Shown piece by piece: positions 1 through 64,000 of a stretch of 64,000 bases of DNA; within the stretch, counting starts at the first letter, position 1, and each line of letters starts with the position of its first letter. The position numbers were made by a program, and so were the translations under genes. This stretch comes from Desulfonatronovibrio hydrogenovorans DSM 9292 (GTDB lineage Bacteria > Desulfobacterota > Desulfovibrionia > Desulfovibrionales > Desulfonatronovibrionaceae). Below the pieces are notes generated by a model. The model worked only from the letters and a program-made list of their open reading frames with translations, had not been told where the DNA came from and did no database searches. The stretch is from assembly GCF_000686525.1 (NCBI RefSeq), contig NZ_JMKT01000008.1, positions 248,001-312,000 on the forward strand, given 5' to 3'.

Positions 1-1718
1 TCATAAATACCCTGGTTGAACTCCTTGATCATCCATTCCCTGGGATCAATTTCTGTGGGGTAGGTGCATGATCCTGGTTTGAGTTCATTCATTTTTCTGG
101 AGAGCGCTGCAGCGATCTCAGTGTTGGACTTGGTCTCATACATGGGCTTGATGGCCTGTTCATTAATGGACAGCCAGTAATGCCAGTAGGAAGCATTTAC
201 GGTCCACTCTTCAAACAGGGTGGTGACTGGCAGAACAATATCTGAGAGTTCAACTGTTTCCGTAAAGAATTGCTCAACCGAGACGATCAGCTCGGGCTTT
301 TTGAAGGCTTCCACCATTTTGTTGCGGTCAAAGTCCTGGCTCAGGGGATTTTTGCAGGATACCCAGAGCACCCTGACAGGCGGTTCGTCAGTGGTAAGAA
401 TTTCTTCTGCGGTTTTATTCATGTTCAGTGGCCTGTCCGAGTATTCATCCACCTTGTCCCCGGAAAAATCAAAATCTCCAAGGGGTCCGTCCGCGCCAAG
501 AAAACCCACAGACCCCTCGGGACGTGGCTGGAGCAGGGCATGGTAGTTAAAGCCCCAGGTCCGGAGATGGCCGTATCTTGCCCCGCCCCCGCTTTTGCCC
601 ACATTGCCGGTCATGGCCACCAGGGCATCTACGGACCTGACGGTTGCCCCGCCGTTGACGTGACGTTGCAGACCGTATCCAATCCATATGGAGGCAGGCT
701 TGGCAGTTGCAAATTCTTCAGCCACATTTTTAATCTGTTCTGCCGGGATGCCTGATTTCTGGGCTGCCCAGTCCACAGTGATTTCATTGCGCAGGTAATC
801 TGCAAATTCATCAAATCCGATGGAGTTGTTCCTGACCCAGTCCCGGTCATACAGGCCTTGATCCAGGATGTGTCTGGCCATGCCCAGGGCCAGGGCGCCG
901 TCCATGGAAGTCTCAACCTCCCAGTAAACATCGGCCTTGACCGCGGTCTGGGTCAGGACCGGGTCTATGCAGACCACTTTGGCTCCTCGTTCCTGGGCAG
1001 CATAGATATATTTCATGGAGTGGACCGAATTCCAGGCCGGGTTTGCCCCCCAGAGTATAAGGTATCTTGCGTTGGCCATATCCTCGGGATCGTTGCACCA
1101 CATGTCGCCCAGGTCGTAATTCTGGGCATCGATTCCTGCAGGCCAGCACGGAGTCCCGATGAGCCTGGTGGTATAGCCAAGGGAAGTCATCATGCCTTCC
1201 ACAGCGTAGTTGGTTATGCCGAAGTTGCCTGAATACTTAGCCAGAGCAAGCCCCAGCATGGAACCGTCTTTTTCGTTTATTTCAATGAGTTTTTTGGCGA
1301 TGATCTCCATGGCCTGGTCCCAGGAAATACGCCGCCAATTGCCCGAACCACGCTGATCCTGGATCATGGGATACTTGATCCGGTCCGGGCTGTAGGGTCT
1401 TCGGGTATAGGCGTAGCCTTTCACGCACAGTCCGCCATCAGTGAATGTGGATTCTGGGGCCCCCTCAATATACTTGATCACCCCGTCTTTGACGAAGGTT
1501 TTGATGGAGCAGGTATCATAGCAATTCCTGGGACAGGCATTTCGAAAGATTTCCAAACCCTGTTCAAAACCGTTTCCAGCCTGTCCATCCATGGGCCTGA
1601 GCAGGCTTCCAGGGATGGAGGCCAACACTCCCATGGCTGCCATGCACCCGAGGAATTTCCTCCTGCTCATGGAGCAGCCCAGGTTTTTCTTAATCTGTTC
1701 GAGGTTGTTTCCGGTCAT
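1..1718 (-). CDS. Tat-exported molybdopterin oxidoreductase, catalytic subunit (partial)
   Basis: DMSO-reductase-superfamily catalytic subunit; the reading frame stays open from ATG 1718 to the window edge, so 572 residues are seen and the C-terminus is missing. The N-terminus has a twin-arginine signal (SRRKFLG, residues 18-24), so the folded enzyme is probably exported to the periplasm. Next come four cysteines for a [4Fe-4S] cluster (C62, C66, C70, C98) and the typical bis-MGD binding core, including the stretch WGANPAWNSVHSMKYI and a VAMTGNVGKSGGG loop. Cys191 (GTPCWPAG) lies where the Mo-ligating residue is expected; a Cys there would fit the polysulfide/thiosulfate reductase side of the family, but this is inference. 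GGGAGG at 1725-1730 supports the start. The TorD-like chaperone gene lies 65 bp upstream on the same strand. The substrate cannot be assigned. Confidence 0.88.
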   Translation of the reverse strand, partial: MTGNNLEQIKKNLGCSMSRRKFLGCMAAMGVLASIPGSLLRPMDGQAGNGFEQGLEIFRNACPRNCYDTCSIKTFVKDGVIKYIEGAPESTFTDGGLCVKGYAYTRRPYSPDRIKYPMIQDQRGSGNWRRISWDQAMEIIAKKLIEINEKDGSMLGLALAKYSGNFGITNYAVEGMMTSLGYTTRLIGTPCWPAGIDAQNYDLGDMWCNDPEDMANARYLILWGANPAWNSVHSMKYIYAAQERGAKVVCIDPVLTQTAVKADVYWEVETSMDGALALGMARHILDQGLYDRDWVRNNSIGFDEFADYLRNEITVDWAAQKSGIPAEQIKNVAEEFATAKPASIWIGYGLQRHVNGGATVRSVDALVAMTGNVGKSGGGARYGHLRTWGFNYHALLQPRPEGSVGFLGADGPLGDFDFSGDKVDEYSDRPLNMNKTAEEILTTDEPPVRVLWVSCKNPLSQDFDRNKMVEAFKKPELIVSVEQFFTETVELSDIVLPVTTLFEEWTVNASYWHYWLSINEQAIKPMYETKSNTEIAAALSRKMNELKPGSCTYPTEIDPREWMIKEFNQGIY

Positions 1719-1783
1719 GGCATACCTCCCTATGGTTGAATGAACGCGGAGCTTTTATATTCTTCAAGGGCATTATGGCTGGG

Positions 1784-2413
1784 TCATGGCAGAGAGTCTT
1801 GACTGGCTGCCAAAGGCTTGTCTGATAACTGAGCAATACTTGGCTCCCGGACATCCAGGGTTGTCCAGTGGATATCTTCGGCATCAAGCCAGGCCAGAAG
1901 AACGTCTGCAATCTCTTTAATGAGTACGTGGGCAGTCCTGGAATCCTTTATCCGTTGACAAAACAAAGGGATCCAGGATCGCATGTGTTCCCTGACAAAG
2001 TAATCGTGCAACTGGGCCAGCTGTGACGGGCTGGTTTCCTGTTTATATTTATGCATGATGATCACAGCATCCAGCTCAAGGCCGATATGATCTTCCGGAA
2101 TTGTATTTTTCCAGGGAGATGCCAGCCCCATGGCCGCATAAATTTCCCTGGCCAGCATGGTGGTCCGGCCCATGACCACTGGTTCGGCCTCCAGATACAG
2201 CGAGGCAAAGGGCGGAGCCTCCAAAGATTTGGGACCGACAAACAGCTGATTGAAGGAATACTCGACGTGGCGCCAGTTTTGGACCTGGGCCAGATCATGA
2301 GAAAGGCTTTCATTAATCATGACAGCAGCGTGCTTTATTGAGGCTGCGTCTTGGGCAATAAAAAAGTCTCTTAAGGCCGTTGCTGCCAAGTAGAAGTGCT
2401 TTTTATGGATCAT
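1784..2413 (-). CDS. TorD/DmsD-family molybdoenzyme chaperone
   Basis: 209 residues, about the usual size for TorD-family redox-enzyme maturation proteins, which bind the Tat signal of a molybdoenzyme in the cytoplasm and hold it until the cofactor is inserted. The family pattern is visible: F-x2-LF-x-GP (residues about 54-61), then APPFASLYLE, G-x-T-x4-REIYAAMGL, and the signature PEDHIGLELD. The protein is helical, with no membrane segment. It lies 65 bp upstream of the Tat-dependent oxidoreductase, which is the likely client, and both may be one transcript. The final 30 residues are low in recognisable pattern. Confidence in family is high; the client is inferred from position. Confidence 0.85.
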   Translation of the reverse strand: MIHKKHFYLAATALRDFFIAQDAASIKHAAVMINESLSHDLAQVQNWRHVEYSFNQLFVGPKSLEAPPFASLYLEAEPVVMGRTTMLAREIYAAMGLASPWKNTIPEDHIGLELDAVIIMHKYKQETSPSQLAQLHDYFVREHMRSWIPLFCQRIKDSRTAHVLIKEIADVLLAWLDAEDIHWTTLDVREPSIAQLSDKPLAASQDSLP

Positions 2414-2518
2414 CTCGAAACCTTTGGCCTTGGTTCAGGTTTTTTCAATGATATCAATTTCAGATAAAAAAGGAGGGAAATCAATGGAAGGAAAGCGGTA
2501 ATTAATGGGTACTATATG

Positions 2519-3874
2519 CTACCCATTGAGGGCATCTTCAGGGCCGGGGGCGTGGCCGGAGAACTGGAGGTAGGTGAACAGGTTGGAGTTTTTGCCATGG
2601 AGACCGATTTTTTTTCTTATATTTTTCCTGTGGGTGTTGACGGTCCCAACTGAAATATTCAGGGCTTCAGCGATTTCCTTACTCGACTTTCCTGCCTGGA
2701 TAAATTTGCAGATCCTCATTTCTGCAGGAGTAAGCTTGAGCAGGCGGGGGTCGCTCTTTCGTCCGGTCTGTTCAGCCAGTTTGAAAAGCTGGTCTTCAAA
2801 AAGATCGATATAGCTCTCCCGGACCGGGGCATTTTGTTCATTTCTGATCCTGGCCAGGGATGGCAGGAGGATTTTGTCAATATTGGCTGAGATTTTAGAC
2901 AGATGTTCCTTTCGGGACTCCTCCATGGTATTCATGACATTCTTCAGGGTAATGACCATTTCCTCAACCTGGGCCTTTTCCCGGCGCAGTTCTTCAGTGC
3001 TTTTTTTGACGTTTTCTTCAAGTATGGAGCGTTGCTTAACATGGGGTGTGATGTTGTTCAGGACCAGGATATACCCACGGGACGCCAGGCTGACTTCTGA
3101 GAGGGGGATTATTTTAAGTTCAAAAAAAAGATCAATGTTGCCGATGGATATTTCATGGGCGTGATCCAGGGGATAGTAGCGAAGCACCTGGGCCATTGAT
3201 TCCCCTTCCAGATCCAGGATGTCCCAGACAAAAGAGCCCACATTCAAGCTAGGATTGAGAAATTCTGAAGCAGCATTGTTGACTTCAACAACCCTGCCTT
3301 GCTGGTCAATGACAATTACCAGGTCTGAAATTGAAGCCAGGATATTTTCAAATTTATTTTTTTCCAGGGTCAGGATTCGATTGGTCTTTTCCAGGTTATC
3401 CCTGGATTCCTGCTCTGAAACGGAGGTCCAGTCACCCATAATGATGGTTTCAAGGGCATCAGCATAGATCCTGACTGCCTGGAGGGCCTTGATTCTGGTT
3501 TGTGCCCGGGCCGGAGATTCGAGAATCATTTCCTCTATTGAGTGAACCAGAGTTTTAAAACAGCCCAGAAACATTTCAGCAGTGACCCCCCTGACCCTGT
3601 GACGGCGGGATGTATCCACTATTTTTTTTGCCCAGTTCCGGTCCAGCAGCAGCTCTGAAAAGGATTTTTCCAGGAGGTTGTGGGCATTTTTATGTAACGG
3701 CTCCATAAACCAGCCAAAGGATAAGGCGCAATCATCCACTTTGGCGGTGGTATGCTCAAGATAGCCAGCCTGTTTCATGCTGCGGGTCCAGTTGACCAGG
3801 AAAGTATCCACACAGCCTGACAGTTCTTTTAGCAGCTTTGTCAGTTCGTGCTGCTCTGTTTTCTTGGGAGACAT
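2519..3874 (-). CDS. PAS-containing LuxR/NarL-type transcriptional regulator
   Basis: 451 residues, soluble. Residues 1-140 are a helical domain that weakly recalls RsbRD_N/globin-like sensor domains (tentative). Residues about 175-285 form a PAS domain (ILASISDLVIVIDQQGRVVE ... VLNNITPH), followed by a coiled coil (285-320) and a C-terminal LuxR-type helix-turn-helix (about 380-427, LTPAEMRICKFIQAGKSSKE then IAEALNISVGTVNTHRKNIR). There is no receiver domain or kinase, so the signal is probably sensed directly by the N-terminal or PAS domain. It is 105 bp upstream of the TorD/molybdoenzyme pair on the same strand and is the obvious candidate regulator of that pair; this link is inferred. Confidence 0.85.
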   Translation of the reverse strand: MSPKKTEQHELTKLLKELSGCVDTFLVNWTRSMKQAGYLEHTTAKVDDCALSFGWFMEPLHKNAHNLLEKSFSELLLDRNWAKKIVDTSRRHRVRGVTAEMFLGCFKTLVHSIEEMILESPARAQTRIKALQAVRIYADALETIIMGDWTSVSEQESRDNLEKTNRILTLEKNKFENILASISDLVIVIDQQGRVVEVNNAASEFLNPSLNVGSFVWDILDLEGESMAQVLRYYPLDHAHEISIGNIDLFFELKIIPLSEVSLASRGYILVLNNITPHVKQRSILEENVKKSTEELRREKAQVEEMVITLKNVMNTMEESRKEHLSKISANIDKILLPSLARIRNEQNAPVRESYIDLFEDQLFKLAEQTGRKSDPRLLKLTPAEMRICKFIQAGKSSKEIAEALNISVGTVNTHRKNIRKKIGLHGKNSNLFTYLQFSGHAPGPEDALNG

Positions 3875-3881
3875 AAGTAAT

Positions 3882-3897
3882 AGTTATGACAATAACT
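3882..3897. promoter_or_regulatory. Small inverted repeat upstream of the PAS-LuxR regulator
   Basis: AGTTAT-GACA-ATAACT, six-base arms around a four-base centre, 8 bp before the start codon of the PAS-LuxR gene. Such a site could serve autoregulation, but six-base arms are expected by chance fairly often. Confidence 0.25.
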
Positions 3898-3976
3898 GAA
3901 ATAGATCAAACTTTACTGCAGGCCAGACACTCTTTTTTGGCTGCAGATACTGTCTGCCAGCAGGCGTTATCGCTGC

Positions 3977-4834
3977 TCATCGTCGCTGTACAGCCTGGGT
4001 GATTACCCCGGAGATGACCAGGACCGCACCGGCATACCCCCACAACCCCAGATTCTCCTGCCAGAACAGATAGGCCAGGAGGGCCGCCACCACCGGCTCC
4101 ATGGTGGCGATGACTGCGGCCTGGGAGGCTTTCAGCCTGACCAGTCCCCTGGCATAGACGAAGTAGGCCAGATAAGTGGACATAAAGCCCAGAAAGACCA
4201 GGGCCGGCCAGGCGGTTTTGGCGGGAATTGTGAGGTTTATAAACGGAATGAGACAGACAGCGCCCAGGATGAGTATCCAGGAGAACACAGTCACCGGATG
4301 GTACCTGGTAAAGAGCTTCTTGCCGAAAATATAGTACAGGGCATAGGTGAACCCGGCCAGGAGTCCAAAAATAATCCCGGCCCAGGAGAATTCATGTCCG
4401 GTAATGCTGCCCGTGGAAGCAGAGATGAGCCCGACTCCGGCCATACACAGAGCAACCCCGGCCAGGGCCTGTCTGGTGATTTTTTCGCCCAGATAAAGCC
4501 AGGCCATGACCGCTACCCAGGCTGGAGCCGTATACAAAAGGACCGAGGCTTTGGCAGCTCCGCCCAGATCTACTGCCAGCTGGTATGAGCCGTAAAATCC
4601 AGTGACACAGATCACTGCAAAGATGAAGATGGTCGGCAGATCGTTTTTTTTGATCCCCATCTTTCTGATGACCAGGGCATGGACCAGGAAAAAGGCCCAT
4701 CCAATGATCGCCCGCCAGAATGCTACTTCCAGAGGGGACAGCCCTTGGGCAAAGGCTGCCTTGGCCACTGGTCCGATGCACCCCCACAGGGCTGCAGCCG
4801 CCAGAATGAAGAAAAACCCTTTGAAGCGTTCCAT
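3977..4834 (-). CDS. EamA/DMT-family membrane transporter
   Basis: 285 residues of almost continuous hydrophobic segments, consistent with ten transmembrane helices in two repeated EamA halves (residues about 5-140 and 150-280). Family signatures include LWGCIGPVAKAAFAQGLSPL near the N-terminus, a VLLYTAPAWVAVMAWLYLGE segment at the end of the first repeat, and ASQAAVIATMEPVVAALLAY in the second. The family exports metabolites or amino acids at the inner membrane; the substrate cannot be told from sequence. Its ATG shares one base with the TGA of sfsA, so the two are translationally coupled in one operon. Confidence 0.85.
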   Translation of the reverse strand: MERFKGFFFILAAAALWGCIGPVAKAAFAQGLSPLEVAFWRAIIGWAFFLVHALVIRKMGIKKNDLPTIFIFAVICVTGFYGSYQLAVDLGGAAKASVLLYTAPAWVAVMAWLYLGEKITRQALAGVALCMAGVGLISASTGSITGHEFSWAGIIFGLLAGFTYALYYIFGKKLFTRYHPVTVFSWILILGAVCLIPFINLTIPAKTAWPALVFLGFMSTYLAYFVYARGLVRLKASQAAVIATMEPVVAALLAYLFWQENLGLWGYAGAVLVISGVITQAVQRR

Positions 4835-5541
4835 CAGGTCCAGGATATGGGCAGTCTCTGCCCCAGGCTGATGCCGGTTTCATCGATGTCTGTTTTATAA
4901 GCCAGGATCTCCAGACCGCTGTCTGCGGCTTTTTTGAACATGCGGGAGAACTGGGGGTCAATAAAGTCTGCTGGTCCGAAACAGCTGCAGTCCGGTCTCT
5001 GGATCAGGTAAAAACAGGCAATCCTGTGGCCAGCCCGGGCCAGGCTGATCAGCTCAGCCATGTGTTTGGAGGCCCTCTGACTGACAGCATCCGGAAAGCA
5101 GGCCCGCTGGTCTTCCACCAGAGTGACGTTTTTGGCTTCCACCCAGAGCCTTCCGGAATCCCCTTCCAGCAGGGCATCCAGTCGGCTCTGCCCGGCCACA
5201 GCTTCAGACCTGTAGTGCTTAAATCCGGTCAGTTCAGGGATGAGGCTGTGTTCCCAGGCCAGTTTGAGCATCCTGTTGGGGGTCAGGGTGTTCACTCCAA
5301 CCCAGAACCCATCCTCTCTGACCAGTTCCAGGGTGTAGGGCAGCTTTCTTTTTGGGTTGTCTGATTTGGAAACAAGAATCTGCCTGCCTGGTCTTAGAAG
5401 ACCCAGCATGGAGCCTGAATTGTTGGTGTGAACCAGGATGGGGTCCTGGCCAATACGGGCTTTGATAATGAACCTTTTTTCCCTTTTATCGAAACTGGCC
5501 AGGGCCCGGTTCTGGGGAAACATTATCTTTTTTGGGTTCAA
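4834..5541 (-). CDS. sfsA: SfsA family protein
   Basis: 235 residues, the normal length for SfsA (named in E. coli for stimulation of sugar fermentation; a DNA-binding, nuclease-fold protein whose role is still unclear). Recognisable blocks are HTNNSGSMLGLLRPG (an OB-like N-terminal part), GVNTLTPNRMLKLAWE, SRLDALLE, the nuclease-like WVEAKNVTLVE, and FPDAVSQRASKHMAELISLA. The likely start is TTG at 5541 because AGGAG lies nine bases upstream; ATG at 5523 is the alternative. It is divergent from the sigma-54 activator at 5674 and coupled to the EamA transporter. Confidence 0.9.
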   Translation of the reverse strand: MNPKKIMFPQNRALASFDKREKRFIIKARIGQDPILVHTNNSGSMLGLLRPGRQILVSKSDNPKRKLPYTLELVREDGFWVGVNTLTPNRMLKLAWEHSLIPELTGFKHYRSEAVAGQSRLDALLEGDSGRLWVEAKNVTLVEDQRACFPDAVSQRASKHMAELISLARAGHRIACFYLIQRPDCSCFGPADFIDPQFSRMFKKAADSGLEILAYKTDIDETGISLGQRLPISWT

Positions 5542-5620
5542 AATGGTTTTCTCCTGCTGTATTTCAGGAAATATGTTGACTTTCCGTCATTGTTTTGACA
5601 GCACAAAACAAGAAGCTGGA

Positions 5621-5636
5621 GCAGCTGGTCAGCTGC
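5621..5636. promoter_or_regulatory. 16-bp perfect inverted repeat in the sfsA/sigma-54 activator divergent region
   Basis: GCAGCTG-GT-CAGCTGC, seven-base arms, two-base centre, 38 bp before the start of the sigma-54 activator and 80 bp before sfsA. Position between two divergent genes fits an operator, perhaps for autoregulation. No regulator is known to match it. Confidence 0.4.
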
Positions 5637-5673
5637 GATCCGGTTTAATCAAATCAATCAAGGATACCTGTAC

Positions 5674-6669
5674 ATGGACACATCAGGAATTATCGGACAA
5701 AGTGCAGCCCTGGACGATGTTTTCAGGGTCCTGGCCAAAGTGGCCCCCACCGACACAACAGTTCTGGTGACCGGAGAGTCGGGCACAGGCAAGGAGCTTT
5801 TGGTCAGGGCATTGCATAAAAACAGTCCCAGGGCAAGCAAGCCCTTTGTGCCCATTAATTGCGGGGCTATCCCCAAGGAGCTTCTGGAATCCGAGCTGTT
5901 CGGCCATGAAAAGGGAGCCTTTACCCATGCGGTCAGATCCAGGCCCGGCCGGTTTGAGCTGGCAGATGGAGGCACGGTTTTTCTTGACGAAATAGGGGAA
6001 ATGGATCTGAGCCTGCAGGTCAAGATTTTAAGGTTCATCCAGGAAAAGGAATTCGAAAGAATCGGAGGATCAAGGTCTCAGAAGGTCAATGTACGGGTCA
6101 TTGCTGCTACCAACAGGGACCTGGAAAAAGAGGTGGAAGCCGGAAATTTCAGGGAAGACCTGTACTACCGCCTGAATGTTATTCCTATAGTCCTGCCCCC
6201 TTTGCGGACCAGGGGCGGGGACGTGCTGCTTCTGGCCGAGTATTTTCTGAAAAAGTTTGCCCAGAAAAATCCAGGCCATCTGCTGAAGATATCTGCCAGG
6301 GCCAGTGAACTGCTTATGGGATATTCATGGCCGGGAAATGTCCGTGAACTGGAAAACTTCATGGAACGGATGACCATCCTTTGTGAAGGACAGGAAATCA
6401 TGCCTGAAGACCTGCCGGACAAGATCCTGACTGCCGGCGGCATGGAACCGGCAGACCGCTCTGTAATGCCCAGAAGCTTTGAATGGCCGGGTCTGAGGAA
6501 TATGGAAGAAAAGAAAATGAGTCTCAAGGAATTTTTGGATAAGATTGAGGAAAACCTTCTGCTGGAGGCTCTAAAAAACGCCGAAGGAGTAAAAAACCAG
6601 GCTGCAGAAATTCTGGGTATCAAACGGACCACCCTGATTGAAAAATTGAAAAAGAAAAAGATCTCCTGA
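5674..6669 (+). CDS. Sigma-54-dependent activator without N-terminal sensor domain (GAFTHA variant)
   Basis: 331 residues starting directly with the AAA+ domain: Walker A GESGTGKE (34-41), Walker B with intact D105-E106 (TVFLDEIG), sensor I AATNRDL and the arginine-finger region REDLYYRLNV. The C-terminus has a Fis-type helix-turn-helix (KNQAAEILGIKRTTLIEKLK). The sigma-54-contacting loop reads GAFTHA (81-86) instead of GAFTGA. It lacks a receiver, GAF or PAS domain, like PspF, so control must come from a partner protein or from expression level. AAGGA at 5660-5664 supports the start. Genes for a large exported TPR protein and a MEMO-family protein follow on the same strand. Confidence 0.9.
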   Translation: MDTSGIIGQSAALDDVFRVLAKVAPTDTTVLVTGESGTGKELLVRALHKNSPRASKPFVPINCGAIPKELLESELFGHEKGAFTHAVRSRPGRFELADGGTVFLDEIGEMDLSLQVKILRFIQEKEFERIGGSRSQKVNVRVIAATNRDLEKEVEAGNFREDLYYRLNVIPIVLPPLRTRGGDVLLLAEYFLKKFAQKNPGHLLKISARASELLMGYSWPGNVRELENFMERMTILCEGQEIMPEDLPDKILTAGGMEPADRSVMPRSFEWPGLRNMEEKKMSLKEFLDKIEENLLLEALKNAEGVKNQAAEILGIKRTTLIEKLKKKKIS

Positions 6670-6751
6670 TGATTTAGCCTGAAATTTGCATATGATTTCC
6701 AAATATTAATTTTTAAGGTGGCGGCAGACACTGGCTGTCGCTCCGGATAAG

Positions 6752-9415
6752 ATGATCCACAAAACAATACTCTTTTTTTATATCCTGGCCCTTCCTGTCT
6801 TCAGCCTGGTTATGGATGCCGAGGCCCTGGAATATTACTGGGGCAGACATCCGGAGCATGAACGGATTGTATTCGAATTTTCCAGCCTTCCTGCCGAATT
6901 TCAGGTGGACCGGACCGGAATGGAGGAGATCTCCCTGGTACTGCCCGGGGATATCTGGGAAACCGAGGAGCGGCCTTCAGAAATAGATTTTCGTGGATCA
7001 GGCCTGTTTCGAAATGTCAGGATTTCCGGGTCCAGTCTGATCATCAGGACCACCACCGATGCCTTTGGCTACATTTCCTTTACCCTGCCTGCTGAAAACA
7101 AGATCGTTGTTGATGTCTACCGGGATCCCCTTGGCTCGAGATGGGTGCCTGCACCCAGACCAGCTGTTACCGCTCCCCTGTCCAGGCCTGAACAGGCAGG
7201 TCCCGATCCCCAGCCCGAGCCTGCTGAACCTGACCCGGTTACGGATCTTTCAGTTGAGGAGCCTGAACCAAGGCCAGCCCACCAGGTCAGGACTGCAATT
7301 CAGAGGATAAGTCCGGAAGAGGCCGGGGTTGCCCTGCCTGCTGAACCGCAAGTCCAGGCCGCAAGGGAGCCGGTGGTCAGACCTGATCCGTCAGAGATAG
7401 AAGAACCACCTTCTCAGGAAGTCCTTCATCCGGATCTGGAGTCTCCTGAGGACATTGATGAATGGTACGAAGAACTTCTGTTTGCAGCCATGGCCCACAT
7501 GAGCGGTGGAGATTACCGGAGTGCTGTGGGAATTTTTGAATCTGTGATCAATGATCCGAACCTGCCGGAAAAATATATGGAAGAGGCCTTTTATTCATAT
7601 GCAGAGGCCAACTTTCAGATGCTCAGGCATGATATCCGGGGAAATTTTCAAAGAATCCTTCTTCCTTTTGAACGGGCCATCAATTATGATCCTGATTCCC
7701 GGAGACTGCCCACAGCTCTTTTGAACATCGGTTATATCCATCTTCAGGTGGGTAACGAACCCGAGGCCAGGGGATACTTCAACCTGCTCAGGCAGAGATA
7801 CCCCCACCATGCCTCCATACCAGCCACCTATTTTTACTGGGGAGACTATTATTATCGACATGGCAGGTTTCAGGAGGCAGCTGACAGCTTTCAGCACGTA
7901 GTTCAGGAATATCCTGAAGACCAGCTGGTCAAGCCTTCTGCAGTCAACCTGGCCCGGACCCTGAGTGAAATGGATTTTGACAGCCAGGCCCTGGACATTC
8001 TGGAGTACGTTGAAAGCCGCTGGCCCAGACACTATATTGATGATCCTGATTTTCTCATCCTGTCCGGATATATCCTTTATCGCAACAACAGGCTGGATCA
8101 GGCCAAGGACAGATTCCTTCTTTACGCAAATCTTATACCTGACGGCGACCAGGTGGACGTATCCATGGCCAGGATCGGGGATATTTATCTTTTACAGGAA
8201 AACCGGTCCGCTGCCAGAGAGATGTATGAGGAAACCGTCAGACAATATCCGGATGAAGAGGGCGGGCTTATCGCTTCCATGCGGCTGGCTGAAGAGGGAA
8301 TATACGATGAGCCATCCATCAGTGATATGTTCAACGTATTTGACCGGCCATTTACCCTCAGACCCAAACAGATATATACCCGGATCAGTGAAGAATATCC
8401 GGATAGTCCACTGGCCCCGGTGGCCCTGATTAAACTGGCCATGTGGGAACTGTTCCAGGGGGAGCAGCAGGCAGCTCTGGAGGCTGTGGACCGGTTTCAT
8501 CAGAGATATACCCACAAGGATCTCTGGCCCAGGGCACATGATCTGGGTTTTGAAATTTTAGCTGAACTTGTAGCAGAAAAGATCAAGGACCAGGATTATC
8601 AAGAGGTTGTCGAGGTCTGGGAGGAGTTTGCCTTTTTAAATGAATATCCGGAAAAGCTCGATCATCAGACAAGGCTGGCTCTGGCTACAGCCTACTGGAA
8701 CAGGGAAGATCTGGAGCAGGCCCTGACCATGGCCAGGCCTTTTCTTGAAGATCCGGAAGCCGGCAGACACAGTCATGCGGCCCTGTCCCTGATCCTGGGC
8801 ATCCACCTGGAAACAGCCGACTGGGGGGCCATACTAGACCTTGCCCACCAGGTAGAGGAGTGGGATCTTTCAGAAGACAAAAAACTTCAGATGGATTATG
8901 CCAATGCTCTGGCTCTTCAGAACCTGGACCGGGCAGATGAGGCCCTGCCTCTTTGGAGGAGGCTGGCCGTTGAGACTGATTTTCCCGGAAGACAAAGGGC
9001 TTTTGTGCTTTATTTTCTGGCCCAGGACGCTCAGCATAGACAGGATCTTCAGAATGTTTATATTTTTGCCCAGGAAGCCCTGGCCCTGTTTATGGATCAG
9101 GAAGAAAAGGACCTGACCCGGATCAGGACCTGTCTGGACATGCTCATGCAGGCCACCTCCAGGACCGGCAGGGCCAGGGAGGCTCTGGGGTGGGCCCTTG
9201 AATACGACAATTATATAGACCGGGACGATCCGGACTGGCCAGCCTTCAGATACCGGCTGGCCAGCATGTATAGATTGAATCAGGACTTTGAACAGTGGGA
9301 GAGGGTGCTGACCGAGCTGATTGAGAGCCATCCTCAGGATGTGTTCAGCCGTATGGCCAGGTCGGACCTCAATTCCCACCGGCTGCTCCGTCAGGCTGAT
9401 CAGTACAGACCTTAG
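6752..9415 (+). CDS. Exported AMIN-like and TPR-repeat envelope protein
   Basis: 887 residues. A signal peptide (about 1-25, ending MDAEA) is followed by a beta-rich AMIN-like domain (about 26-125), a proline/glutamate-rich linker (about 128-230), and then a long array of TPR-type helical repeats to the C-terminus (for example SAVGIFESVINDPNLP, ARGYFNLLRQRYP, AADSFQHVVQEYP, ALDILEYVESRWP). AMIN domains target proteins to peptidoglycan or envelope machines, and TPR arrays bind partner proteins, so a periplasmic scaffold is likely. The gene is 82 bp downstream of the sigma-54 activator and 72 bp upstream of the MEMO-family gene. No specific function is recognised. Confidence 0.8.
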   Translation: MIHKTILFFYILALPVFSLVMDAEALEYYWGRHPEHERIVFEFSSLPAEFQVDRTGMEEISLVLPGDIWETEERPSEIDFRGSGLFRNVRISGSSLIIRTTTDAFGYISFTLPAENKIVVDVYRDPLGSRWVPAPRPAVTAPLSRPEQAGPDPQPEPAEPDPVTDLSVEEPEPRPAHQVRTAIQRISPEEAGVALPAEPQVQAAREPVVRPDPSEIEEPPSQEVLHPDLESPEDIDEWYEELLFAAMAHMSGGDYRSAVGIFESVINDPNLPEKYMEEAFYSYAEANFQMLRHDIRGNFQRILLPFERAINYDPDSRRLPTALLNIGYIHLQVGNEPEARGYFNLLRQRYPHHASIPATYFYWGDYYYRHGRFQEAADSFQHVVQEYPEDQLVKPSAVNLARTLSEMDFDSQALDILEYVESRWPRHYIDDPDFLILSGYILYRNNRLDQAKDRFLLYANLIPDGDQVDVSMARIGDIYLLQENRSAAREMYEETVRQYPDEEGGLIASMRLAEEGIYDEPSISDMFNVFDRPFTLRPKQIYTRISEEYPDSPLAPVALIKLAMWELFQGEQQAALEAVDRFHQRYTHKDLWPRAHDLGFEILAELVAEKIKDQDYQEVVEVWEEFAFLNEYPEKLDHQTRLALATAYWNREDLEQALTMARPFLEDPEAGRHSHAALSLILGIHLETADWGAILDLAHQVEEWDLSEDKKLQMDYANALALQNLDRADEALPLWRRLAVETDFPGRQRAFVLYFLAQDAQHRQDLQNVYIFAQEALALFMDQEEKDLTRIRTCLDMLMQATSRTGRAREALGWALEYDNYIDRDDPDWPAFRYRLASMYRLNQDFEQWERVLTELIESHPQDVFSRMARSDLNSHRLLRQADQYRP

Positions 9416-9487
9416 GTTGAATCAGGGTGCTAAGGGCAAGACATTTCAAGCCGGAGCAACCCGCATTTTTTTTCAGGGAGGGAAGTC

Positions 9488-10288
9488 ATGGATAGAACAC
9501 CCGTGGTTGCAGGACAATTTTATCCCTCAGAACCGGAAGCCCTGAACCAGGAGGTGGCTGGATATTTAAAGGGTCGGAAGTCTGACCGGAAGACCATCCT
9601 GGCCATGGTCCCTCATGCAGGCTATGTTTTTTCGGGCAAGACAGCAGGAAAGGCTCTGGCCATGGCCAGCCTTGCCACCAGGGTCATCCTTTTGGGCCCC
9701 AACCATACCGGAAGGGGAACCAGACTGGCGGTCTGGCCAGACGGGGACTGGGTCATGCCGGGATTCAGAGTTAAGGTTGACCGGGAACTGGCAGGTGAAA
9801 TGACAGAAAACGCCGGTTTTTCACCTGACTATCAGGCTCACCTGCATGAACATTCCCTTGAGGTTATCCTGCCTTTTCTGCGGATGTGTCTGGATGATTT
9901 CTCCATTGTCCCGGCTGCAGTGGCAGAACCAAGGCTGGAGACTCTTATGGAGACGGGCCGCAGCCTGGCTGAACTCATTCAGAAAAGCGGCCTGGATGTC
10001 TGCCTGGTAGTCAGCTCGGATATGAGCCATTATATATCCCATGACCAGGCCCGGAAAATGGACATGAGCGCCATTGACCGGATTCTGGCTTTGGATCCGG
10101 AGGGACTCTTTCAGGTCGTCCGGAATAAGGGTATTTCCATGTGCGGGATACTGCCCATGGTGCTTGGGCTGACCTGTGCAATCGAGCTGGGAGCTCAACA
10201 GGCTGTCCTGGCCGATTACTCAACCTCGGGTGAAGTCAACCAGGATTTCTCCCAGGTGGTTGGTTATGCAGGGATACTGGTCAGCTGA
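9488..10288 (+). CDS. amrB: MEMO-family protein (AmmeMemoRadiSam system protein B)
   Basis: 266 residues, full length for the MEMO1-like family. Signature blocks: VAGQFYPSEP near the N-terminus, VPHAGYVFSGKTAGKAL, GPNHTGRGTRLAVW, EHSLEVILPFL and SSDMSHYISHDQA; the His/Asp residues in these blocks form the metal site in MEMO proteins. In many bacteria and archaea the gene is linked to AMMECR1 and a radical-SAM gene, neither of which is in this window, so the system is either incomplete or scattered. AGGGAGGGAAG ahead of ATG 9488 is a strong ribosome binding site. The reaction is not established for the family. Confidence 0.88.
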   Translation: MDRTPVVAGQFYPSEPEALNQEVAGYLKGRKSDRKTILAMVPHAGYVFSGKTAGKALAMASLATRVILLGPNHTGRGTRLAVWPDGDWVMPGFRVKVDRELAGEMTENAGFSPDYQAHLHEHSLEVILPFLRMCLDDFSIVPAAVAEPRLETLMETGRSLAELIQKSGLDVCLVVSSDMSHYISHDQARKMDMSAIDRILALDPEGLFQVVRNKGISMCGILPMVLGLTCAIELGAQQAVLADYSTSGEVNQDFSQVVGYAGILVS

Positions 10289-10318
10289 ACTGGGCTTGGC
10301 CTGACAGATCCCATGGAA

Positions 10319-11173
10319 TTATGTCTGGCTGGTCCTTTTTTTCCAGGAATCAACCGTATTGCTCAGAAGCTGGGCAATGGTCATGGGCCCTACGCCTCCC
10401 GGCACCGGAGTCATGGCCAAGGCTTTTTCCCGGATTCCTTCAAAATCACAGTCACCCACCAGCCCGTCCTCGGTCCTGTTAATTCCCACATCAACCACAA
10501 CCGCTCCAGGTTTGACCATGTCCGCGGTGACGAAGCCGGGTCTGCCTACAGCTGCAAAGACAAAGTCAGCCTGTAGAACGTGTCCCTTGAGATCCGAAGT
10601 CCTTGAGTGGCAGACAGTGACCGTGGCGTTGGAGCCAAGGAGCATTAGGGCCAGGGGTTTGCCCACGATGTTACTGCGGCCGATGATGACGCAGTCCTTT
10701 CCTGTCACGCTCAGGTCATAGGCCTGCAGGAGGGTCATTATCCCGGCCGGAGTACAGGACCGGAATCCGGGCAGGCCCAGGGTGAGCCTGCCTACGTTTT
10801 CCGGATGAAAACCGTCCACGTCCTTTTCCGGAAGGATAAGTTCAAGACATTTTTGGGAGTCCAGATGTCCCGGCAGGGGCAGTTGAAGGAGAATTCCGTC
10901 CACATCAGGGTCTAGATTGAGCTTTTGGATCAGGTCTTCCAGGTCAGACTGGGAAGTATCGGAATCCAGCCTGTAGCCGAAGGAACTGATGCCCACCTCA
11001 TGACAGTTTTTTTCCTTGTTGCGCACATAAACTGCTGAAGCCGGATCCTGACCCACCAGGATTACAGCCAGTCCCGGTTTTCGGCCGACCTCTCCAAGCT
11101 GACCGGCGATCTCCTTTTTGAGCTTGTTCCGCAGATTGGCTGCTGCCGCTTTGCCGTCCAGAATCAGCATCAT
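10319..11173 (-). CDS. folD: Bifunctional methylenetetrahydrofolate dehydrogenase/cyclohydrolase
   Basis: 284 residues, normal for FolD, which interconverts 5,10-methylene- and 10-formyl-tetrahydrofolate in the cytoplasm. Seen: YVRNKEKNCHEVGI with the catalytic Lys block, DGILLQLPLPGHLD, PEKDVDGFHPENVGRL, the NADP-binding GRSNIVGKPLALML, and PVPGGVGPMTIAQLL at the C-terminus. The start at 11173 is chosen because its ATG overlaps the eno stop (TAATG), with AGGAG inside the last eno codons; a longer frame reading into eno is not supported. Operon with coaX and eno. Confidence 0.96.
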   Translation of the reverse strand: MMLILDGKAAAANLRNKLKKEIAGQLGEVGRKPGLAVILVGQDPASAVYVRNKEKNCHEVGISSFGYRLDSDTSQSDLEDLIQKLNLDPDVDGILLQLPLPGHLDSQKCLELILPEKDVDGFHPENVGRLTLGLPGFRSCTPAGIMTLLQAYDLSVTGKDCVIIGRSNIVGKPLALMLLGSNATVTVCHSRTSDLKGHVLQADFVFAAVGRPGFVTADMVKPGAVVVDVGINRTEDGLVGDCDFEGIREKALAMTPVPGGVGPMTIAQLLSNTVDSWKKRTSQT

Positions 11174-12468
11174 TACTCCTCTTCCTCTCCGAACCACTGC
11201 AGGGCCACAGCCGGTCCAAAGTAGATGGCCTGATCGTCGAGCTCTTCTTCGATGCGCAAAAGCTGGTTGTATTTGGCCAGACGGTCGCTTCGGCACAGGG
11301 AGCCGGTCTTGATCTGGCCGGCATTGACCCCGACAGCCAGGTCGGCAATGAATGAGTCTTCAGTCTCTCCTGAACGGTGGGAAATGACTGTGGAATAGGC
11401 GGCTGACTTGGCCATTTCAATGGTGTCCAGGGTTTCAGTCAGGGTGCCGATCTGATTGAGCTTGATGAGAATGGAATTGGCCACCCCGGTGGTGATGCCT
11501 TCTGCCAGGATCCCCGGGTTGGTTACAAAGATATCATCGCCCACAATCTGAAGGCTGTCTTCAGTCAGGGAAGTGAATTTGCGCCAGCCTTCCCAGTCGT
11601 TTTCTGCCAGACCGTCTTCAATGGAGAGGATAGGGAATCTTTCAGCCAGATCCTGATAATAAGCTATGAGCTCGTCAACGCTCAGGACCAGCTTTTCACC
11701 CTTGAAATGGTATTTTCCGTCCCGGTAGAATTCCGAGGCTGCAGAGTCAATGGCCAGGGCGATCTCCGGTCCGGGCTGGTATCCAGCTTCTTCTATGGCC
11801 TTGATGATGTATTCCAAAGCCTGACTGTGACTCTTGAGGTTAGGGGCAAAACCACCTTCATCGCCAACAGCTGTGGACAGCCCATCTTTGACCAGAATGG
11901 CCTTAAGGGTGTGAAAGGTTTCAGCTCCCATGCGCAGAGCATCAGCAAAGGTGGCTGCGCCCAAAGGCATGATCATGAATTCCTGGATGTCCAGGTTGTT
12001 GGGGGCATGGGCTCCACCGTTGATGATATTCATCTGGGGAACCGGAAGCACTTTGGCGTTGACCCCGCCGATGTACTGGTAAAGGGGCAGGCCGGTGTAC
12101 TTGGAGGCAGCCCGGGCCACGGCCATGGAGACTCCCAGCATGGCATTGGCTCCCAGCTTGGATTTATTGTCGGTTCCGTCCAGGTCGATCATGAATTCGT
12201 CTATGTCAACCTGACGCAGAGCATCCATGCCGATGACCTCATGAGCGATGTCCTCCACTACATTTTTGATGGCCCTGCTCACTCCCTTGCCTCCATAGGC
12301 TTCCTCCCCGTCGCGAAGTTCCAGGGCTTCCCTGGAACCGGTGGATGCACCCGATGGAACTGACGCCCGTCCGGTCAAGCCGGACTCCAGAATAACTTCC
12401 ACCTCAATGGTGGGATTCCCCCTTGAATCCAGTATCTGCCGGGCCATGATATCGGAAATTATGCTCAT
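11173..12468 (-). CDS. eno: Enolase
   Basis: 431 residues, normal for bacterial enolase (2-phosphoglycerate to phosphoenolpyruvate, glycolysis/gluconeogenesis). Seen: [17 protein letters not shown], the substrate loop [19 protein letters not shown], metal ligands in the [23 protein letters not shown] and [11 protein letters not shown] blocks, catalytic Lys in [15 protein letters not shown], and the SHRSGETED signature. A run of Glu codons at the C-terminus doubles as the folD ribosome binding site. It is 16 bp downstream of coaX. CAGGAGTG precedes the start. Confidence 0.97.
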
Positions 12469-12483
12469 TGTTCACTCCTGCTG

Positions 12484-13287
12484 TTAAAGAGTTGTCTGTT
12501 CTTTGGTTATCAGATTGTTGTCAATGGACAAAAATTTCAGCCCTTCCAGGAGCAGGTCGGGCTGGACCCTGGTCATGGAAGGACATAGCCCGGCCAGGCC
12601 TGAAGCTGCTCCACCCGTGCCCACTACCTGGACCTGGGGAGGGAGTTTCTGTTTGAGTCTTTTAACCAGGCCTTCCACCAGGTCTGCAAAACCGAACAGG
12701 GTCCCCTGGCTTAGGCTCTGGACGGTGCTCTGTCCAATCTCCAGTTCATGATGAGCAAAGTCCAGGGAGAACTGGGGCAGCTTGGCTGTCTGGGTGCTCA
12801 GGGCCTTGATGGACGAATTCAGTCCGGGGCAGATCAATCCTCCCAAATAGTCATGATCTACAATGCAGTCAAAAGTGGTGGCCGTACCAAAGTCAATGAC
12901 GATGATGCTTTTCTGCTGGCAGAGGCGTCTGGCGGCAAAGGCCGTGACCAGCCGGTCAGCCCCGACTTCCATGGGACGGAGGTATTTATTGTTTATTGGT
13001 AGATCAAGGTCACCTGGAACAAAGTAGCAGGGGCAGCCGCAAAACCTTTTGGCGGCATTGGAAATGGGCCTGTCCAGCAGGGGGACCACTGAGGAGGCAA
13101 CCCAGGCCTTTATACTTCCGGGAAGAACGTTTTCCAGACGGAAATAATCATAGACCTTGAGGCCCAGAGAGTCGGATGTCTCCCGGATGTCTGTTGGCAG
13201 TTTGAGTACGGACGTCAATCCGCTTTCCCGGGCGAGACTCAGTTTGATATTTGTGTTGCCGATGTCCAGCAGAAGGATCCATGACAT
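12484..13287 (-). CDS. coaX: Type III pantothenate kinase
   Basis: 267 residues, normal for CoaX, the ATP-dependent, monovalent-cation-requiring kinase that phosphorylates pantothenate in the first step of CoA synthesis. ASKHA-fold motifs: phosphate 1 loop LLDIGNTNIKLSLA (6-19), GADRLVTAFAAR in the middle with the conserved catalytic Asp, and phosphate 2 loop VIDFGTATTFDCIV. It is the first gene of a coaX-eno-folD operon and is about 1.5 kb from panC and panD, the upstream steps of the same pathway, which sit on the other strand. Confidence 0.95.
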   Translation of the reverse strand: MSWILLLDIGNTNIKLSLARESGLTSVLKLPTDIRETSDSLGLKVYDYFRLENVLPGSIKAWVASSVVPLLDRPISNAAKRFCGCPCYFVPGDLDLPINNKYLRPMEVGADRLVTAFAARRLCQQKSIIVIDFGTATTFDCIVDHDYLGGLICPGLNSSIKALSTQTAKLPQFSLDFAHHELEIGQSTVQSLSQGTLFGFADLVEGLVKRLKQKLPPQVQVVGTGGAASGLAGLCPSMTRVQPDLLLEGLKFLSIDNNLITKEQTTL

Positions 13288-13352
13288 GGAGTTACCAAAA
13301 TATCAGTCGGTTAGATTTTCTGACAGTGTTCATGCTGTGAGTAAGGATTTTA

Positions 13353-13381
13353 AGAATATAGCCTTGATGGGCATTAGTCAA
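13353..13381 (-). promoter_or_regulatory. Sigma-70-type promoter of coaX-eno-folD
   Basis: On the minus strand TTGACT (13376-13381), a 17-base spacer, and TATTCT (13353-13358), with the expected start of transcription about 60 bases before coaX. The hexamers match consensus at five and four positions. It lies between the stop codon of the upstream Fe-S protein gene and coaX. Confidence 0.6.
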
Positions 13382-13417
13382 ATTATATTCCAGGAAGCGG
13401 GCTGTCTGGAGTATAAC

Positions 13418-14554
13418 TCAGGGCGTAAAAACAATTGCCTCCAGCCAGTGGGCTGCCTGGAAACTGTCCGGGCTTGTGGCTTCAAGCTGGATGATGCAGC
13501 CGCTGCAGTCGGTCAGAACCAGGTTGTTCCGGCTGGATGGCATGTTTTGCCAGAATATATCTGCTATGCGTCTGCTCAGCTGGGGGTGCTGAACTGCAAA
13601 AGATCCGCCCATGCCGCAGCAGTTCCTGTCCATCATGGTAAGGTCAAGGTTCACAGAGGAAAGGGCATTGTCCAGGGCTGCTCTGCTTTGTCCTGATCCG
13701 TGACATGGCTCATGCCAGAAAATAGTTCTGCTTTCTTCTGGGTTGGACCGGGAGATATTCAGCCCGGAAAAGTCCGGAATCAGGGGAAAGAGCTTCTGCC
13801 TGAATCCGGTCTGGGCATTGAGACTGGAATTACTGAAAAAGGGGTTTTTTAATCCATCCAGGCAGGTGGCGCAGAGAACAAAAATATCAGGTTTGCCCAG
13901 CTTGACCCAGATCTGGAGATTTTTTTCCCTCTCCCTTTTTTCCTGCTCAAAAAGTCCTGCCGAACCCAGGGGGTATCCGCAGCATTTCCAGTCTGGAGTT
14001 TTGATGGTCTCAAAACCCAGGGCATCAAGAAGGTGAATTGCTTTTTCATGAAGCCCGGGCCGTAAATGCAGGGCCACGCACCCCGGAAACAACACGGCCC
14101 GGCGGGAAGTATGGCTGATGCGGCCTGAAATCTGCAGTACCGGTGGAATCAGATTCTTGTCCGCCAAGGCATTGTCAATAATAGGTGGTATTGAGGGGAT
14201 AAATGCTCTGGTACCTTTGAGTACAGGCATGATTTTTGGTCCAGAGGTGATCATCCTGGACCATATCCAGGATTTCCAGTCCGGGTGAGCAGATTTTAGT
14301 CTGGCGATTTCCAGGGGCAGGTTTATTTTTTGAGGACAGACATCAAGACATTTTTTGCACCCTGCACAAAGTCCGGCCAGGTAGTCGACCCTTTTTCTTT
14401 CCAGAAAATATTTACCGCTGTTCTGAAGCAGAAATTTTTTGCCCCTTGGGCTCAGCTCCTCCCGTTGGGTTGCCCTGAATACCGGACAGACTTCCATACA
14501 GCGGCCGCACAGAGTGCATTCTATGGGAGGGTGGTATTGATTATATTCCAACAT
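13418..14554 (-). CDS. GlcF/LldE-like iron-sulfur oxidoreductase subunit with CCG domains
   Basis: 378 residues. Two ferredoxin-type [4Fe-4S] motifs lie at the N-terminus (C13, C16, C19, C23 in ECTLCGRCMEVCP, and CAGCKKCLDVCP about residues 62-73). Two cysteine-rich CCG domains follow (DWKCCGYPLGSAG; HEPCHGSGQSR ... NCCGMGGSF), which in HdrB and GlcF bind noncubane or [4Fe-4S] clusters. The arrangement matches the Fe-S subunit of glycolate or lactate dehydrogenases. No flavin subunit gene is adjacent, so the partner enzyme is elsewhere or the protein acts with another dehydrogenase. It is divergent from panC; the ribosome binding site before ATG 14554 is weak. Confidence 0.85.
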   Translation of the reverse strand: MLEYNQYHPPIECTLCGRCMEVCPVFRATQREELSPRGKKFLLQNSGKYFLERKRVDYLAGLCAGCKKCLDVCPQKINLPLEIARLKSAHPDWKSWIWSRMITSGPKIMPVLKGTRAFIPSIPPIIDNALADKNLIPPVLQISGRISHTSRRAVLFPGCVALHLRPGLHEKAIHLLDALGFETIKTPDWKCCGYPLGSAGLFEQEKREREKNLQIWVKLGKPDIFVLCATCLDGLKNPFFSNSSLNAQTGFRQKLFPLIPDFSGLNISRSNPEESRTIFWHEPCHGSGQSRAALDNALSSVNLDLTMMDRNCCGMGGSFAVQHPQLSRRIADIFWQNMPSSRNNLVLTDCSGCIIQLEATSPDSFQAAHWLEAIVFTP

Positions 14555-14647
14555 AAAATCGTGACCAAAAAAGGCTTTTGCAGACGATTTTCAAACAAGG
14601 GCCTTGTTATGGACAATCAATAAGTATTGTTTTAATAATTTAAGGTT

Positions 14648-14683
14648 CCCGGAATGTGCGGTAAAACCGGTCCGGGTGTTTTT
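14648..14683 (+). terminator. Hairpin plus T-run in the panC upstream region
   Basis: CCCGGA (14648-14653) pairs with TCCGGG (14671-14676) around an inner CGGT/ACCG stem, followed by TTTTT at 14679-14683. In the plus direction this resembles an intrinsic terminator about 80 bases before panC, so it could act as a leader attenuator or stop antisense readthrough. The asymmetric bulge lowers confidence. Confidence 0.35.
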
Positions 14684-14765
14684 GCTGCAAAATTTTCGGT
14701 TCCGGAAAAGAACCTGTCGTTATAAAGGACCGAACACTGTTTAAGTATAAAATGTTTTTAAGGCA

Positions 14766-15608
14766 ATGGATATAATCACAGATCCGGCAGAAATGCAGGA
14801 AACAGGTCTTGAAGCCCGCCGCCAGGGGCATGAAATCGCCCTGGTTCCGACCATGGGCTTTTTTCACCAGGGTCATTTAAGCCTCATGAGCTGGGCCAGA
14901 CAGAATGCCGGGAAGGTTATTGTCTCCCTTTTTGTCAATCCTGCTCAGTTCGGTCCAGGAGAAGATCTTGACAGATACCCCAGGAACCTGGAGGGAGATG
15001 CAGAGTTGGCTGCCTCCCAGGGGGTTGATTATCTTTTTGTGCCTAGAGCAGAGGACCTTTATCCTCGGGATTTTGACACTTGGATAACTGTTCCGGGGCT
15101 TTCATCCGAACTGTGCGGTAAATCCAGGCCAGGCCATTTCAAGGGCGTGACCACCATCGTGGGTAAGCTTTTTAACCTGACTGTTCCAGATGTAGCGGTT
15201 TTTGGGGAGAAAGACCGCCAGCAGCTGCTGGTCATCCAGAGAATGGTCAGGGATCTGAATATGCCGGTCCGGATTGTTGGAAGGCCGACCTTCAGGGAAC
15301 CAGACGGCCTGGCCATGAGTTCCAGAAATGCCTACCTGGATCCGGATCAGAGAAAAAGCGCCTCCCATATTTATAAAGGGCTTGAAAAAGCCAGGCAGGA
15401 TATCCGGACAGGCCTTGTCTCGGGCAAAATACTTGAAGAGCGGCTGAGAAAGTATTACCGGGAAAATATTCCGGGCTGCAACATAGAGTATATTTCCATT
15501 GTGGACCCATCCACTCTTAAACCCTCTGCCGGAGCGCAAAAAGGAATGTTTTTGGCTGTAGCCCTCAGGCTGGGTCGAGCCAGACTGATTGACAATATTG
15601 AACTTTAA
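14766..15608 (+). CDS. panC: Pantothenate synthetase
   Basis: 280 residues, normal for PanC, which joins pantoate and beta-alanine with ATP. Seen: the HIGH-type nucleotide motif PTMGFFHQGHLSLM, then SLFVNPAQFGPGEDLDRYPR, GHFKGVTTIVGKLFNL, FGEKDRQQLLVIQRMV and the MSSRNAYLDPDQR loop. It heads a plus-strand run with panD (which supplies beta-alanine), a DUF502 membrane protein and metK. AAGG sits just before ATG 14766. Confidence 0.96.
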   Translation: MDIITDPAEMQETGLEARRQGHEIALVPTMGFFHQGHLSLMSWARQNAGKVIVSLFVNPAQFGPGEDLDRYPRNLEGDAELAASQGVDYLFVPRAEDLYPRDFDTWITVPGLSSELCGKSRPGHFKGVTTIVGKLFNLTVPDVAVFGEKDRQQLLVIQRMVRDLNMPVRIVGRPTFREPDGLAMSSRNAYLDPDQRKSASHIYKGLEKARQDIRTGLVSGKILEERLRKYYRENIPGCNIEYISIVDPSTLKPSAGAQKGMFLAVALRLGRARLIDNIEL

Positions 15609-15701
15609 CTGGATAAGATCTGGGCTGAGCGGTACATTGTGTCATCGGGTAGTTATGACTTGAAAGTCGCACAACCTAAAAGAAATCCTAAAAGATCCGA
15701 A

Positions 15702-16061
15702 ATGAAGATAAGGACATTTTTGCAGGCGAAGATTCATCGGGCCACCTTGACCGGGGCTGACCTGGAATACGAAGGAAGCATATCGGTCTGTCCGGACCTG
15801 CTTGAGGCTTCCGGCATAATGGTCAACGAGCAGGTGGACGTATATAATCTGGATAATGGCGAACGTCTGACAACCTATGCCATACTGGGCCGAAAAGGTG
15901 AGATCCGGCTGAACGGGGCTGCTGCCCATAAGGGCAGAGCAGGTCAAAAGGTGATTATTGCCGCTTATGTTGGGCTGGGACCCGAGCAGGTGAAATCGCA
16001 CAAGCCTGTGGTGGTTCTGGTGGACGATCAGAACAGACCCGGGAAAATCAAGCATGGATGA
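15702..16061 (+). CDS. panD: Aspartate 1-decarboxylase proenzyme
   Basis: 119 residues with the start at 15702 (MKIRTFLQAKIHRATLTGAD), the normal PanD N-terminus; an upstream extension to 15639 is not conserved. The self-cleavage site is visible as EYEGSIS, cleaving Gly25-Ser26 to give the pyruvoyl group that decarboxylates aspartate to beta-alanine for PanC. Conserved YNLDNGERLTTY and GAAAHKGRAGQKVIIAAY blocks follow. The last eight bases overlap the start of the DUF502 gene, indicating translational coupling. Confidence 0.95.
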   Translation: MKIRTFLQAKIHRATLTGADLEYEGSISVCPDLLEASGIMVNEQVDVYNLDNGERLTTYAILGRKGEIRLNGAAAHKGRAGQKVIIAAYVGLGPEQVKSHKPVVVLVDDQNRPGKIKHG

Positions 16062-16716
16062 CAAGCATGAAAAATTGACCCTGCTTGGCCGGTTCAGGAA
16101 GTTTCTCAAGGTCAACCTTATTGCCGGCCTGTTGTTTCTGACTCCAATAGCAGCCACTTTTTTCCTGTTAAGGCTGACCATTGGCTGGCTTGATCAGATT
16201 CTGCTGATCATACCCTCCAAGTTCAGGCCTGAAAATTTTCTGCCTTTCCCAGTCCCTGGTCTGGGACTGATCATACTCTTCTTTGTTCTGCTGTTTTCCG
16301 GAGTGTTTGTCCGTAACTACCTGGGCCATAAACTGGTTTCCCTGTGGGAGCGGATTATTGACTACATACCCATTGTCAACAAGATATACACTGCTGTTAA
16401 ACAGCTCATAGACACCATAGCCAAGGGTACAGCCAGGGATTTCAAACGGGTCGTACTCATCGAATATCCCAAGGAGAACATCTTTGCCATGGCCTATGTA
16501 ACAGGGATAGCCATGGGTGAGCTCCAGGAAAAGACCAAAAGAAAAATGATCAATGTATATGTGCCTACCACGCCTAATCCTACCTCGGGTTTCTATCTTA
16601 TGGTCCCTGAAGATGAAACCATACCTCTGGATATGACTGTGGAGGAATCCTTTAAACTGCTTATGTCCGGGGGGATAATCACTCCGGAGAATAAAAGAAC
16701 CAAGGGAGGAAGTTAA
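16054..16716 (+). CDS. DUF502-family membrane protein
   Basis: 220 residues. Two transmembrane helices (about 22-45 and 65-90) lie near the N-terminus, then a soluble domain with the family blocks [33 protein letters not shown] and [16 protein letters not shown], and an acidic middle stretch. DUF502 proteins are widespread inner-membrane proteins of unknown function. The gene overlaps panD by eight bases and its TAA overlaps the metK ATG, so it is embedded in the panC-panD-metK operon. No function can be given. Confidence 0.85.
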
Positions 16717-17885
16717 TGATCGCATCCAACAGCCGTTATCTTTTTACGTCCGAATCAGTGACAGAAGGGCATCCGGACAAGGTGGCGGATCAGATTTCAG
16801 ATTCCGTACTGGACACCATAATATCCCAGGACCCCAATGCCAGGGTGGCGTGTGAGACCCTGGTCACCACTGGACTGGCTTTTATTGCCGGAGAAATCAG
16901 CACTGAAGCCTATGCTGATTTTCCAAGCATTGTCCGGGAGACAGTCAGGGAGATAGGATACAACAGCTCGGACATGGGTTTTGACTATGAGACCTGCGCA
17001 GTGATTTCTTCAGTGGACAAGCAATCCCCTGACATCGCCGTAGGAGTGGATCGCAAAAGCCCTGAAGAGCAGGGTGCCGGAGACCAGGGCATGATGTTCG
17101 GTTTTGCAGTCAATGAAACCAAGACCCTGATGCCGGCCCCCATATATTACGCCCACAAACTTTCCAGACGCCTGGCCTACGTGCGCAAGGACAACATCCT
17201 TGATTTCCTTCGACCCGACGGCAAGACCGAGGTCAGTGTTGAGTATATTAACGGCAGGCCGAACCGGATCCACGATGTGGTGGTGGCCTGCCAGCACAAT
17301 GAGAACATTTCCTATGAGGATCTGGTGGAAGCGGTCAAGGAGGAGGTTATCTTCAAGGTACTGCCCCAGGACATGGTGGACAAGGCCATGCGCATCTTCA
17401 TCAATACCACTGGGAGATTTGTTGAGGGCGGACCCAAGGCGGACTGCGGATTGACCGGACGAAAGATCATCCAGGACACTTACGGCGGCATGGGGAATCA
17501 CGGCGGCGGTGCCTTTTCCGGCAAAGACCCGTCCAAGGTTGACCGTTCCGGAGCCTATATGGCCCGGTACATCGCCAAGAACATCGTGGCTGCAGAGCTG
17601 GCCGAACGGTGCGAGGTCCAGGTGGCCTACGCCATAGGCGTTGCAGAGCCGGTATCAGTCCTGGTCACCTCCTGGGGGACCGGAAAGGTTCCTGATGAGA
17701 CCCTGACCCAGGCGGTTAAGGAAGTCTTTGACTTAAGGCCTTATCATATTATCAAGAAGCTCAATCTGCTCAGACCCATTTATAAAAAATCATCCTGCTA
17801 CGGTCATTTCGGACGGGAAGATGTTGATTTTTCCTGGGAGAAGACTGATGCTGTGGATGATCTGCTGACAGCGTGCAAAGTATAG
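16716..17885 (+). CDS. metK: S-adenosylmethionine synthase
   Basis: 389 residues, normal length. MetK makes SAM from methionine and ATP. Seen: [20 protein letters not shown] at the N-terminus with the catalytic His, [12 protein letters not shown], the [20 protein letters not shown] block, and the phosphate loop [19 protein letters not shown]. Its ATG shares a base with the TAA of the DUF502 gene. A 12-bp perfect hairpin follows 11 bp after the stop codon. Confidence 0.97.
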
Positions 17886-17896
17886 TTGACCTATTG

Positions 17897-17928
17897 CCGG
17901 CCATGCCCTGGATGCGGGGCATGGCCGG
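17897..17928. terminator. Perfect 12-bp hairpin after metK
   Basis: CCGGCCATGCCC (17897-17908) and its exact complement GGGCATGGCCGG (17917-17928) around an eight-base loop. There is no T-run on either side, so it is not a classical intrinsic terminator; it may stabilise the metK mRNA 3' end, pause polymerase, or regulate the gene that starts 18 bp later. Confidence 0.55.
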
Positions 17929-17946
17929 ATTCCAGCGGGAATAACC

Positions 17947-18753
17947 ATGGCCCAGAACCTTTCGGATAAAGTAAAGAGTTTTTTTCTGGCCAAATCATCC
18001 AGGAATGGCCGATCCCTTTCCGGAGATTTTGACTTGCTGGAAATGCCGGTGGAAGCGGTTCTTGCCTACTGGCTGTCAGTCAAAAGGGTTCTGGAGGCCA
18101 AAGGTCAGTCATTTATTGCAGCTGAAAGGGAGAAAACCAGCGAGCCTTTTGTAAGTCACCTGCTGGGTCTTTTGCAGTCTTCCTTAAGTCCTGAGGATAT
18201 CCAGCGTTTCGGGGCCATAAAAAAGCAGGCCATTTTAAGAGACCTGCAGCGCAAGTTCATCCTCATGTCCATATCCATCCTGGGTATGGCCACCAACGAG
18301 AACCCCCAAAAGGTCCTCATCCGGATTATCTCCAAGTTTCCTATTTCCCCAATATATGAAAAACAGGTCTTTGAGGCTGCATCAGAGGTTCTGAAAAAAA
18401 TGGAAGACGGGGATCTGAACCGGGAAAAGTTCCTGAACATTGATCACAGGATGAAAATCGAGTCCCTGATCCTCAACCTGGTCATCTATAATATGCTGGC
18501 CAGACGCATGGGAAGAAGGGAGATTGGAGATTTTATCGGGCATATCCGTTCATTTTATTTTGCCGAAGGCCTCTCCCTGATAGTTGACGGGTTTGAATAT
18601 GATTTCATCAAGCACAGGCTCAATCTGCAGAAAAAGGAAATCCTTGAACTCACCGAATCCAAGATGGACATGTCCCTGCACATTTGTTCAGGCATCAAAT
18701 CCGGCCTTAGCTATGACGACCTGCAGCTGGTCGGGGCATCCTACCTCATGTAG
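17947..18753 (+). CDS. Unrecognised helical cytoplasmic protein
   Basis: 268 residues, not recognised. There is no signal peptide, membrane segment or cysteine cluster; the sequence is strongly helical and charged, with a basic middle part (FGAIKKQAILRDLQRKF) and a DRRMK/HRMKIES-like stretch. The ribosome binding site is modest (GGGAA). It follows the metK hairpin by 18 bp and its 3' end overlaps the 3' end of echF, which is on the other strand, by eight bases. Coding is supported by a full-length clean frame with typical composition and no better frame on either strand. Function unknown. Confidence 0.75.
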   Translation: MAQNLSDKVKSFFLAKSSRNGRSLSGDFDLLEMPVEAVLAYWLSVKRVLEAKGQSFIAAEREKTSEPFVSHLLGLLQSSLSPEDIQRFGAIKKQAILRDLQRKFILMSISILGMATNENPQKVLIRIISKFPISPIYEKQVFEAASEVLKKMEDGDLNREKFLNIDHRMKIESLILNLVIYNMLARRMGRREIGDFIGHIRSFYFAEGLSLIVDGFEYDFIKHRLNLQKKEILELTESKMDMSLHICSGIKSGLSYDDLQLVGASYLM

Positions 18754-19102
18754 CTTTACTTTTTAACTTTTTTTCCACTTTGCTTTTCTGAGTGAACTTC
18801 CTGGGAACAGGATAGTGCTGCGTTTTTTCCTGAGTCAAACAACTGGTCGGGCAGAACTGGACACAGGTGCCGCAATATACGCAGGCCAAAGGGTCCAGCT
18901 CCCAGAAGCCCTCCTTCTTGCTGACAGTTATGCAGCCTACAGGGCATTTTCTGGCACATATGGAACACAGGATGCATTCCTGAGGATCAATGCTGATCTT
19001 CCCCCTGGCCTTGTCAAAAGGATTGCGCCTGGTCTTGGGATATGGTCTGGTGGCCTTTTTGCGGGTAAAGTTCTTGAGTATTACCGGAGTAAAATTAAAC
19101 AT
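18746..19102 (-). CDS. echF: Ech hydrogenase ferredoxin subunit EchF
   Basis: 118 residues with two [4Fe-4S] motifs, CILCSICARKCPVGCI and CVYCGTCVQFCPTSCL, like NuoI and the EchF/HycF subunits that pass electrons between ferredoxin and the hydrogenase core. The C-terminus is a Lys-rich tail. It is the last gene of an ech operon whose order exactly matches echABCDEF, 12 bp after echE. Its stop region overlaps the convergent unknown gene by eight bases. Confidence 0.9.
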   Translation of the reverse strand: MFNFTPVILKNFTRKKATRPYPKTRRNPFDKARGKISIDPQECILCSICARKCPVGCITVSKKEGFWELDPLACVYCGTCVQFCPTSCLTQEKTQHYPVPRKFTQKSKVEKKLKSKAT

Positions 19103-19114
19103 GACACACCTGAT

Positions 19115-20191
19115 CTATCTTTCAGTACAGCTTATACACGGATCAATGGACATAAGGATAACCGGGGCTGATGCCAGTTCCTGGCCGGGGAGCATTTTGA
19201 GCAGGGCCGGGGTGTTGGCAAAGGTTGGGGTTCTTATTCTGAGCCTGTCCAGGTTTTTGGTTCCATTGGCCAGAATATAATGGACCAGCTCCCCTCTGGG
19301 CTGTTCTGTCCTGCTGACTGCTTCGCCCTGGGGATTCCCTTTGATTTTTACAGCGATCTCAGTGTCAGGAAGTTTGGAAATGGCCTGCCGGACCAGATCC
19401 ATGGCCTGCAGGACTTCCCTGAATCTGACCCTGGTTCTGGCCAGGCAGTCGCCCTCGGTTTCTACTACCGGCTCGAATTCGAGCTCACCATATGCTGCAT
19501 ATCCGGTCATTCTTGTGTCCTGGGCAATATTGCTGGCTCTGAGCATGGGGCCTACACAACCCAGTTCATAAGCCTCCTTCTGGGTCAGCACAGCAATGCC
19601 TTTGGTCCGCTTGAGCACAGTATAATCGTTGAAAAACACCTTTTGCAGCTCTAAGAAATCCTTTTCCACCCCTTTTAGAGTGGTAAGGATCTGTCTGCAC
19701 TGATCCTGATCAAGGTCGTATCTGGTGCCGCCGATTATATTTACCGAGATAATGACCCGGTTCCCGGCAGTGGCTTCCTGGAGGTCCATTATTTTTTCCC
19801 GGATCCTCCAGCACTGCATGAACAGGCTTTCAAAACCAAAGGCATCGGCAAACAGACCCAGCCAGAGTAAATGGCTGTGCATCCGGTGCAGTTCAGACCA
19901 GATCACCCGCAGAAATTTGGCTCTGGGCGGAATTTCGGCCTGATAAAGATCTTCCAGGGCCTGGACATAGGTCAGGGCCTGGATACAGCTGCATATTCCA
20001 CAGACCCTTTCCACCACCTGGACCATCTGTCTGAAATCTTTTTTGGTAACCAGGGTTTCCAGCCCGCGGTGCACATAGCCGAAACCAGGGAGAACCTCAG
20101 TTATGATTTCGTCCTCAATGGTCAGCTTCAGGTGAATGGGTTCAGGCAGGACCGGATGCTGCGGTCCAAAGGGGATAATTGTTCTGGCCAT
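19115..20191 (-). CDS. echE: Ech [NiFe]-hydrogenase large subunit EchE
   Basis: 358 residues, related to NuoD but retaining all four Ni-Fe site cysteines: RVCGIC (C64, C67) and DPCISC (C352, C355). This identifies a group 4 [NiFe] hydrogenase catalytic subunit and not a complex I subunit, where those cysteines are lost. PFGPQHPVLPEP and FGYVHRGLE are typical of the family. The protein stops three residues after the last cysteine (TER), so there is no C-terminal peptide for a maturation protease to remove, as described for Ech and CooH large subunits. The start abuts the echD stop. Confidence 0.93.
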   Translation of the reverse strand: MARTIIPFGPQHPVLPEPIHLKLTIEDEIITEVLPGFGYVHRGLETLVTKKDFRQMVQVVERVCGICSCIQALTYVQALEDLYQAEIPPRAKFLRVIWSELHRMHSHLLWLGLFADAFGFESLFMQCWRIREKIMDLQEATAGNRVIISVNIIGGTRYDLDQDQCRQILTTLKGVEKDFLELQKVFFNDYTVLKRTKGIAVLTQKEAYELGCVGPMLRASNIAQDTRMTGYAAYGELEFEPVVETEGDCLARTRVRFREVLQAMDLVRQAISKLPDTEIAVKIKGNPQGEAVSRTEQPRGELVHYILANGTKNLDRLRIRTPTFANTPALLKMLPGQELASAPVILMSIDPCISCTER

Positions 20192-20578
20192 CTATTCTTC
20201 CTCCGGCAGGGCTGTTTTATCCTTGACTGTTATTTTGCCGTAAGGAAGGTTCCTGGTCTCCTCCTCCAGGAACATATGCCCCTGGTAGTTCACAGCCAGG
20301 TCATCAAAGGCGATGTTGTAAAAATCCTGGATTTCATTTTCTGCAAGAAATGCGGCCAGAAAAATGTCGGTGATGCTTTTGAATTTTTCCTCCCTGGGGC
20401 CTCTGATCCTCAGCCCTCGGAGTTCAAGCTCCCGGTCAAACAGGTAAATGAGCTCCAGTTCTTGTCCGAAGTCCAGGGCAGTGATGCCCACCAGCCTGAA
20501 GTCATTTTTTTTAAATTCCTGAACCTGTGCCCGGAGTTCTTCAGCTGGAATTGAAACAGTATACTCAAGTGTCATCAT
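20192..20578 (-). CDS. echD: Ech hydrogenase subunit EchD (NuoC-like)
   Basis: 128 residues, matching the small size of EchD. It is related to the N-terminal part of NuoC, a soluble structural subunit beside the large subunit. The visible family pattern is weak apart from the ITALDFGQELELIYLFDR strand-loop; the assignment rests mainly on its place between echC and echE and on size. Start ATGATGA overlaps the echC stop by four bases. Confidence 0.82.
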   Translation of the reverse strand: MMTLEYTVSIPAEELRAQVQEFKKNDFRLVGITALDFGQELELIYLFDRELELRGLRIRGPREEKFKSITDIFLAAFLAENEIQDFYNIAFDDLAVNYQGHMFLEEETRNLPYGKITVKDKTALPEEE

Positions 20579-21030
20579 GGTCTGCCAATGGTTGAAAATT
20601 TCTTGACCGCCTCCAGGGCACCGTCGATTATGGATTCCGGTTTGGGCGGACAGCCTGGAACATATATATCCACTGGAATAACTTTGTCAGCACCACCCAC
20701 GACATTGTAGCAGTCTTTGAATATTCCGCCGCTGCCTGCGCAGGAACCGATACTGACCACAACCTTGGGGTTGGGGATCTGGGCATAGATGTTTTTCAGG
20801 ACATGCTTGTTGCGGTGGTTGACGGTACCAGTGACCAGCAGAATGTCCGCATGTTTGGGATTGCCTGCGTTGATGATTCCGAATCTCTCCAGGTCATAGA
20901 CAGGAGTAAGACAGGCCCAGGTTTCAATGTCGCATCCATTGCAGCTGCCGCAGTCCAAATGGATCATCCATGGGGATTTCTCCCTGGATTTCTGGAGGAT
21001 ACGGGTTGTCAGATTCTGGAAAAAACTCAT
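20575..21030 (-). CDS. echC: Ech [NiFe]-hydrogenase small subunit EchC
   Basis: 151 residues from ATG 21030; a GTG at 21039 is possible but forms part of the GGTGGA ribosome binding site. The NuoB-like small subunit carries the proximal [4Fe-4S] cluster: cysteines in DCGSCNGCDIE (C27, C30, C33), GSCAGSGG (C97) and VPGCPPKPE (C127). It sits between membrane and catalytic subunits and takes electrons from EchF towards the Ni-Fe site. Four-base overlap with echD. Confidence 0.92.
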   Translation of the reverse strand: MSFFQNLTTRILQKSREKSPWMIHLDCGSCNGCDIETWACLTPVYDLERFGIINAGNPKHADILLVTGTVNHRNKHVLKNIYAQIPNPKVVVSIGSCAGSGGIFKDCYNVVGGADKVIPVDIYVPGCPPKPESIIDGALEAVKKFSTIGRP

Positions 21031-21075
21031 TAGTTCCACCCCACGGCGGATATGCTGAAAAAATCTCAGCTGGTG

Positions 21076-21933
21076 TTAAAAGGTCAGTATGATAATGTAA
21101 TTGATCAGGATCAGACCCAGACCCATGGGCCAGACATAGGCAATCATCCATCTCCAGGTTGATCTGGCAGCCAGGTTGTCAATAATGATTTCAGCCAGAT
21201 AGGTAATGGTCAGAAAAAGGGCAATGGCCAGGAACCCGGTAGACCAGAACAGGGCAAACACCCCCAGGATGAGAATGACTTCAAACCAGTGGGCGATTTC
21301 GACCATGGCCAGCTGCGGACCGGAGAAATCAGTCAAGGACCCTTTTACGATTTCCTGGTGCCCATGGTGGGACGCGGAAATGTCAAAGGGAGACTTGCGC
21401 AGCTTGATGGTCAGGGCGAAACCCAGGGCCACATAGACCAGGGGAAGGCTGAAGAGAAGCGGCTCTTCCCAGGCGAGGATGCCGGAGATATTAAAAGTCC
21501 CGGTGACCAGAAAAAAGCCGACAAAACTCAAAAGAAGCAGGGGCTCGTAGGTTAATACCTGGATAAGCTCGCGCTGGGCTCCGACCTGGGAGTAAGGCGA
21601 AGGAACAGACATGGCGGCCATGATAAAAGAGACAGCTCCAATGGTCAAAATAAAGAAGATCAGCAGCAGGTCAGTCTGGAGAAAAAACAGAAAAACAGCA
21701 GCCATGGAAGACAATAAGTACACGGTCACGCAGATCAGCTGTCTGGGGTTGACGGTCCGGTTTTCATTGCCCAGAAGTTTTATGATGTCGAAAAATGGCT
21801 GCCAGACAGGCGGCCCTGTCCGGCCTTGAAACCAGGCGGTCAGTTTGCGGTCGATGCCGCTGATAATGGCCCCGGCTGCAGGGGCCAGGATGGTTGCGGC
21901 AAGGGCGAAGAAAAAGCTGGACATACTGATCAT
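21076..21933 (-). CDS. echB: Ech hydrogenase membrane subunit EchB (NuoH-like)
   Basis: 285 residues, about eight transmembrane helices, NuoH/HycD family. Typical features are the GRTGPPVWQPFFDIIKLLGNE segment with Arg/Pro before the second helix, a KLRKSPFDISASHHGHQE loop on the cytoplasmic side and conserved Glu residues inside the membrane. The subunit anchors the soluble arm and links electron transfer to ion movement. Its ATG overlaps the echA stop (ATGA). Confidence 0.92.
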   Translation of the reverse strand: MISMSSFFFALAATILAPAAGAIISGIDRKLTAWFQGRTGPPVWQPFFDIIKLLGNENRTVNPRQLICVTVYLLSSMAAVFLFFLQTDLLLIFFILTIGAVSFIMAAMSVPSPYSQVGAQRELIQVLTYEPLLLLSFVGFFLVTGTFNISGILAWEEPLLFSLPLVYVALGFALTIKLRKSPFDISASHHGHQEIVKGSLTDFSGPQLAMVEIAHWFEVILILGVFALFWSTGFLAIALFLTITYLAEIIIDNLAARSTWRWMIAYVWPMGLGLILINYIIILTF

Positions 21934-23831
21934 AATGACCCAACCACCAGTAAAATGATGAATCCCAGGGCAGTCAAGGTTGCCACCAGGGATATCCGTT
22001 CTTCGGGCAGATGGTTCTTAAAGTAATAGTTTTTTGAGCTGAAGGGAATAAATTTGCCCAGAGGGTCCACAAACCCTGGTTCTTTATCCTCGCAGGAGAG
22101 TCCTGCGTAATAAGGTCCTGTAAAGACAGGTTTATGTCTCAGGGAGTATTTGTAAACCAGCCCCAGCACAACCAGGCCGATGACCAGAAATGCCGGATAA
22201 ACCATAAAGGCCCCGGCGTGTCCGGTCAGGCTGTCAATGCCGGGTGCCCCAAACAGAGGCAGGATCAGCGGGGTAACTAGAAAGCTGTAAACCGGGATAA
22301 TGGCAAAACTGAGGACTAGGGTCAGTATGGCCAGGCCGGATAGAGGACCAGAAATGAAAAGAGACAGGGCTGGTTTTGGGCTGCCTGCAGAGCATTCTTG
22401 AGAGTTGAGCAGCAGTCCTGCCCATCTGGTCCAGTAGACAACACTCAATGCGCTCCCCAGGGCCAGCATCAGCACAATGATTGGGAGTTCAGCTGCGGCG
22501 TGTACAGCCATCCACTTGCTGACCAGAGCTCCAAATGGAGGAAGGAACATGGAAACCATGCCCAGGACCATGAGTATGCCTAGCCCTGGATACTTGCCCA
22601 TAAGTCCCCACATGTCCTCAATACTTTTACTTTTAATCATCTGTTCAATATGCCCCACGCCCATGAACAGCAGACCTTTGGCCAGGGCGTGAAACAGGAT
22701 CAGAAGCATTGCTGCGCCATAGGCCTGGGGTGTCCCGATGCCGGCGCAGGCAATGATGAGTCCCAAGCTGCCGATGGTGGAATAGGCCAGTATTTTTTTG
22801 GCGTTATTCTGAGTCAGGGCCAGGACAGAAGTACTGATGAAGGTCAGAGCTCCGATTATTGACAGATAAAGTGCCAGGGACGTCCCTGCATAAGCTGGCG
22901 TCAGTTTTAAAATGAGAAATACTCCAGCATTGACCATGGTTGAAGAGTGCAGGAGGGCTGAAACAGGAGCCGGAGCCACCATGGCACCGGTCAGCCAGGA
23001 GTGAAAGGGAAGCTGGGCTGATTTGGTGAAGGCTGCCAGGCACAACAGGGCCACAGGAAGCATAAGAATATCCATGGAGCCCAGCCCGGTCAGCCCGGTT
23101 ATCTCCAGAGGCAGGCCACGGATAAAGAGCAGGTAGATGGCCCAGATAAAAAATACCCCGCCCAGAAGATTCATCCACAACGCTTTGATGGCACTTGCAA
23201 GGGCCTGGGCAGAACCATCATGAGCTATGAGCACGAAAGAGCAAAGGGTGGTTAACTCCCAGAAGAAAAACATCCATAAAAGATTGTTGCTGAGGATCAA
23301 GCCGTTCATGGCCCCTAAAAACAGGATCAGGAAGAAAAAAAAGCCTGCCTGGCTCAAAGAGGAGGTTTTATAGGTTCTGGAGTGGACCTTCATGTATTCG
23401 GTGGCATAGATTGCAATGAGAGAGCCCACCACGCAGACGATGATGATCATCATCAGGCCGAGTTGGTCGGCAGCCAGGGAAGCTTGAATGGGCAGTCCAT
23501 TCTGGGCAGTGGTTTTGATGAGGACCAGGGGCAGGATCTGCAGAAACACCAGGATCGCAACCAGCCTGTTTCTTTGCTTCAAACCGATGCAAAGGATGAT
23601 TCCCAGGAGAATGAAGTCGGCCCAGGTCAGGATATGGTGCCAGTCTAAAGGGGCGGATGAAGGTTCAAAGGCAAAGGGTCCTGAGGCCAGCATCAGCAGG
23701 GACGCTGTTCCCAGGGCTGCTGCTGTGCCTGCAATGACAGCCCTGCGAAATGTATCGTTGCTGATCAGCACTGCCGGGGCGATGAAAAAAGGCAAAAGGA
23801 TTACCAGAGCCGCCAAAGAATGAATATTCAT
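21930..23831 (-). CDS. echA: Ech hydrogenase ion-translocating subunit EchA (NuoL-like)
   Basis: 633 residues, at least fourteen transmembrane helices, Mrp/NuoL antiporter-like family. Family blocks: SLSQAGFFFFLILFLGAMNG, FFFWELTTLCSFVLIAHDG (with the membrane Glu), FTKSAQLPFHSWLTGAM with the conserved Lys, ALLHSSTMVNAGVFLI with its His, and AKKILAYSTIGSLGLI. It is the presumed proton or sodium channel of the hydrogenase and the first gene of echABCDEF. No strong ribosome binding site is seen before ATG 23831, and a strong terminator of the preceding operon ends only about 25 bp upstream. Confidence 0.92.
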   Translation of the reverse strand: MNIHSLAALVILLPFFIAPAVLISNDTFRRAVIAGTAAALGTASLLMLASGPFAFEPSSAPLDWHHILTWADFILLGIILCIGLKQRNRLVAILVFLQILPLVLIKTTAQNGLPIQASLAADQLGLMMIIIVCVVGSLIAIYATEYMKVHSRTYKTSSLSQAGFFFFLILFLGAMNGLILSNNLLWMFFFWELTTLCSFVLIAHDGSAQALASAIKALWMNLLGGVFFIWAIYLLFIRGLPLEITGLTGLGSMDILMLPVALLCLAAFTKSAQLPFHSWLTGAMVAPAPVSALLHSSTMVNAGVFLILKLTPAYAGTSLALYLSIIGALTFISTSVLALTQNNAKKILAYSTIGSLGLIIACAGIGTPQAYGAAMLLILFHALAKGLLFMGVGHIEQMIKSKSIEDMWGLMGKYPGLGILMVLGMVSMFLPPFGALVSKWMAVHAAAELPIIVLMLALGSALSVVYWTRWAGLLLNSQECSAGSPKPALSLFISGPLSGLAILTLVLSFAIIPVYSFLVTPLILPLFGAPGIDSLTGHAGAFMVYPAFLVIGLVVLGLVYKYSLRHKPVFTGPYYAGLSCEDKEPGFVDPLGKFIPFSSKNYYFKNHLPEERISLVATLTALGFIILLVVGSL

Positions 23832-23856
23832 TAATTCTAGAATGGTGATGGGATTA

Positions 23857-23902
23857 ATAAAAAAGTTTGGACCCGGGTTACTGGTCCTCCGGGTCCAAAC
23901 TT
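23857..23902 (-). terminator. Intrinsic terminator of the cytochrome-chemoreceptor operon
   Basis: A perfect 14-bp stem (23863-23876 with 23889-23902) around a 12-base loop; read on the minus strand it is followed by TTTTTT then ATT. It lies about 65 bp after the chemoreceptor stop codon and about 30 bp before the echA start, so it separates, or attenuates readthrough between, the two operons. Confidence 0.85.
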
Positions 23903-23965
23903 AACTCTACTGTCATCAAGGTTAAAAAGTCCAGCTTAAATTAGGGATCTGCCTGGACCTGGGGA

Positions 23966-25987
23966 TTACGCCCTTCTCATTTCCTCAATAATATTCTTGA
24001 GTTCTCCTGCCAGGGCGGCCAGATCTGAAATGGCCTTGGCCGACTGGTTCATTGCCTCACTGGTTTCAGAAGAGATTCTGCTGATATCTTCCACGCTTTT
24101 GTTGATTTCTTCGCTGGCTGAAGACTGCTCTTCTGCTGCAGAGGCAATGGAGTTTATCTGGCTTGAAGAAGACTCCACAAGCCTGACGATTTCGCTCAGC
24201 TGCTTGCCTGATTCATTGGACTGTTTGGTGGCTCCCTTGACCGAGTCCACGGTCTGGTCCACGCTGGTGACGTTTCGTTGTACCTCTTCCTGAATGCCCT
24301 TGATATACCTGCCTACTTCATTGGTGGCGTTCATGGTCTTTTCAGCCAGTTTTCTGACTTCATCAGCCACAACTGCAAATCCACGCCCTGCTTCGCCGGC
24401 CCTGGCAGCCTCAATGGCTGCGTTGAGAGCCAGGAGATTAGTCTGGTCGGCAATGTCTTCAATCACGTTCATTATCTTGCCGATTCCTTCGGCCTGATCT
24501 CCCAGGGCAGTGATCTGTTTTTTCAGGCCCAGGGCGTTTCTCTGGACATCAGCAATGGCCTTTACAGCATCGCGGACGGTCTGGGCTCCGGACTGGGCCG
24601 TCATCCTGACCTGATCCGAGGCATCAGCAGCCTGGGATGCGTTTTTGGCCACTTCCAGGACTGTTGCGTTCATCTGTTCCATGGAGGATGCGGTTGAAGC
24701 AGCCATGTCTCTTTGCTCCTCAGCTCCGCGACTGGCCTGTTCCACCTGGGCCGCCAGTTCTTCTGATGCCGAAGAAACCTGCTCAGCAACCGAGTCCGCT
24801 CTCTGGGCCGATGCTTCGATCATCTTGTTTTTGGCTTCTATCTGGCTCTGCTGGTCTTTGATATCGGTCAGGTCGGTATACAGGACAAAGGCTCCGATGA
24901 GCTGTTCATCGAGATCATAAAGGGGCGCACAGTCCACCCGGATGAAGATTTTTTTGCCGGCTTTGTTGACCAGTTCGATTTCCTGATTGAGGACCGCCTT
25001 TTTTGTGGAGAGGACCTTGTCAGTAATTGTTTCCCGGTCATCTCCGTAAACCAGTCTGGACGGGGATTTACCAATGAATTGCTGTCCATCGTCATGGCCC
25101 AGAAGATCCAGAGTGGCATTGTTGATAAATGAAATTTTTCCCTTGGTATCGCAGACAAAGCAGGGGGTGGTCATACTCCCCAGGATGCCCTTGGAAAACC
25201 CAAGCTCCTTTTTGAGGTTGCCCACCATGATTCCCAGGTGTTCGGACAGGCTGCCCAGTTCGTCCTGCTTGGTGAGGTGGAAATCAGCAGAAAAGTCTCC
25301 ATTGGCCACTTTTTGAGTAGCCTGGTCGATCTTAACCACTGGGGAGATTATTTCCCTGCGCATGAACAGGTACACGCTGACTACCAGGATAATTATTCCG
25401 GCCAGGATCATAAGACTGGTATAAAGGGAATTCTCGCGCATTCTGGTCAGGGTGTCTGTAACATCCTGGATTACGACCATCTTGCCCAGGATGGGCTGGC
25501 TTGACCCGTGACAATGGTAACAGGCCGGTTCATTGGGCACTGAGCTGATGCTGACAAAGGCGTCTCTGTTTCCCAGCCTGAAAAAGCCGCTTTCCCGGAT
25601 ATCGTTTTGCAGAGCCCTGGCTCCGATCTGGCGGATTTCCCCGTGTTCCACTGAAGTGTCAAAGTCCTTTCTGACTGTATTTAGTTCAGTGCTGTAGGTG
25701 ATATTTCCCCGAAAATCAGTCAGATAAGCTCTGGTAGTATCGTATCTGTCTGAAAGAGCAGCGAATTCGTCCCTGGTGCCCTGGTCGTCGCCGATAACCA
25801 TGGGCCGTTCAATGGTGGATTTTAAAAGTTCTGTGAATCTTTCCACTTCCTGGGCAACCTGATCCTGCATCAGATTCTTCTGCCACAGAACCATGACAAA
25901 GATTATGACAGAGAAGATGCCCAGAGAAATAAGGGCGATACTGATACCGATCTTGTATCCGATATTGGCAGTGATTTTGTTCAACAT
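23966..25987 (-). CDS. Methyl-accepting chemotaxis protein with periplasmic c-haem motif
   Basis: 673 residues. Transmembrane helices at about 14-35 and 185-208 enclose a periplasmic sensor containing C156-Y-H-C159-H160, a c-type haem attachment motif, followed by [16 protein letters not shown]; this resembles DUF3365/Tll0287-type sensors and the haem-containing DcrA receptor of Desulfovibrio. Then come HAMP (about 205-258), PAS (about 268-378) and the signalling coiled coil, with tip sequence [20 protein letters not shown]. There is no C-terminal CheR-docking pentapeptide. AAGGAGGT gives a very strong start. The gene is 17 bp downstream of a tetrahaem cytochrome gene on the same strand, so redox or gas sensing is likely. 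Confidence 0.9.
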
Positions 25988-26004
25988 GGTTTCAGACCTC
26001 CTTC

Positions 26005-26469
26005 CTAATGGGCGCCGCTATAGATCAGTGGCCTGAAACCGAAAGCTTCATTGCGTTCTTCCGTGTGACAGGTAAGACAGTCCTCAATTATGGGGAGCCG
26101 TTCAATAACATCGGGCATTCCGCCGGTTTCCACGTGCTCCCTGCCTGGTCCGTGACATGTTTCACAGCCCACATCAGAAAGCTCCGGGGTTGATTCATAG
26201 GATACAAACCCCCCCTGGTTATATCCTGTAGTATGGCAGCCATAACATTCTCTGAGTTCCTCATCGGTCAGTTTAGGCCGCATAACAGAAATGCTTTCCC
26301 AGGACTTGGCCTTTTTGGAGTAGTTCATGAAGTTTTCATACTCATAAAAGTGACAGCGGCCGCAGGCCTCAGATCCTACATAATTGCCGGTAGCCCAGGC
26401 CTGGTAGGTCATCAAGGCAGCCAGGCACAGAATCGTTAAGACCGGGAAAGCAATAAACCTGTTCAACAT
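26005..26469 (-). CDS. Exported tetrahaem cytochrome c
   Basis: 154 residues from ATG 26469 (GGAGAGGTG upstream; a longer frame to 26532 lacks support). A signal peptide (about 1-26, ending QAWA) is followed by four CXXCH motifs: CGRCH, CYGCH, CETCH and CLTCH. The pattern [19 protein letters not shown] is typical of the cytochrome c554-like/multihaem family, with extra His residues available as distal ligands. It is a periplasmic electron carrier. It is the first gene of a bicistronic unit with the haem-type chemoreceptor, suggesting that it passes electrons to, or reports redox state to, the receptor. Confidence 0.9.
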
Positions 26470-26595
26470 CAGCTCACCTCTCCTGTTTTTCAATTCAAGG
26501 ACCTGGAAAGCCCAACCCCCTTGGGTATCCATGATTAATCGGCCTGTTATCCCCAGAGGGACTGGAGGTCACACTACAATTATGTAGCAGAGTTT

Positions 26596-26615
26596 TATGT
26601 GAAGCCCTTCACATA
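26596..26615. promoter_or_regulatory. CRP/FNR-family operator palindrome
   Basis: A perfect 20-bp inverted repeat, TATGTGAAG-CC-CTTCACATA, containing TGTGA-N6-TCACA exactly as in the E. coli CRP consensus. In Desulfovibrio the CRP/FNR-family regulator HcpR is reported to use a CRP-like site. It lies 127 bp before the tetrahaem cytochrome start and 244 bp before the first hsp20, so the cytochrome-chemoreceptor operon is the nearer target. Confidence 0.65.
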
Positions 26616-26798
26616 GTCTATGGGTTTTGTCAATGGACTGCAGCTCTAAGACTGGCTGAAGTCCATAGGTTCAATAAGATATTTCGGCTGCTTGAGCAGA
26701 AAACTTAGGCTTGAGATCTGGGAAGTTTAAGTGGCTGGATCGAGCTGATCAGCACAAGACCGACTGCGGCAAAATCCGGGCAGGTAAAGGACCCTGTC

Positions 26799-26826
26799 TT
26801 GACAGTCGGCATTTTTAACTTATCTA
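26799..26826 (+). promoter_or_regulatory. Putative promoter of the hsp20 cluster
   Basis: TTGACA (26799-26804, perfect) with TATCTA (26821-26826, weak) at a 16-base spacer, about 30 bases before the first hsp20 start. The -35 box lies inside the inverted repeat CTGTC-TT-GACAG (26794-26805), which could be an operator. No CIRCE element was seen. Confidence 0.45.
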
Positions 26827-26858
26827 TTTTTCAAAAAATAGAGACGGAGGTGATAGCC

Positions 26859-27272
26859 ATGGTAATTGATTTCAGCAGTTTTTATAACTTGCCGAGGCAG
26901 CTGGACAGGTTTTTTGACGAAGCCTGGAGGCCGTCCATGATCAGCCAGAGGAGAAATGCGTATCCCCCTGTGAATATTAGCGAGGACAAGGCGGCCATTT
27001 ATGTCTATTCCGAGATACCCGGAGTGGATATCAAGGATGTGGAGATAACCTTAAGTGACGGCAGTCTGGTCATCAAGGGAAACAGGAAGCACGGAACAGG
27101 CAGTTACTACCGACAGGAGCGGCCCACCGGACTTTTTCAGAGAGTTGTCAACCTGAATGTACCTATTGCTGCGGACAAGGTTGAAGCCAGAATGAAGAAC
27201 GGAGTCCTTGAAGTGGTAATCCCCAAGGCTGATGAAGCCATACCAAAGAAAATCAGCATTAAGGCTGAGTAA
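26859..27272 (+). CDS. Hsp20-family small heat-shock protein (first of three)
   Basis: 137 residues from ATG 26859, set by GGAGGTGAT just upstream; an upstream extension is not conserved. The N-terminus (DFSSFYNLPRQLDRFFDEAW) is of the usual sHSP type, followed by the alpha-crystallin domain (about 40-130) with YPPVNISEDKAAIYVYSEIP, GVDIKDVEITL, GSLVIKGNRK and the ARMKNGVLEVVIPK strand. The C-terminus ends in a short KKISIKAE. These chaperones hold unfolded proteins as oligomers in the cytoplasm. It is followed 14 bp later by a second hsp20. Confidence 0.93.
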   Translation: MVIDFSSFYNLPRQLDRFFDEAWRPSMISQRRNAYPPVNISEDKAAIYVYSEIPGVDIKDVEITLSDGSLVIKGNRKHGTGSYYRQERPTGLFQRVVNLNVPIAADKVEARMKNGVLEVVIPKADEAIPKKISIKAE

Positions 27273-27286
27273 GAGGAGGTGGTGTT

Positions 27287-27652
27287 ATGACCGGTGAAAT
27301 CAAAAAAAACACCAGCACCCTGCCCAGGTTTTCGCCCGGGACCGATATTATTGAAAAGGAAGACGGATTTCATATCTACATTGATATGCCCGGGGTGGCC
27401 AGGGAGGATCTGGTCATTGATCTTAATGAAAACGACCTGGAAATCAGGGCTAAGGCCATTTATCCCAGAAAAGAAGGGGTGAGCAACATTCATTTGGAGT
27501 TCGGAGATTGTGAATATGCGCGGAGCTTCACCATTTCAGATGTGGTGGATCGGGAGAACATCAAGGCTGGCCTGAAAGACGGGGTACTGGAGATGTTTCT
27601 GCCCAAGGCGGAAAAGGCCAAACCTAGAAAAATCGAGATCCAGGCCGGATAA
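27287..27652 (+). CDS. Hsp20-family small heat-shock protein (second, short form)
   Basis: 121 residues. The N-terminal arm is only about 15 residues before the alpha-crystallin domain (PGTDIIEKEDGFHIYIDMPG ... ARKIEIQ-type end KPRKIEIQ), with the GLKDGVLEMFLPK strand conserved. A short arm usually means smaller oligomers and a partner role with a longer sHSP. AAGAGGAGGTG is a strong ribosome binding site. It is 14 bp after the first hsp20, clearly in one operon, and has diverged from both neighbours. Confidence 0.92.
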   Translation: MTGEIKKNTSTLPRFSPGTDIIEKEDGFHIYIDMPGVAREDLVIDLNENDLEIRAKAIYPRKEGVSNIHLEFGDCEYARSFTISDVVDRENIKAGLKDGVLEMFLPKAEKAKPRKIEIQAG

Positions 27653-27668
27653 GTTTTGATTTGGTCCA

Positions 27669-27688
27669 AGATGCTTTACAAAGCATCT
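27669..27688. other. mRNA hairpin between second and third hsp20
   Basis: AGATGCTTT-AC-AAAGCATCT, a perfect 9-bp inverted repeat 16 bp after the second hsp20 stop. No T-run follows, so it looks like a processing or stabilising hairpin inside the operon and not a terminator. Confidence 0.5.
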
Positions 27689-27771
27689 GTAAACAGGCCG
27701 ATGAAGCTGGCTGGTGCCTGAGCTTGAAAAGGCCAGGCCGGGTTACAGAACATACAGGGAGGTGAACCGTT

Positions 27772-28227
27772 ATGCTGGAAAAATGGTTGCCTAAAAATCG
27801 AGGGAAGAATTTGCCTCAAACCGAAACACCAGAAAACGTTGCTGATTTTTTTGATGATTTGTGGAGCAGACCTTTCCGGGGTTTTGAGGAATTCTCCAGA
27901 GGATTCACTCCATCCGTGGAAGTCAGCGAGAAAAATGATGAGGTCACAGTCAGGGCGGAACTGCCCGGACTTGATCCCAAAGATATCGAGGTCAGTGTTG
28001 AAAACAACAACCTGGTCCTGCGGGGGGAGAAAAAGCGGGAACAAAAGGAAGAAAAGGAAAACTACGTGCACATGGAGTGTTCCTATGGCAGCTTTCACCG
28101 GGTGATCCCGCTTCGAGCCGAGGTTGACAGGGAAAAGGTTTCTGCTGGTTACAAAAATGGCGTGCTGACCATCAGGCTGCCTAAAACCGTAACAGGCAGA
28201 TCCAGGAAGATCGCCATAGAAAGTTGA
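27772..28227 (+). CDS. Hsp20-family small heat-shock protein (third, class A type)
   Basis: 151 residues, the most canonical of the three: N-terminal PFRGFEEFSRGFTPSVEVSE, alpha-crystallin strands VTVRAELPGLDPKDIEVSVE and NNLVLRGEKK, a YGSFHRVIPL dimerisation region, and AGYKNGVLTIRLPK. It ends in a basic RSRKIAIES tail. GGGAGGTG precedes the start. It lies 119 bp after the second hsp20, with a hairpin in the gap, and is followed by a hairpin pair ending in a strong terminator. Confidence 0.93.
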   Translation: MLEKWLPKNRGKNLPQTETPENVADFFDDLWSRPFRGFEEFSRGFTPSVEVSEKNDEVTVRAELPGLDPKDIEVSVENNNLVLRGEKKREQKEEKENYVHMECSYGSFHRVIPLRAEVDREKVSAGYKNGVLTIRLPKTVTGRSRKIAIES

Positions 28228-28262
28228 GAACCGGCATGGGCTGCTTATGCCAGCTTAATGTG

Positions 28263-28282
28263 AGGAACAACCTCTTGTTCCT
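28263..28282. other. Small hairpin before the hsp20 terminator
   Basis: AGGAACAA-CCTC-TTGTTCCT, perfect 8-bp stem with a four-base loop, just ahead of the main terminator; probably part of the 3' end structure of the hsp20 transcript. Confidence 0.5.
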
Positions 28283-28287
28283 GTTTC

Positions 28288-28333
28288 AAAAAAGTAACGG
28301 GGTATCCCATTTGGGATACCCCGTTACTTTTTT
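28288..28333. terminator. Bidirectional intrinsic terminator after the hsp20 cluster
   Basis: A perfect 21-bp stem with a four-base ATTT loop; the arms begin and end in A6/T6, so it works in both directions. It separates the plus-strand hsp20 operon from the convergent small gene at 28369-28731. Confidence 0.92.
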
Positions 28334-28368
28334 GACTTCTGGAGCTAACTGTCCAGCTGATAGGTCTG

Positions 28369-28731
28369 CTATTTCTTGAAAAGAGAGCCCAGGTCGGTGA
28401 TCTTTCCACCTTCCTTTCCGGCCAGGTTGCCCAGATTCTTGAGGTCGCTGGCGCTGGATATGGTCAGATTGCTAGAAGCCTCCAGGTACTTGTTTTTCAG
28501 GTCCTCTGGGAGGTTTTTGAACACATAAAGAATATGCCGTTCTTCCACTTCACCGGTCAATTCATTATCGATGGGATAGCCAAAGGGCAGAAGAAGCATC
28601 TGTACTCCCCCCTGCTGGGTGGGGACCATCTGCAGCATGGCCAGGTCAGTAAGCTTTTTGTCCTGCTCCTGCCACTTGCCAAGGACCATATCTCCGGTGA
28701 CCAGTTTTACCAGCCTGATATCATAAGCCAT
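28369..28731 (-). CDS. Small protein of Sm-like appearance
   Basis: 120 residues from ATG 28731, chosen because AAGGAG lies eight bases upstream (a 12-residue upstream extension is unlikely). The N-terminal half (IRLVKLVTGDMVLGKWQEQD) has the look of LSm/Sm-like small beta-barrels found in phage and bacterial proteins of unknown role; the C-terminal half is Lys/Ser-rich and probably flexible. No signal peptide. It stands alone between the hsp20 terminator and the divergent cvpA. The Sm-like reading is tentative. Confidence 0.7.
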   Translation of the reverse strand: MAYDIRLVKLVTGDMVLGKWQEQDKKLTDLAMLQMVPTQQGGVQMLLLPFGYPIDNELTGEVEERHILYVFKNLPEDLKNKYLEASSNLTISSASDLKNLGNLAGKEGGKITDLGSLFKK

Positions 28732-28880
28732 AATTACACTCCTTGTGAGTTTTGCTCGAGTTTGCATGAAGATTAAACCGTTGAACTTAATTACTGATTA
28801 ATATACTGTCAAGAAAGGCGAGGCAGGCGCATTTCCGTGATCTGTATCAGCTCCTTTGCAGTCCAGGGAAAGGGAATAAT

Positions 28881-29447
28881 ATGAATGGTCTGGATATATT
28901 TTTTGTGGTGGTTCTGGGCTTTTTTCTGTTCAGAGGAATCTTCAGGGGGCTTATCCTGGAGGTTTCATCCATTGTCGGGCTGATTGCCGGTTTTCTGGCG
29001 GCCAACCGGTTTTATGCTGACCTGCAGCCGGTGGCCGGGAGAATCCTGCCCAATCCTGATTGGGCCCAGATTGCAGCCTACCTTGGAATTTTTTTGACCA
29101 CCATGTTCATAGTTGGGGTTTTTTCCCTTTTTCTTAAAAACCTGTTGCGAATGATAATGCTGGGCTGGCTGGACCGGATAGGTGGCGGGGTCCTGGGCTT
29201 TATCAAGGCCGGACTCATCTGCAGCCTGACCCTGCTCGTTATGACGGTTTTCCTGCCCAAGGATGATGAACTGATTTCCACCTCAAAGGTGGCTCCATAT
29301 GTCCACACCCTGAGCCAGAGCCTGGCGGATTATCTGCCCGGGGATCTCAAGGGGAAATTTCTGGAAAAGGCTGATACTGCGCGGCTGTTCTGGGAAGAGA
29401 GCTGGGAAGAACTCACAACGCCCCAAAAAGACAAGGAAGATTCATGA
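28881..29447 (+). CDS. cvpA: CvpA family membrane protein
   Basis: 188 residues with four transmembrane helices (about 3-20, 27-45, 65-85, 100-125) and the family opening MNGLDIFFVVVLGFFLFRGI followed by GLILEVSSIVGLIAGFLAAN. CvpA homologues are inner-membrane proteins first linked to colicin V export, with later links to envelope stress. The C-terminal about 60 residues are soluble. The ATG of mazG overlaps its stop codon by four bases, so the two are coupled. Confidence 0.88.
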   Translation: MNGLDIFFVVVLGFFLFRGIFRGLILEVSSIVGLIAGFLAANRFYADLQPVAGRILPNPDWAQIAAYLGIFLTTMFIVGVFSLFLKNLLRMIMLGWLDRIGGGVLGFIKAGLICSLTLLVMTVFLPKDDELISTSKVAPYVHTLSQSLADYLPGDLKGKFLEKADTARLFWEESWEELTTPQKDKEDS

Positions 29448-30217
29448 AGCATAAGAATAGCCTTGATGAGGTGCTGCAGGTCATCAGGACCCTGCTGGGT
29501 CCGGGAGGATGCCCCTGGGACAAGGAACAGACTCCGGACTCTCTGTGTGACTACCTGATTGAGGAAGCCTTTGAGCTGGTCAGTGCTGTCCGCTCCAAGG
29601 ATCCAGCGGAAATTATGGAAGAGATGGGAGATGTTTTTTTTCTGCTTTTTTTCATGGCCCTGCTCCATGAAAAAGATTTTTCCCTGGAAGATGTCTGGGC
29701 CAAGGCTGCCAGTAAGATGATCACCAGACATCCCCACGTATTCAGGGATGAGCAGTTTGCAACCAGGGAAGACCTCATGCGGAACTGGGAAAAGGTCAAA
29801 AAAGAGGAAAAGACCGATAAAAATTCTTCAACTTTTGCATCCATCCCCAAGAACCTTCCACCGCTGCTCATGGCCTACCGGATCAACTCCAAAGCTGCCA
29901 GATCAGGATTCACCTGGAATAATGATTCCGAGGTGGAAGAGAAACTGGCTGAAGAGTGGGATGAATTTAAACAGGCCAGACAAAGCAGGGATAGAGGACA
30001 GGCTGAAAAGGAGTTCGGGGATTATCTCTTCACCCTGGTGGAATACGGCCGTAGAAAAGGGATTAAGGCCAACACCGCTCTGTCCATGGCCAACAGCAAA
30101 TTTCTCAGGAGGGTCCAGGACATGGAGGATTTGGCCAGAAAAAAAGGCTTGGATCCTTCCGGTCTTAATATGGAGCAGATGAACAGTCTGTGGGATGAAG
30201 CCAAGGCTGCCGAATAG
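29444..30217 (+). CDS. mazG: Nucleoside triphosphate pyrophosphohydrolase MazG
   Basis: 257 residues, the two-domain MazG form. The first domain carries LLGPGGCPWDKEQTPDSLCD and the EExxE...ExxD metal motif (LIEEAFELVSAV ... IMEEMGDVFF); the second repeats it as VEEKLAEEWDEFKQA and EFGDYLFTLVEYGRR. MazG hydrolyses NTPs, including aberrant ones, to NMP and pyrophosphate and can modulate ppGpp levels. Overlaps cvpA by four bases; converges with cmk. Confidence 0.94.
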   Translation: MKHKNSLDEVLQVIRTLLGPGGCPWDKEQTPDSLCDYLIEEAFELVSAVRSKDPAEIMEEMGDVFFLLFFMALLHEKDFSLEDVWAKAASKMITRHPHVFRDEQFATREDLMRNWEKVKKEEKTDKNSSTFASIPKNLPPLLMAYRINSKAARSGFTWNNDSEVEEKLAEEWDEFKQARQSRDRGQAEKEFGDYLFTLVEYGRRKGIKANTALSMANSKFLRRVQDMEDLARKKGLDPSGLNMEQMNSLWDEAKAAE

Positions 30218-30305
30218 GTCAACTTTAACAGACATGGATTTGGGTACTGGACCCTGGAAAAGGACCCAGGCCGGAAACTTTTGGACTACCTCCGGGGCAG
30301 GGCTT

Positions 30306-30983
30306 TTATGGCTGTCCGGACCTGGCCAGGACTTTTTTCATTTCAGAAAAGACTTCTTCCTGATCAAGATGGCCAGTGTCAATAATGATTGCCTCAGGAG
30401 CTGGCTTAAGGGGTGCTATGGCCCTGTTTCTGTCCTGTTCATCCCTTTTCAGGATCTGGTTCAGGATCTGGCTGAAGTCAGCCTTTTCACCCATTCTGTG
30501 CAGCTGCTCAACCCTTCTCTGGGCCCTGATCTTGGGGGCTGCATCTAAAAAAAATTTATGTCTGGCTTGGGGAAAGACCACGCTGCCCATGTCCCTTCCT
30601 TCAGCCACAAGGGAGCGGAGCTGTCCAATTCTCTGCTGGGACTCTTTGAGGTAATCCCGGACTGCCTGGACTTTTCCGACATCAGATGCCCACATCCCAA
30701 CTTGTTCGGTCCGGATTTCAGATCCCAGAGGGATATTATTCAGGATAACCCGGCTGTCCTGACCGGCACCTTCCAGGTCGAACCGCATTTTTTCAAGCTG
30801 GTCCATGATTTGACCATGGTCTAATTCAGCCAGACAGCTGCCCAGATTCAAGCCAACAGCCCTGAACATCGCCCCGGTATCCAGGTAGGCGATGCCCAGG
30901 TCCTGGGCAATGGTCCTGGCCAGGGTGGTCTTGCCAACTCCGGCCGGCCCGTCAATGGTGATGAGCAGGGGTCTATCCTTCAT
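30306..30983 (-). CDS. cmk: Cytidylate kinase
   Basis: 225 residues. CMP/dCMP kinase with the P-loop ITIDGPAGVGKTTLARTIA (8-26), AYLDTGAMFRAVGL, EIRTEQVGMWASDVGKVQAV, and the AEGRDMGSVVFPQA and KFFLDAA blocks. It makes CDP for nucleic acid and lipid precursor synthesis. The start overlaps the end of hisC by 11 bases, so the two are cotranscribed and coupled. Confidence 0.95.
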   Translation of the reverse strand: MKDRPLLITIDGPAGVGKTTLARTIAQDLGIAYLDTGAMFRAVGLNLGSCLAELDHGQIMDQLEKMRFDLEGAGQDSRVILNNIPLGSEIRTEQVGMWASDVGKVQAVRDYLKESQQRIGQLRSLVAEGRDMGSVVFPQARHKFFLDAAPKIRAQRRVEQLHRMGEKADFSQILNQILKRDEQDRNRAIAPLKPAPEAIIIDTGHLDQEEVFSEMKKVLARSGQP

Positions 30984-32085
30984 TGACTATAGCCTTGAGC
31001 AGCTCCAGAAAAAGGGCATTTTCCTTTTCCGTTCCAATGGACACCCGCAGCAGATCGGGCAGACCGTAGCTTTTCAGGGGCCTGATAATGACCCCTTTTT
31101 GCAGGAGCTTTTCAAAGACCTCAGTTGCGCTGACCGGCGGTTTGAACATTATGAAGTTGGCCTGGGAAGGATACACCTGACAGCCCAGACTGGAAAGGCC
31201 CTCTGAAAGGCTTTGCCTGGCTTTAATGACCAGGTCTCTGGTGGCATCCCGGAAATGGGTGTCTTCAAGGGCTGCCTGCCCGGCCTTTTCAGCCAGGATA
31301 TTGACGCTGAAAGGCAGTCTGACCCGGCGGTAATAATCAGCCAGGAAGGCCGGCATTACTGCATATCCCAGTCTCAGCCCGGCCAGGCCGAACATTTTGG
31401 AAAAGGTTCTGAGCAGGACAATTCGATGAGATCCAAGGGCTTGCCTGAGGATGGAAAACTTTTCAACCGGATCAGCAAAATCGATATATGCTTCATCAAC
31501 CACCAGAAGGGCATCATCAGGCAGGCAACGGGCAAAGGCTTGAATTTCAGACCCGGACACGGCAAAGCCTGACGGATTGTCCGGGTTGGTCAAAAAAACC
31601 AGCCTGGTGTTGGAATCCACCATGCTCAGCAATCCTTCCCAGTTAAAAGAGAAATCAGGGTTGAGATCCGCCTGTCTGAATTCGACGTTGCATAGCCGGG
31701 ACTGGAGTTCATAGATGCTGAAACAGGGCCGGAAGGCTGCTATATTGTCCCTGCCTGGAACAGCGGTCATGCGGATCAAAAGGTCGATGATCTCATCTGA
31801 TCCGTTTCCGCAAACCACCAGCTCGGGATCTATTCCCAGATAGCTGCTGATGGCCCGGGTCAGGGCGGGGTTGCCTGCAGCAGGATATCTGAAGGCCAGG
31901 GCAGCATTGGCTGTGATCACATCCTGGACTATGGGCGAAACCCCAAGAGGGTTTTCATTACTGGCCATTTTGACCACATTGTCCAGTTCGAATTTTTCTT
32001 TGATCTCGTCTATTCCGAGTCCGGGAGAATAAGGCTTGAATTCCAGGATCTGTGGTTGGACAAGTCTGGGCGAGGGTTTGTTCAT
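30973..32085 (-). CDS. hisC: Histidinol-phosphate aminotransferase
   Basis: 370 residues, class I/II PLP aminotransferase. Seen: KMASNENPLGVSP near the N-terminus, NGSDEIIDLLIRM, FLTNPDNPSGFAVSG, DEAYIDFADP, and the PLP-lysine block RTFSKMFGLAGLRLGYA. HisC converts imidazole-acetol phosphate to histidinol phosphate and often also serves aromatic amino acid synthesis. GGAG lies nine bases before the ATG. It is the last-but-one gene of a long minus-strand run that begins at the pil genes; no other his genes are near. Confidence 0.94.
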   Translation of the reverse strand: MNKPSPRLVQPQILEFKPYSPGLGIDEIKEKFELDNVVKMASNENPLGVSPIVQDVITANAALAFRYPAAGNPALTRAISSYLGIDPELVVCGNGSDEIIDLLIRMTAVPGRDNIAAFRPCFSIYELQSRLCNVEFRQADLNPDFSFNWEGLLSMVDSNTRLVFLTNPDNPSGFAVSGSEIQAFARCLPDDALLVVDEAYIDFADPVEKFSILRQALGSHRIVLLRTFSKMFGLAGLRLGYAVMPAFLADYYRRVRLPFSVNILAEKAGQAALEDTHFRDATRDLVIKARQSLSEGLSSLGCQVYPSQANFIMFKPPVSATEVFEKLLQKGVIIRPLKSYGLPDLLRVSIGTEKENALFLELLKAIVNEG

Positions 32086-32201
32086 TAAGGAAGTCTCCAG
32101 GTTGAGTTCAGTATGGGAACCGGTGCATGCAAGCCCAAGTTTGGAGTAAAGTCAACCTGTCTGTCCGGATTGTGGATCAGCAGGCAAATGGTCAGAGGGA
32201 T

Positions 32202-32474
32202 TCAGCAGATGAGACGGTGCAGATCAGGGTCCATCCGGATTATTGTCAAAAAAGTACCTCTGGGCAGATCCTGATTTCTGGGGCCGTGCCGGTTTGACCA
32301 GACAGGAAGGAGCAGGGCCTTGCCGCAAATATCCTTGCCGATGCTGAAGGTCAGGTCTGTTTTCATTCCCAGGGTAAACTCCCTGGTTCCTGGGATGAAA
32401 AAACCCTGCTGTCCCAGAAAGTTCTGTTTCCAGATTTTTTTAAAATCGTCAGTAGAGGCGACTTTGATTTCCAT
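32202..32474 (-). CDS. Small PilZ-like protein
   Basis: 90 residues. The pattern NFLGQQGFFIPGTREFTLGM followed by a beta-strand pattern and a LLPVWSN strand resembles a minimal PilZ domain of the type IV pilus PilZ class, but the Arg-rich c-di-GMP motif is not clear, so c-di-GMP binding is uncertain. It begins 2 bp after pilQ, clearly in the pil operon, which supports a pilus role. The alternative is a small protein of unknown fold. Confidence 0.5.
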   Translation of the reverse strand: MEIKVASTDDFKKIWKQNFLGQQGFFIPGTREFTLGMKTDLTFSIGKDICGKALLLPVWSNRHGPRNQDLPRGTFLTIIRMDPDLHRLIC

Positions 32475-32476
32475 AG

Positions 32477-34228
32477 TTAGAGGATCTCAGGTCTGATAAA
32501 GATCAAAAGTTCGTTTTTGCTCTCTCCGATGTACTGATTCTTGAAGAGCCAGCCTAGAAAGGGAATCCCGCCAAGTCCGGGGATCCGGTTTTCCAGCTCC
32601 TCCTCGATGACTTTTTTGATTCCACCGATGACAATGGTCTCTCCGTCTTCAACAAAGAGTTTGGTCTTGGTCAGTTTGGTTTCAATGCCTTCTGCGGCTG
32701 GACTGTCATCACGGATTTCCAGGTCAAGGATCAACTTGTTGTCCGGGGTTATCTGGGGCTCAACAATGAGCCGCAGGACTGCGTCTTCATAATCGGTCCT
32801 GGTTCCCCGTTCGTCAGCCACCTGGATGGGAATGCGGATGCCCTGCTCGATCTCGGCCCGCTGGTTGTTCAGGGTGATCACTCTGGGGGCTGAGATGGTC
32901 CGGGAAATGTTCTGGGTTTCACCAAGGCGCAGCTGGGCATCAATGGTGAACAGGCTGCTGGTTATTCTGCGCAGACTCCCTGAAATGGTCATGAAGTCAT
33001 CAGCCATCCTGGGAAAATTCATGCTCTGAAACCCGACAGAGCCCAGAACGTCTCCGCTGGGGGAAAAGGCATTCTGCTCCGGGTAGAGAAAGCTCCATTG
33101 GATTCCCAGGCCCCGTCGGAACTCTTCTGTGGCGTAGACCACCCTGGCCTCGATGTAGACCTGTTTTTCCGGACGGTCCAGATTTGCGATGAGGGCATTG
33201 ATTTCCCGCAAATTGGAGGCGGTATCCTGGATAATCAGGGTGTTGGTCCTGACGTCATGGGTAACTTTACCCCTGTCGGATAGAAAATTCTGGATCTGGG
33301 GCAGGAGTTCCTGGGCAGTAGCGTAGTTGATCTGGATGAACTCCTGTTCAAGGGGCTCCAGCTGGCGCATGCTTTCCCTGGCCTGGGCAGCTGCCTCCCT
33401 GGCCCTTCTGGCCTGATCCCGTTCTGCTTCGAGCTTCTGGGCTGTTGTGACCCTGATTATATTTCCCCTGACAACCATACCCAGGTTTTTCTGGACAAGC
33501 ACCAGATCCAGGGCCTGGTCCCAGGGCACTTCCACCAGGCGCATGGATATCCTGCCCCTGACGTCTTCGTCTAAGATCAGGTTGTAATCAGTGACCGCTG
33601 TGATGAGCCTTAGGACGTGCTCCACTTCGGCGTTCTGCAGATCAATTGAAATTGGGTCCCCGGTGTATTCCTGCTTCATACCAGGGAAAAGGGCGTTGAG
33701 TTCAAAAAATTCTGCCTCGGGCCTTCCCCATGGGCTGGCGTCGGTGACCCGGTCCTGGGCTGTGGATGCCCCGGTGCCTCCTGTTTCCAGCACTGGTCTG
33801 TCAAACCTGAAGTTTATTGAGTCGGATTTCTGATGGATATCAAAGGGAGTTTTGGGGTCCCAGGTCCAGATTAACCTGGCCCCTGGTTCGGTATTCTGGA
33901 TAAAAAGGGACTTGACCGAAGTATCAAAGTTGTCCAGCCGGTATAACCGGACCATTTCAGGGGGTACCTTTGTTCCGGGCAGCAGGACTTCCAGCCTTGT
34001 TTCATCCTGTCTTTGAATCAGATGGCTTAATTCTCCCCGGCCCAGGAAGGAAGCATGAAGCAAGCTTCGGTGATCCTGCCAGAAGTCCAGCTCCGTAATC
34101 ATCCTCTGGTGCCGGGATTGAGGATCATCTGTTTCAGCCTGAACAGTTTCCCTGCCGGTCTGAAACAGAAAATTGAACAAGACAGCAATAATAAGGGCAA
34201 GCTTGAATAAACCGGATGTATTCATCAT
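32477..34228 (-). CDS. pilQ: Type IV pilus secretin PilQ
   Basis: 583 residues. A signal peptide-like N-terminus is followed by one AMIN-like beta region (about 55-145), an STN/secretin short domain (about 195-265, ISIDLQNAEVEHVLRLITAV), an N1/KH-like domain (about 300-370), and the secretin channel domain (about 420-583) with ISAPRVITLNNQRAEIEQG and GETIVIGGIKK ... IPGLGGIPFLGWLFK. It forms the outer-membrane ring through which pili pass. The start follows the pilP stop directly. No lipobox is seen. Confidence 0.93.
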   Translation of the reverse strand: MMNTSGLFKLALIIAVLFNFLFQTGRETVQAETDDPQSRHQRMITELDFWQDHRSLLHASFLGRGELSHLIQRQDETRLEVLLPGTKVPPEMVRLYRLDNFDTSVKSLFIQNTEPGARLIWTWDPKTPFDIHQKSDSINFRFDRPVLETGGTGASTAQDRVTDASPWGRPEAEFFELNALFPGMKQEYTGDPISIDLQNAEVEHVLRLITAVTDYNLILDEDVRGRISMRLVEVPWDQALDLVLVQKNLGMVVRGNIIRVTTAQKLEAERDQARRAREAAAQARESMRQLEPLEQEFIQINYATAQELLPQIQNFLSDRGKVTHDVRTNTLIIQDTASNLREINALIANLDRPEKQVYIEARVVYATEEFRRGLGIQWSFLYPEQNAFSPSGDVLGSVGFQSMNFPRMADDFMTISGSLRRITSSLFTIDAQLRLGETQNISRTISAPRVITLNNQRAEIEQGIRIPIQVADERGTRTDYEDAVLRLIVEPQITPDNKLILDLEIRDDSPAAEGIETKLTKTKLFVEDGETIVIGGIKKVIEEELENRIPGLGGIPFLGWLFKNQYIGESKNELLIFIRPEIL

Positions 34229-34729
34229 TTAATCTACCTGTCCCGGGCGCAATCTCAGGACCGTGCGCCTGTCCTCTGTTGCTCCGAATATATTGGTAAT
34301 CCTTTCCACCACCACCACCTGGTCAGAAGTGATGTCCCGTACTTCACCCCGGTTTCGGCCGACCACGGTTCCCAGCTTGAGGATGAACCCTTTGCCGTCG
34401 GGAAGTTCAACCATGGCTGTCGGTTCCCTGGATTCGCCTACCTGCCAGATGACCCCTACCAGCTTGAGCTGGCTGACCTCGATCTGTTCCAGAGGAGTCA
34501 GAGGTCTGCGGGGTGGATCATCCACGCCGGGCGGTTCCTGGATTCTGGGCTGAATAAAAGGTGTAAAGGGATCAGCCAGTCCTTCAGGATTATAATAATA
34601 GGCTGAAGGTGTGATCCAGTCCGGTTCAACCCATTGTCCGTTCTGTTCAGCATTGCTTAGAGCCGGGAACCCATTCTGGATTCCTAGCATGAAGACAAGC
34701 CCGGCAACAGCAGGAATAAACCTGGCCAT
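34229..34729 (-). CDS. pilP: Type IV pilus alignment protein PilP
   Basis: 166 residues. A hydrophobic signal segment (about 5-24), a Pro-rich linker (about 50-80), then a beta domain (about 90-160) with LKLVGVIW, GKGFILKLGTVVGRN and RTVLRLRP, as in PilP. Unlike most PilP proteins, which are inner-membrane lipoproteins, it contains no cysteine and therefore no lipobox, so it may stay anchored by its uncleaved signal or be periplasmic. Its ATG overlaps the pilO TGA by one base. Confidence 0.87.
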   Translation of the reverse strand: MARFIPAVAGLVFMLGIQNGFPALSNAEQNGQWVEPDWITPSAYYYNPEGLADPFTPFIQPRIQEPPGVDDPPRRPLTPLEQIEVSQLKLVGVIWQVGESREPTAMVELPDGKGFILKLGTVVGRNRGEVRDITSDQVVVVERITNIFGATEDRRTVLRLRPGQVD

Positions 34730-35340
34730 CACTGTCTGGCCTCCAGTTCGGCTGGAGAGAGTGATCTGTAGACCAGGAGTACGGTTTCAGCTGAAAGGAC
34801 ATTTTCATCTGTTCTCTGCTGGGCAGCCACCGGGGTCAGCCTGAGACTCTGCAGGCTGACCAGCCGGTCCAGCCTTGTGAGTTCATCAAAGTAACTGATA
34901 AGATCATGAAATTGGCCCTGCAGGCGGAGCTGGACGTTTCTTGTAGCATAGAACTGGTGCAGCTCCTGGGTTCCAGGCTGAAAAAGAAGAAAGCGGACCC
35001 CTTTTTCATTGCCCAGCCGTTCAAAAGAAGCCAGCAACCTTTCAAGGGCGTGGGCATCTTCAGGAAGAAGGGTCTTGGCCAGGATCAGTTCTTTTTCTCT
35101 GCTCCCGAGTTCTTTTTCCAGCTCAGGAAGCCTGGCAGCCTGGGAGGAGAATCTGGCGATATCTATGTCCAGAGACTGGATATCCCGTTCCAGGCCGGCA
35201 ATCTGGTCTCTGGCAGGATCCAGGTAAAAGAACCAGAATAATCCGCAGATGAGACCCAAGATCAGGATCTGGACAAGGATCCTGCGGGTTCGGCTCAGGG
35301 ACTCAATCCTGGCCAGTATTTCCTGTTTCTTAATTTTCAT
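34729..35340 (-). CDS. pilO: Type IV pilus alignment protein PilO
   Basis: 203 residues: a short cytoplasmic start, one transmembrane helix (about 20-40), a coiled coil (about 45-85) and a C-terminal ferredoxin-like domain (about 95-185), as usual for PilO. It forms the inner-membrane alignment complex with PilM, PilN and PilP. Overlaps pilN by 11 bases and pilP by one. Confidence 0.9.
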   Translation of the reverse strand: MKIKKQEILARIESLSRTRRILVQILILGLICGLFWFFYLDPARDQIAGLERDIQSLDIDIARFSSQAARLPELEKELGSREKELILAKTLLPEDAHALERLLASFERLGNEKGVRFLLFQPGTQELHQFYATRNVQLRLQGQFHDLISYFDELTRLDRLVSLQSLRLTPVAAQQRTDENVLSAETVLLVYRSLSPAELEARQ

Positions 35341-35911
35341 GCTGTTGCGCCTCGGTGGCTGACACTACCGGCCCTGCTCTGACCTGGAACTGAAATTCCA
35401 CCAGGTCCAGATCCAGGACCTGTCTCCTGGAAGTCCTCTGGGTGCTGACTGAACGGATAAAAGGAGACCCTCTAAGGTCATCCACGTATCCGGCAAAGGC
35501 CTGATTATCCAGGGCCACTCCCCGGATATCCATGAGGCCCTGTCTGTCCAGGCTCAGGGCTTCGAACCAGATCCTTTCTCCGGGCAGTTTTCTGATGGTT
35601 TCGTCGATATATCTTACAGGCAGCTGCTGTTTGAGACGGATCTCCCGGATGGCTTCAATATTGGCTTCAACTTCGTCAAATTTTCTCTGAAGCTCATTAA
35701 TCCTGGCCACCCTGGCCAGCAGGGCCTGCCTCTGGGTTCTCTTTTCAGCGGCAATCCTTTCCAGATCGTTGATCTTAGCCCGGTGCCAGAGACCAGAAGT
35801 CAGCAATGAGGCGGAAATAAGCAGGAGCAGGACCAGAAAAACAATAATCTGTCTTTCAGTGTCGGATGTCCTGGCCCTCTTGGCCTGGGGGAGAAGATTG
35901 ATTTTGATCAT
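35330..35911 (-). CDS. pilN: Type IV pilus alignment protein PilN
   Basis: 193 residues. The opening MIKINLLPQAKRAR is the conserved PilN motif that docks into PilM; one transmembrane helix (about 23-45), a coiled coil (about 48-85) and a C-terminal domain follow. Gap of 139 bp to pilM and overlap with pilO. Confidence 0.92.
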   Translation of the reverse strand: MIKINLLPQAKRARTSDTERQIIVFLVLLLLISASLLTSGLWHRAKINDLERIAAEKRTQRQALLARVARINELQRKFDEVEANIEAIREIRLKQQLPVRYIDETIRKLPGERIWFEALSLDRQGLMDIRGVALDNQAFAGYVDDLRGSPFIRSVSTQRTSRRQVLDLDLVEFQFQVRAGPVVSATEAQQHEN

Positions 35912-36050
35912 GACTCTATTTTGATATTCCGGAAAAAAACCTCGTTGTAACTCTTTATGGTTTAAAAAATTATCTGGCCATTATCCGGGCTCCATTTCAA
36001 ATACCTGTCTTCCCTGGGTCCTGCGGCCGGATAAACCATGGGAAAACAGT

Positions 36051-37106
36051 TCAGATGATGCCCCTGAGGGCCAGCCCTGTGGCCACAACAAACTGGGGTT
36101 TGACCGAATCCAGGTATCTGGGGTCAAAGTCATTGGCAGAGACCCTGATGTTTTTCCATGGATCAAGATGATGGGTTTCCATACCCAGTTCTTCCTGAAA
36201 AAATTCTTTGATCCCCTTGAGCAGGCTTCCTCCGCCGGACAGAAAAATTCTGTCGGCCTGACCTGCTTCAGGGGCGGATGTCTGGTAAAAGCCAATAAGC
36301 CTTCTGATTTCCTGAGTCCAAGAGCTGAGGGTGGCTGCAATTTCCTTGGACAGGGCTGTAATCTCAGACTGGTCTGCTGATGCTGGACCCTCAAGTTTTA
36401 TTTTTTCCGCCTCGGACCTGCTGATTTCCAGCTGATTCGAGATTACATCAGTCAATTGTCTGCCGCCAAATGACATCTCCCGGAAAAAAACAGGCTGGTT
36501 CTTCCAGAATATGGTAAAAATGCTCTGGAGTCCGCCGATGTCCAGGAGGTAGGCAGGTTCACTGACAAGCTCCGGATAGTTGAATTCAAAGCAGTTGCTG
36601 AGGGCAAAAGCATCTACATCCACAATCCCCAGAGAAAGTCCGCCATGGTCCATGATCTTGATCAGATCCTGAACCATTTTTTTCTTGCTGGCCACAAGCA
36701 TGACTTCCAGGGTATCTTCCTTACCCCCTGGTCCCATGACCTGGTAGTCCAGGTATACGTCATTGAGATCAAAAGGAATATACTGCCTGGCCTCCTTGTA
36801 AATACTCTGTTCCAGTTCCTTACGGGGTCTGGATTTGAAGAAGACCCGCTTGACTATTACCGAATGCCCTGCCATGGACGATATCACGACTCTGTCCCTG
36901 AGCCCAAGATGCTCCCATAATAATCTGGTCTTGGTCCCCTGCTGGGCCGGTCCTTCCAGATCCCTGGGCAGCCAGGGCAGCCGGGCAAGGTTTTCCAGCA
37001 CGGCAGTCTTGCCCTTGCCTGAAACCTTGACCGTCTTGCCCCAGGTACTGCCAAGGTCCAATCCGCAATTTGGGATTTTTGACCTGAAAAAATTAATTCT
37101 GTTCAA
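36051..37106 (-). CDS. pilM: Type IV pilus assembly ATPase-fold protein PilM
   Basis: 351 residues, actin-like fold: CGLDLGSTWGKTVKVSG (phosphate 1), LLDIGGLQSIFTIFWKNQPV (phosphate 2), and ADRIFLSGGGSLLKGI (adenosine loop), as in cytoplasmic PilM. The only upstream start in frame is TTG 37106; its ribosome binding site is poor, so translation may depend on the upstream uspA gene, which ends 22 bp before. First gene of pilMNOPQ. Confidence 0.92.
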   Translation of the reverse strand: MNRINFFRSKIPNCGLDLGSTWGKTVKVSGKGKTAVLENLARLPWLPRDLEGPAQQGTKTRLLWEHLGLRDRVVISSMAGHSVIVKRVFFKSRPRKELEQSIYKEARQYIPFDLNDVYLDYQVMGPGGKEDTLEVMLVASKKKMVQDLIKIMDHGGLSLGIVDVDAFALSNCFEFNYPELVSEPAYLLDIGGLQSIFTIFWKNQPVFFREMSFGGRQLTDVISNQLEISRSEAEKIKLEGPASADQSEITALSKEIAATLSSWTQEIRRLIGFYQTSAPEAGQADRIFLSGGGSLLKGIKEFFQEELGMETHHLDPWKNIRVSANDFDPRYLDSVKPQFVVATGLALRGII

Positions 37107-37128
37107 AGTATTTCTGATAAGCTGCTCG

Positions 37129-37569
37129 CTAACTGGGCCTTATGGTCATGACCGGCATGGTGGCTGATTTGACGATTTTTTCTGCAACAGAGCCGAACAG
37201 GACCCTGTCGATTCCCTTGCGTCCGTGGGTCCCCATGATGATCATGTCAATATTTTCTGTGTCGGCATAGTTCAGGATTTCCTCAGCTGCATAACCGCTC
37301 AGAACTTGCCCGGTCACGTTGATTTCGCTGAAGTTTTCCTGAATAAAGGTATCCATTGTTTTTTCAGCGCCAGTGACGATTTCTCCCACAAAATTTTCAA
37401 TGGAAGTGGGGGGAACGTGAAAGCCTACATACTGGGAAAGACTGGGTGCCACGTAAACCACCTTGACAGAAGCATCCAGGGATTTAGCAATGAGCTGGGC
37501 GTAGGAAGCGACCTTGGCGCTCATCTCGGAAAAATCAACAGCGCACATGATGTTCTTGATTTGAGTCAT
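37129..37569 (-). CDS. Universal stress protein
   Basis: 146 residues from ATG 37569 (GGGAGGAG upstream; a longer frame to 37611 is less likely). UspA fold with ATP-binding signature GTHGRKGIDRVLFGSVAEKI, which keeps the G-x2-G-x9-GS spacing, so it is probably of the ATP-binding class. Role is stress resistance of unknown mechanism. It is 22 bp upstream of pilM and could share its transcript. Confidence 0.92.
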   Translation of the reverse strand: MTQIKNIMCAVDFSEMSAKVASYAQLIAKSLDASVKVVYVAPSLSQYVGFHVPPTSIENFVGEIVTGAEKTMDTFIQENFSEINVTGQVLSGYAAEEILNYADTENIDMIIMGTHGRKGIDRVLFGSVAEKIVKSATMPVMTIRPS

Positions 37570-37672
37570 AACTCCTCCCTTAATTGGTGAACTTTTGCTG
37601 ATAATAGTCAATGTTGCCTGATTTTTAAAGGATAAACAAGTTGTTTAAGTGTTGTTCAAGGAGAAACCGGTA

Positions 37673-37885
37673 ATGCCTATTTTTGAGTACTATTGCGTAA
37701 AATGTAAAGAATTATTTGAAGAACTCGTCTTCAATCCTGAGAATGAAGATATTGTCTGTCCGGTCTGCAGAGAAAGGGAGCATGTCAAGCGGTGCGTCTC
37801 AGCTACAACCCGGACCAGGGGTTCAGGGAGGGTGGACAGTAATTTTTCGCCAGGTCCGGGCTGTGGGCCTGGGGCTTTTTCCTGA
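37673..37885 (+). CDS. FmdB-family zinc ribbon protein
   Basis: 70 residues from ATG 37673, with AAGGAG ahead. The opening MPIFEYYCVKCKELFEELV and a single CxxC...CxxC zinc ribbon (C8, C11, C29, C32) are characteristic of the FmdB putative regulatory family, whose function is not well known. The tail is Gly/Ser-rich. It is divergent from uspA and converges with the EF-G gene. Confidence 0.88.
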   Translation: MPIFEYYCVKCKELFEELVFNPENEDIVCPVCREREHVKRCVSATTRTRGSGRVDSNFSPGPGCGPGAFS

Positions 37886-37897
37886 AAATAATTCAGA

Positions 37898-37914
37898 GGC
37901 TTTGGTTCAAAGCC
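37898..37914. terminator. Short hairpin between convergent fmdB and EF-G genes
   Basis: GGCTTTG-GTT-CAAAGCC, a perfect 7-bp stem directly beside the EF-G stop codon, followed by CTATTT on the plus strand. Probably a weak terminator for fmdB. Confidence 0.4.
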
Positions 37915-39963
37915 CTATTTACCTACAGCATCAAACCGGTCGAATTTCATGGTCAGACCGGCCCGGCCCTGAGTAGCTGAACGCAGTTCAGTGGAAAATC
38001 CGAACATATGGCTCAGGGGAGTCAGGGATTTAATGATCTTCTGGCCATGATGGTCGAACATGTTTTCAATCTGGGATCCCTTGCTTCCAAGAAGGCTGAC
38101 GCATTCCCCGACAAAGTCAGACGGGGTGGATATTTCCACCAGCATTATGGGCTCCAGCAGGACAGGCCCGGCCTGAGCCAGGGCCTGTTTCAGGGCCTGG
38201 AAAGAGGCCAGTCTGAATCCAACAGAGTCAGCCCCGTCTCTGGCCGCCATTTTCTTGACCCTGACCACAATGTCGGTGACTGGATAACCTTTGAGTTCAC
38301 CTGCCTGGAGACCGTCCTCAATGCCTTCTTGAACAGCTCCGGTCCAGGCCTGAGACCATTGATCAAAGTCAATTTCCATGATGATTCTGTTGCCCTGGCC
38401 CCTTGGAGCGGGCTCGACCTCAAGATCCACAAAGCCGTAATGAAATTCTTCTCCCAGTTCCCTGGCATATTCAGCTTCTGTCCTGGCCCGGGTGGTGATG
38501 CTTTCCTGATAGACCACCTGGGGATTGCCAGACCTGAACTCAACCCCGTATTCCCGTTTGATCCGCTGCAGGACCACATCAAGATGCAGTTCGCCCATTC
38601 CTGACAGGATTATCTGGTCAGTGTCCTTGTGCCTCTCAAAAAACAGGGTAGGATCTTCCTGGAGGAGCTTTTCTACAGCAAAAATCAGCTTTTCCTCTTC
38701 CTGGCTGTTTTTTGGTTCCAGGGCCAGGGAAATGACCGGGGTGTAATCACTGATCTTTTCCAGGAGGACCGGGTCTTTTTCCAGGCAGAGGGTATCGCCG
38801 GTGCGGGCGTTTTTCAGCCCGGCCACAGCCACTATTTGTCCGGCCACAGCCTGATCAACCTTTTCTTTGTGATTGGCGTGGAGGGTGAATATCCTGGCTA
38901 GGCGTTCGCTTAAGGTCTGGGTGGAATTGAAAACAGTCTGACCGGCTTCCAGCCGGCCTGAATAAAGGCGCAAAAAGCAGAGCTTGCGACCGGTTTCCAG
39001 GCTGACCTTGAACACCAGGGCGGACAAAGGGGCTTTAACAGCAGGTGCAAAGGAAACCCGGTCCTTTGTCTGGGGGTGGACACCTGATGCCTGGGGCACA
39101 TCCTCCGGAGAAGGGAGGTAATGGCAGACTGCGTCCATGACCGGCTGAATGCCGATGTTTTTCAGCGCTGATCCGGAAAGAACCGGAACCCCTTTGAGAT
39201 CCAAAGTGGCCCTGCGAAGAGCGGCCCTTATTTTTTCAGGAGGAATTTCCCTGTTCTCCAGGTAATCCTCCATGATCTGGTCATCTATCTCAGACAAAGA
39301 CTCCAGCAGGCTGTTTCTCCATTCATCCAGCAAAGGGGCTTCTGCTTTATCCGGGCGGGAAACTACAATGTCCCGGCCGGAACTGTCCTGGTCAAAGACA
39401 AGCTTACTGCCCGAAACAACGTCAAGTATTCCCTGAAAGTCTTCACCCTGGCCCAGAGGGACATGGACAGGCAGGGGAAAGGCGCCGAGCCTGCTGCGCA
39501 TGGCCTGCAGAACTTCTCTGAAGTCAGCGCCTGGCCGGTCCATCTTGTTAATAAAGGCGATTTTGGGAATGTGGTATTTGGCTGACTGGCGCCACACAGT
39601 TTCACTCTGGGGTTCAACCCCGCCTACAGCGCAGAAAACAGCCACAACACCATCCAGAACCCGCAGGGCCCGGTCCACCTCAATGGTGAAGTCAACGTGT
39701 CCAGGGGTGTCAATGATGTTTACGGTTTTGTCCTGCCACAGGCATGAGGTGCAGGCTGAAGCAATGGTGATGCCTCTTTCCTGCTCTTCGGGCATGAAGT
39801 CCATGGTGGCTGTTCCTTCATGGACTTCTCCCATGCGATGAATTTTCCGGGTATAGTAAAGGATGCGCTCGGTCAGGGTGGTCTTGCCTGCGTCGATATG
39901 GGCTATGATCCCGATGTTCCTGATCTTCCTGAGGTAATCAGCAGCCAGGCCCGAAGACTTCAT
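37915..39963 (-). CDS. Elongation factor G paralogue
   Basis: 682 residues from ATG 39963; upstream extension overlaps the preceding gene and is not conserved. Five-domain EF-G layout: G domain with AHIDAGKTTLTE (21-32), a switch region TMDFMPEEQERGITIASACT, DTPGHVDF and NKMDRPGADF; domain II; and C-terminal domains IV-V with EFHYGFVDLEVEPAPRG. The MPEEQERGIT switch and SCLW insertion suggest the secondary EF-G type, not the main FusA that sits with ribosomal genes. Secondary EF-G proteins are thought to act in ribosome recycling or under stress. It is coupled to an upstream unknown gene. Confidence 0.88.
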   Translation of the reverse strand: MKSSGLAADYLRKIRNIGIIAHIDAGKTTLTERILYYTRKIHRMGEVHEGTATMDFMPEEQERGITIASACTSCLWQDKTVNIIDTPGHVDFTIEVDRALRVLDGVVAVFCAVGGVEPQSETVWRQSAKYHIPKIAFINKMDRPGADFREVLQAMRSRLGAFPLPVHVPLGQGEDFQGILDVVSGSKLVFDQDSSGRDIVVSRPDKAEAPLLDEWRNSLLESLSEIDDQIMEDYLENREIPPEKIRAALRRATLDLKGVPVLSGSALKNIGIQPVMDAVCHYLPSPEDVPQASGVHPQTKDRVSFAPAVKAPLSALVFKVSLETGRKLCFLRLYSGRLEAGQTVFNSTQTLSERLARIFTLHANHKEKVDQAVAGQIVAVAGLKNARTGDTLCLEKDPVLLEKISDYTPVISLALEPKNSQEEEKLIFAVEKLLQEDPTLFFERHKDTDQIILSGMGELHLDVVLQRIKREYGVEFRSGNPQVVYQESITTRARTEAEYARELGEEFHYGFVDLEVEPAPRGQGNRIIMEIDFDQWSQAWTGAVQEGIEDGLQAGELKGYPVTDIVVRVKKMAARDGADSVGFRLASFQALKQALAQAGPVLLEPIMLVEISTPSDFVGECVSLLGSKGSQIENMFDHHGQKIIKSLTPLSHMFGFSTELRSATQGRAGLTMKFDRFDAVGK

Positions 39964-39964
39964 A

Positions 39965-40825
39965 TTATTTTTTCTCCTTCCAGCAGTATCTTTTTGTCTT
40001 GAAAAAATCCGGGTCCAGATCCGGCCAGATCCAGAAGGCTTCCATGCCTCTGGTAAAGCCGATGGGAATGCTGGTCTTGCTGAAAATGCGGCAGGGTCCG
40101 AAAAAAATATCAAAAAAACAGCTGGCTGAGTCCAGCTCTGTTCCGATCCTGGTCATTTCCAGAGGGGCGTTCTGAACTCCGGGACCAGCTGCAAAGAATT
40201 CCACATCAGAATGATACCGGCCAAGAGCCGGATAATCAGGCTGATGGTCAGGATCGATCCAGACCAGTCCCCTTGGCCTGGCATCATGACCCAGCCGGAT
40301 TTTTTTCTGAATCCGAAAGGCCCTGCTCCACAAGTCGTATCTGATATTTTGACCGCTGAGATCAACCAGGACTGAACAGTCATGGCTGTTGTGCTGTTCC
40401 AGGGGCTGCTCAAATTCATCCAGGCCGGCCAGAACGATGTTTTCTATGCCGGCAAGTTCCAGGGCAGTCAGGAGCAAGGGGTTGGGTTCATTTTTCTGGT
40501 CCAGGATTAAAAAGACGAAGATATCCGGCACACCGGCTGAAAGTGCTGGAAGCACCGCAGCCAGAAGTCTGTTCCAGGCTGGATGATCTGCTTGCATGAT
40601 AAAAAAGGCATTGCTGACCGGAGCCATTAATTCTTTCTGCATGAAACCGGCCCGCATGATGTTGAATCTGGTTGATTCAATGACTGGGCCGGGGCTGTAG
40701 CAGTTAAAAAGACAGGCAATGTGTTTTTTCATCCATGACCGGGTTAGCTCTCCGGTCTGATCATAGGAGCTGGCCAGGAGTTCATCATCGGCCAGGTATT
40801 TTTCCCAAAGTCTGGACAGGGACAT
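39965..40825 (-). CDS. Unknown protein coupled to the EF-G paralogue
   Basis: 286 residues, not recognised with confidence. No signal peptide or membrane helices. A Rossmann-like middle part (LLAAVLPALSAGVPDIFVFL, then LLTALELAGIENIVLAGLDE) faintly recalls the aldehyde/histidinol dehydrogenase superfamily, but no catalytic Cys or His pattern of those enzymes is clear. GGAGGTCTTTC sets the start. It ends one base before the EF-G start codon, so both are coupled. This tight link suggests a function tied to the ribosome factor or shared regulation. Confidence 0.75.
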   Translation of the reverse strand: MSLSRLWEKYLADDELLASSYDQTGELTRSWMKKHIACLFNCYSPGPVIESTRFNIMRAGFMQKELMAPVSNAFFIMQADHPAWNRLLAAVLPALSAGVPDIFVFLILDQKNEPNPLLLTALELAGIENIVLAGLDEFEQPLEQHNSHDCSVLVDLSGQNIRYDLWSRAFRIQKKIRLGHDARPRGLVWIDPDHQPDYPALGRYHSDVEFFAAGPGVQNAPLEMTRIGTELDSASCFFDIFFGPCRIFSKTSIPIGFTRGMEAFWIWPDLDPDFFKTKRYCWKEKK

Positions 40826-41012
40826 GAAAGACCTCCATTGCGGCCTGCCTTTTGTGTAATGAAAACAGCTTTACAGTCGATAAATTTTAAAGGTCGTGAA
40901 AGTGTTGTCAAGAGAAACCTGAGAGATGGACTGTCTGGGCAGAAGTATATTTTCCTTGCTCTGCTGGCTGAACTTTATTAATTATCTCAGATAAAAATGG
41001 CAGGAGGTTTTT

Positions 41013-43394
41013 ATGAGGGTTTCAATATTCTGGAAGCTGATGGGCATGGTGGCGGTGACTGTCCTGCTTTTGAGCACAGCAGTCTTTTTTACCACCAATC
41101 ACTTTGTATCCAAAGGTTTTGATCAGGAATCAGTCAAGACCATAACCAATTTTCAGGGTGCTGTTGCCCATCAGCTGAAAGACCTTGAAGACTTTTATCT
41201 GAAGACGGCCTACCTCCTGGCCCAGGATATTGATGTAGCCTCAGCCGTGGATTCCGGTGCCACCGGATTTCTGCGCGAATATGCCAGGGAGATCATGGAG
41301 ATGACCGGGGTGGAATTCGTGACCATATCCAATACTGAAGGGGTGGTGGTGGCCAGGGGGCATTCAGACCGCTCCGGTGACAGTGTACTTGGTCAGTATA
41401 ATGTCCGCCAGGCCCTGGAAGATAATCCAGTGGTGGGCATTGAGTCCGGTACAGTGGTCCGGTTTTCCCTTAGGGCCGGATACCCGGTCAAGCTTTTTGA
41501 CCGGATAGTCGGGGTAGTCACTCTGGGTATGGACCTTGGCTCCAATGCCTTTGTGGACTCGGTCCGGGAAAGGCTGGGGGTGGAGACAACCATTTTTGAA
41601 GGTGACACCAGGCTGGCCACCACCATCATGAGCAACGGACAGAGGGCCACTGGGACCAGAATGGATAATCCCCTGGTCATTGAAACCGTTCTCAGGGGCT
41701 CTCAGGTTTTTCTGGACCGGAATCTGATTCTGGGCAGGATGTACGATACAGCCTACTGGCCCATCAAGGACATCCAGGGACAGACTGCAGGCATGTATTT
41801 CATCGGCATTGACCGGGAGACCATTGAAGAAGCCCAGTGGGCCACCCTTTCTTCCATCCTGTGGATGAGCCTGCTCATCGGAGCGGTCATGCTGCTGGCC
41901 GGTTTTTTCTTTGCAAAGAGCATTGCCAGACCCCTGGTCCGGGCCACTGGTTTTGCCATGGATATTTCCCAGGGCAATCTTGGACACTCCCTGGACATCA
42001 GGAACAGGGATGAAATAGGTGATCTGGCCGGGGCCATGAACAAGGTCCGGGACAGCATCCAGGGAATCATCAGGGATGTTGGGAAGCTCTCGGACAATGT
42101 CCGGCATGGGAAAATTACATATGCCATTGCTGCTGACAGCTATTCCGGGGCTTATAAGGACCTGGTGGAGGACATAAACGGATCTTCAGAATCCATTGTC
42201 AATTATCTGGACAACCTGCCCACTCCGGCCATGATTGTGGATACGAACTGTACCATTCTCTGGATGAATAAAAAGGCCCTTGAATCCGCTGAATCTGACC
42301 CGGTCAACCAGAACTGCCGGACGGTTTACAGTATGGAGGGGTGCGGAACTGAAAGCTGTGCCACCAAAAGGTGCATGGCCACCAACAAATATGAATACGA
42401 TGAATCAGAACTGACCGTGGGGGACAAAACCTGTTATCTTGCTTATCACAGTGTGCCTATCCAGGATGCCCAGGGAGAGACTGTTGGAGCCTTTGAAGCC
42501 CAGGTGGATCTGACTGACATCAAGAATGCCCAGAAAAAGATGGTCGAGGTGGCCCAGAGTGCCAACGAGGTTTCTGATCGCCTGTCCTCTGCTGCAGAAG
42601 AGCTTTCCGCTCAGGTGGAACAATCCAGCCGCGGAGCTGAAGAGCAGAAGGAAAGGGCCGGAGAAACTGCCACTGCCATGGAGGAGATGAACGCAACTGT
42701 TCTGGAGGTGGCCAAGAATGCTTCCAGTGCAGCCCAGGATTCAGACCAGGCCAGAGATAAGGCCCATAAGGGATCAGAAGTGGTGACCAGGGCTGTTTCA
42801 GCCATTAACCAGGTCCATGAGCAGGCCGGCAAGATGAAGGAGGATCTGGATTCCCTGGGCAGACAGGCTGAAGAAATAGGCAGGATTATGAATGTCATTG
42901 ATGATATTGCCGACCAGACTAATCTCCTGGCCTTGAACGCGGCCATTGAAGCAGCCAGGGCTGGTGAGGCCGGGCGGGGCTTTGCCGTGGTGGCAGATGA
43001 GGTCAGAAAACTGGCTGAAAAGACCATGAATGCCACCAAGGAGGTGGGTCAGTCCATTACCAGTATTCAGGAAGGGACCAAATCCAATATCCAGGGCATG
43101 GACAGAGCTGCCCAGCTGGTGGAAGAGGCCACTGCCCTGGCCAATGAGTCCGGTGACGTTCTCAAGGAGATCGTGGGCCTGGTGGAAGCAGCAGCAGATC
43201 AGGTCCGGTCCATTGCCACAGCTACTGAAGAGCAGTCAGCAGCCAGTGAAGAGGTCAACAGGAGTATTGAGGACATCAACAGGATTTCAGCAGAAACCAG
43301 CGATGTCATGAATCAGTCAGCCCAGGCCATCAGCGAGCTGGCCAAGCTGGCCAATGAACTGCAGGGGTTGATTGAAAGGCTGAGACAGGTGTAA
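41013..43394 (+). CDS. Methyl-accepting chemotaxis protein with Cache sensor and Cys-rich PAS
   Basis: 793 residues. Transmembrane helices at about 8-28 and 280-302 enclose a Cache-type periplasmic sensor (about 32-275, [20 protein letters not shown] and [10 protein letters not shown]). HAMP (about 300-360) leads to a PAS domain (about 395-505) with an unusual cysteine cluster: C413, C435, C444, C449, C454 and C474 ([19 protein letters not shown]). The signalling domain ends without a CheR-docking pentapeptide and its tip [20 protein letters not shown] is the same as in the haem receptor at 23966-25987, with similar flanks. AGGAGG precedes ATG. Divergent from the EF-G operon. Confidence 0.92.
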
Positions 43395-43410
43395 TTACTG
43401 TCTGCGGGAA

Positions 43411-46257
43411 GTGCGGTTGAACAAAGACGATTCAGACAAAACAGGGATCAAAGCAAGGCCGGGCCGGCTGTTCAGGGCTGCCCGGCTGACCCTTCTTTTG
43501 GGGTTGGCCGGCCTTGTGCTCCTGCTCCTGGCAGGACCGGCTGCTCTTGAACAGGTCTTAACCCGGCAATTGCGTCAGGCCGGTCTGGAAGACCCCGGGC
43601 TGAAGGTGCTGGCAGTCAATCATAAAGGCCTTCATCTTGGCCGGGTATCCTTTACCCAGCCCAGACTGGACATTGATCACGTTTCTGTGTCCTATTCACT
43701 GGGGAGTCTGGTCAGGGGGCGAGTAGATGAAATTTTTATCAGCGGTTTTAATCTCCATCTAGGTCTGACAGGTAATGGCCTTGATCCTGGCTTCCCGGAA
43801 CAAGGTCCTTCTTCAGGGTCCGGCCTGGTCCTTCCATTCAGCCGGGCTCAAATCAATTCTTCATTCCTGACTTTAACATTCCAGGGCAGAAAGCTTGCAA
43901 TCCCTTTTTCAGCCCGGGCTGATGTCCAGGAGAAAGAGCTGAAGTTCCGGGCAGACCCTAAACTTCCTGGAGTGCCGGTCATTATTTTCGGGCAAAGCAA
44001 CCTGGAAAACCTGGCTACGGAAGTAGGAGTCAGGGCCTTTTCCAGCACCACAGCTCCTTTGTCTGGAAATATTTCTGATGAGACTTCAATCCCGGTCAGC
44101 AGTCTGCTGGAGGCCGGACTAAGTCTGGACTGGGAATTGGACTCCCAGGGCAAAGGCAGAGGCAGAGTGGAGATCAAGGCCAGGTCTTCGGGGTTCAAAG
44201 CTGGTCTGGCAGACACCCGCCTGGAGCTGGACCAGGGATATTTTTCAGTTGGAGCGTATCTGGATGAAGCTCTTTTTTTTGAAGAGCTGCAGGCAGAGTT
44301 GAATCTGTCCAGACTGAGTTTTAATGAATTTTTTCTGGAAGATGTATCTTTAAGCCTGAATGATGTGGGCGCAGCCCTGGTTCTGTCCATGGAGGCAGCC
44401 AGACCTGTCCAGGGGGTTTTCAGGCTTCAGGTCGCCCAGCCCACTGTAAATGATTTTTTTTTCAAAGGTCATGACTACCAGGCTGAATTTGGGTGGAGTG
44501 CCTGGGCTGAATCCCCTTGGGAAGCTTTAAGGGGATTCATGCCAATGGAGCTGCTGGCGGAAAAGCCCTTGACATTGCAGGGTAAAGGTTCTGGTCGGGC
44601 CCATGTCACTGGTCAGGACTGGTTTGTGGAGGTGGGTGTCCATGAATCAGAGCTGGGGCCAATTGATGTTGCTGCACCGGATTTTTTTCTGGGGCTGGAC
44701 CAGTTTTTTCTTGCCTGGTCAGGAAACCTGCTGGCCGGACCTGATGAGGTTAAAATTCGTACTGACCCCAAAACCAGGCTTAAAATTCAGAATATTCTTT
44801 ATGAATCACCACAAACCAGGCTCAGCCTCCAGGGCCTTGAATTCCGTCCGGATTTTGAGTTGAATCTGGCTGGTAATGGTGACCTGAAAATATCCGGATC
44901 AGGCAAAAGTACCGGCAGATTTGAAGCCAGACTCAATGAAGCCAGGATCACGGGTGAGGCTTTTAAGGCTGAAGCAGACCTTCAATTTGCTTCTCAGCAG
45001 AATATGAAGGGCCTGGTCAGGCTCATGACCGATCTGAGCCTGGTGGATATCCCGGAGTCCAGCCTCAGAATCAGGGACATCAGCCTGGATATTCCGGCAG
45101 GGTTTGGCCTTGATACTCCGGGGCCAGGCAGTTTTTCCACCGGCTCGCTGATCTGGCAGGATCTGACCTGGTCTGGTCTGAAGGGACAGGCTGCTGTGCA
45201 GGACAACCTGGTCCGGATTAACGGATCATGGCCGTTTCTAAAGAATGCTGAACTGGACTTCACTTCAGAGCTGGATATTGATTCTGGCCAGGCAGTTTCC
45301 GGACGTTTGGCAGCCCGCACCGGATGGTTTGAGCTGCCGGAAAAGGATTTTCTGGTCCGGATCTCCCCGGCTTTTGAGTCTTTTGATGTTCAAGGGTCCA
45401 TGATGGCCGGCCTTGATCTGACCTTAAAAGGGGCTGCTCTGGATCCGGATTTGAAAGTTGAATTCAGAGACCTGAACTTGATCTATCCGGACATGGATCT
45501 GGAACTAACCGGAATCAAAGGCAGAATAGGGCTTGACAGTTTTTCCCCCTTGACCAGCCCAGGGAATCAGCGCATAGATGTTGCTAAGCTTAAGATAGGC
45601 AAGATCGAACTGGTTAACGGATTTGCAACCTTCAGACTGGACTCTGCGGATCGACTTTTCCTGGAAAGAACCAGGTGGAACTTTCCAGAAGGGGGCTTTG
45701 TTGCGGCCCACGCTTCCAGGTTCGACCTGGGGGATATGAGTGCGGATTTTGAGTTTTTCTTTGAAGACATTGATTTATTGCAGCTGGTGTCCAGGCTGAG
45801 CCAGGAAAAAATTGTCGGCAGCGGCCTGGTTTATGGCCGGGTCCCTGTCATATTTGAAGGGGGCCGGGTGATCTTGGAAGATGGATATCTATATTCAGTT
45901 CCAGGAACAGGTCGGCTTGGGATCAGGGATGAGGAATGGCTGGAAGTGCTGCTTCTGTATGTACGGGAGGCTATGAGGGGTCATCCCTATCTGAGCACAG
46001 TTTCTCAGCGCCTGGAGCAGGCCCTCAGGGATTTTGAATATAACTTCCTGGCCGTGAACCTGACCCGGGGAATGCTGGATACTTCAGCCAGGATAGAGCT
46101 CCGGGGCAGGGGGGTTGAGGGCGATCCCCCCCAGGAAGTGGGCGGTCTGGTCATAAATGTCAATGACCTGGGGGAGATCATCAATCGGGTCCTGCATTTC
46201 CAGATTTCCAAAGAAGAGTCCATTGAACGGGCCCTGGAAGGGCTGTTTGACTTTTGA
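43411..46257 (+). CDS. ydbH: YdbH-like AsmA-family intermembrane phospholipid transport protein
   Basis: 948 residues. One N-terminal transmembrane helix (about 22-48) is followed by a very long beta-rich periplasmic body with AsmA-like repeats, ending in a C-terminal DUF748/YdbH-type block (LYSVPGTGRLGIRDEEWL ... VRIELRG-type strands). YdbH is one of the E. coli AsmA-like proteins that span the envelope and move phospholipids to the outer membrane. Genes for YnbE and YdbL partners follow, making the assignment firm. The start is GTG 43411, 16 bp after the chemoreceptor stop; the ribosome binding site is poor. Confidence 0.85.
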   Translation: MRLNKDDSDKTGIKARPGRLFRAARLTLLLGLAGLVLLLLAGPAALEQVLTRQLRQAGLEDPGLKVLAVNHKGLHLGRVSFTQPRLDIDHVSVSYSLGSLVRGRVDEIFISGFNLHLGLTGNGLDPGFPEQGPSSGSGLVLPFSRAQINSSFLTLTFQGRKLAIPFSARADVQEKELKFRADPKLPGVPVIIFGQSNLENLATEVGVRAFSSTTAPLSGNISDETSIPVSSLLEAGLSLDWELDSQGKGRGRVEIKARSSGFKAGLADTRLELDQGYFSVGAYLDEALFFEELQAELNLSRLSFNEFFLEDVSLSLNDVGAALVLSMEAARPVQGVFRLQVAQPTVNDFFFKGHDYQAEFGWSAWAESPWEALRGFMPMELLAEKPLTLQGKGSGRAHVTGQDWFVEVGVHESELGPIDVAAPDFFLGLDQFFLAWSGNLLAGPDEVKIRTDPKTRLKIQNILYESPQTRLSLQGLEFRPDFELNLAGNGDLKISGSGKSTGRFEARLNEARITGEAFKAEADLQFASQQNMKGLVRLMTDLSLVDIPESSLRIRDISLDIPAGFGLDTPGPGSFSTGSLIWQDLTWSGLKGQAAVQDNLVRINGSWPFLKNAELDFTSELDIDSGQAVSGRLAARTGWFELPEKDFLVRISPAFESFDVQGSMMAGLDLTLKGAALDPDLKVEFRDLNLIYPDMDLELTGIKGRIGLDSFSPLTSPGNQRIDVAKLKIGKIELVNGFATFRLDSADRLFLERTRWNFPEGGFVAAHASRFDLGDMSADFEFFFEDIDLLQLVSRLSQEKIVGSGLVYGRVPVIFEGGRVILEDGYLYSVPGTGRLGIRDEEWLEVLLLYVREAMRGHPYLSTVSQRLEQALRDFEYNFLAVNLTRGMLDTSARIELRGRGVEGDPPQEVGGLVINVNDLGEIINRVLHFQISKEESIERALEGLFDF

Positions 46258-46302
46258 TCTTTTCCCAAATTAAGCGTTTTTTCATGTGACTGCCACCATC
46301 AC

Positions 46303-46382
46303 TGTCATTACGAGTATCTGGAGGGTGCCTGGCAATCACATGGATAACCAGCTGGGATTGCTTCGCTTTGCTCGTAATAACA
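46303..46382. repeat. TGTCATTGCGA-type palindromic intergenic repeat, copy 1
   Basis: TGTCATTACGAG (46303-46314) pairs with CTCGTAATAACA (46371-46382, one mismatch), with inner GCAATC/GATTGC arms. It is a degenerate copy of the GTCATTGCGAG...CGCAATGAC palindrome found between genes in many Desulfobacterota. It lies in the 200-bp gap between ydbH and ynbE; a second copy is at 63341-63418. Confidence 0.7.
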
Positions 46383-46458
46383 AAGAAACATCCCTTAGTT
46401 TAGGTTTTAGATTTTCAGGATCAGTACAGGAAATAGACAAGCAATACAGGAGAATTAC

Positions 46459-46683
46459 ATGCAAAAACTTATCACTCCGGTGATTCTGGGGCTGCTGCTG
46501 GCCCTGGCCGGCTGCACCAGGCACCATGTCACTGCAGACACCACACATCGGGTGGAGATCGCTCCGATTCACGTGACAGTGGATATTAACCTGAAAGTCC
46601 AGCGGGCTCTGGACGATGCCCTGAGCTTTCAAGGGGACATGAGTGAGATTTTTACTGAAGAAGAGCTCAGACAACTTAGATAA
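46459..46683 (+). CDS. ynbE: YnbE-like outer-membrane lipoprotein
   Basis: 74 residues. A signal peptide with lipobox LAGC (Cys at about residue 19) gives a lipoprotein. The body HRVEIAPIHVTVDINLKVQR matches the YnbE family, which forms an intermembrane beta-bridge partner of YdbH in E. coli. CAGGAGAATTAC precedes the ATG. The last codons overlap nothing; ydbL begins 16 bp downstream. Confidence 0.88.
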   Translation: MQKLITPVILGLLLALAGCTRHHVTADTTHRVEIAPIHVTVDINLKVQRALDDALSFQGDMSEIFTEEELRQLR

Positions 46684-46699
46684 TTCAGCGAGGGAAGAC

Positions 46700-47101
46700 A
46701 TGACAAAGCATATTTCATTTATTTTGACCTGTTGGGTGTTCATGGTGGTGTTTATTATCAGCAGTCCGGCCTATGCCCAGAGCAAAGATGAGGTGACGGC
46801 CAGTATGAGGGACCGCTATCCTGCTCTGCAGGAAGCCAAGAACAACGGCCTGGTGGGTGAAGCCTGGACCGGTCTGGCTGCATTGGTGGATCAGGATGCA
46901 CCAGCCAGTGTCCAGAACCTGGTCAATGCTGAAAATAATGACCGCAGAAGGCTTTTTCAGATAATTGCTCAGGAAACCGGCACCTCAGTGGAAGAGGTGG
47001 CCAGGCAGAATCGGATCCGCATGTATCGCCTGGCTGAGGACAACCATTTTCTCCAGGATCAGAACAGGCAGTGGGTCAGAAAAAGGGACCTTAATCTGTA
47101 G
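46700..47101 (+). CDS. ydbL: YdbL (DUF1318) family periplasmic protein
   Basis: 133 residues from ATG 46700 (AGGGAAG upstream; a longer frame into ynbE is not conserved). Signal peptide about 1-27 ending AYA, then the DUF1318 blocks KNNGLVGEAWTG and VNAENNDRRRLFQIIAQETG ... VARQNRIRMYRLA. In E. coli YdbL helps build the YdbH-YnbE bridge. Third gene of the trio. Confidence 0.9.
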   Translation: MTKHISFILTCWVFMVVFIISSPAYAQSKDEVTASMRDRYPALQEAKNNGLVGEAWTGLAALVDQDAPASVQNLVNAENNDRRRLFQIIAQETGTSVEEVARQNRIRMYRLAEDNHFLQDQNRQWVRKRDLNL

Positions 47102-47118
47102 TATGTCTGTTTACCGAG

Positions 47119-47143
47119 CCGGGTGCGGTGGGCTCCGCCCCGG
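47119..47143 (+). terminator. Imperfect hairpin after ydbL
   Basis: CCGGGTGCGG pairs with CCGCCCCGG with one bulge around a six-base loop, followed after seven bases by TTTTGTGTT. It could end the ydbHL transcript; the T-run is displaced and weak. Confidence 0.3.
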
Positions 47144-47257
47144 TTCATGGTTTTGTGTTCAGACAGCTGAACTGGCCCATCCGGCTTTTAAGCAGGCCTG
47201 GCCGTTGACAGTCCGGCATTGAGCAGGCATATTATTATTTAAGCTTGGAGGGTTTTA

Positions 47258-49756
47258 ATGCCGAGTCTGTCCTGGTTCTGTTTTGTAGCCCTGGTCCTGA
47301 TTCAGTCGGCTTATTTGCTGTCCTGCCCCTCCATTAGTATTGCTTCACCTGACCTTACCCTGGAAGAACAGTCCTGGCTGGCTGATAATCCGGACAAGCT
47401 GGTCATCTGGTATGACAGAAAATTCCCACCCATTGAATTCCAGTCTGAACAAGGTGATTTTGAGGGCGTGGCCGCAGACATTATGCGGCTGATAGAACAG
47501 CGCCTAGATATCTCCTTCAAGACAGTTCCGGCCCCGGAGTGGACTGTTTTGCTTCAGTCCCTGGAAAGCGGTGCTGCACCCATTGCCCCGGTCATAGCCA
47601 AGACCCCGGAGCGGGAAGAGTATGCCTTTTTCAGTGCTCCCTACGTGAGTATCCCGGTAGTAGTCATCACCACCAGGGACCGGCCTGGAGCAAGGTCCCT
47701 GGAAGATTTCACCGGACTTAAGGTCGCTGCCATCAAGGGCTACGTCACTGAAGCATTCCTGCGGGATAATTACGGTGATTTACTGGATGTCGTGACTGTG
47801 GACAACATTCAGGAGGGACTGCGGGATGTGTCTTTTGGGGTGGTGGACGCCATGATCGAGAACCTGGCTGTGGCCGCATACTACATTGAAGAGCAGAAGC
47901 TGCCCAATCTGAGGGTGGCCGGGGATACCGGGTTCACCTATCATCTCCGTTTTGCCGTAAGTCGGGAATACCCTTTGTTATTTTCGGCCATGGAAAAGGC
48001 CATGGCCGACATTCCTGATGAAGAGATCAGGTCTATTCAGAATCGCTGGCTTCCAGTTACCCAGGACTGGGGGCTAGGACCTGAACAGGTCCAGCGGCTT
48101 AAAATGGCTGCTCTTTTTGTAACCGCTCTGATCCTGTCTCTGGGTTTGCTCAGCCTGCTGCTGCGCCGCAAGCTCAAGCAGAGAATGGCTGACCTGGAAA
48201 GGACCAGACAGGAAGTGATTGAAAGTGAGGAACGTTACAGAGCCATATTCAACAACGCCCCCATGGGGATATTCCGGACAACCTATAATGGACGTTTCAT
48301 AGAGGCCAACCCGACTCTGGCCAGGATGCTCGGCTATTCCAGCCGTGAGGAGCTGCTGGAGAGGGTTCAAGACCTGGGAACGGATCTTTATCCAGCTCTG
48401 GAAGATCGCTGGGCTTTTCTTGAGGCCTTAAGATCCAGTCCGGAAGGGATCAGCATGGAGACTCAGTTCAAACGAAAAGACGGAGAGATCTTTTATGCCA
48501 TAGTCAATGCATCCCTTCAAACGGATCAGGATGGGAGTCCGAGTTTTCTGGATGGAACCATAGAAGACATCACCCAGCGGAAAAAAGTTGAAAAAGAACG
48601 GGAAAGACTCCAGGCCAAGCTCTGGCAGGCCCAGAAGATGGAATCAGTAGGTGTTCTGGCTGGTGGAGTGGCTCATGATTTCAACAATATCCTGCAGATG
48701 ATGAGGGGAAGTGTTCATCTGCTTGGCGTTAGCAAGCCGGATGATCATCCTGACAGACCGCGGCTGAAAGTGATTGAAAAGTCCATTGAACGGGCCGCTC
48801 AGCTGGTGAGTCAGCTTCTTCTTTTCAGCCGCAAAGCCGAGATCAGAAGACGTCCTCTGGATTTGAACGCAGAGATAGCTGAAGCAGTGAAGATGCTGGA
48901 AAGGACCATTCCCAAAATGATCAGAATTGAACTTGCTCTGGACAGCAGTATCTGGCCGGTCAACGCTGATCCGGTCCAGGTGGAGCAGGTTATCCTGAAT
49001 CTGGCTTCCAATGCTGCTGATGCCATGGCTGACGGAGGTGTCCTGGGCTTTGAAACGGAAAACATTGATCTGGTTGAGGGCATGAGCCCGGACCTTGAGC
49101 CGGGAAAATACGTCCTGCTGAGGGTTTCAGACACCGGGCCGGGTATGGAAAAACGGATTCAGGAAGATATCTATGATCCTTTTTTTTCCACCAAGGAAGT
49201 CGGTAAAGGCACTGGTCTTGGGCTGGCTTCGGTTTACGGGGTGGTCAAGGCCCATCATGGGCATATTGTCTGCTTCAGCCAGCCGGATCTGGGGACGACA
49301 TTTAAGATCTACTGGCCTGCATTGCCAGAAGCCCAGGTTGATGAGAGCGAAACCATACGGGACACTTCTCCTGAAGGAGGCAACGAGACCATACTCATCG
49401 TGGATGATGAGGCAGACGTGCGGGATTTGACCCGGGATATCCTGGCTGCCCATGGTTATACGGTCCTGTCTGCTTCCACCGGGGAAGAGGCTCTGGAAAT
49501 ATTTGCTCAAAAACCCGGCCAGATCAATCTGGTTATTCTGGATCTGAATATGCCGGGAATGGGCGGACATAAGTGTCTGGCTGAACTGCTTGGTCAGGAC
49601 CCCCTGGTCAGGATACTGGTGGTCAGCGGGTATTCTGCCATGGGCCTGGGTGAAAAAACCATCAAAGCCGGAGCAGCAGGGTTCATGGGAAAACCCTTTC
49701 AACTTCCCGAGCTTTTAATTGAGGTCCGGAAAATTCTGGACAAAGGGTCTGGTTAG
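47258..49756 (+). CDS. Hybrid sensor histidine kinase (SBP-PAS-HisKA-ATPase-REC)
   Basis: 832 residues. Signal-like segment, then a periplasmic SBP_bac_3 (Venus flytrap) sensor (about 30-268, opening LTLEEQSWLADNPDKLVIWY), one transmembrane helix (283-303), PAS (325-445), HisKA with H473 in GGVAHDFNNILQ, HATPase with N box NLASNAADAM and G boxes, and a C-terminal receiver with D762 (LVILDLNMPG). The H box is of the NtrB-like HPK4 class. GGAGGGTTTTA precedes the ATG. It is strongly similar to the kinase at 52058 from HisKA to the end, and its sensor resembles that of the kinase at 54963. Likely senses small molecules in the periplasm. Confidence 0.92.
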   Translation: MPSLSWFCFVALVLIQSAYLLSCPSISIASPDLTLEEQSWLADNPDKLVIWYDRKFPPIEFQSEQGDFEGVAADIMRLIEQRLDISFKTVPAPEWTVLLQSLESGAAPIAPVIAKTPEREEYAFFSAPYVSIPVVVITTRDRPGARSLEDFTGLKVAAIKGYVTEAFLRDNYGDLLDVVTVDNIQEGLRDVSFGVVDAMIENLAVAAYYIEEQKLPNLRVAGDTGFTYHLRFAVSREYPLLFSAMEKAMADIPDEEIRSIQNRWLPVTQDWGLGPEQVQRLKMAALFVTALILSLGLLSLLLRRKLKQRMADLERTRQEVIESEERYRAIFNNAPMGIFRTTYNGRFIEANPTLARMLGYSSREELLERVQDLGTDLYPALEDRWAFLEALRSSPEGISMETQFKRKDGEIFYAIVNASLQTDQDGSPSFLDGTIEDITQRKKVEKERERLQAKLWQAQKMESVGVLAGGVAHDFNNILQMMRGSVHLLGVSKPDDHPDRPRLKVIEKSIERAAQLVSQLLLFSRKAEIRRRPLDLNAEIAEAVKMLERTIPKMIRIELALDSSIWPVNADPVQVEQVILNLASNAADAMADGGVLGFETENIDLVEGMSPDLEPGKYVLLRVSDTGPGMEKRIQEDIYDPFFSTKEVGKGTGLGLASVYGVVKAHHGHIVCFSQPDLGTTFKIYWPALPEAQVDESETIRDTSPEGGNETILIVDDEADVRDLTRDILAAHGYTVLSASTGEEALEIFAQKPGQINLVILDLNMPGMGGHKCLAELLGQDPLVRILVVSGYSAMGLGEKTIKAGAAGFMGKPFQLPELLIEVRKILDKGSG

Positions 49757-49984
49757 TACTTTTGTTGCTTTTGGTTCCAGGGCAGGCTGGATACTCAGTT
49801 CTGTTCGACATTTACTCAGCCTGGTTGATTAGAGTGGCTGGATAATTTGGGTAATGACTGACTGTCAGAAATATGCTATATTGTTTTAAATCCCTCCTGT
49901 CTTTGGCGGGGAATTAATGGTTTTGCCGGCATTTTATGAAGACAGATAATCCGCCTGGAACTTGATAAAAAAAGAGAGGGGAGA

Positions 49985-51655
49985 ATGGTGGGAATAAAGT
50001 TCAGCCCACGCCCTGCATTGGTCTGGAAAACCATGGTATTCATTGCCCTGTCCATGCTTGCTGGATGGGGATCAGTACATGCCCGGGAGTCAGCAGTGCT
50101 GGTGGGAGTTTATGACAATCCCCCCAAGGTGTTTATCTCGGAATCTGGTGAGCCGGCCGGGATTTTCATCGATATTCTGGAGCAGATAGCCCGAAATGAA
50201 AGGTGGAACCTTGAGTACGTCAGTGGTTCCTGGAGCCAGGGTCTGGAGCGGCTGGCCAGCGGGGAAATTGATCTCATGCCGGATGTGGCCCATAGTGCTG
50301 AACGGGAAAAAATATTTTCTTATCATAAGGTGCCGGTCTTATCAGACTGGTTCCAGGTATATGCGGCCCAGGACAGCAATATTAATTCCATCACTGATCT
50401 GGATGGCAAAAGGGTAACTGTACTGGAACGTTCGGTCCAGGAGGAGGCTTTTGAAAGGCTTATCCAGGGGTTCGGGTTTTCATCCACTTTAATTCCTTTG
50501 CCCAACTATAACGATGCCTTTGAGATGGTTGTGCGGGGCGAAGCTGATGCAGCCATCACCAACCGTTTTTTCGGCATGTTTTACGCCAGAAAGCTGGGAC
50601 TGGAAGACACAGCTGTCATCTTCAATCCTACCAGGTTGTATTTTGCCGGTCCTGCTGATTCTTCAAAGGACATTCTGGACGCCATTGACAGGAATCTTTT
50701 GCATTTTAAACAGGACCAGGGCTCGGTCTATTATCAGGCTTTGAGCAGATGGACGGCTGAAGACGTCCATTTCAGTCTTCCTGGATGGGTTATCCATCTG
50801 GGTTTAATCGTTGGCCTTGCCCTTGTTATGAGTCTGGGAGGAAGTGCATTTCTCAAGTACAAGGTTGATGTCCGGACCAGGGAGTTGAGGCAGATAAATC
50901 AGGAAATTGAAGAGCGGATCAGGCAGAGGACAGGGGAACTGGCCGAAGCCATGGAAAAAGCTCAGGTGGCCGACAGGATCAAATCAGCCTTTCTGGCCAC
51001 CATGTCTCATGAACTGCGCACTCCACTGAATTCCATTATTGGTTTTACTGGCATCCTGCTTCAGGGGCTGGCCGGGCCCTTGAACCAGGAACAGCACAAG
51101 CAGATGACCATGGTCCAGCACAGCGCCCGTCATCTGCTGTCTTTGATTAACGATGTCCTGGACATCTCCAAGATCGAGGCCGGACAAATGGAGCTTTCAC
51201 CGGAGTCCTTTGATCTGAGCCTTTCAATTGATAAACTGGTAAAACTCATTTCTCCCCAGGCCGGGAAAAAGGGGATTCAGGTCCAGGCTGATATTTCTCC
51301 GGAAATTGGGACCATTACAGCTGATCAGCGCCGCCTGGAACAAATCATCCTCAACCTTCTCAATAATGCGGTGAAATTCACCGAACACGGTCAGATCAGA
51401 ATTTCATGCCGGATTACCCGGGATGAATACGTGCTCTCGGTTTCCGACACAGGCATGGGCATTCCGTTTGAAGAACAGGACAAGCTTTTTAAACCCTTCC
51501 ACCAGGTTGATACCGGAACCTCGCGCAAGCATGAAGGAACGGGCCTTGGATTGTCCATCTGCAAAAAGCTGCTGGACCTGATGAACGGGACCATAAGCGT
51601 AAAAAGCAGCCCTGGGCAGGGAAGCACCTTTACGGTAACTTTTCCAGTGAAATAA
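49985..51655 (+). CDS. Sensor histidine kinase with SBP-like sensor
   Basis: 556 residues. Signal peptide (about 1-34), SBP_bac_3 sensor (about 36-262), transmembrane helix (about 267-292), coiled coil (295-330), HisKA with H342 (TMSHELRTPLNSI), and HATPase with N box LLNNAVKFTEHGQIRI and G2 GTGLGLSICKKLLD. No receiver. It differs from the other three kinases in its catalytic class (HPK1 type H box). A single-domain receiver gene follows 11 bp later, so that protein is the likely partner. GAGGGGAG precedes the ATG. Confidence 0.92.
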   Translation: MVGIKFSPRPALVWKTMVFIALSMLAGWGSVHARESAVLVGVYDNPPKVFISESGEPAGIFIDILEQIARNERWNLEYVSGSWSQGLERLASGEIDLMPDVAHSAEREKIFSYHKVPVLSDWFQVYAAQDSNINSITDLDGKRVTVLERSVQEEAFERLIQGFGFSSTLIPLPNYNDAFEMVVRGEADAAITNRFFGMFYARKLGLEDTAVIFNPTRLYFAGPADSSKDILDAIDRNLLHFKQDQGSVYYQALSRWTAEDVHFSLPGWVIHLGLIVGLALVMSLGGSAFLKYKVDVRTRELRQINQEIEERIRQRTGELAEAMEKAQVADRIKSAFLATMSHELRTPLNSIIGFTGILLQGLAGPLNQEQHKQMTMVQHSARHLLSLINDVLDISKIEAGQMELSPESFDLSLSIDKLVKLISPQAGKKGIQVQADISPEIGTITADQRRLEQIILNLLNNAVKFTEHGQIRISCRITRDEYVLSVSDTGMGIPFEEQDKLFKPFHQVDTGTSRKHEGTGLGLSICKKLLDLMNGTISVKSSPGQGSTFTVTFPVK

Positions 51656-51666
51656 GGAGAATCAAA

Positions 51667-52056
51667 GTGAAAAAGACCCTGCTGGTCATAGAAGACAATG
51701 AACAGAATCTGTATCTGATGAAATTTCTGCTGGAAAGTAACGGCTATCAAGTGGTTGAGGCCCTGGACGGCAGGACAGGTATTGAAAAGGCCCTGAGCAT
51801 ACTGCCGGATGCCATACTGCTGGACATTCAGCTGCCTGAAATGGATGGATATGCTGTTGCCGCAGAACTGAAAAGCAATTCAATAACCCAGAAAATACCG
51901 ATTATTGCGGTCACTTCCTATGCCATGGTCGGGGACCGGGAAAAGATCATGGCTGCAGGAGCCAATGGATATATTGAAAAACCAATTAATCCGGAAACAT
52001 TCATTATAGAAATGGAAAGCTGCATGTCAGGGGAAACATGCCGACCGGAGAAATAA
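51667..52056 (+). CDS. Single-domain response regulator (CheY/DivK-like)
   Basis: 129 residues, receiver only: acidic pocket ED (residues 9-10), phosphoacceptor D53 (ILLDIQLPEMDG), Thr/Ser TSYA and Lys in EKPINPE. GTG 51667 is the likely start with AAGGAG between it and the preceding kinase stop. No output domain, so it probably moves phosphate in a relay or binds a target protein. It is one base upstream of the next kinase, forming a tight kinase-receiver-kinase operon. Confidence 0.92.
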   Translation: MKKTLLVIEDNEQNLYLMKFLLESNGYQVVEALDGRTGIEKALSILPDAILLDIQLPEMDGYAVAAELKSNSITQKIPIIAVTSYAMVGDREKIMAAGANGYIEKPINPETFIIEMESCMSGETCRPEK

Positions 52057-52057
52057 A

Positions 52058-54493
52058 ATGAACATACTTATTGTGGATGATGTAGCCGAGAATCTCTATC
52101 TGCTGGAGATCATGCTCAAGGGCAAGGGGCATAGCGTGATGACAGCCACCAATGGGCAAGAGGCCCTGAATATCCTTGATTCCGAAGGTATTGATCTGAT
52201 CATCAGCGACATCCTTATGCCGGTCATGGATGGATTTGAGCTGTGCAGGAGAGCCAAGAGTGACCCAAGGCACGGGCATATTCCATTCATCATTTATACA
52301 GCCACATATACCGGTCCCAAGGACAAGCAGTTCGCCCTGAAAATCGGAGCAGACAGATTCATAGTCAAACCCTGTGAGCCGGATGAATTTATGGCCCAGG
52401 TGGAAGATGTCATGAAATCCGCCCTGGAGGATGAATCGCCCTCTAAGACTTTGCCGGCTGAAGATGGGGAGATCCTCAAGCTATATAATGAGCGGCTGGT
52501 CAGGAAGCTTGAACAGAAGGCAGCCCAGCTTGAAGAAGAGATGAAAAAAAGGGTCCAAAGTGATAAGGAGCTCCGCAGCCAGGAAGCTTTGCTGCGGATA
52601 GCCGGTGAACAGGCCAGGCTGGGCGGATGGAGTGTGGACCTGTCGGAAAACCGGGTGGTCTGGTCGGACCAGGTGGCAGCCATTCATGAAATGCCCCCTG
52701 GATATTCACCGTCTGTGGAAGAGGGCATTTCATTTTATGCTCCGGAATACAGAGAACGGATCAGAGAGGTTTTTCAGGCCTGTGTCACTCATGGCCGGCC
52801 ATATGATGAAGAGATGCAGATAATTACGGGTCAGGGACGCAAAGTATGGATCCGGACCATTGGGATTGCTGAGAGGGATGATTCGGGCAGAATAGTCAGA
52901 ATTCAGGGCGGATTCCAGGATATCACGTTTTTTAAAAAGGCTGAGGAGGCCCTGAGGAAGAGTGAGCAAAAGTTCCGGGTCCTGGCTGAGAATGCTCCCA
53001 TGGGTATTGCGGTCCATGAACTGCTGATGGATGATCAGGGTCAGCCCCTGGACTATGTCTACCTGGATGTTAACCCGGCTTTTGAGGTCCACACCGGGCT
53101 GTCCAGGTCAGAAGTGCTTGGTCAGAAGGCCTCTCTGGTCATACCGGGATTCAGCCGGGCTCCCTTTCTTGATGTGTACGCCAAGGTAGTGCTGACTGGA
53201 GAGTCGATTGAATTTGAGGAAACTGTTGAGTCGCTGGACAGACATTACCTGATTAGTGCCTATAAAATAGCAGACAGCCAGTTTGTCACGGTTTTTCTGG
53301 ACGTAACTCCGCAAAAAAAGGCTGAGGAAGAGCGGCAAAGGCTCCAGGACCAGCTGATCCAGGCCCAGAAGATGGAGTCTGTGGGCATGCTGGCTGGAGG
53401 CATAGCCCACGATTTCAACAACCTCCTGCATGCCATGAGTACCAGCGTTGAGCTGCTAGGCCTGGACAAGGATGATGATCATCCGGACCGGATTCGGCTA
53501 AGAACAGTGGAAAAGGCCATTGACCGGGCTGGTCAGCTTATCCAGAAGCTTCTTCTTTTCAGCCGCAAGGCCCAGATTCAGAAAAAGATCCTGGATTTGA
53601 ACCGGGAAATAATGGATTGCCTGATGGTCCTCAAGCGGACCATCCCTAGAATGATCAATATTGAGCTGGATCTGGACAATGAGGCCTGGCCTGTTGAGGC
53701 AGATCCAGTCCAGATTGAGCAGGTCCTGCTCAACCTGGGTTCCAACGCAGCCGATGCCATGCCTGAGGGAGGAACACTGTGCATTGAAACCAGGAACCTG
53801 GTTCTGGAAGATGACAAGTACCTGGACCTGGAGCCGGGATATTATCTGCTGCTGACTGTATCTGATACAGGGCTGGGAATAGACAGACAGGCTCTCGGGC
53901 ATATCTTTGAACCTTTTTATACTACCAAAGAAACAGGAAAGGGAACCGGTCTGGGTCTGGCTTCAGTCTATGGTATTGTCAAGGCCCACGGGGGAAGGAT
54001 TACCTGTTACAGTGAGTCCGGAGATGGCTCGACCTTCAGAATATACTGGCCGGCTGTCCCTGGTGCAGAAGTGGAAAACAGTGAGATTGAATCCAGGTCT
54101 GGCCTTGAGGGAGGAAAGGAAACAATACTTGTTGTGGACGATGACCAGGACATCAGGGATCTGACTGCCGATGTTCTGGAAACATACGGATACACAACGT
54201 ATAAAGCGGCCAGCGGTGAAGAATCCTTGGGTATTTATAGCCAGGAAAAGAGTTCTGTTGACCTGGTTCTTCTGGACTTGAACATGCCCGGGATGGGAGG
54301 TCTGAAATGTCTTGAAAAACTTATTGAGATCAATCCCAGGGTCAAGGTGCTCATAGCCAGTGGGTACTCAGCTGGGATTCAGGCCCGCAAATCCACGACT
54401 CTGGGAGCGGTGGGATTTATTGGAAAACCTTTTCAGATCAAAGATCTGCTTTTCAAGGTCAGGCAAGCCCTGAGCAGCGAAATTGATACCTGA
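52058..54493 (+). CDS. Cytoplasmic hybrid histidine kinase (REC-PAS-PAS-HisKA-ATPase-REC)
   Basis: 811 residues, no membrane segment. N-terminal receiver (1-115, D51), coiled coil (140-175), two PAS domains (about 190-292 and 300-420), HisKA with H451 ([12 protein letters not shown]), HATPase (about 548-670) and a second receiver (about 688-805, D740). The N-terminal receiver lets it take input from the preceding kinase or receiver. From the H box on it matches the kinase at 47258 closely, indicating duplication of the module. GGAG before the start. Confidence 0.92.
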
Positions 54494-54962
54494 GTATGCT
54501 CTGGACTGATCTGTCCAGGTTCTGAACTGAAATGGGCCATCAGTAGAAATATAATGGCAAAAACTTAAACCCGGACGTATCAGGGCAAAGGCCTTTGTCC
54601 GGACAAATAACCTCCTGAACAGCCGGTTGCAAATCATGGGAAAATATTCATCAACCGACCTTTCATAAGGAATAATTACCCTTCCTCCCTCCTGGACATC
54701 CTTGAACACCTGCCCGCTCTCACCTGGTTCACCAGTAAAATGAACAGAATTTTTAGCTGAAATTAACTTCTCATAATAAGTTGAATTTGTTGTTCTAAAA
54801 ATTCAGGGACAATTTTTCTTGCCCTGGAAATTGTTTTGGAATTACTAATGGTTGAGATGTATAGCAGTCTGGTCATTTTTGGTGTTCATATGTTTTACCC
54901 TTAAGTCAGGAATCACTGAGGTTGTGGCAACCTTTTCCTGGATAGTGGCAGGTACTGGAGTG
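54494..54962. other. 469-bp gap between kinase genes
   Basis: No convincing gene, RNA or repeat. It contains A/T-rich stretches around 54750-54840 that could hold the promoter of the next kinase. A minus-strand frame here overlaps the end of the preceding kinase and lacks any family likeness, so it is not called. Confidence 0.5.
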
Positions 54963-57032
54963 ATGTCGGAGACATGGAATTCAAAAATCAGCATTATTGC
55001 GGGCAGTCTTTTCTGGATCCTGATCCTGCTTGCCCCCTGTATTGGAAAGGCCTCATTCCTTGACACCCTGTCTTCAGAGGAGAGGGAATGGCTTGATGAA
55101 ATGGACGGCAAGATTCGAGTGGCTCCGGATCCGTATTTTCCGCCTCTGGAGTATTTTGACGATGAAGGCAGGTTTCTGGGCATTGCTGCTGATTATGTCC
55201 GGATTATGGAGCAGAAGCTGGAGATCAGCTTTGAAATCGTCCGGCTGAGCAACTTTGAAGAGGTTCTGGATCAGGCAGCCAGAAGAGGGGTCGATATGGT
55301 CAACACGGTCATAGAGACTCCTGAGCGCAGTCGATATCTTTCCTTTACCCGGCCGTATATTGAGATCCCCAATGTCATAGTTGTCAGCGACAATATCAGC
55401 ACCAACCTGACTGTTGATGACCTGAAAGAGATGAGAGATGTGGTATACCAGGGTGGATACGCTGTGGGACCGTATCTCATGGAAAAGCATGGTCTTTATC
55501 ATCTCCGGCCCATAACTGATCCAGCCCAGGCCCTGGTGGATCTTTCCACCGGTCAGATTCAGGCCATGGTGGGAAACCTGGGAGTGATATCCTATTATGT
55601 CCGCAGTCTGAACATTCCCAATCTCAGGGTGGCTGGAGACTGCAGATATAATGATGTCCTGGCCTTTGCAGCCCGGAGTGACTGGCCTGTTTTAAGGGGT
55701 ATCCTGGACAAGGTCCTGGCTGACATTAGTGATGCCGAGCGAAAGGCCATTGAAAAAGAGTGGATCGGCCTTGAACTGCCCATGTTTTATCACGACCTGC
55801 GCTTCTGGCTGGGTGTGTCGGGTGTAGTCCTTATTCTTTTGTTGATCATTGCCCTTCTTTATGCCTGGAACAGGACCCTTAAACATCAGGTGGCCCTGAG
55901 GGTGGCTGCCCATCAGCAGGCTCAGGAAGAGCTCGCCCACGAAGTTTTGCGAAGACGCATCCTGGTGGAACAGTCCAGGGACGGGATTGTAGTGCTGGAT
56001 GAAAAAGGCGGAGTGCATGAGGCCAACAAGCAGTTTGCAGAGATGCTCGGTTACTCTGAAGAAGAGCTTAAGGGCCTTCATGTCTGGGACTGGGATGGGC
56101 TGTGGTCCAGGGAAGAACTGCTGCAGATGATCAGCAAGGCCGACTCTTCAGGGGAAACTTTTGAAACCAATTTCCGGTGCCAGAACGGTACGCGGCTTGA
56201 CGTTGAAATCAGTACCAACGGAGCTGTGATCAAGGGCAGGAAGTACGTATTCTGCGTATGCCGGGACATTACGCTGCGGAAGCGCAATCAAAAGGAGTTA
56301 AGCCTGAAAAATGAGCAGCTCAGAGAGGTCATGGCTCAGAAAGACAAGTTTTTTTCCATAATCGCCCATGACCTTAAATCGCCCATTTCCGGGATGCTTT
56401 CTCTGGCCACTTATCTGGACCAGGAAGTGAGAAGACTGTCCAGGGACGAGCTGAAAGAAATATCAGCACACATGCGCACTTCGACTGAAAACATCAATAA
56501 TCTGTTGAATAACCTTCTGGAATGGGGGCGAGCTCAAAAAGGGGTGCTTCATTATGATCCCCGGGTCTTTTCCCTGAAACCCCTGATTCAGGAAGAAGTT
56601 GAACTGGCCAGGGCTGGAGCGGATCAGAAACAAATATCCATTGAAGTGGATGTCCCAGGAGACATTCAGGTCCTTGCTGACAGGGAAATGACAGGAACAG
56701 TGTTTAGAAATCTGTTGTCCAATGCGGTCAAGTTCACCTCCAGGAAAGGGGTGATCATTATTTCAGCCAGGCAGGATCAGGATACTGGTGAAGCCCTGGT
56801 TCAGGTCAGAGACAATGGGGCCGGGTTGGATGCTGAGCGTCTGTCCGGGATTTTTTCAGGGGGGTGCTCAAGGTCTCAGCCCGGGACAGAAGGGGAAAAA
56901 GGCACTGGGTTTGGACTAAGCCTGTGCAAGGAGTTTGTGGAAAAAATGGGGGGAGATATCCGGGTTGAAAGCAAGCCTGGTCAGGGTACTATGGTTTCTT
57001 TTACCCTGCCCCTGGTCAGAATCAGGAACTGA
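54963..57032 (+). CDS. Sensor histidine kinase with SBP-like sensor and PAS
   Basis: 689 residues from ATG 54963, giving a clean signal segment (about 8-30); a start 37 codons earlier is possible but adds an unlikely leader. SBP_bac_3 sensor (about 33-268, opening LSSEEREWLDEMDGKI and FPPLEYFDDEGRFLGIAADY), transmembrane helix (280-302), PAS (about 325-440), HisKA with H469 (SIIAHDLKSPIS), HATPase with N box LLSNAVKFTS and G2 GTGFGLSLCKEF. No receiver. The sensor resembles that of the kinase at 47258. It is the last of four kinases; the tRNA-Pro terminator hairpin follows its stop codon. Confidence 0.9.
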   Translation: MSETWNSKISIIAGSLFWILILLAPCIGKASFLDTLSSEEREWLDEMDGKIRVAPDPYFPPLEYFDDEGRFLGIAADYVRIMEQKLEISFEIVRLSNFEEVLDQAARRGVDMVNTVIETPERSRYLSFTRPYIEIPNVIVVSDNISTNLTVDDLKEMRDVVYQGGYAVGPYLMEKHGLYHLRPITDPAQALVDLSTGQIQAMVGNLGVISYYVRSLNIPNLRVAGDCRYNDVLAFAARSDWPVLRGILDKVLADISDAERKAIEKEWIGLELPMFYHDLRFWLGVSGVVLILLLIIALLYAWNRTLKHQVALRVAAHQQAQEELAHEVLRRRILVEQSRDGIVVLDEKGGVHEANKQFAEMLGYSEEELKGLHVWDWDGLWSREELLQMISKADSSGETFETNFRCQNGTRLDVEISTNGAVIKGRKYVFCVCRDITLRKRNQKELSLKNEQLREVMAQKDKFFSIIAHDLKSPISGMLSLATYLDQEVRRLSRDELKEISAHMRTSTENINNLLNNLLEWGRAQKGVLHYDPRVFSLKPLIQEEVELARAGADQKQISIEVDVPGDIQVLADREMTGTVFRNLLSNAVKFTSRKGVIIISARQDQDTGEALVQVRDNGAGLDAERLSGIFSGGCSRSQPGTEGEKGTGFGLSLCKEFVEKMGGDIRVESKPGQGTMVSFTLPLVRIRN

Positions 57033-57059
57033 TGCCCGGAGTTTTGTTGACAAAGAAAA

Positions 57060-57081
57060 GGGTTGCTGATTTCAGCAACCC
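57060..57081 (-). terminator. Terminator of tRNA-Pro (also faces the kinase gene)
   Basis: GGGTTGCTGA (57060-57069) and TCAGCAACCC (57072-57081), perfect arms with a tiny nominal loop. On the minus strand the hairpin is followed by TTTTCTTT, a good intrinsic terminator for the tRNA; it may also stop the plus-strand kinase transcript. Confidence 0.8.
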
Positions 57082-57092
57082 CTTGAATTTTA

Positions 57093-57169
57093 TGGTCGGG
57101 AAGACAGGATTCGAACCTGCGACCCCCTGCTCCCAAGGCAGGTGCGCTACCAGGCTGCGCTACTTCCCG
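57093..57169 (-). tRNA. tRNA-Pro(UGG)
   Basis: 77 bases with encoded CCA. Acceptor stem CGGGAAG/CTTCCCG, D arm GCGC/GCGC with AGCCTGGTA loop, anticodon stem CCTGC/GCAGG with loop CTTGGGA giving anticodon TGG, and T arm GCAGG TTCGAAT CCTGT. UGG can read most proline codons. It has its own promoter and terminator. Confidence 0.97.
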
Positions 57170-57184
57170 TAAAAGGTTAAGTTT

Positions 57185-57212
57185 CGTATATCCAAGTGCT
57201 GCTGGTTGTCAA
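57185..57212 (-). promoter_or_regulatory. Promoter of tRNA-Pro
   Basis: On the minus strand TTGACA (57207-57212), a 16-base spacer and TATACG (57185-57190). The expected start of transcription is about nine bases before the mature tRNA 5' end at 57169, as is usual for single tRNA genes. Confidence 0.65.
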
Positions 57213-57350
57213 CCTGTTATTATGCAGCTGCCTTGGCTGTGTCGAACAAAATGAAGACTGCAACAGCTTAATAAGGGTGGCTCTCTTTTTTTGGCCAAGG
57301 TTTTGTCCCGGTAAAAAAAGATAAGCACAGCCTGGTTAATAAATTTTGAG

Positions 57351-58139
57351 TTACTGGTCAGCGGTCAGCAGGGCAGACATCTGTTCATGGACATGGCCGT
57401 TGGAGCCCAGGATCTCCCGCATCCCGGGCTGGTAAGGGCTGCCGTCAAAGGTAGTCACCCGCCCACCTGCCTCCTGGATGAGACAAAGGCCTGCCGCAGT
57501 ATCCCAGGGATTGAGACCGATCTCATAAAAGGCGTCAAAGCGTCCTGCTGCTGTGTAGGCCAGGTCCGTGGCTGCAGACCCGCAGCGCCGGACCCCCCTG
57601 GTGCTGACCAGGGCCTTTTGCATGTACATAATAATCAGGTCGATTTCCTTGAGCACGGAATAGGGAAATCCTGTGGCAATGAGGGCCGGTTTCAGGGTCT
57701 TTGTCTCTGAGACCCGGATGGGCTGGTCATTGCAGAAGGCACCTGTATTTCTGGCTGCCCAGAACATTTCATTTAATATGGGCAGATAGATAATGCCCAG
57801 GTCAACTTCAGATCCGGTCCAGAGACCAACTGAAACCGCCACAAAGGGGATCTTGTGGGCAAAGTTGGTGGTGCCGTCCAAAGGGTCGATGATCCAGGCG
57901 GGACGCTTGGACAGGACTGTTTCACTTGCCGATTCTTCAGCCAGAAAGTCAGCTTCAGGCAGGATTTTTTTCAGAGATGTTTTGAGGTGTTCTTCCACGG
58001 CCAGGTCCGTGTCTGTGACCAGGTCGATGGGTCCCTTGTATTTGATGTTTCTTGGCAAGTCCCAGGCCGAAACAATCAGTTCTCCGGCCCGACGGACTGC
58101 CTGAACGGACTCGTTGATCAGGCTGCTTGCAATATCCAT
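57351..58139 (-). CDS. suhB: Inositol monophosphatase family protein (SuhB-like)
   Basis: 262 residues from ATG 58139, chosen because AAGGA lies seven bases upstream; an ATG at 58148 would sit too close to it. Metal-dependent phosphatase motifs: ADFLAEES (Glu), WIIDPLDGTTNFAHKIPF (the DPLDGT signature) and NPWDTAAGLCLIQEAGG. It hydrolyses inositol 1-phosphate or related substrates; E. coli SuhB also aids rRNA antitermination. Whether this homologue does so is unknown. Downstream of prfC on the same strand. Confidence 0.9.
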   Translation of the reverse strand: MDIASSLINESVQAVRRAGELIVSAWDLPRNIKYKGPIDLVTDTDLAVEEHLKTSLKKILPEADFLAEESASETVLSKRPAWIIDPLDGTTNFAHKIPFVAVSVGLWTGSEVDLGIIYLPILNEMFWAARNTGAFCNDQPIRVSETKTLKPALIATGFPYSVLKEIDLIIMYMQKALVSTRGVRRCGSAATDLAYTAAGRFDAFYEIGLNPWDTAAGLCLIQEAGGRVTTFDGSPYQPGMREILGSNGHVHEQMSALLTADQ

Positions 58140-58299
58140 TTGAATCATCCTTGAGGGTTATTTGAAGAGTGTTCCATGTCTGGTTGCCAAAGTCAAAACG
58201 CCTGACTGCTGCAGCCGGTCTTCTGATGAATATCATGTGCAGGTTAAGGCTGTTATTCTGATCAGCGGCCATTATCCAGGTTCAACCGGTATTGACTGA

Positions 58300-59907
58300 C
58301 TAGTGCTCCCTGACCTCCATGAATCTGATGGCGGGCCATTCTTCTCTGGCCCTTTCCAGACGCCACTTGCTGGCAAAGAGCATGGCCGGATTCTGCTCAA
58401 TATCTTCCACCAGAGCTGAAAAATAACGCTGTCTGAAGTCCTTGAGGACTTTTTTGTCGTCTGACTCGATCCAGCGGACCGTGGAAAAGTCCAGAGGCTC
58501 ATAGGAAGCGTCAACCCCGTACTCTGCTCCCAGCCGGGCGGCTGTGACGTCGAACTGCAGGGCACCCACTGCGCCCAGGATATAGTCATTGCCGGACAGG
58601 GGGCGGAAAAGCTGAATAGCCCCTTCTTCAGTCAACTGACGAAGACCTTTTTCCAGTTGCTTGGATTTAAGAGGGTTTTTCAGGATGACCCGGCGGAAAA
58701 ATTCCGGAGCAAAGTTGGGGATGCCCGTGAACTTGAGTTCCTCTCTCAAACTGAGGGTATCCCCGATCTTGATGGTTCCGTGGTTGTGAACGCCGATAAT
58801 GTCTCCTGGCCAGGCCTCTTCCACTCCGGCCCGGTCCTGGGCCATAAAGATGATGGCATTGGAGATCTGAATATCCTTTTTGATCCGGTGATGGCGGACT
58901 TTCATCCCTTTCTGGAATCTGCCCGAACATATCCGCATGAAGGCTATCCGATCCCGATGGGCCGGGTCCATATTGGCCTGGATCTTAAAAACCACCCCGG
59001 AAAATTCGTCTTCAAAGGGAGAAACCTGTCTGGTTTCAGCCTGACGGGGCAGAGGGTGGGGGGCCAGGATGACAAAGGTGTCCAGAAGTTCCTGGACTCC
59101 AAAGTTGTTTACTGCGCTGCCAAAGAAAACCGGAGTCTGCTTGCCTTCCAGATAGGCTTTTTTTTCAAAGGGAAAGCCGGCACCCTGGATCAGCTCAATG
59201 TCCTGGCGCAGTTCTCTAGCAGCAGTGGTCCCGATGAGTTCGTCCAGCAGGGGATCGGAAAGGTCCTGGATGACTGCATTCTCCCTGGGTCTTCGGCCTT
59301 TATCGTCTACAGGGTTGAAAAAGCGGATGGCCCCCTGTCTGATGTCATAAACACCTTGAAACATTTTGCCCATGCCGATGGGCCAGGTCAGAGGAGAGGC
59401 CTGGATTCCCAGGGTCTGTTCAATTTCGTCCAAAAGATCAAAGGGGTCCCGGCCATCCCGATCCAGCTTGTTAATAAAGGTCATGATGGGGGTTGAACGC
59501 ATTCGACAGACCTGCATCAGTTTTTTGGTCTGGGCTTCAACACCTTTGACGCTGTCAATGACCATCAGGGCGGAATCTACTGCTGTCAGGACCCGGTAGG
59601 TGTCTTCGGAAAAATCCTGGTGGCCTGGAGTGTCCAGTAGGTTGATTTCGTAGTTGTTATAAATGAATTTCATGACTGAGGAGGTCACGGAGATGCCCCG
59701 TTCCTGCTCTACAGCCATCCAGTCGGACCTGGCGTGGCGGGCCGCCTTTTTGGCCTTGATGGACCCTGCCATCTGGATGGCTCCGCCAAACAGGAGAAGT
59801 TTTTCCGAAAGGGTGGTTTTGCCTGCATCAGGGTGACTGATAATGCCGAAGGTCCGCCGTTTACGGACCTCCTGATCAATTCTGGGTGGTGATGGGTGCT
59901 GGGTCAT
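58300..59907 (-). CDS. prfC: Peptide chain release factor 3
   Basis: 535 residues, the normal length for RF3, the GTPase that removes RF1/RF2 from the ribosome after peptide release. Seen: G1 [20 protein letters not shown], the RF3-type switch [18 protein letters not shown]3 [14 protein letters not shown] and G4 [10 protein letters not shown]. The C-terminal domain includes [20 protein letters not shown]. It follows the RlmI-like gene with a 113-bp gap and precedes suhB by 160 bp. Confidence 0.96.
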
Positions 59908-60020
59908 CTGTTTAATATCCGGTTTAAAGGGATCTTCTGCTGATCCTGGTTTGGAGATAGTGTGCTGATTGTCGGGCTCATGGCGGCCTTGGCCGGCTCC
60001 CAGGGTGAAGGGTTTAAAGG

Positions 60021-61220
60021 TCAGTCAACTCGGAAGATCACGCCTTTGAGGTAGTTGGTTTCATCCATTGCCGGATGAATGGGATGATCCGGACCCTGAT
60101 GACAGAACCTTAGTATCCTCAGATGTCTTTTCTTTTTCAAGGCAGCCTTGCGGATGATGTCCACCAGTTGGGAAAGCTTAAGGTGCTGGGAGCATGAGCA
60201 GCTCATGAAAATTCCTCCTGGATGCAGGAGTTCCATGGCCATGGAGTTCAGTTTCTGATAAGCAGCCAGGCCTGACTGAAAATCTTTTTTGCGTTTGATA
60301 AAGGCTGGAGGGTCCAGGCTTATGGCATGGAAACGCTCGCTGTCTCTGGCCATGCTGTCCAGGACCTCAAAAGCATCAGAGCAGATGCCTTGCCAGCTGC
60401 CCTGGGGAATCCGGTTTATGGCCATGTTCTGATGGACAAGGTCCATGGCTTGCCTGGAGCTGTCAACTACAACAACGTGCGAGGCTCCTTGTCTGGCAGC
60501 TCCTGCAGCCAGGGCTCCGACATAAGAAAAGACATCCAGGACCTTCTTGCCAGCGCACATGCCGGCAAAAAGGGTCCGGTTGGGGGACTGGTCATAATAC
60601 CAGCCGGTTTTTTGTCCGCCGGCCAGGGAAAAGGTCAGTTCCAGATCCCCTTCCCGGACGGTTCCGGTTTCCGGGACAGAGCCGGTTGTTGATATCTCAG
60701 GTTTTAAACCTTCCAGGACCCTGGATCTGGTGTCATTCTTGAACACCACTCCATCAACCGGGAGCAGGTTTGATACAGCCCGGACAATGGTGTCCCTTTG
60801 CCTGTCCATGCCGGCTGTGTTGAGCTGAATGGAAAGGACCTGGTCAAACCGGTCAATGATCAGTCCGGGCAGAAGGTCACTTTCCGAGAACATCAGACGG
60901 TAAAAGGGCTTTGAATAGATATCACGGCGCAGGGCCAGGGCACTGGCCAGTCTCTTCTCCAGCAGGTCTTCCAGGGTTTCGTTGGCTTGATAGCCAAGAA
61001 TTCTTACTGAGATAAGGCTTGCGGGATTGACATAGCCATGGCCGAGAAAGGTTCCCCCATGGGCGTGGACATGGACCGGCTGACCGGGCTGGAAATCCTT
61101 CAAGTCAGACTTTTCAGGATTAATTTCATTGCTGAATATCCAGAGGTGTCCGGCCAGGATTCTTTTATGCTGATTCTTGTTCAGAAAGATTTTTGAGTTT
61201 GGCATGGAAGTACCGGGCAT
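60021..61220 (-). CDS. RlmI-like 23S rRNA (cytosine-5) methyltransferase family protein
   Basis: 399 residues. N-terminal PUA domain (about 8-85, [20 protein letters not shown]), an EEHD-like middle domain, and a C-terminal Rossmann SAM-binding domain (about 205-390) with [34 protein letters not shown] (the DPPAF catalytic motif) and MSCSCSQHL, as in RlmI/RlmL-type m5C methyltransferases. RlmI modifies C1962 of 23S rRNA in E. coli; the target here is inferred. The start is ambiguous: ATG 61220 or 61205, neither with a good ribosome binding site. Confidence 0.88.
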
Positions 61221-61414
61221 ATAAGGTGTTAGAGAGAGTCAGTCAAGCTGGACCAGCAGGAGATGCCCAGGATATCCCCCAGAAATTTCCTGTCAGGATT
61301 AAAAACAGCTTGATTTGTCGTGCTAAAAGGTTCAAAGTCGTTTCACGGATCTGTTTCAACATTATGTTGTGAATTATGTATCAATCTGGCGAAGGCTTTA
61401 AAAATCAGCATGTT

Positions 61415-61431
61415 GCTTCTAAATTAGAAGC
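61415..61431. promoter_or_regulatory. 17-bp perfect palindrome upstream of the sigma-54-type regulator
   Basis: GCTTCTAA-A-TTAGAAGC, eight-base arms with one central base, 29 bp before ATG 61461. The position near the start suggests an autoregulatory operator. It is also a possible short hairpin in the mRNA leader. Confidence 0.45.
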
Positions 61432-61460
61432 GCGGCCCATCCCTTGTAATAAGTATCATT

Positions 61461-62882
61461 ATGGAACAAAAAAACACTTTGGATTCAGCAGGTGAAACAG
61501 TCATGGTCAGGGGGCTTTTCCCCGCAGGAGTGCCTTTTGGCGGGATTCTGGATGAAATTCCGCTGGGTGCTGCTGTAATGGACCTGAAACGCAGGGTAGT
61601 GCTGATGAACAGGGCCCTGACAGCCCTGACCGGCTATGATCAGGCAGAAGCCAGGGGGATTCACTGCTCCAATATCCTGCGTTCCAGCATGTGCCTTCAG
61701 CAGTGTCCCCTTAATGGGGGTGACTGTAATGAGTATGCCTTTGTTCAGAGCAATATTATAAACAGATCCAGGGAGAGGATTCCGGTCAGAATATCTGCGT
61801 CCCCCATCCATGATCTTGAAGGACGCAGGGCTGGATATTTGAGCCTGGTGGAGGACCTCAGATCCCAGGAAAAGATGGACTGGAAATCTTCTCATAGCAC
61901 CAATTTCGGAAGCCTCATCGGAAGGAGTCCGCAAATTGAAAAAATATTCAGCATCCTGCCCATGGTAGCTCAGACCGATTCCTCCATTCTGATAACAGGG
62001 GAGAGCGGCACTGGCAAGGATGTTGTTGCTGAAGCCATCCACCTGGCCTCTGACCGAGCCAAAGGGCCGTTTATTAAAGTTAATTGTGCAGCCCTTCCGG
62101 AAACCCTTCTTGAGTCTGAGCTGTTTGGGCATCAGAAAGGAGCTTTTACCGGGGCCGCTGAAAACAAGCCCGGCCGGTTCAAGCTTGCTCACAATGGTAC
62201 GGTTTTTCTGACCGAGGTCGGTGATCTGCCCATGGGCCTGCAAAGCAAGCTGCTGACCTTTCTGGACGACAAGGTCATCTTCCCTCTGGGCAGCACCAAA
62301 GGGGTCAAGGTCAACGTCCGAATCATTGCCGCCACCTTGAGGCCGTTGGAGCAGATGGTCCGGGAGGGACTTTTCAGGAGTGATCTTCTGTTCCGGCTTA
62401 ACGTGGTCCGGCTGCACCTTCCGCCTTTGAGGGAAAGGGAGGGGGATATCAGGCTGCTGATGGATCAGATGCTCAGTACCATCTCCAGACAATTCAGAAA
62501 GAACATCCGGGGGGTATCAGAGGACGCCCTTTCCATGCTCCTTAATCATGATTATCCCGGCAACATCCGCGAGCTGAAGAACATTGTCGAATATGCGGTC
62601 AATGTCTGCCAGTCGGACATGGTCCAGGTTTCTCACCTGCCGGAGTACGTGTTTGAAGACGGCCTCAGGCAGAAGCAGGCAGCCAAACTGTCCATACCGG
62701 TGCCATCCTCCCTTGGCCAGGCCAGGTCCGATTCCAGGGGATGTACCTGGGTGGACATGGAAAAAAAGATGATTCTTGAAGCCCTGGTGGCAGCCAAGGG
62801 CAAGAAGAGTAAGGCAGCAGACATCCTGGGCTGGGGCAGAAGTACCTTGTGGCGTAAAATGAAAAAATTCGGACTGGAATAA
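61461..62882 (+). CDS. PAS-AAA+-Fis regulator of sigma-54 type with altered ATPase motifs
   Basis: 473 residues. A PAS domain (about 28-130) has a cysteine cluster C69, C78, C82, C89 (CSNILRSSMCLQQCPLNGGD). The AAA+ domain (about 149-380) has an intact Walker A (GESGTGKD, 180-187) and GAFTGA (228-233), but Walker B reads TVFLTEVGD with Thr251 in place of the metal-site Asp, and sensor I reads AATLRPL with Leu in place of Asn. A Fis-type HTH ends the protein (KAADILGWGRSTLWRKMKKF). It is followed 2 bp later by a NifX-like gene. Such changes would impair ATP hydrolysis in a standard activator; it may work as a repressor or within a mixed hexamer. Confidence 0.9.
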   Translation: MEQKNTLDSAGETVMVRGLFPAGVPFGGILDEIPLGAAVMDLKRRVVLMNRALTALTGYDQAEARGIHCSNILRSSMCLQQCPLNGGDCNEYAFVQSNIINRSRERIPVRISASPIHDLEGRRAGYLSLVEDLRSQEKMDWKSSHSTNFGSLIGRSPQIEKIFSILPMVAQTDSSILITGESGTGKDVVAEAIHLASDRAKGPFIKVNCAALPETLLESELFGHQKGAFTGAAENKPGRFKLAHNGTVFLTEVGDLPMGLQSKLLTFLDDKVIFPLGSTKGVKVNVRIIAATLRPLEQMVREGLFRSDLLFRLNVVRLHLPPLREREGDIRLLMDQMLSTISRQFRKNIRGVSEDALSMLLNHDYPGNIRELKNIVEYAVNVCQSDMVQVSHLPEYVFEDGLRQKQAAKLSIPVPSSLGQARSDSRGCTWVDMEKKMILEALVAAKGKKSKAADILGWGRSTLWRKMKKFGLE

Positions 62883-62884
62883 AA

Positions 62885-63241
62885 ATGGCACCATTTTCTT
62901 CTCATGGCAATCAGCGGGTTTTAATTACTGTTCACGACCATGATATTTCTCCGAGGTTTGATTACACCCTTGAAGTGCTTATCGTGGAAAAAGACGGGGA
63001 AGGGCAGATTGTGGATAAAAAGAATCTTCTTTTGTCCGAGCCATCAGCCGAGGAGATCTGCAACCTGGTTCAGACTGAAAATGTCCAGGCTGTTATCTGC
63101 GGGGGCATTGAAGCAGACTATTACCAGTATCTGACCTGGAAGAAGGTGCTGGTATTTGACAATATCATGGGGCCTGTATCCAGGGTTCTGGAGGCTTGGA
63201 CCGAGGGTGTTCTTAAAGAGGACACCATATTTCGAGACTGA
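62885..63241 (+). CDS. NifX/NafY-like small protein (dinitrogenase cofactor-binding fold)
   Basis: 118 residues. RVLITVHDHDISPRFDYTLE and the AVICGGIEADYYQYLTWKKV block match the NifX/NifB C-terminal ribonuclease-H-like fold, which in nitrogen fixation binds FeMo-cofactor intermediates; the Desulfovibrio orange-protein family, which binds Mo-Cu clusters, has the same fold. No nitrogenase genes lie nearby, so a metal-cluster or regulatory role is more likely. It starts 2 bp after the sigma-54-type regulator stop and is coupled to it. Confidence 0.82.
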   Translation: MAPFSSHGNQRVLITVHDHDISPRFDYTLEVLIVEKDGEGQIVDKKNLLLSEPSAEEICNLVQTENVQAVICGGIEADYYQYLTWKKVLVFDNIMGPVSRVLEAWTEGVLKEDTIFRD

Positions 63242-63552
63242 GCCTGGCCAGCCGGACCTGTTATTCTAATGCGCTGTTTTTTCAGCAGGCATTGGGCATG
63301 GGCGATGCTTTTTTCTAAGTCCTGAATTGAGCGACTTTTTTGTCATTGCGAATGAAGAATAATAATCTCAGTTAGTTCTCCATGAGATTGCCACCACCCC
63401 CTGGGTGCGCACAATGACGTTAAAAATAGTTTGATTTAGGAAAGTGATTGACTCAATTATTGAGTAGAAATTAAAGATGTTGTATTATGTTGGCTCAATA
63501 ACCTCTTGCGTCGGTTAATTTCTATCCGGCCAAGCATTTCAAGGAGGAGACG
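63242..63552. other. 311-bp gap before the final response regulator
   Basis: No gene. It contains the second copy of the TGTCATTGCGA palindrome (63341-63418) and an A/T-rich stretch (63421-63480) that may hold the promoter of the response regulator. TGGCTC...TTGC at 63491-63509 looks like a sigma-54 promoter at first sight, but the GG-GC spacing is 14, not 10. Confidence 0.5.
63341..63418. repeat. TGTCATTGCGA-type palindromic intergenic repeat, copy 2
   Basis: TGTCATTGCG (63341-63350) faces GCGCACAATGAC at the right end, with a perfect inner AATCTCA/TGAGATT pair (63364-63370 and 63383-63389). Together they form a degenerate long hairpin. Same family as the copy at 46303-46382. Confidence 0.7.
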
Positions 63553-64000
63553 ATGAACCATCCCGGGGATCTAGAGCGCCTGGAAAAAGTCAGGCTTATG
63601 CTGGTAGATGATGAAGAGCGCTTTCGGACTACTCTGGCCAAGAGGCTGGGGGAGAAGGGGGTCAAACCAAGGACCGCTTCAGGCGGGGTGGAGGCCCTGC
63701 AATCCATGAAGGACGGCCCAGTGGACGTGGTGGTTCTGGATATTAAGATGCCTGGAATGGACGGCATTGAAACCCTTGGCCAGATCAAGAAGATTGATCC
63801 GGATACAGAGGTGATCTTATTGACCGGCCACGCCAATGTGGAGTCAGCTGTGGAGGGAATGAGACTGGGAGCTTATGATTACCTGATGAAGCCCTGTGAC
63901 CTTGAGCAGCTTTTAGAAAAAATCCTCCAGGCCTATGACCACAAGGTGTCCAGAGAAGAAAGCCGGGTTAAGGACAAGATGAAGGAACAGGTGGAGCACT
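63553..64000 (+). CDS. Response regulator receiver protein (partial, runs off the window)
   Basis: 149 codons seen from ATG 63553, with AAGGAGGAG just upstream. Receiver domain (about 12-130) with the acidic pair in MLVDDEERFRTTL, phosphoacceptor in VVVLDIKMPGMDGIE, TGHANVESAVEGM and the Lys of YLMKPCDLEQ. The tail to the window end is a charged helix (EESRVKDKMKEQVEH). The output domain, if any, is not seen. It is the fifth receiver-type protein in the window, 310 bp after the NifX-like gene. Confidence 0.9.
   Translation, partial: MNHPGDLERLEKVRLMLVDDEERFRTTLAKRLGEKGVKPRTASGGVEALQSMKDGPVDVVVLDIKMPGMDGIETLGQIKKIDPDTEVILLTGHANVESAVEGMRLGAYDYLMKPCDLEQLLEKILQAYDHKVSREESRVKDKMKEQVEH

Follow-up and report, generated by a model that had tools for sequence, protein, structure and literature searches.

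The palindrome analysed here resembles two described kinds of operator most closely, the Rex operator (ROP) of Gram-positives and Desulfovibrio (TTGTGAA-N4-TTCACAA) and the HcpR/HcpR1 sites of Desulfovibrio (wTGTGA-N6-TCACAw), and Rex and HcpR1-type sites are nearly identical to each other (PMC5701242). In D. vulgaris, sat is repressed by Rex and the repression is relieved by NADH (PMC7531388), while footprinted Rex operators with G+C-rich centres, e.g. TTGTGACCTGCTTCACAT, are known from Streptomyces avermitilis (PMC5355995). For HcpR, replacement of Arg180 by Ser or Pro has been tied to FNR-like TTGAC-N4-GTCAA sites, as opposed to TGTGA-N6-TCACA in Desulfovibrio (Rodionov et al., PMC545781, PMC1274295). 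The core consensus of the E. coli CRP site is also identical to the palindrome. Among the gene products, the closest described relatives are haem-c methyl-accepting receptors such as DcrA and the periplasmic haem-c sensors GSU0935 and GSU0582 (PMC3460858); literature on chemoreceptors of the genus Desulfonatronovibrio was not found.

In the 64,000-nucleotide stretch of Desulfonatronovibrio hydrogenovorans DNA that was analysed (the window), the palindrome TATGTGAAGCCCTTCACATA lies between genes for a cytochrome and a haem receptor on one side and hsp20 genes on the other (Table 1), a divergent arrangement that agrees with the original prediction. That prediction had also described a perfect 20-bp inverted repeat with CRP half-sites. 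The exact TGTGA-N6-TCACA half-sites are present (26598-26613), but only the arms of 9 bp are exact inverted repeats and the central CC is unpaired.

Table 1. Features at and around the palindrome (window coordinates)
Feature	Position	Strand	Remarks
Inverted repeat TATGTGAAG-CC-CTTCACATA, candidate operator	26596..26615	.	Rex-type TTGTGAA-N4-TTCACAA with 2 mismatches
TTGACA, -35-like element	26628..26633	-	spaced exactly 12 bp from the palindrome, on its upstream side as the cytochrome gene is read; shared by G000, G002 and G004
c554-type tetrahaem c-type cytochrome	26005..26469	-	154 aa, signal peptide, four CXXCH
Methyl-accepting chemotaxis receptor	23966..25987	-	673 aa; HAMP, PAS, MCP signal; one CXXCH (C156)
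First of three hsp20 genes	26859..27272	+	other side of the palindrome

The likely true start of the cytochrome gene is the one at 26469, behind the ribosome site GGAGAGGTGA. Since the single CXXCH of the receptor sits between two N-terminal hydrophobic segments, the protein resembles GSU0935/GSU0582 and DcrA in carrying this motif in a predicted periplasmic sensor region and is likely to be a periplasmic haem-c sensor; in contrast to those receptors, it is paired with a gene for a tetrahaem c554-type cytochrome and has a palindrome at the head of the pair. The receptor gene is followed by a six-gene operon for an Ech-type energy-converting hydrogenase (18746-23831), the large subunit of which retains both CxxC nickel-ligand motifs (CGICSC and CISC). 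An operon running on into these hydrogenase genes was considered and rejected: in G002 and G003 the receptor gene is not followed by the hydrogenase genes, and the conserved unit therefore consists of cytochrome and receptor. On the hsp20 side, a region near the gene start with TTGACW is conserved separately from the palindrome, which is therefore not needed to explain it. Further along, a perfect inverted repeat with 24-bp arms and a 2-nt centre (28263-28312) separates the hsp20 cluster from a convergent gene at 28369-28767 and is probably a bidirectional terminator.

Orthologous intergenic regions were compared within the genus Desulfonatronovibrio, with G000 denoting the present genome. Orthologous sites with exact half-sites were found in G004 (TATGTGAAGCACTTCACAAA) and G002 (TATGTGAATGCGATCACAAG), and the corresponding region of G003 contained a degenerate version only (TTTGTGAAATTTAATACAAA). 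The composite element TTGACA-N12-TATGTGAA-N5-TCACA stands ahead of the same cytochrome/receptor pair in G002 and G004, at a distance from the cytochrome start codon that varies by species between 67 and 254 bp. In the alignment, which was anchored on the palindrome, 13/20 palindrome bases and 6/6 bases of TTGACA were identical in all three genomes, compared to 5/114 flanking bases, and the latter value is at the random level. No such site was detected at the orthologous gene outside the genus, Halodesulfovibrio included. This pattern indicates that the element is a functional part of the cytochrome promoter. The palindrome accompanies the cytochrome/receptor operon in the relatives and was therefore assigned to it; the earlier claim that it is regulatory, CRP/HcpR1-like in consensus and linked to this operon is thus borne out.

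The most likely reader of the site is Rex, and we give a somewhat better than even chance to the palindrome being an NADH-responsive Rex operator over the cytochrome/haem-receptor promoter. Its sequence TGTGAA-GGGC-TTCACA matches the Rex half-sites with an N4 centre, the two mismatches to the 18-mer being outer ones, and the likeness to ROP extends from the half-sites to their spacing and their placement around the core promoter. Rex itself is encoded on contig C8 (C8:472843; 282 bits against the NCBIfam Rex equivalog NF003993, cut-off 217), and rex was found in 5/6 genomes of the genus. As in described ROP systems, a Rex-like site stands at the start of rex itself (TTGTTAATAATTTCACTA, with related sites in all five species), and such sites also accompany energy genes, among them sat and those for ATP synthase: a genus-conserved site lies at about -79 of sat, sat sites were seen across the order, and further Rex-like sites stand ahead of atpFFH, atpIBE, adk and the rsbRD-dsrM operon (dsrMKJOP).

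For scoring, a Rex matrix was derived from 20 sites at sat, rex and apsAB, with no site from the cytochrome locus among them, and was applied with the central four bases either masked or included. With the centre masked, positions 26597-26614 gave the top score in the window (18.8 bits, next 13.8), compared to 18.1 bits for the genome's own sat site, and this score corresponds to p = 1.8e-7 per position or ~0.5 expected sites per genome; the training sites at sat and rex had been selected for resembling a Rex consensus, so that the test is supportive rather than independent proof. Inclusion of the centre lowered the score to 8.9 bits, versus 16-24 for the training sites, because the local Rex sites have A+T-rich centres, whereas those of all three orthologous palindromes are G+C-rich (GGGC, GCAC and TGCG). 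Considering the G+C-rich centres of the S. avermitilis operators, this feature weakens the case for Rex without excluding it.

Several additional Rex-related features were noted. A second, divergent Rex-like protein is encoded in G000 (C12:205121-205669), which is 32% identical to Rex and without a match in the other five genomes of the genus that were searched; as a reader of the palindrome this protein (C12:205583) is unlikely, being unmatched in the site-keeping G002 and G004 (G004 only 77% complete). The Rex-like site TTGTGAATTATGTATCAA (window 61367-61384, 17.6 bits with the full matrix) lies immediately ahead of the gene for a PAS/sigma-54 activator (61461-62882), and the strong Rex-like site TAGTGAAATATTTAACAA behind a TTGACA promoter heads a gene for a predicted small membrane protein (MLVELLRDMFSSTTQGYFGVTGIYVYFVAIVAAAIYRIKEGMKEGHH; L103:3034-3219, G000:C8:613433).

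The centre of the putative operator lies ~28 bp past the first base of TTGACA and the palindrome begins ~19 bp downstream of the same base; with TTGACA as the -35 box, it would cover the -10 region and the start, which is the position of a repressor. A simple promoter scan found no -10 element, nor was there a convincing hexamer 16-18 bp from TTGACA. The downstream -10 candidates at +22 (CATAAT, TATACA) were rejected, since G002 has not conserved them and they do not suit class II activator geometry (-41.5). The simplest model is NADH-relieved repression by Rex, in which binding, direction of control and response to NADH are all inferred. A protein, likely Rex, would bind where the operator overlies the cytochrome/haem-receptor promoter, and at low NADH/NAD+ it would block RNA polymerase. 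A rise in NADH, with reducing equivalents in excess and acceptor in short supply, would cause Rex to leave, upon which the cytochrome and the haem-c redox receptor would be made, alongside expression of sat, ATP synthase, adk and dsrMKJOP. The mechanism would most likely be ordinary and the target mildly new, somewhat unexpected for a known kind of operator; a cytochrome with a haem-c chemoreceptor was not found as a Rex target in the Rex literature examined.

The original prediction proposed HcpR or another member of the CRP/FNR family as the reader, which would link the operon to nitrosative stress. The half-sites and their spacing are exactly those of the published HcpR1 site TGTGA-N6-TCACA (PMC5701242) and the Desulfovibrio HcpR consensus (PMC545781), which belong to sulfate reducers of the same order, but the regulators of this genome point elsewhere. 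Profile searches of the 98.9% complete genome recovered only two canonical CRP/FNR regulators, HcpR and CooA, and found neither a TGTGA-reading CRP protein nor, in contrast to E. coli, a CRP orthologue whose recognition helix reads R-E-x-x-x-R. The hcpR gene, adjacent to and divergent from hcp, encodes the recognition helix IPETLSR; Pro rather than Arg occupies the equivalent of position 180 in this genome and four congeners (helix GTIPETLSRVIRKM). The box adjoining hcpR at the hcpR/hcp promoter is TTGACYTARGTCAA, the same intergenic region contains TTGACTTAGGTCAA, and the TTGAC-N4-GTCAA box occurs likewise in the four congeners with hcp, whereas TGTGA-N6-TCACA is absent between hcpR and hcp at <=2 mismatches. 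Unlike Desulfovibrio, this genus thus has the FNR-like class of HcpR, and a TGTGA-reading HcpR1 was not found. The gene for CooA stands beside cooC and the TGTCGG-type box TGTCGGGTTGCCGACA, and the palindrome differs from the CooA site TGTCGGC-N2-GCCGACA. Based on recognition helix and own boxes, neither HcpR nor CooA should read TGTGA-N6-TCACA, and both were rejected together with CRP. The genome scan also returned no second exact copy of the motif, at nitrosative genes or elsewhere, and the nitrosative-stress regulon is accordingly not upheld; we regard a reader from this family as very improbable. Because the HcpR of this genus falls in the other class, TGTGA-N6-TCACA in sulfate reducers should not be assigned to HcpR or CRP before the recognition helix of the regulator has been checked. 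A possible, if tentative, alternative is that another dimeric, genus-specific regulator reads the operator, which may be shared with the dsrAB promoter (TTGACA-spaced TGTGTGAA...TCACAA). In its favour, G+C-rich centres set all three orthologous palindromes apart from the local Rex sites. At <=1 mismatch, TTGACA-N12-TATGTGAA occurs at two places in the genome, the cytochrome promoter and one ahead of a gene that its sequence suggests to be dsrA; the latter match needed one mismatch, and since chance alone should give ~1 match per genome, the link between both promoters is suggestive only. The sequence TTTGTGTGAAAAATCACAA at the dsrA promoter is identical in four species, and the dsrA element gives a poor Rex score and a poor fit to the local Rex sites. 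On the other hand, no candidate gene for this regulator was found, and the two promoters differ by 2 bp in the position of the right half-site. It is rather doubtful that one genus-specific regulator, distinct from Rex, CRP and HcpR, controls both dsrAB and the haem-c receptor operon via a TTGACA-spaced TGTGAA...TCACA; if true, it would couple the level of sulfite reductase to redox taxis. Independently of this, four species share TTGACA-N11-TTGTGTGAAAAATCACAA at ~150 bp ahead of dsrA (G000:C11:200754-200788, L191; also L190, L193 and L195), and with 19 consecutive identical bases among them the element is clearly conserved and a candidate dsrAB operator.

Two further readings would do without a DNA-binding protein. 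A functionless chance palindrome fits the counts across the genome: exact TGTGA-N6-TCACA occurs once in the whole 2.94 Mb (16 contigs, 98.9% complete), where ~2.6 copies are expected from base composition, and the motif alone is not enriched and fits chance. The window contains one copy versus 0.06 expected (4e-4 in the 389-bp intergenic region) and also holds further 9-bp inverted repeats. The palindrome is raised above chance because the same promoter keeps the site in three species while the flanks have been randomised, and we consider this reading extremely improbable. The other reading, an RNA hairpin in the 5' leader acting in attenuation or mRNA stability, is in keeping with the G000 and G004 copies, which fold as short hairpins (-7.5 kcal/mol), but G002 retains the half-sites and loses inner pairs (5 core pairs only, -5 kcal/mol), so that pairing is not conserved across the three genomes. 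It is the identity of the half-sites that is conserved, not compensatory pairing; the constant spacing to TTGACA points to DNA, and a terminator-like site is absent. A hairpin was consequently rejected as very improbable.

If the palindrome is indeed a Rex operator, an operon for a chemoreceptor with covalent haem would be placed under the NADH sensor of sulfate activation, ATP synthase and the membrane complex of sulfite reduction. Its physiological meaning would then be a redox taxis tuned to the energy state, with the swimming direction of the cell adjusted by its redox charge.
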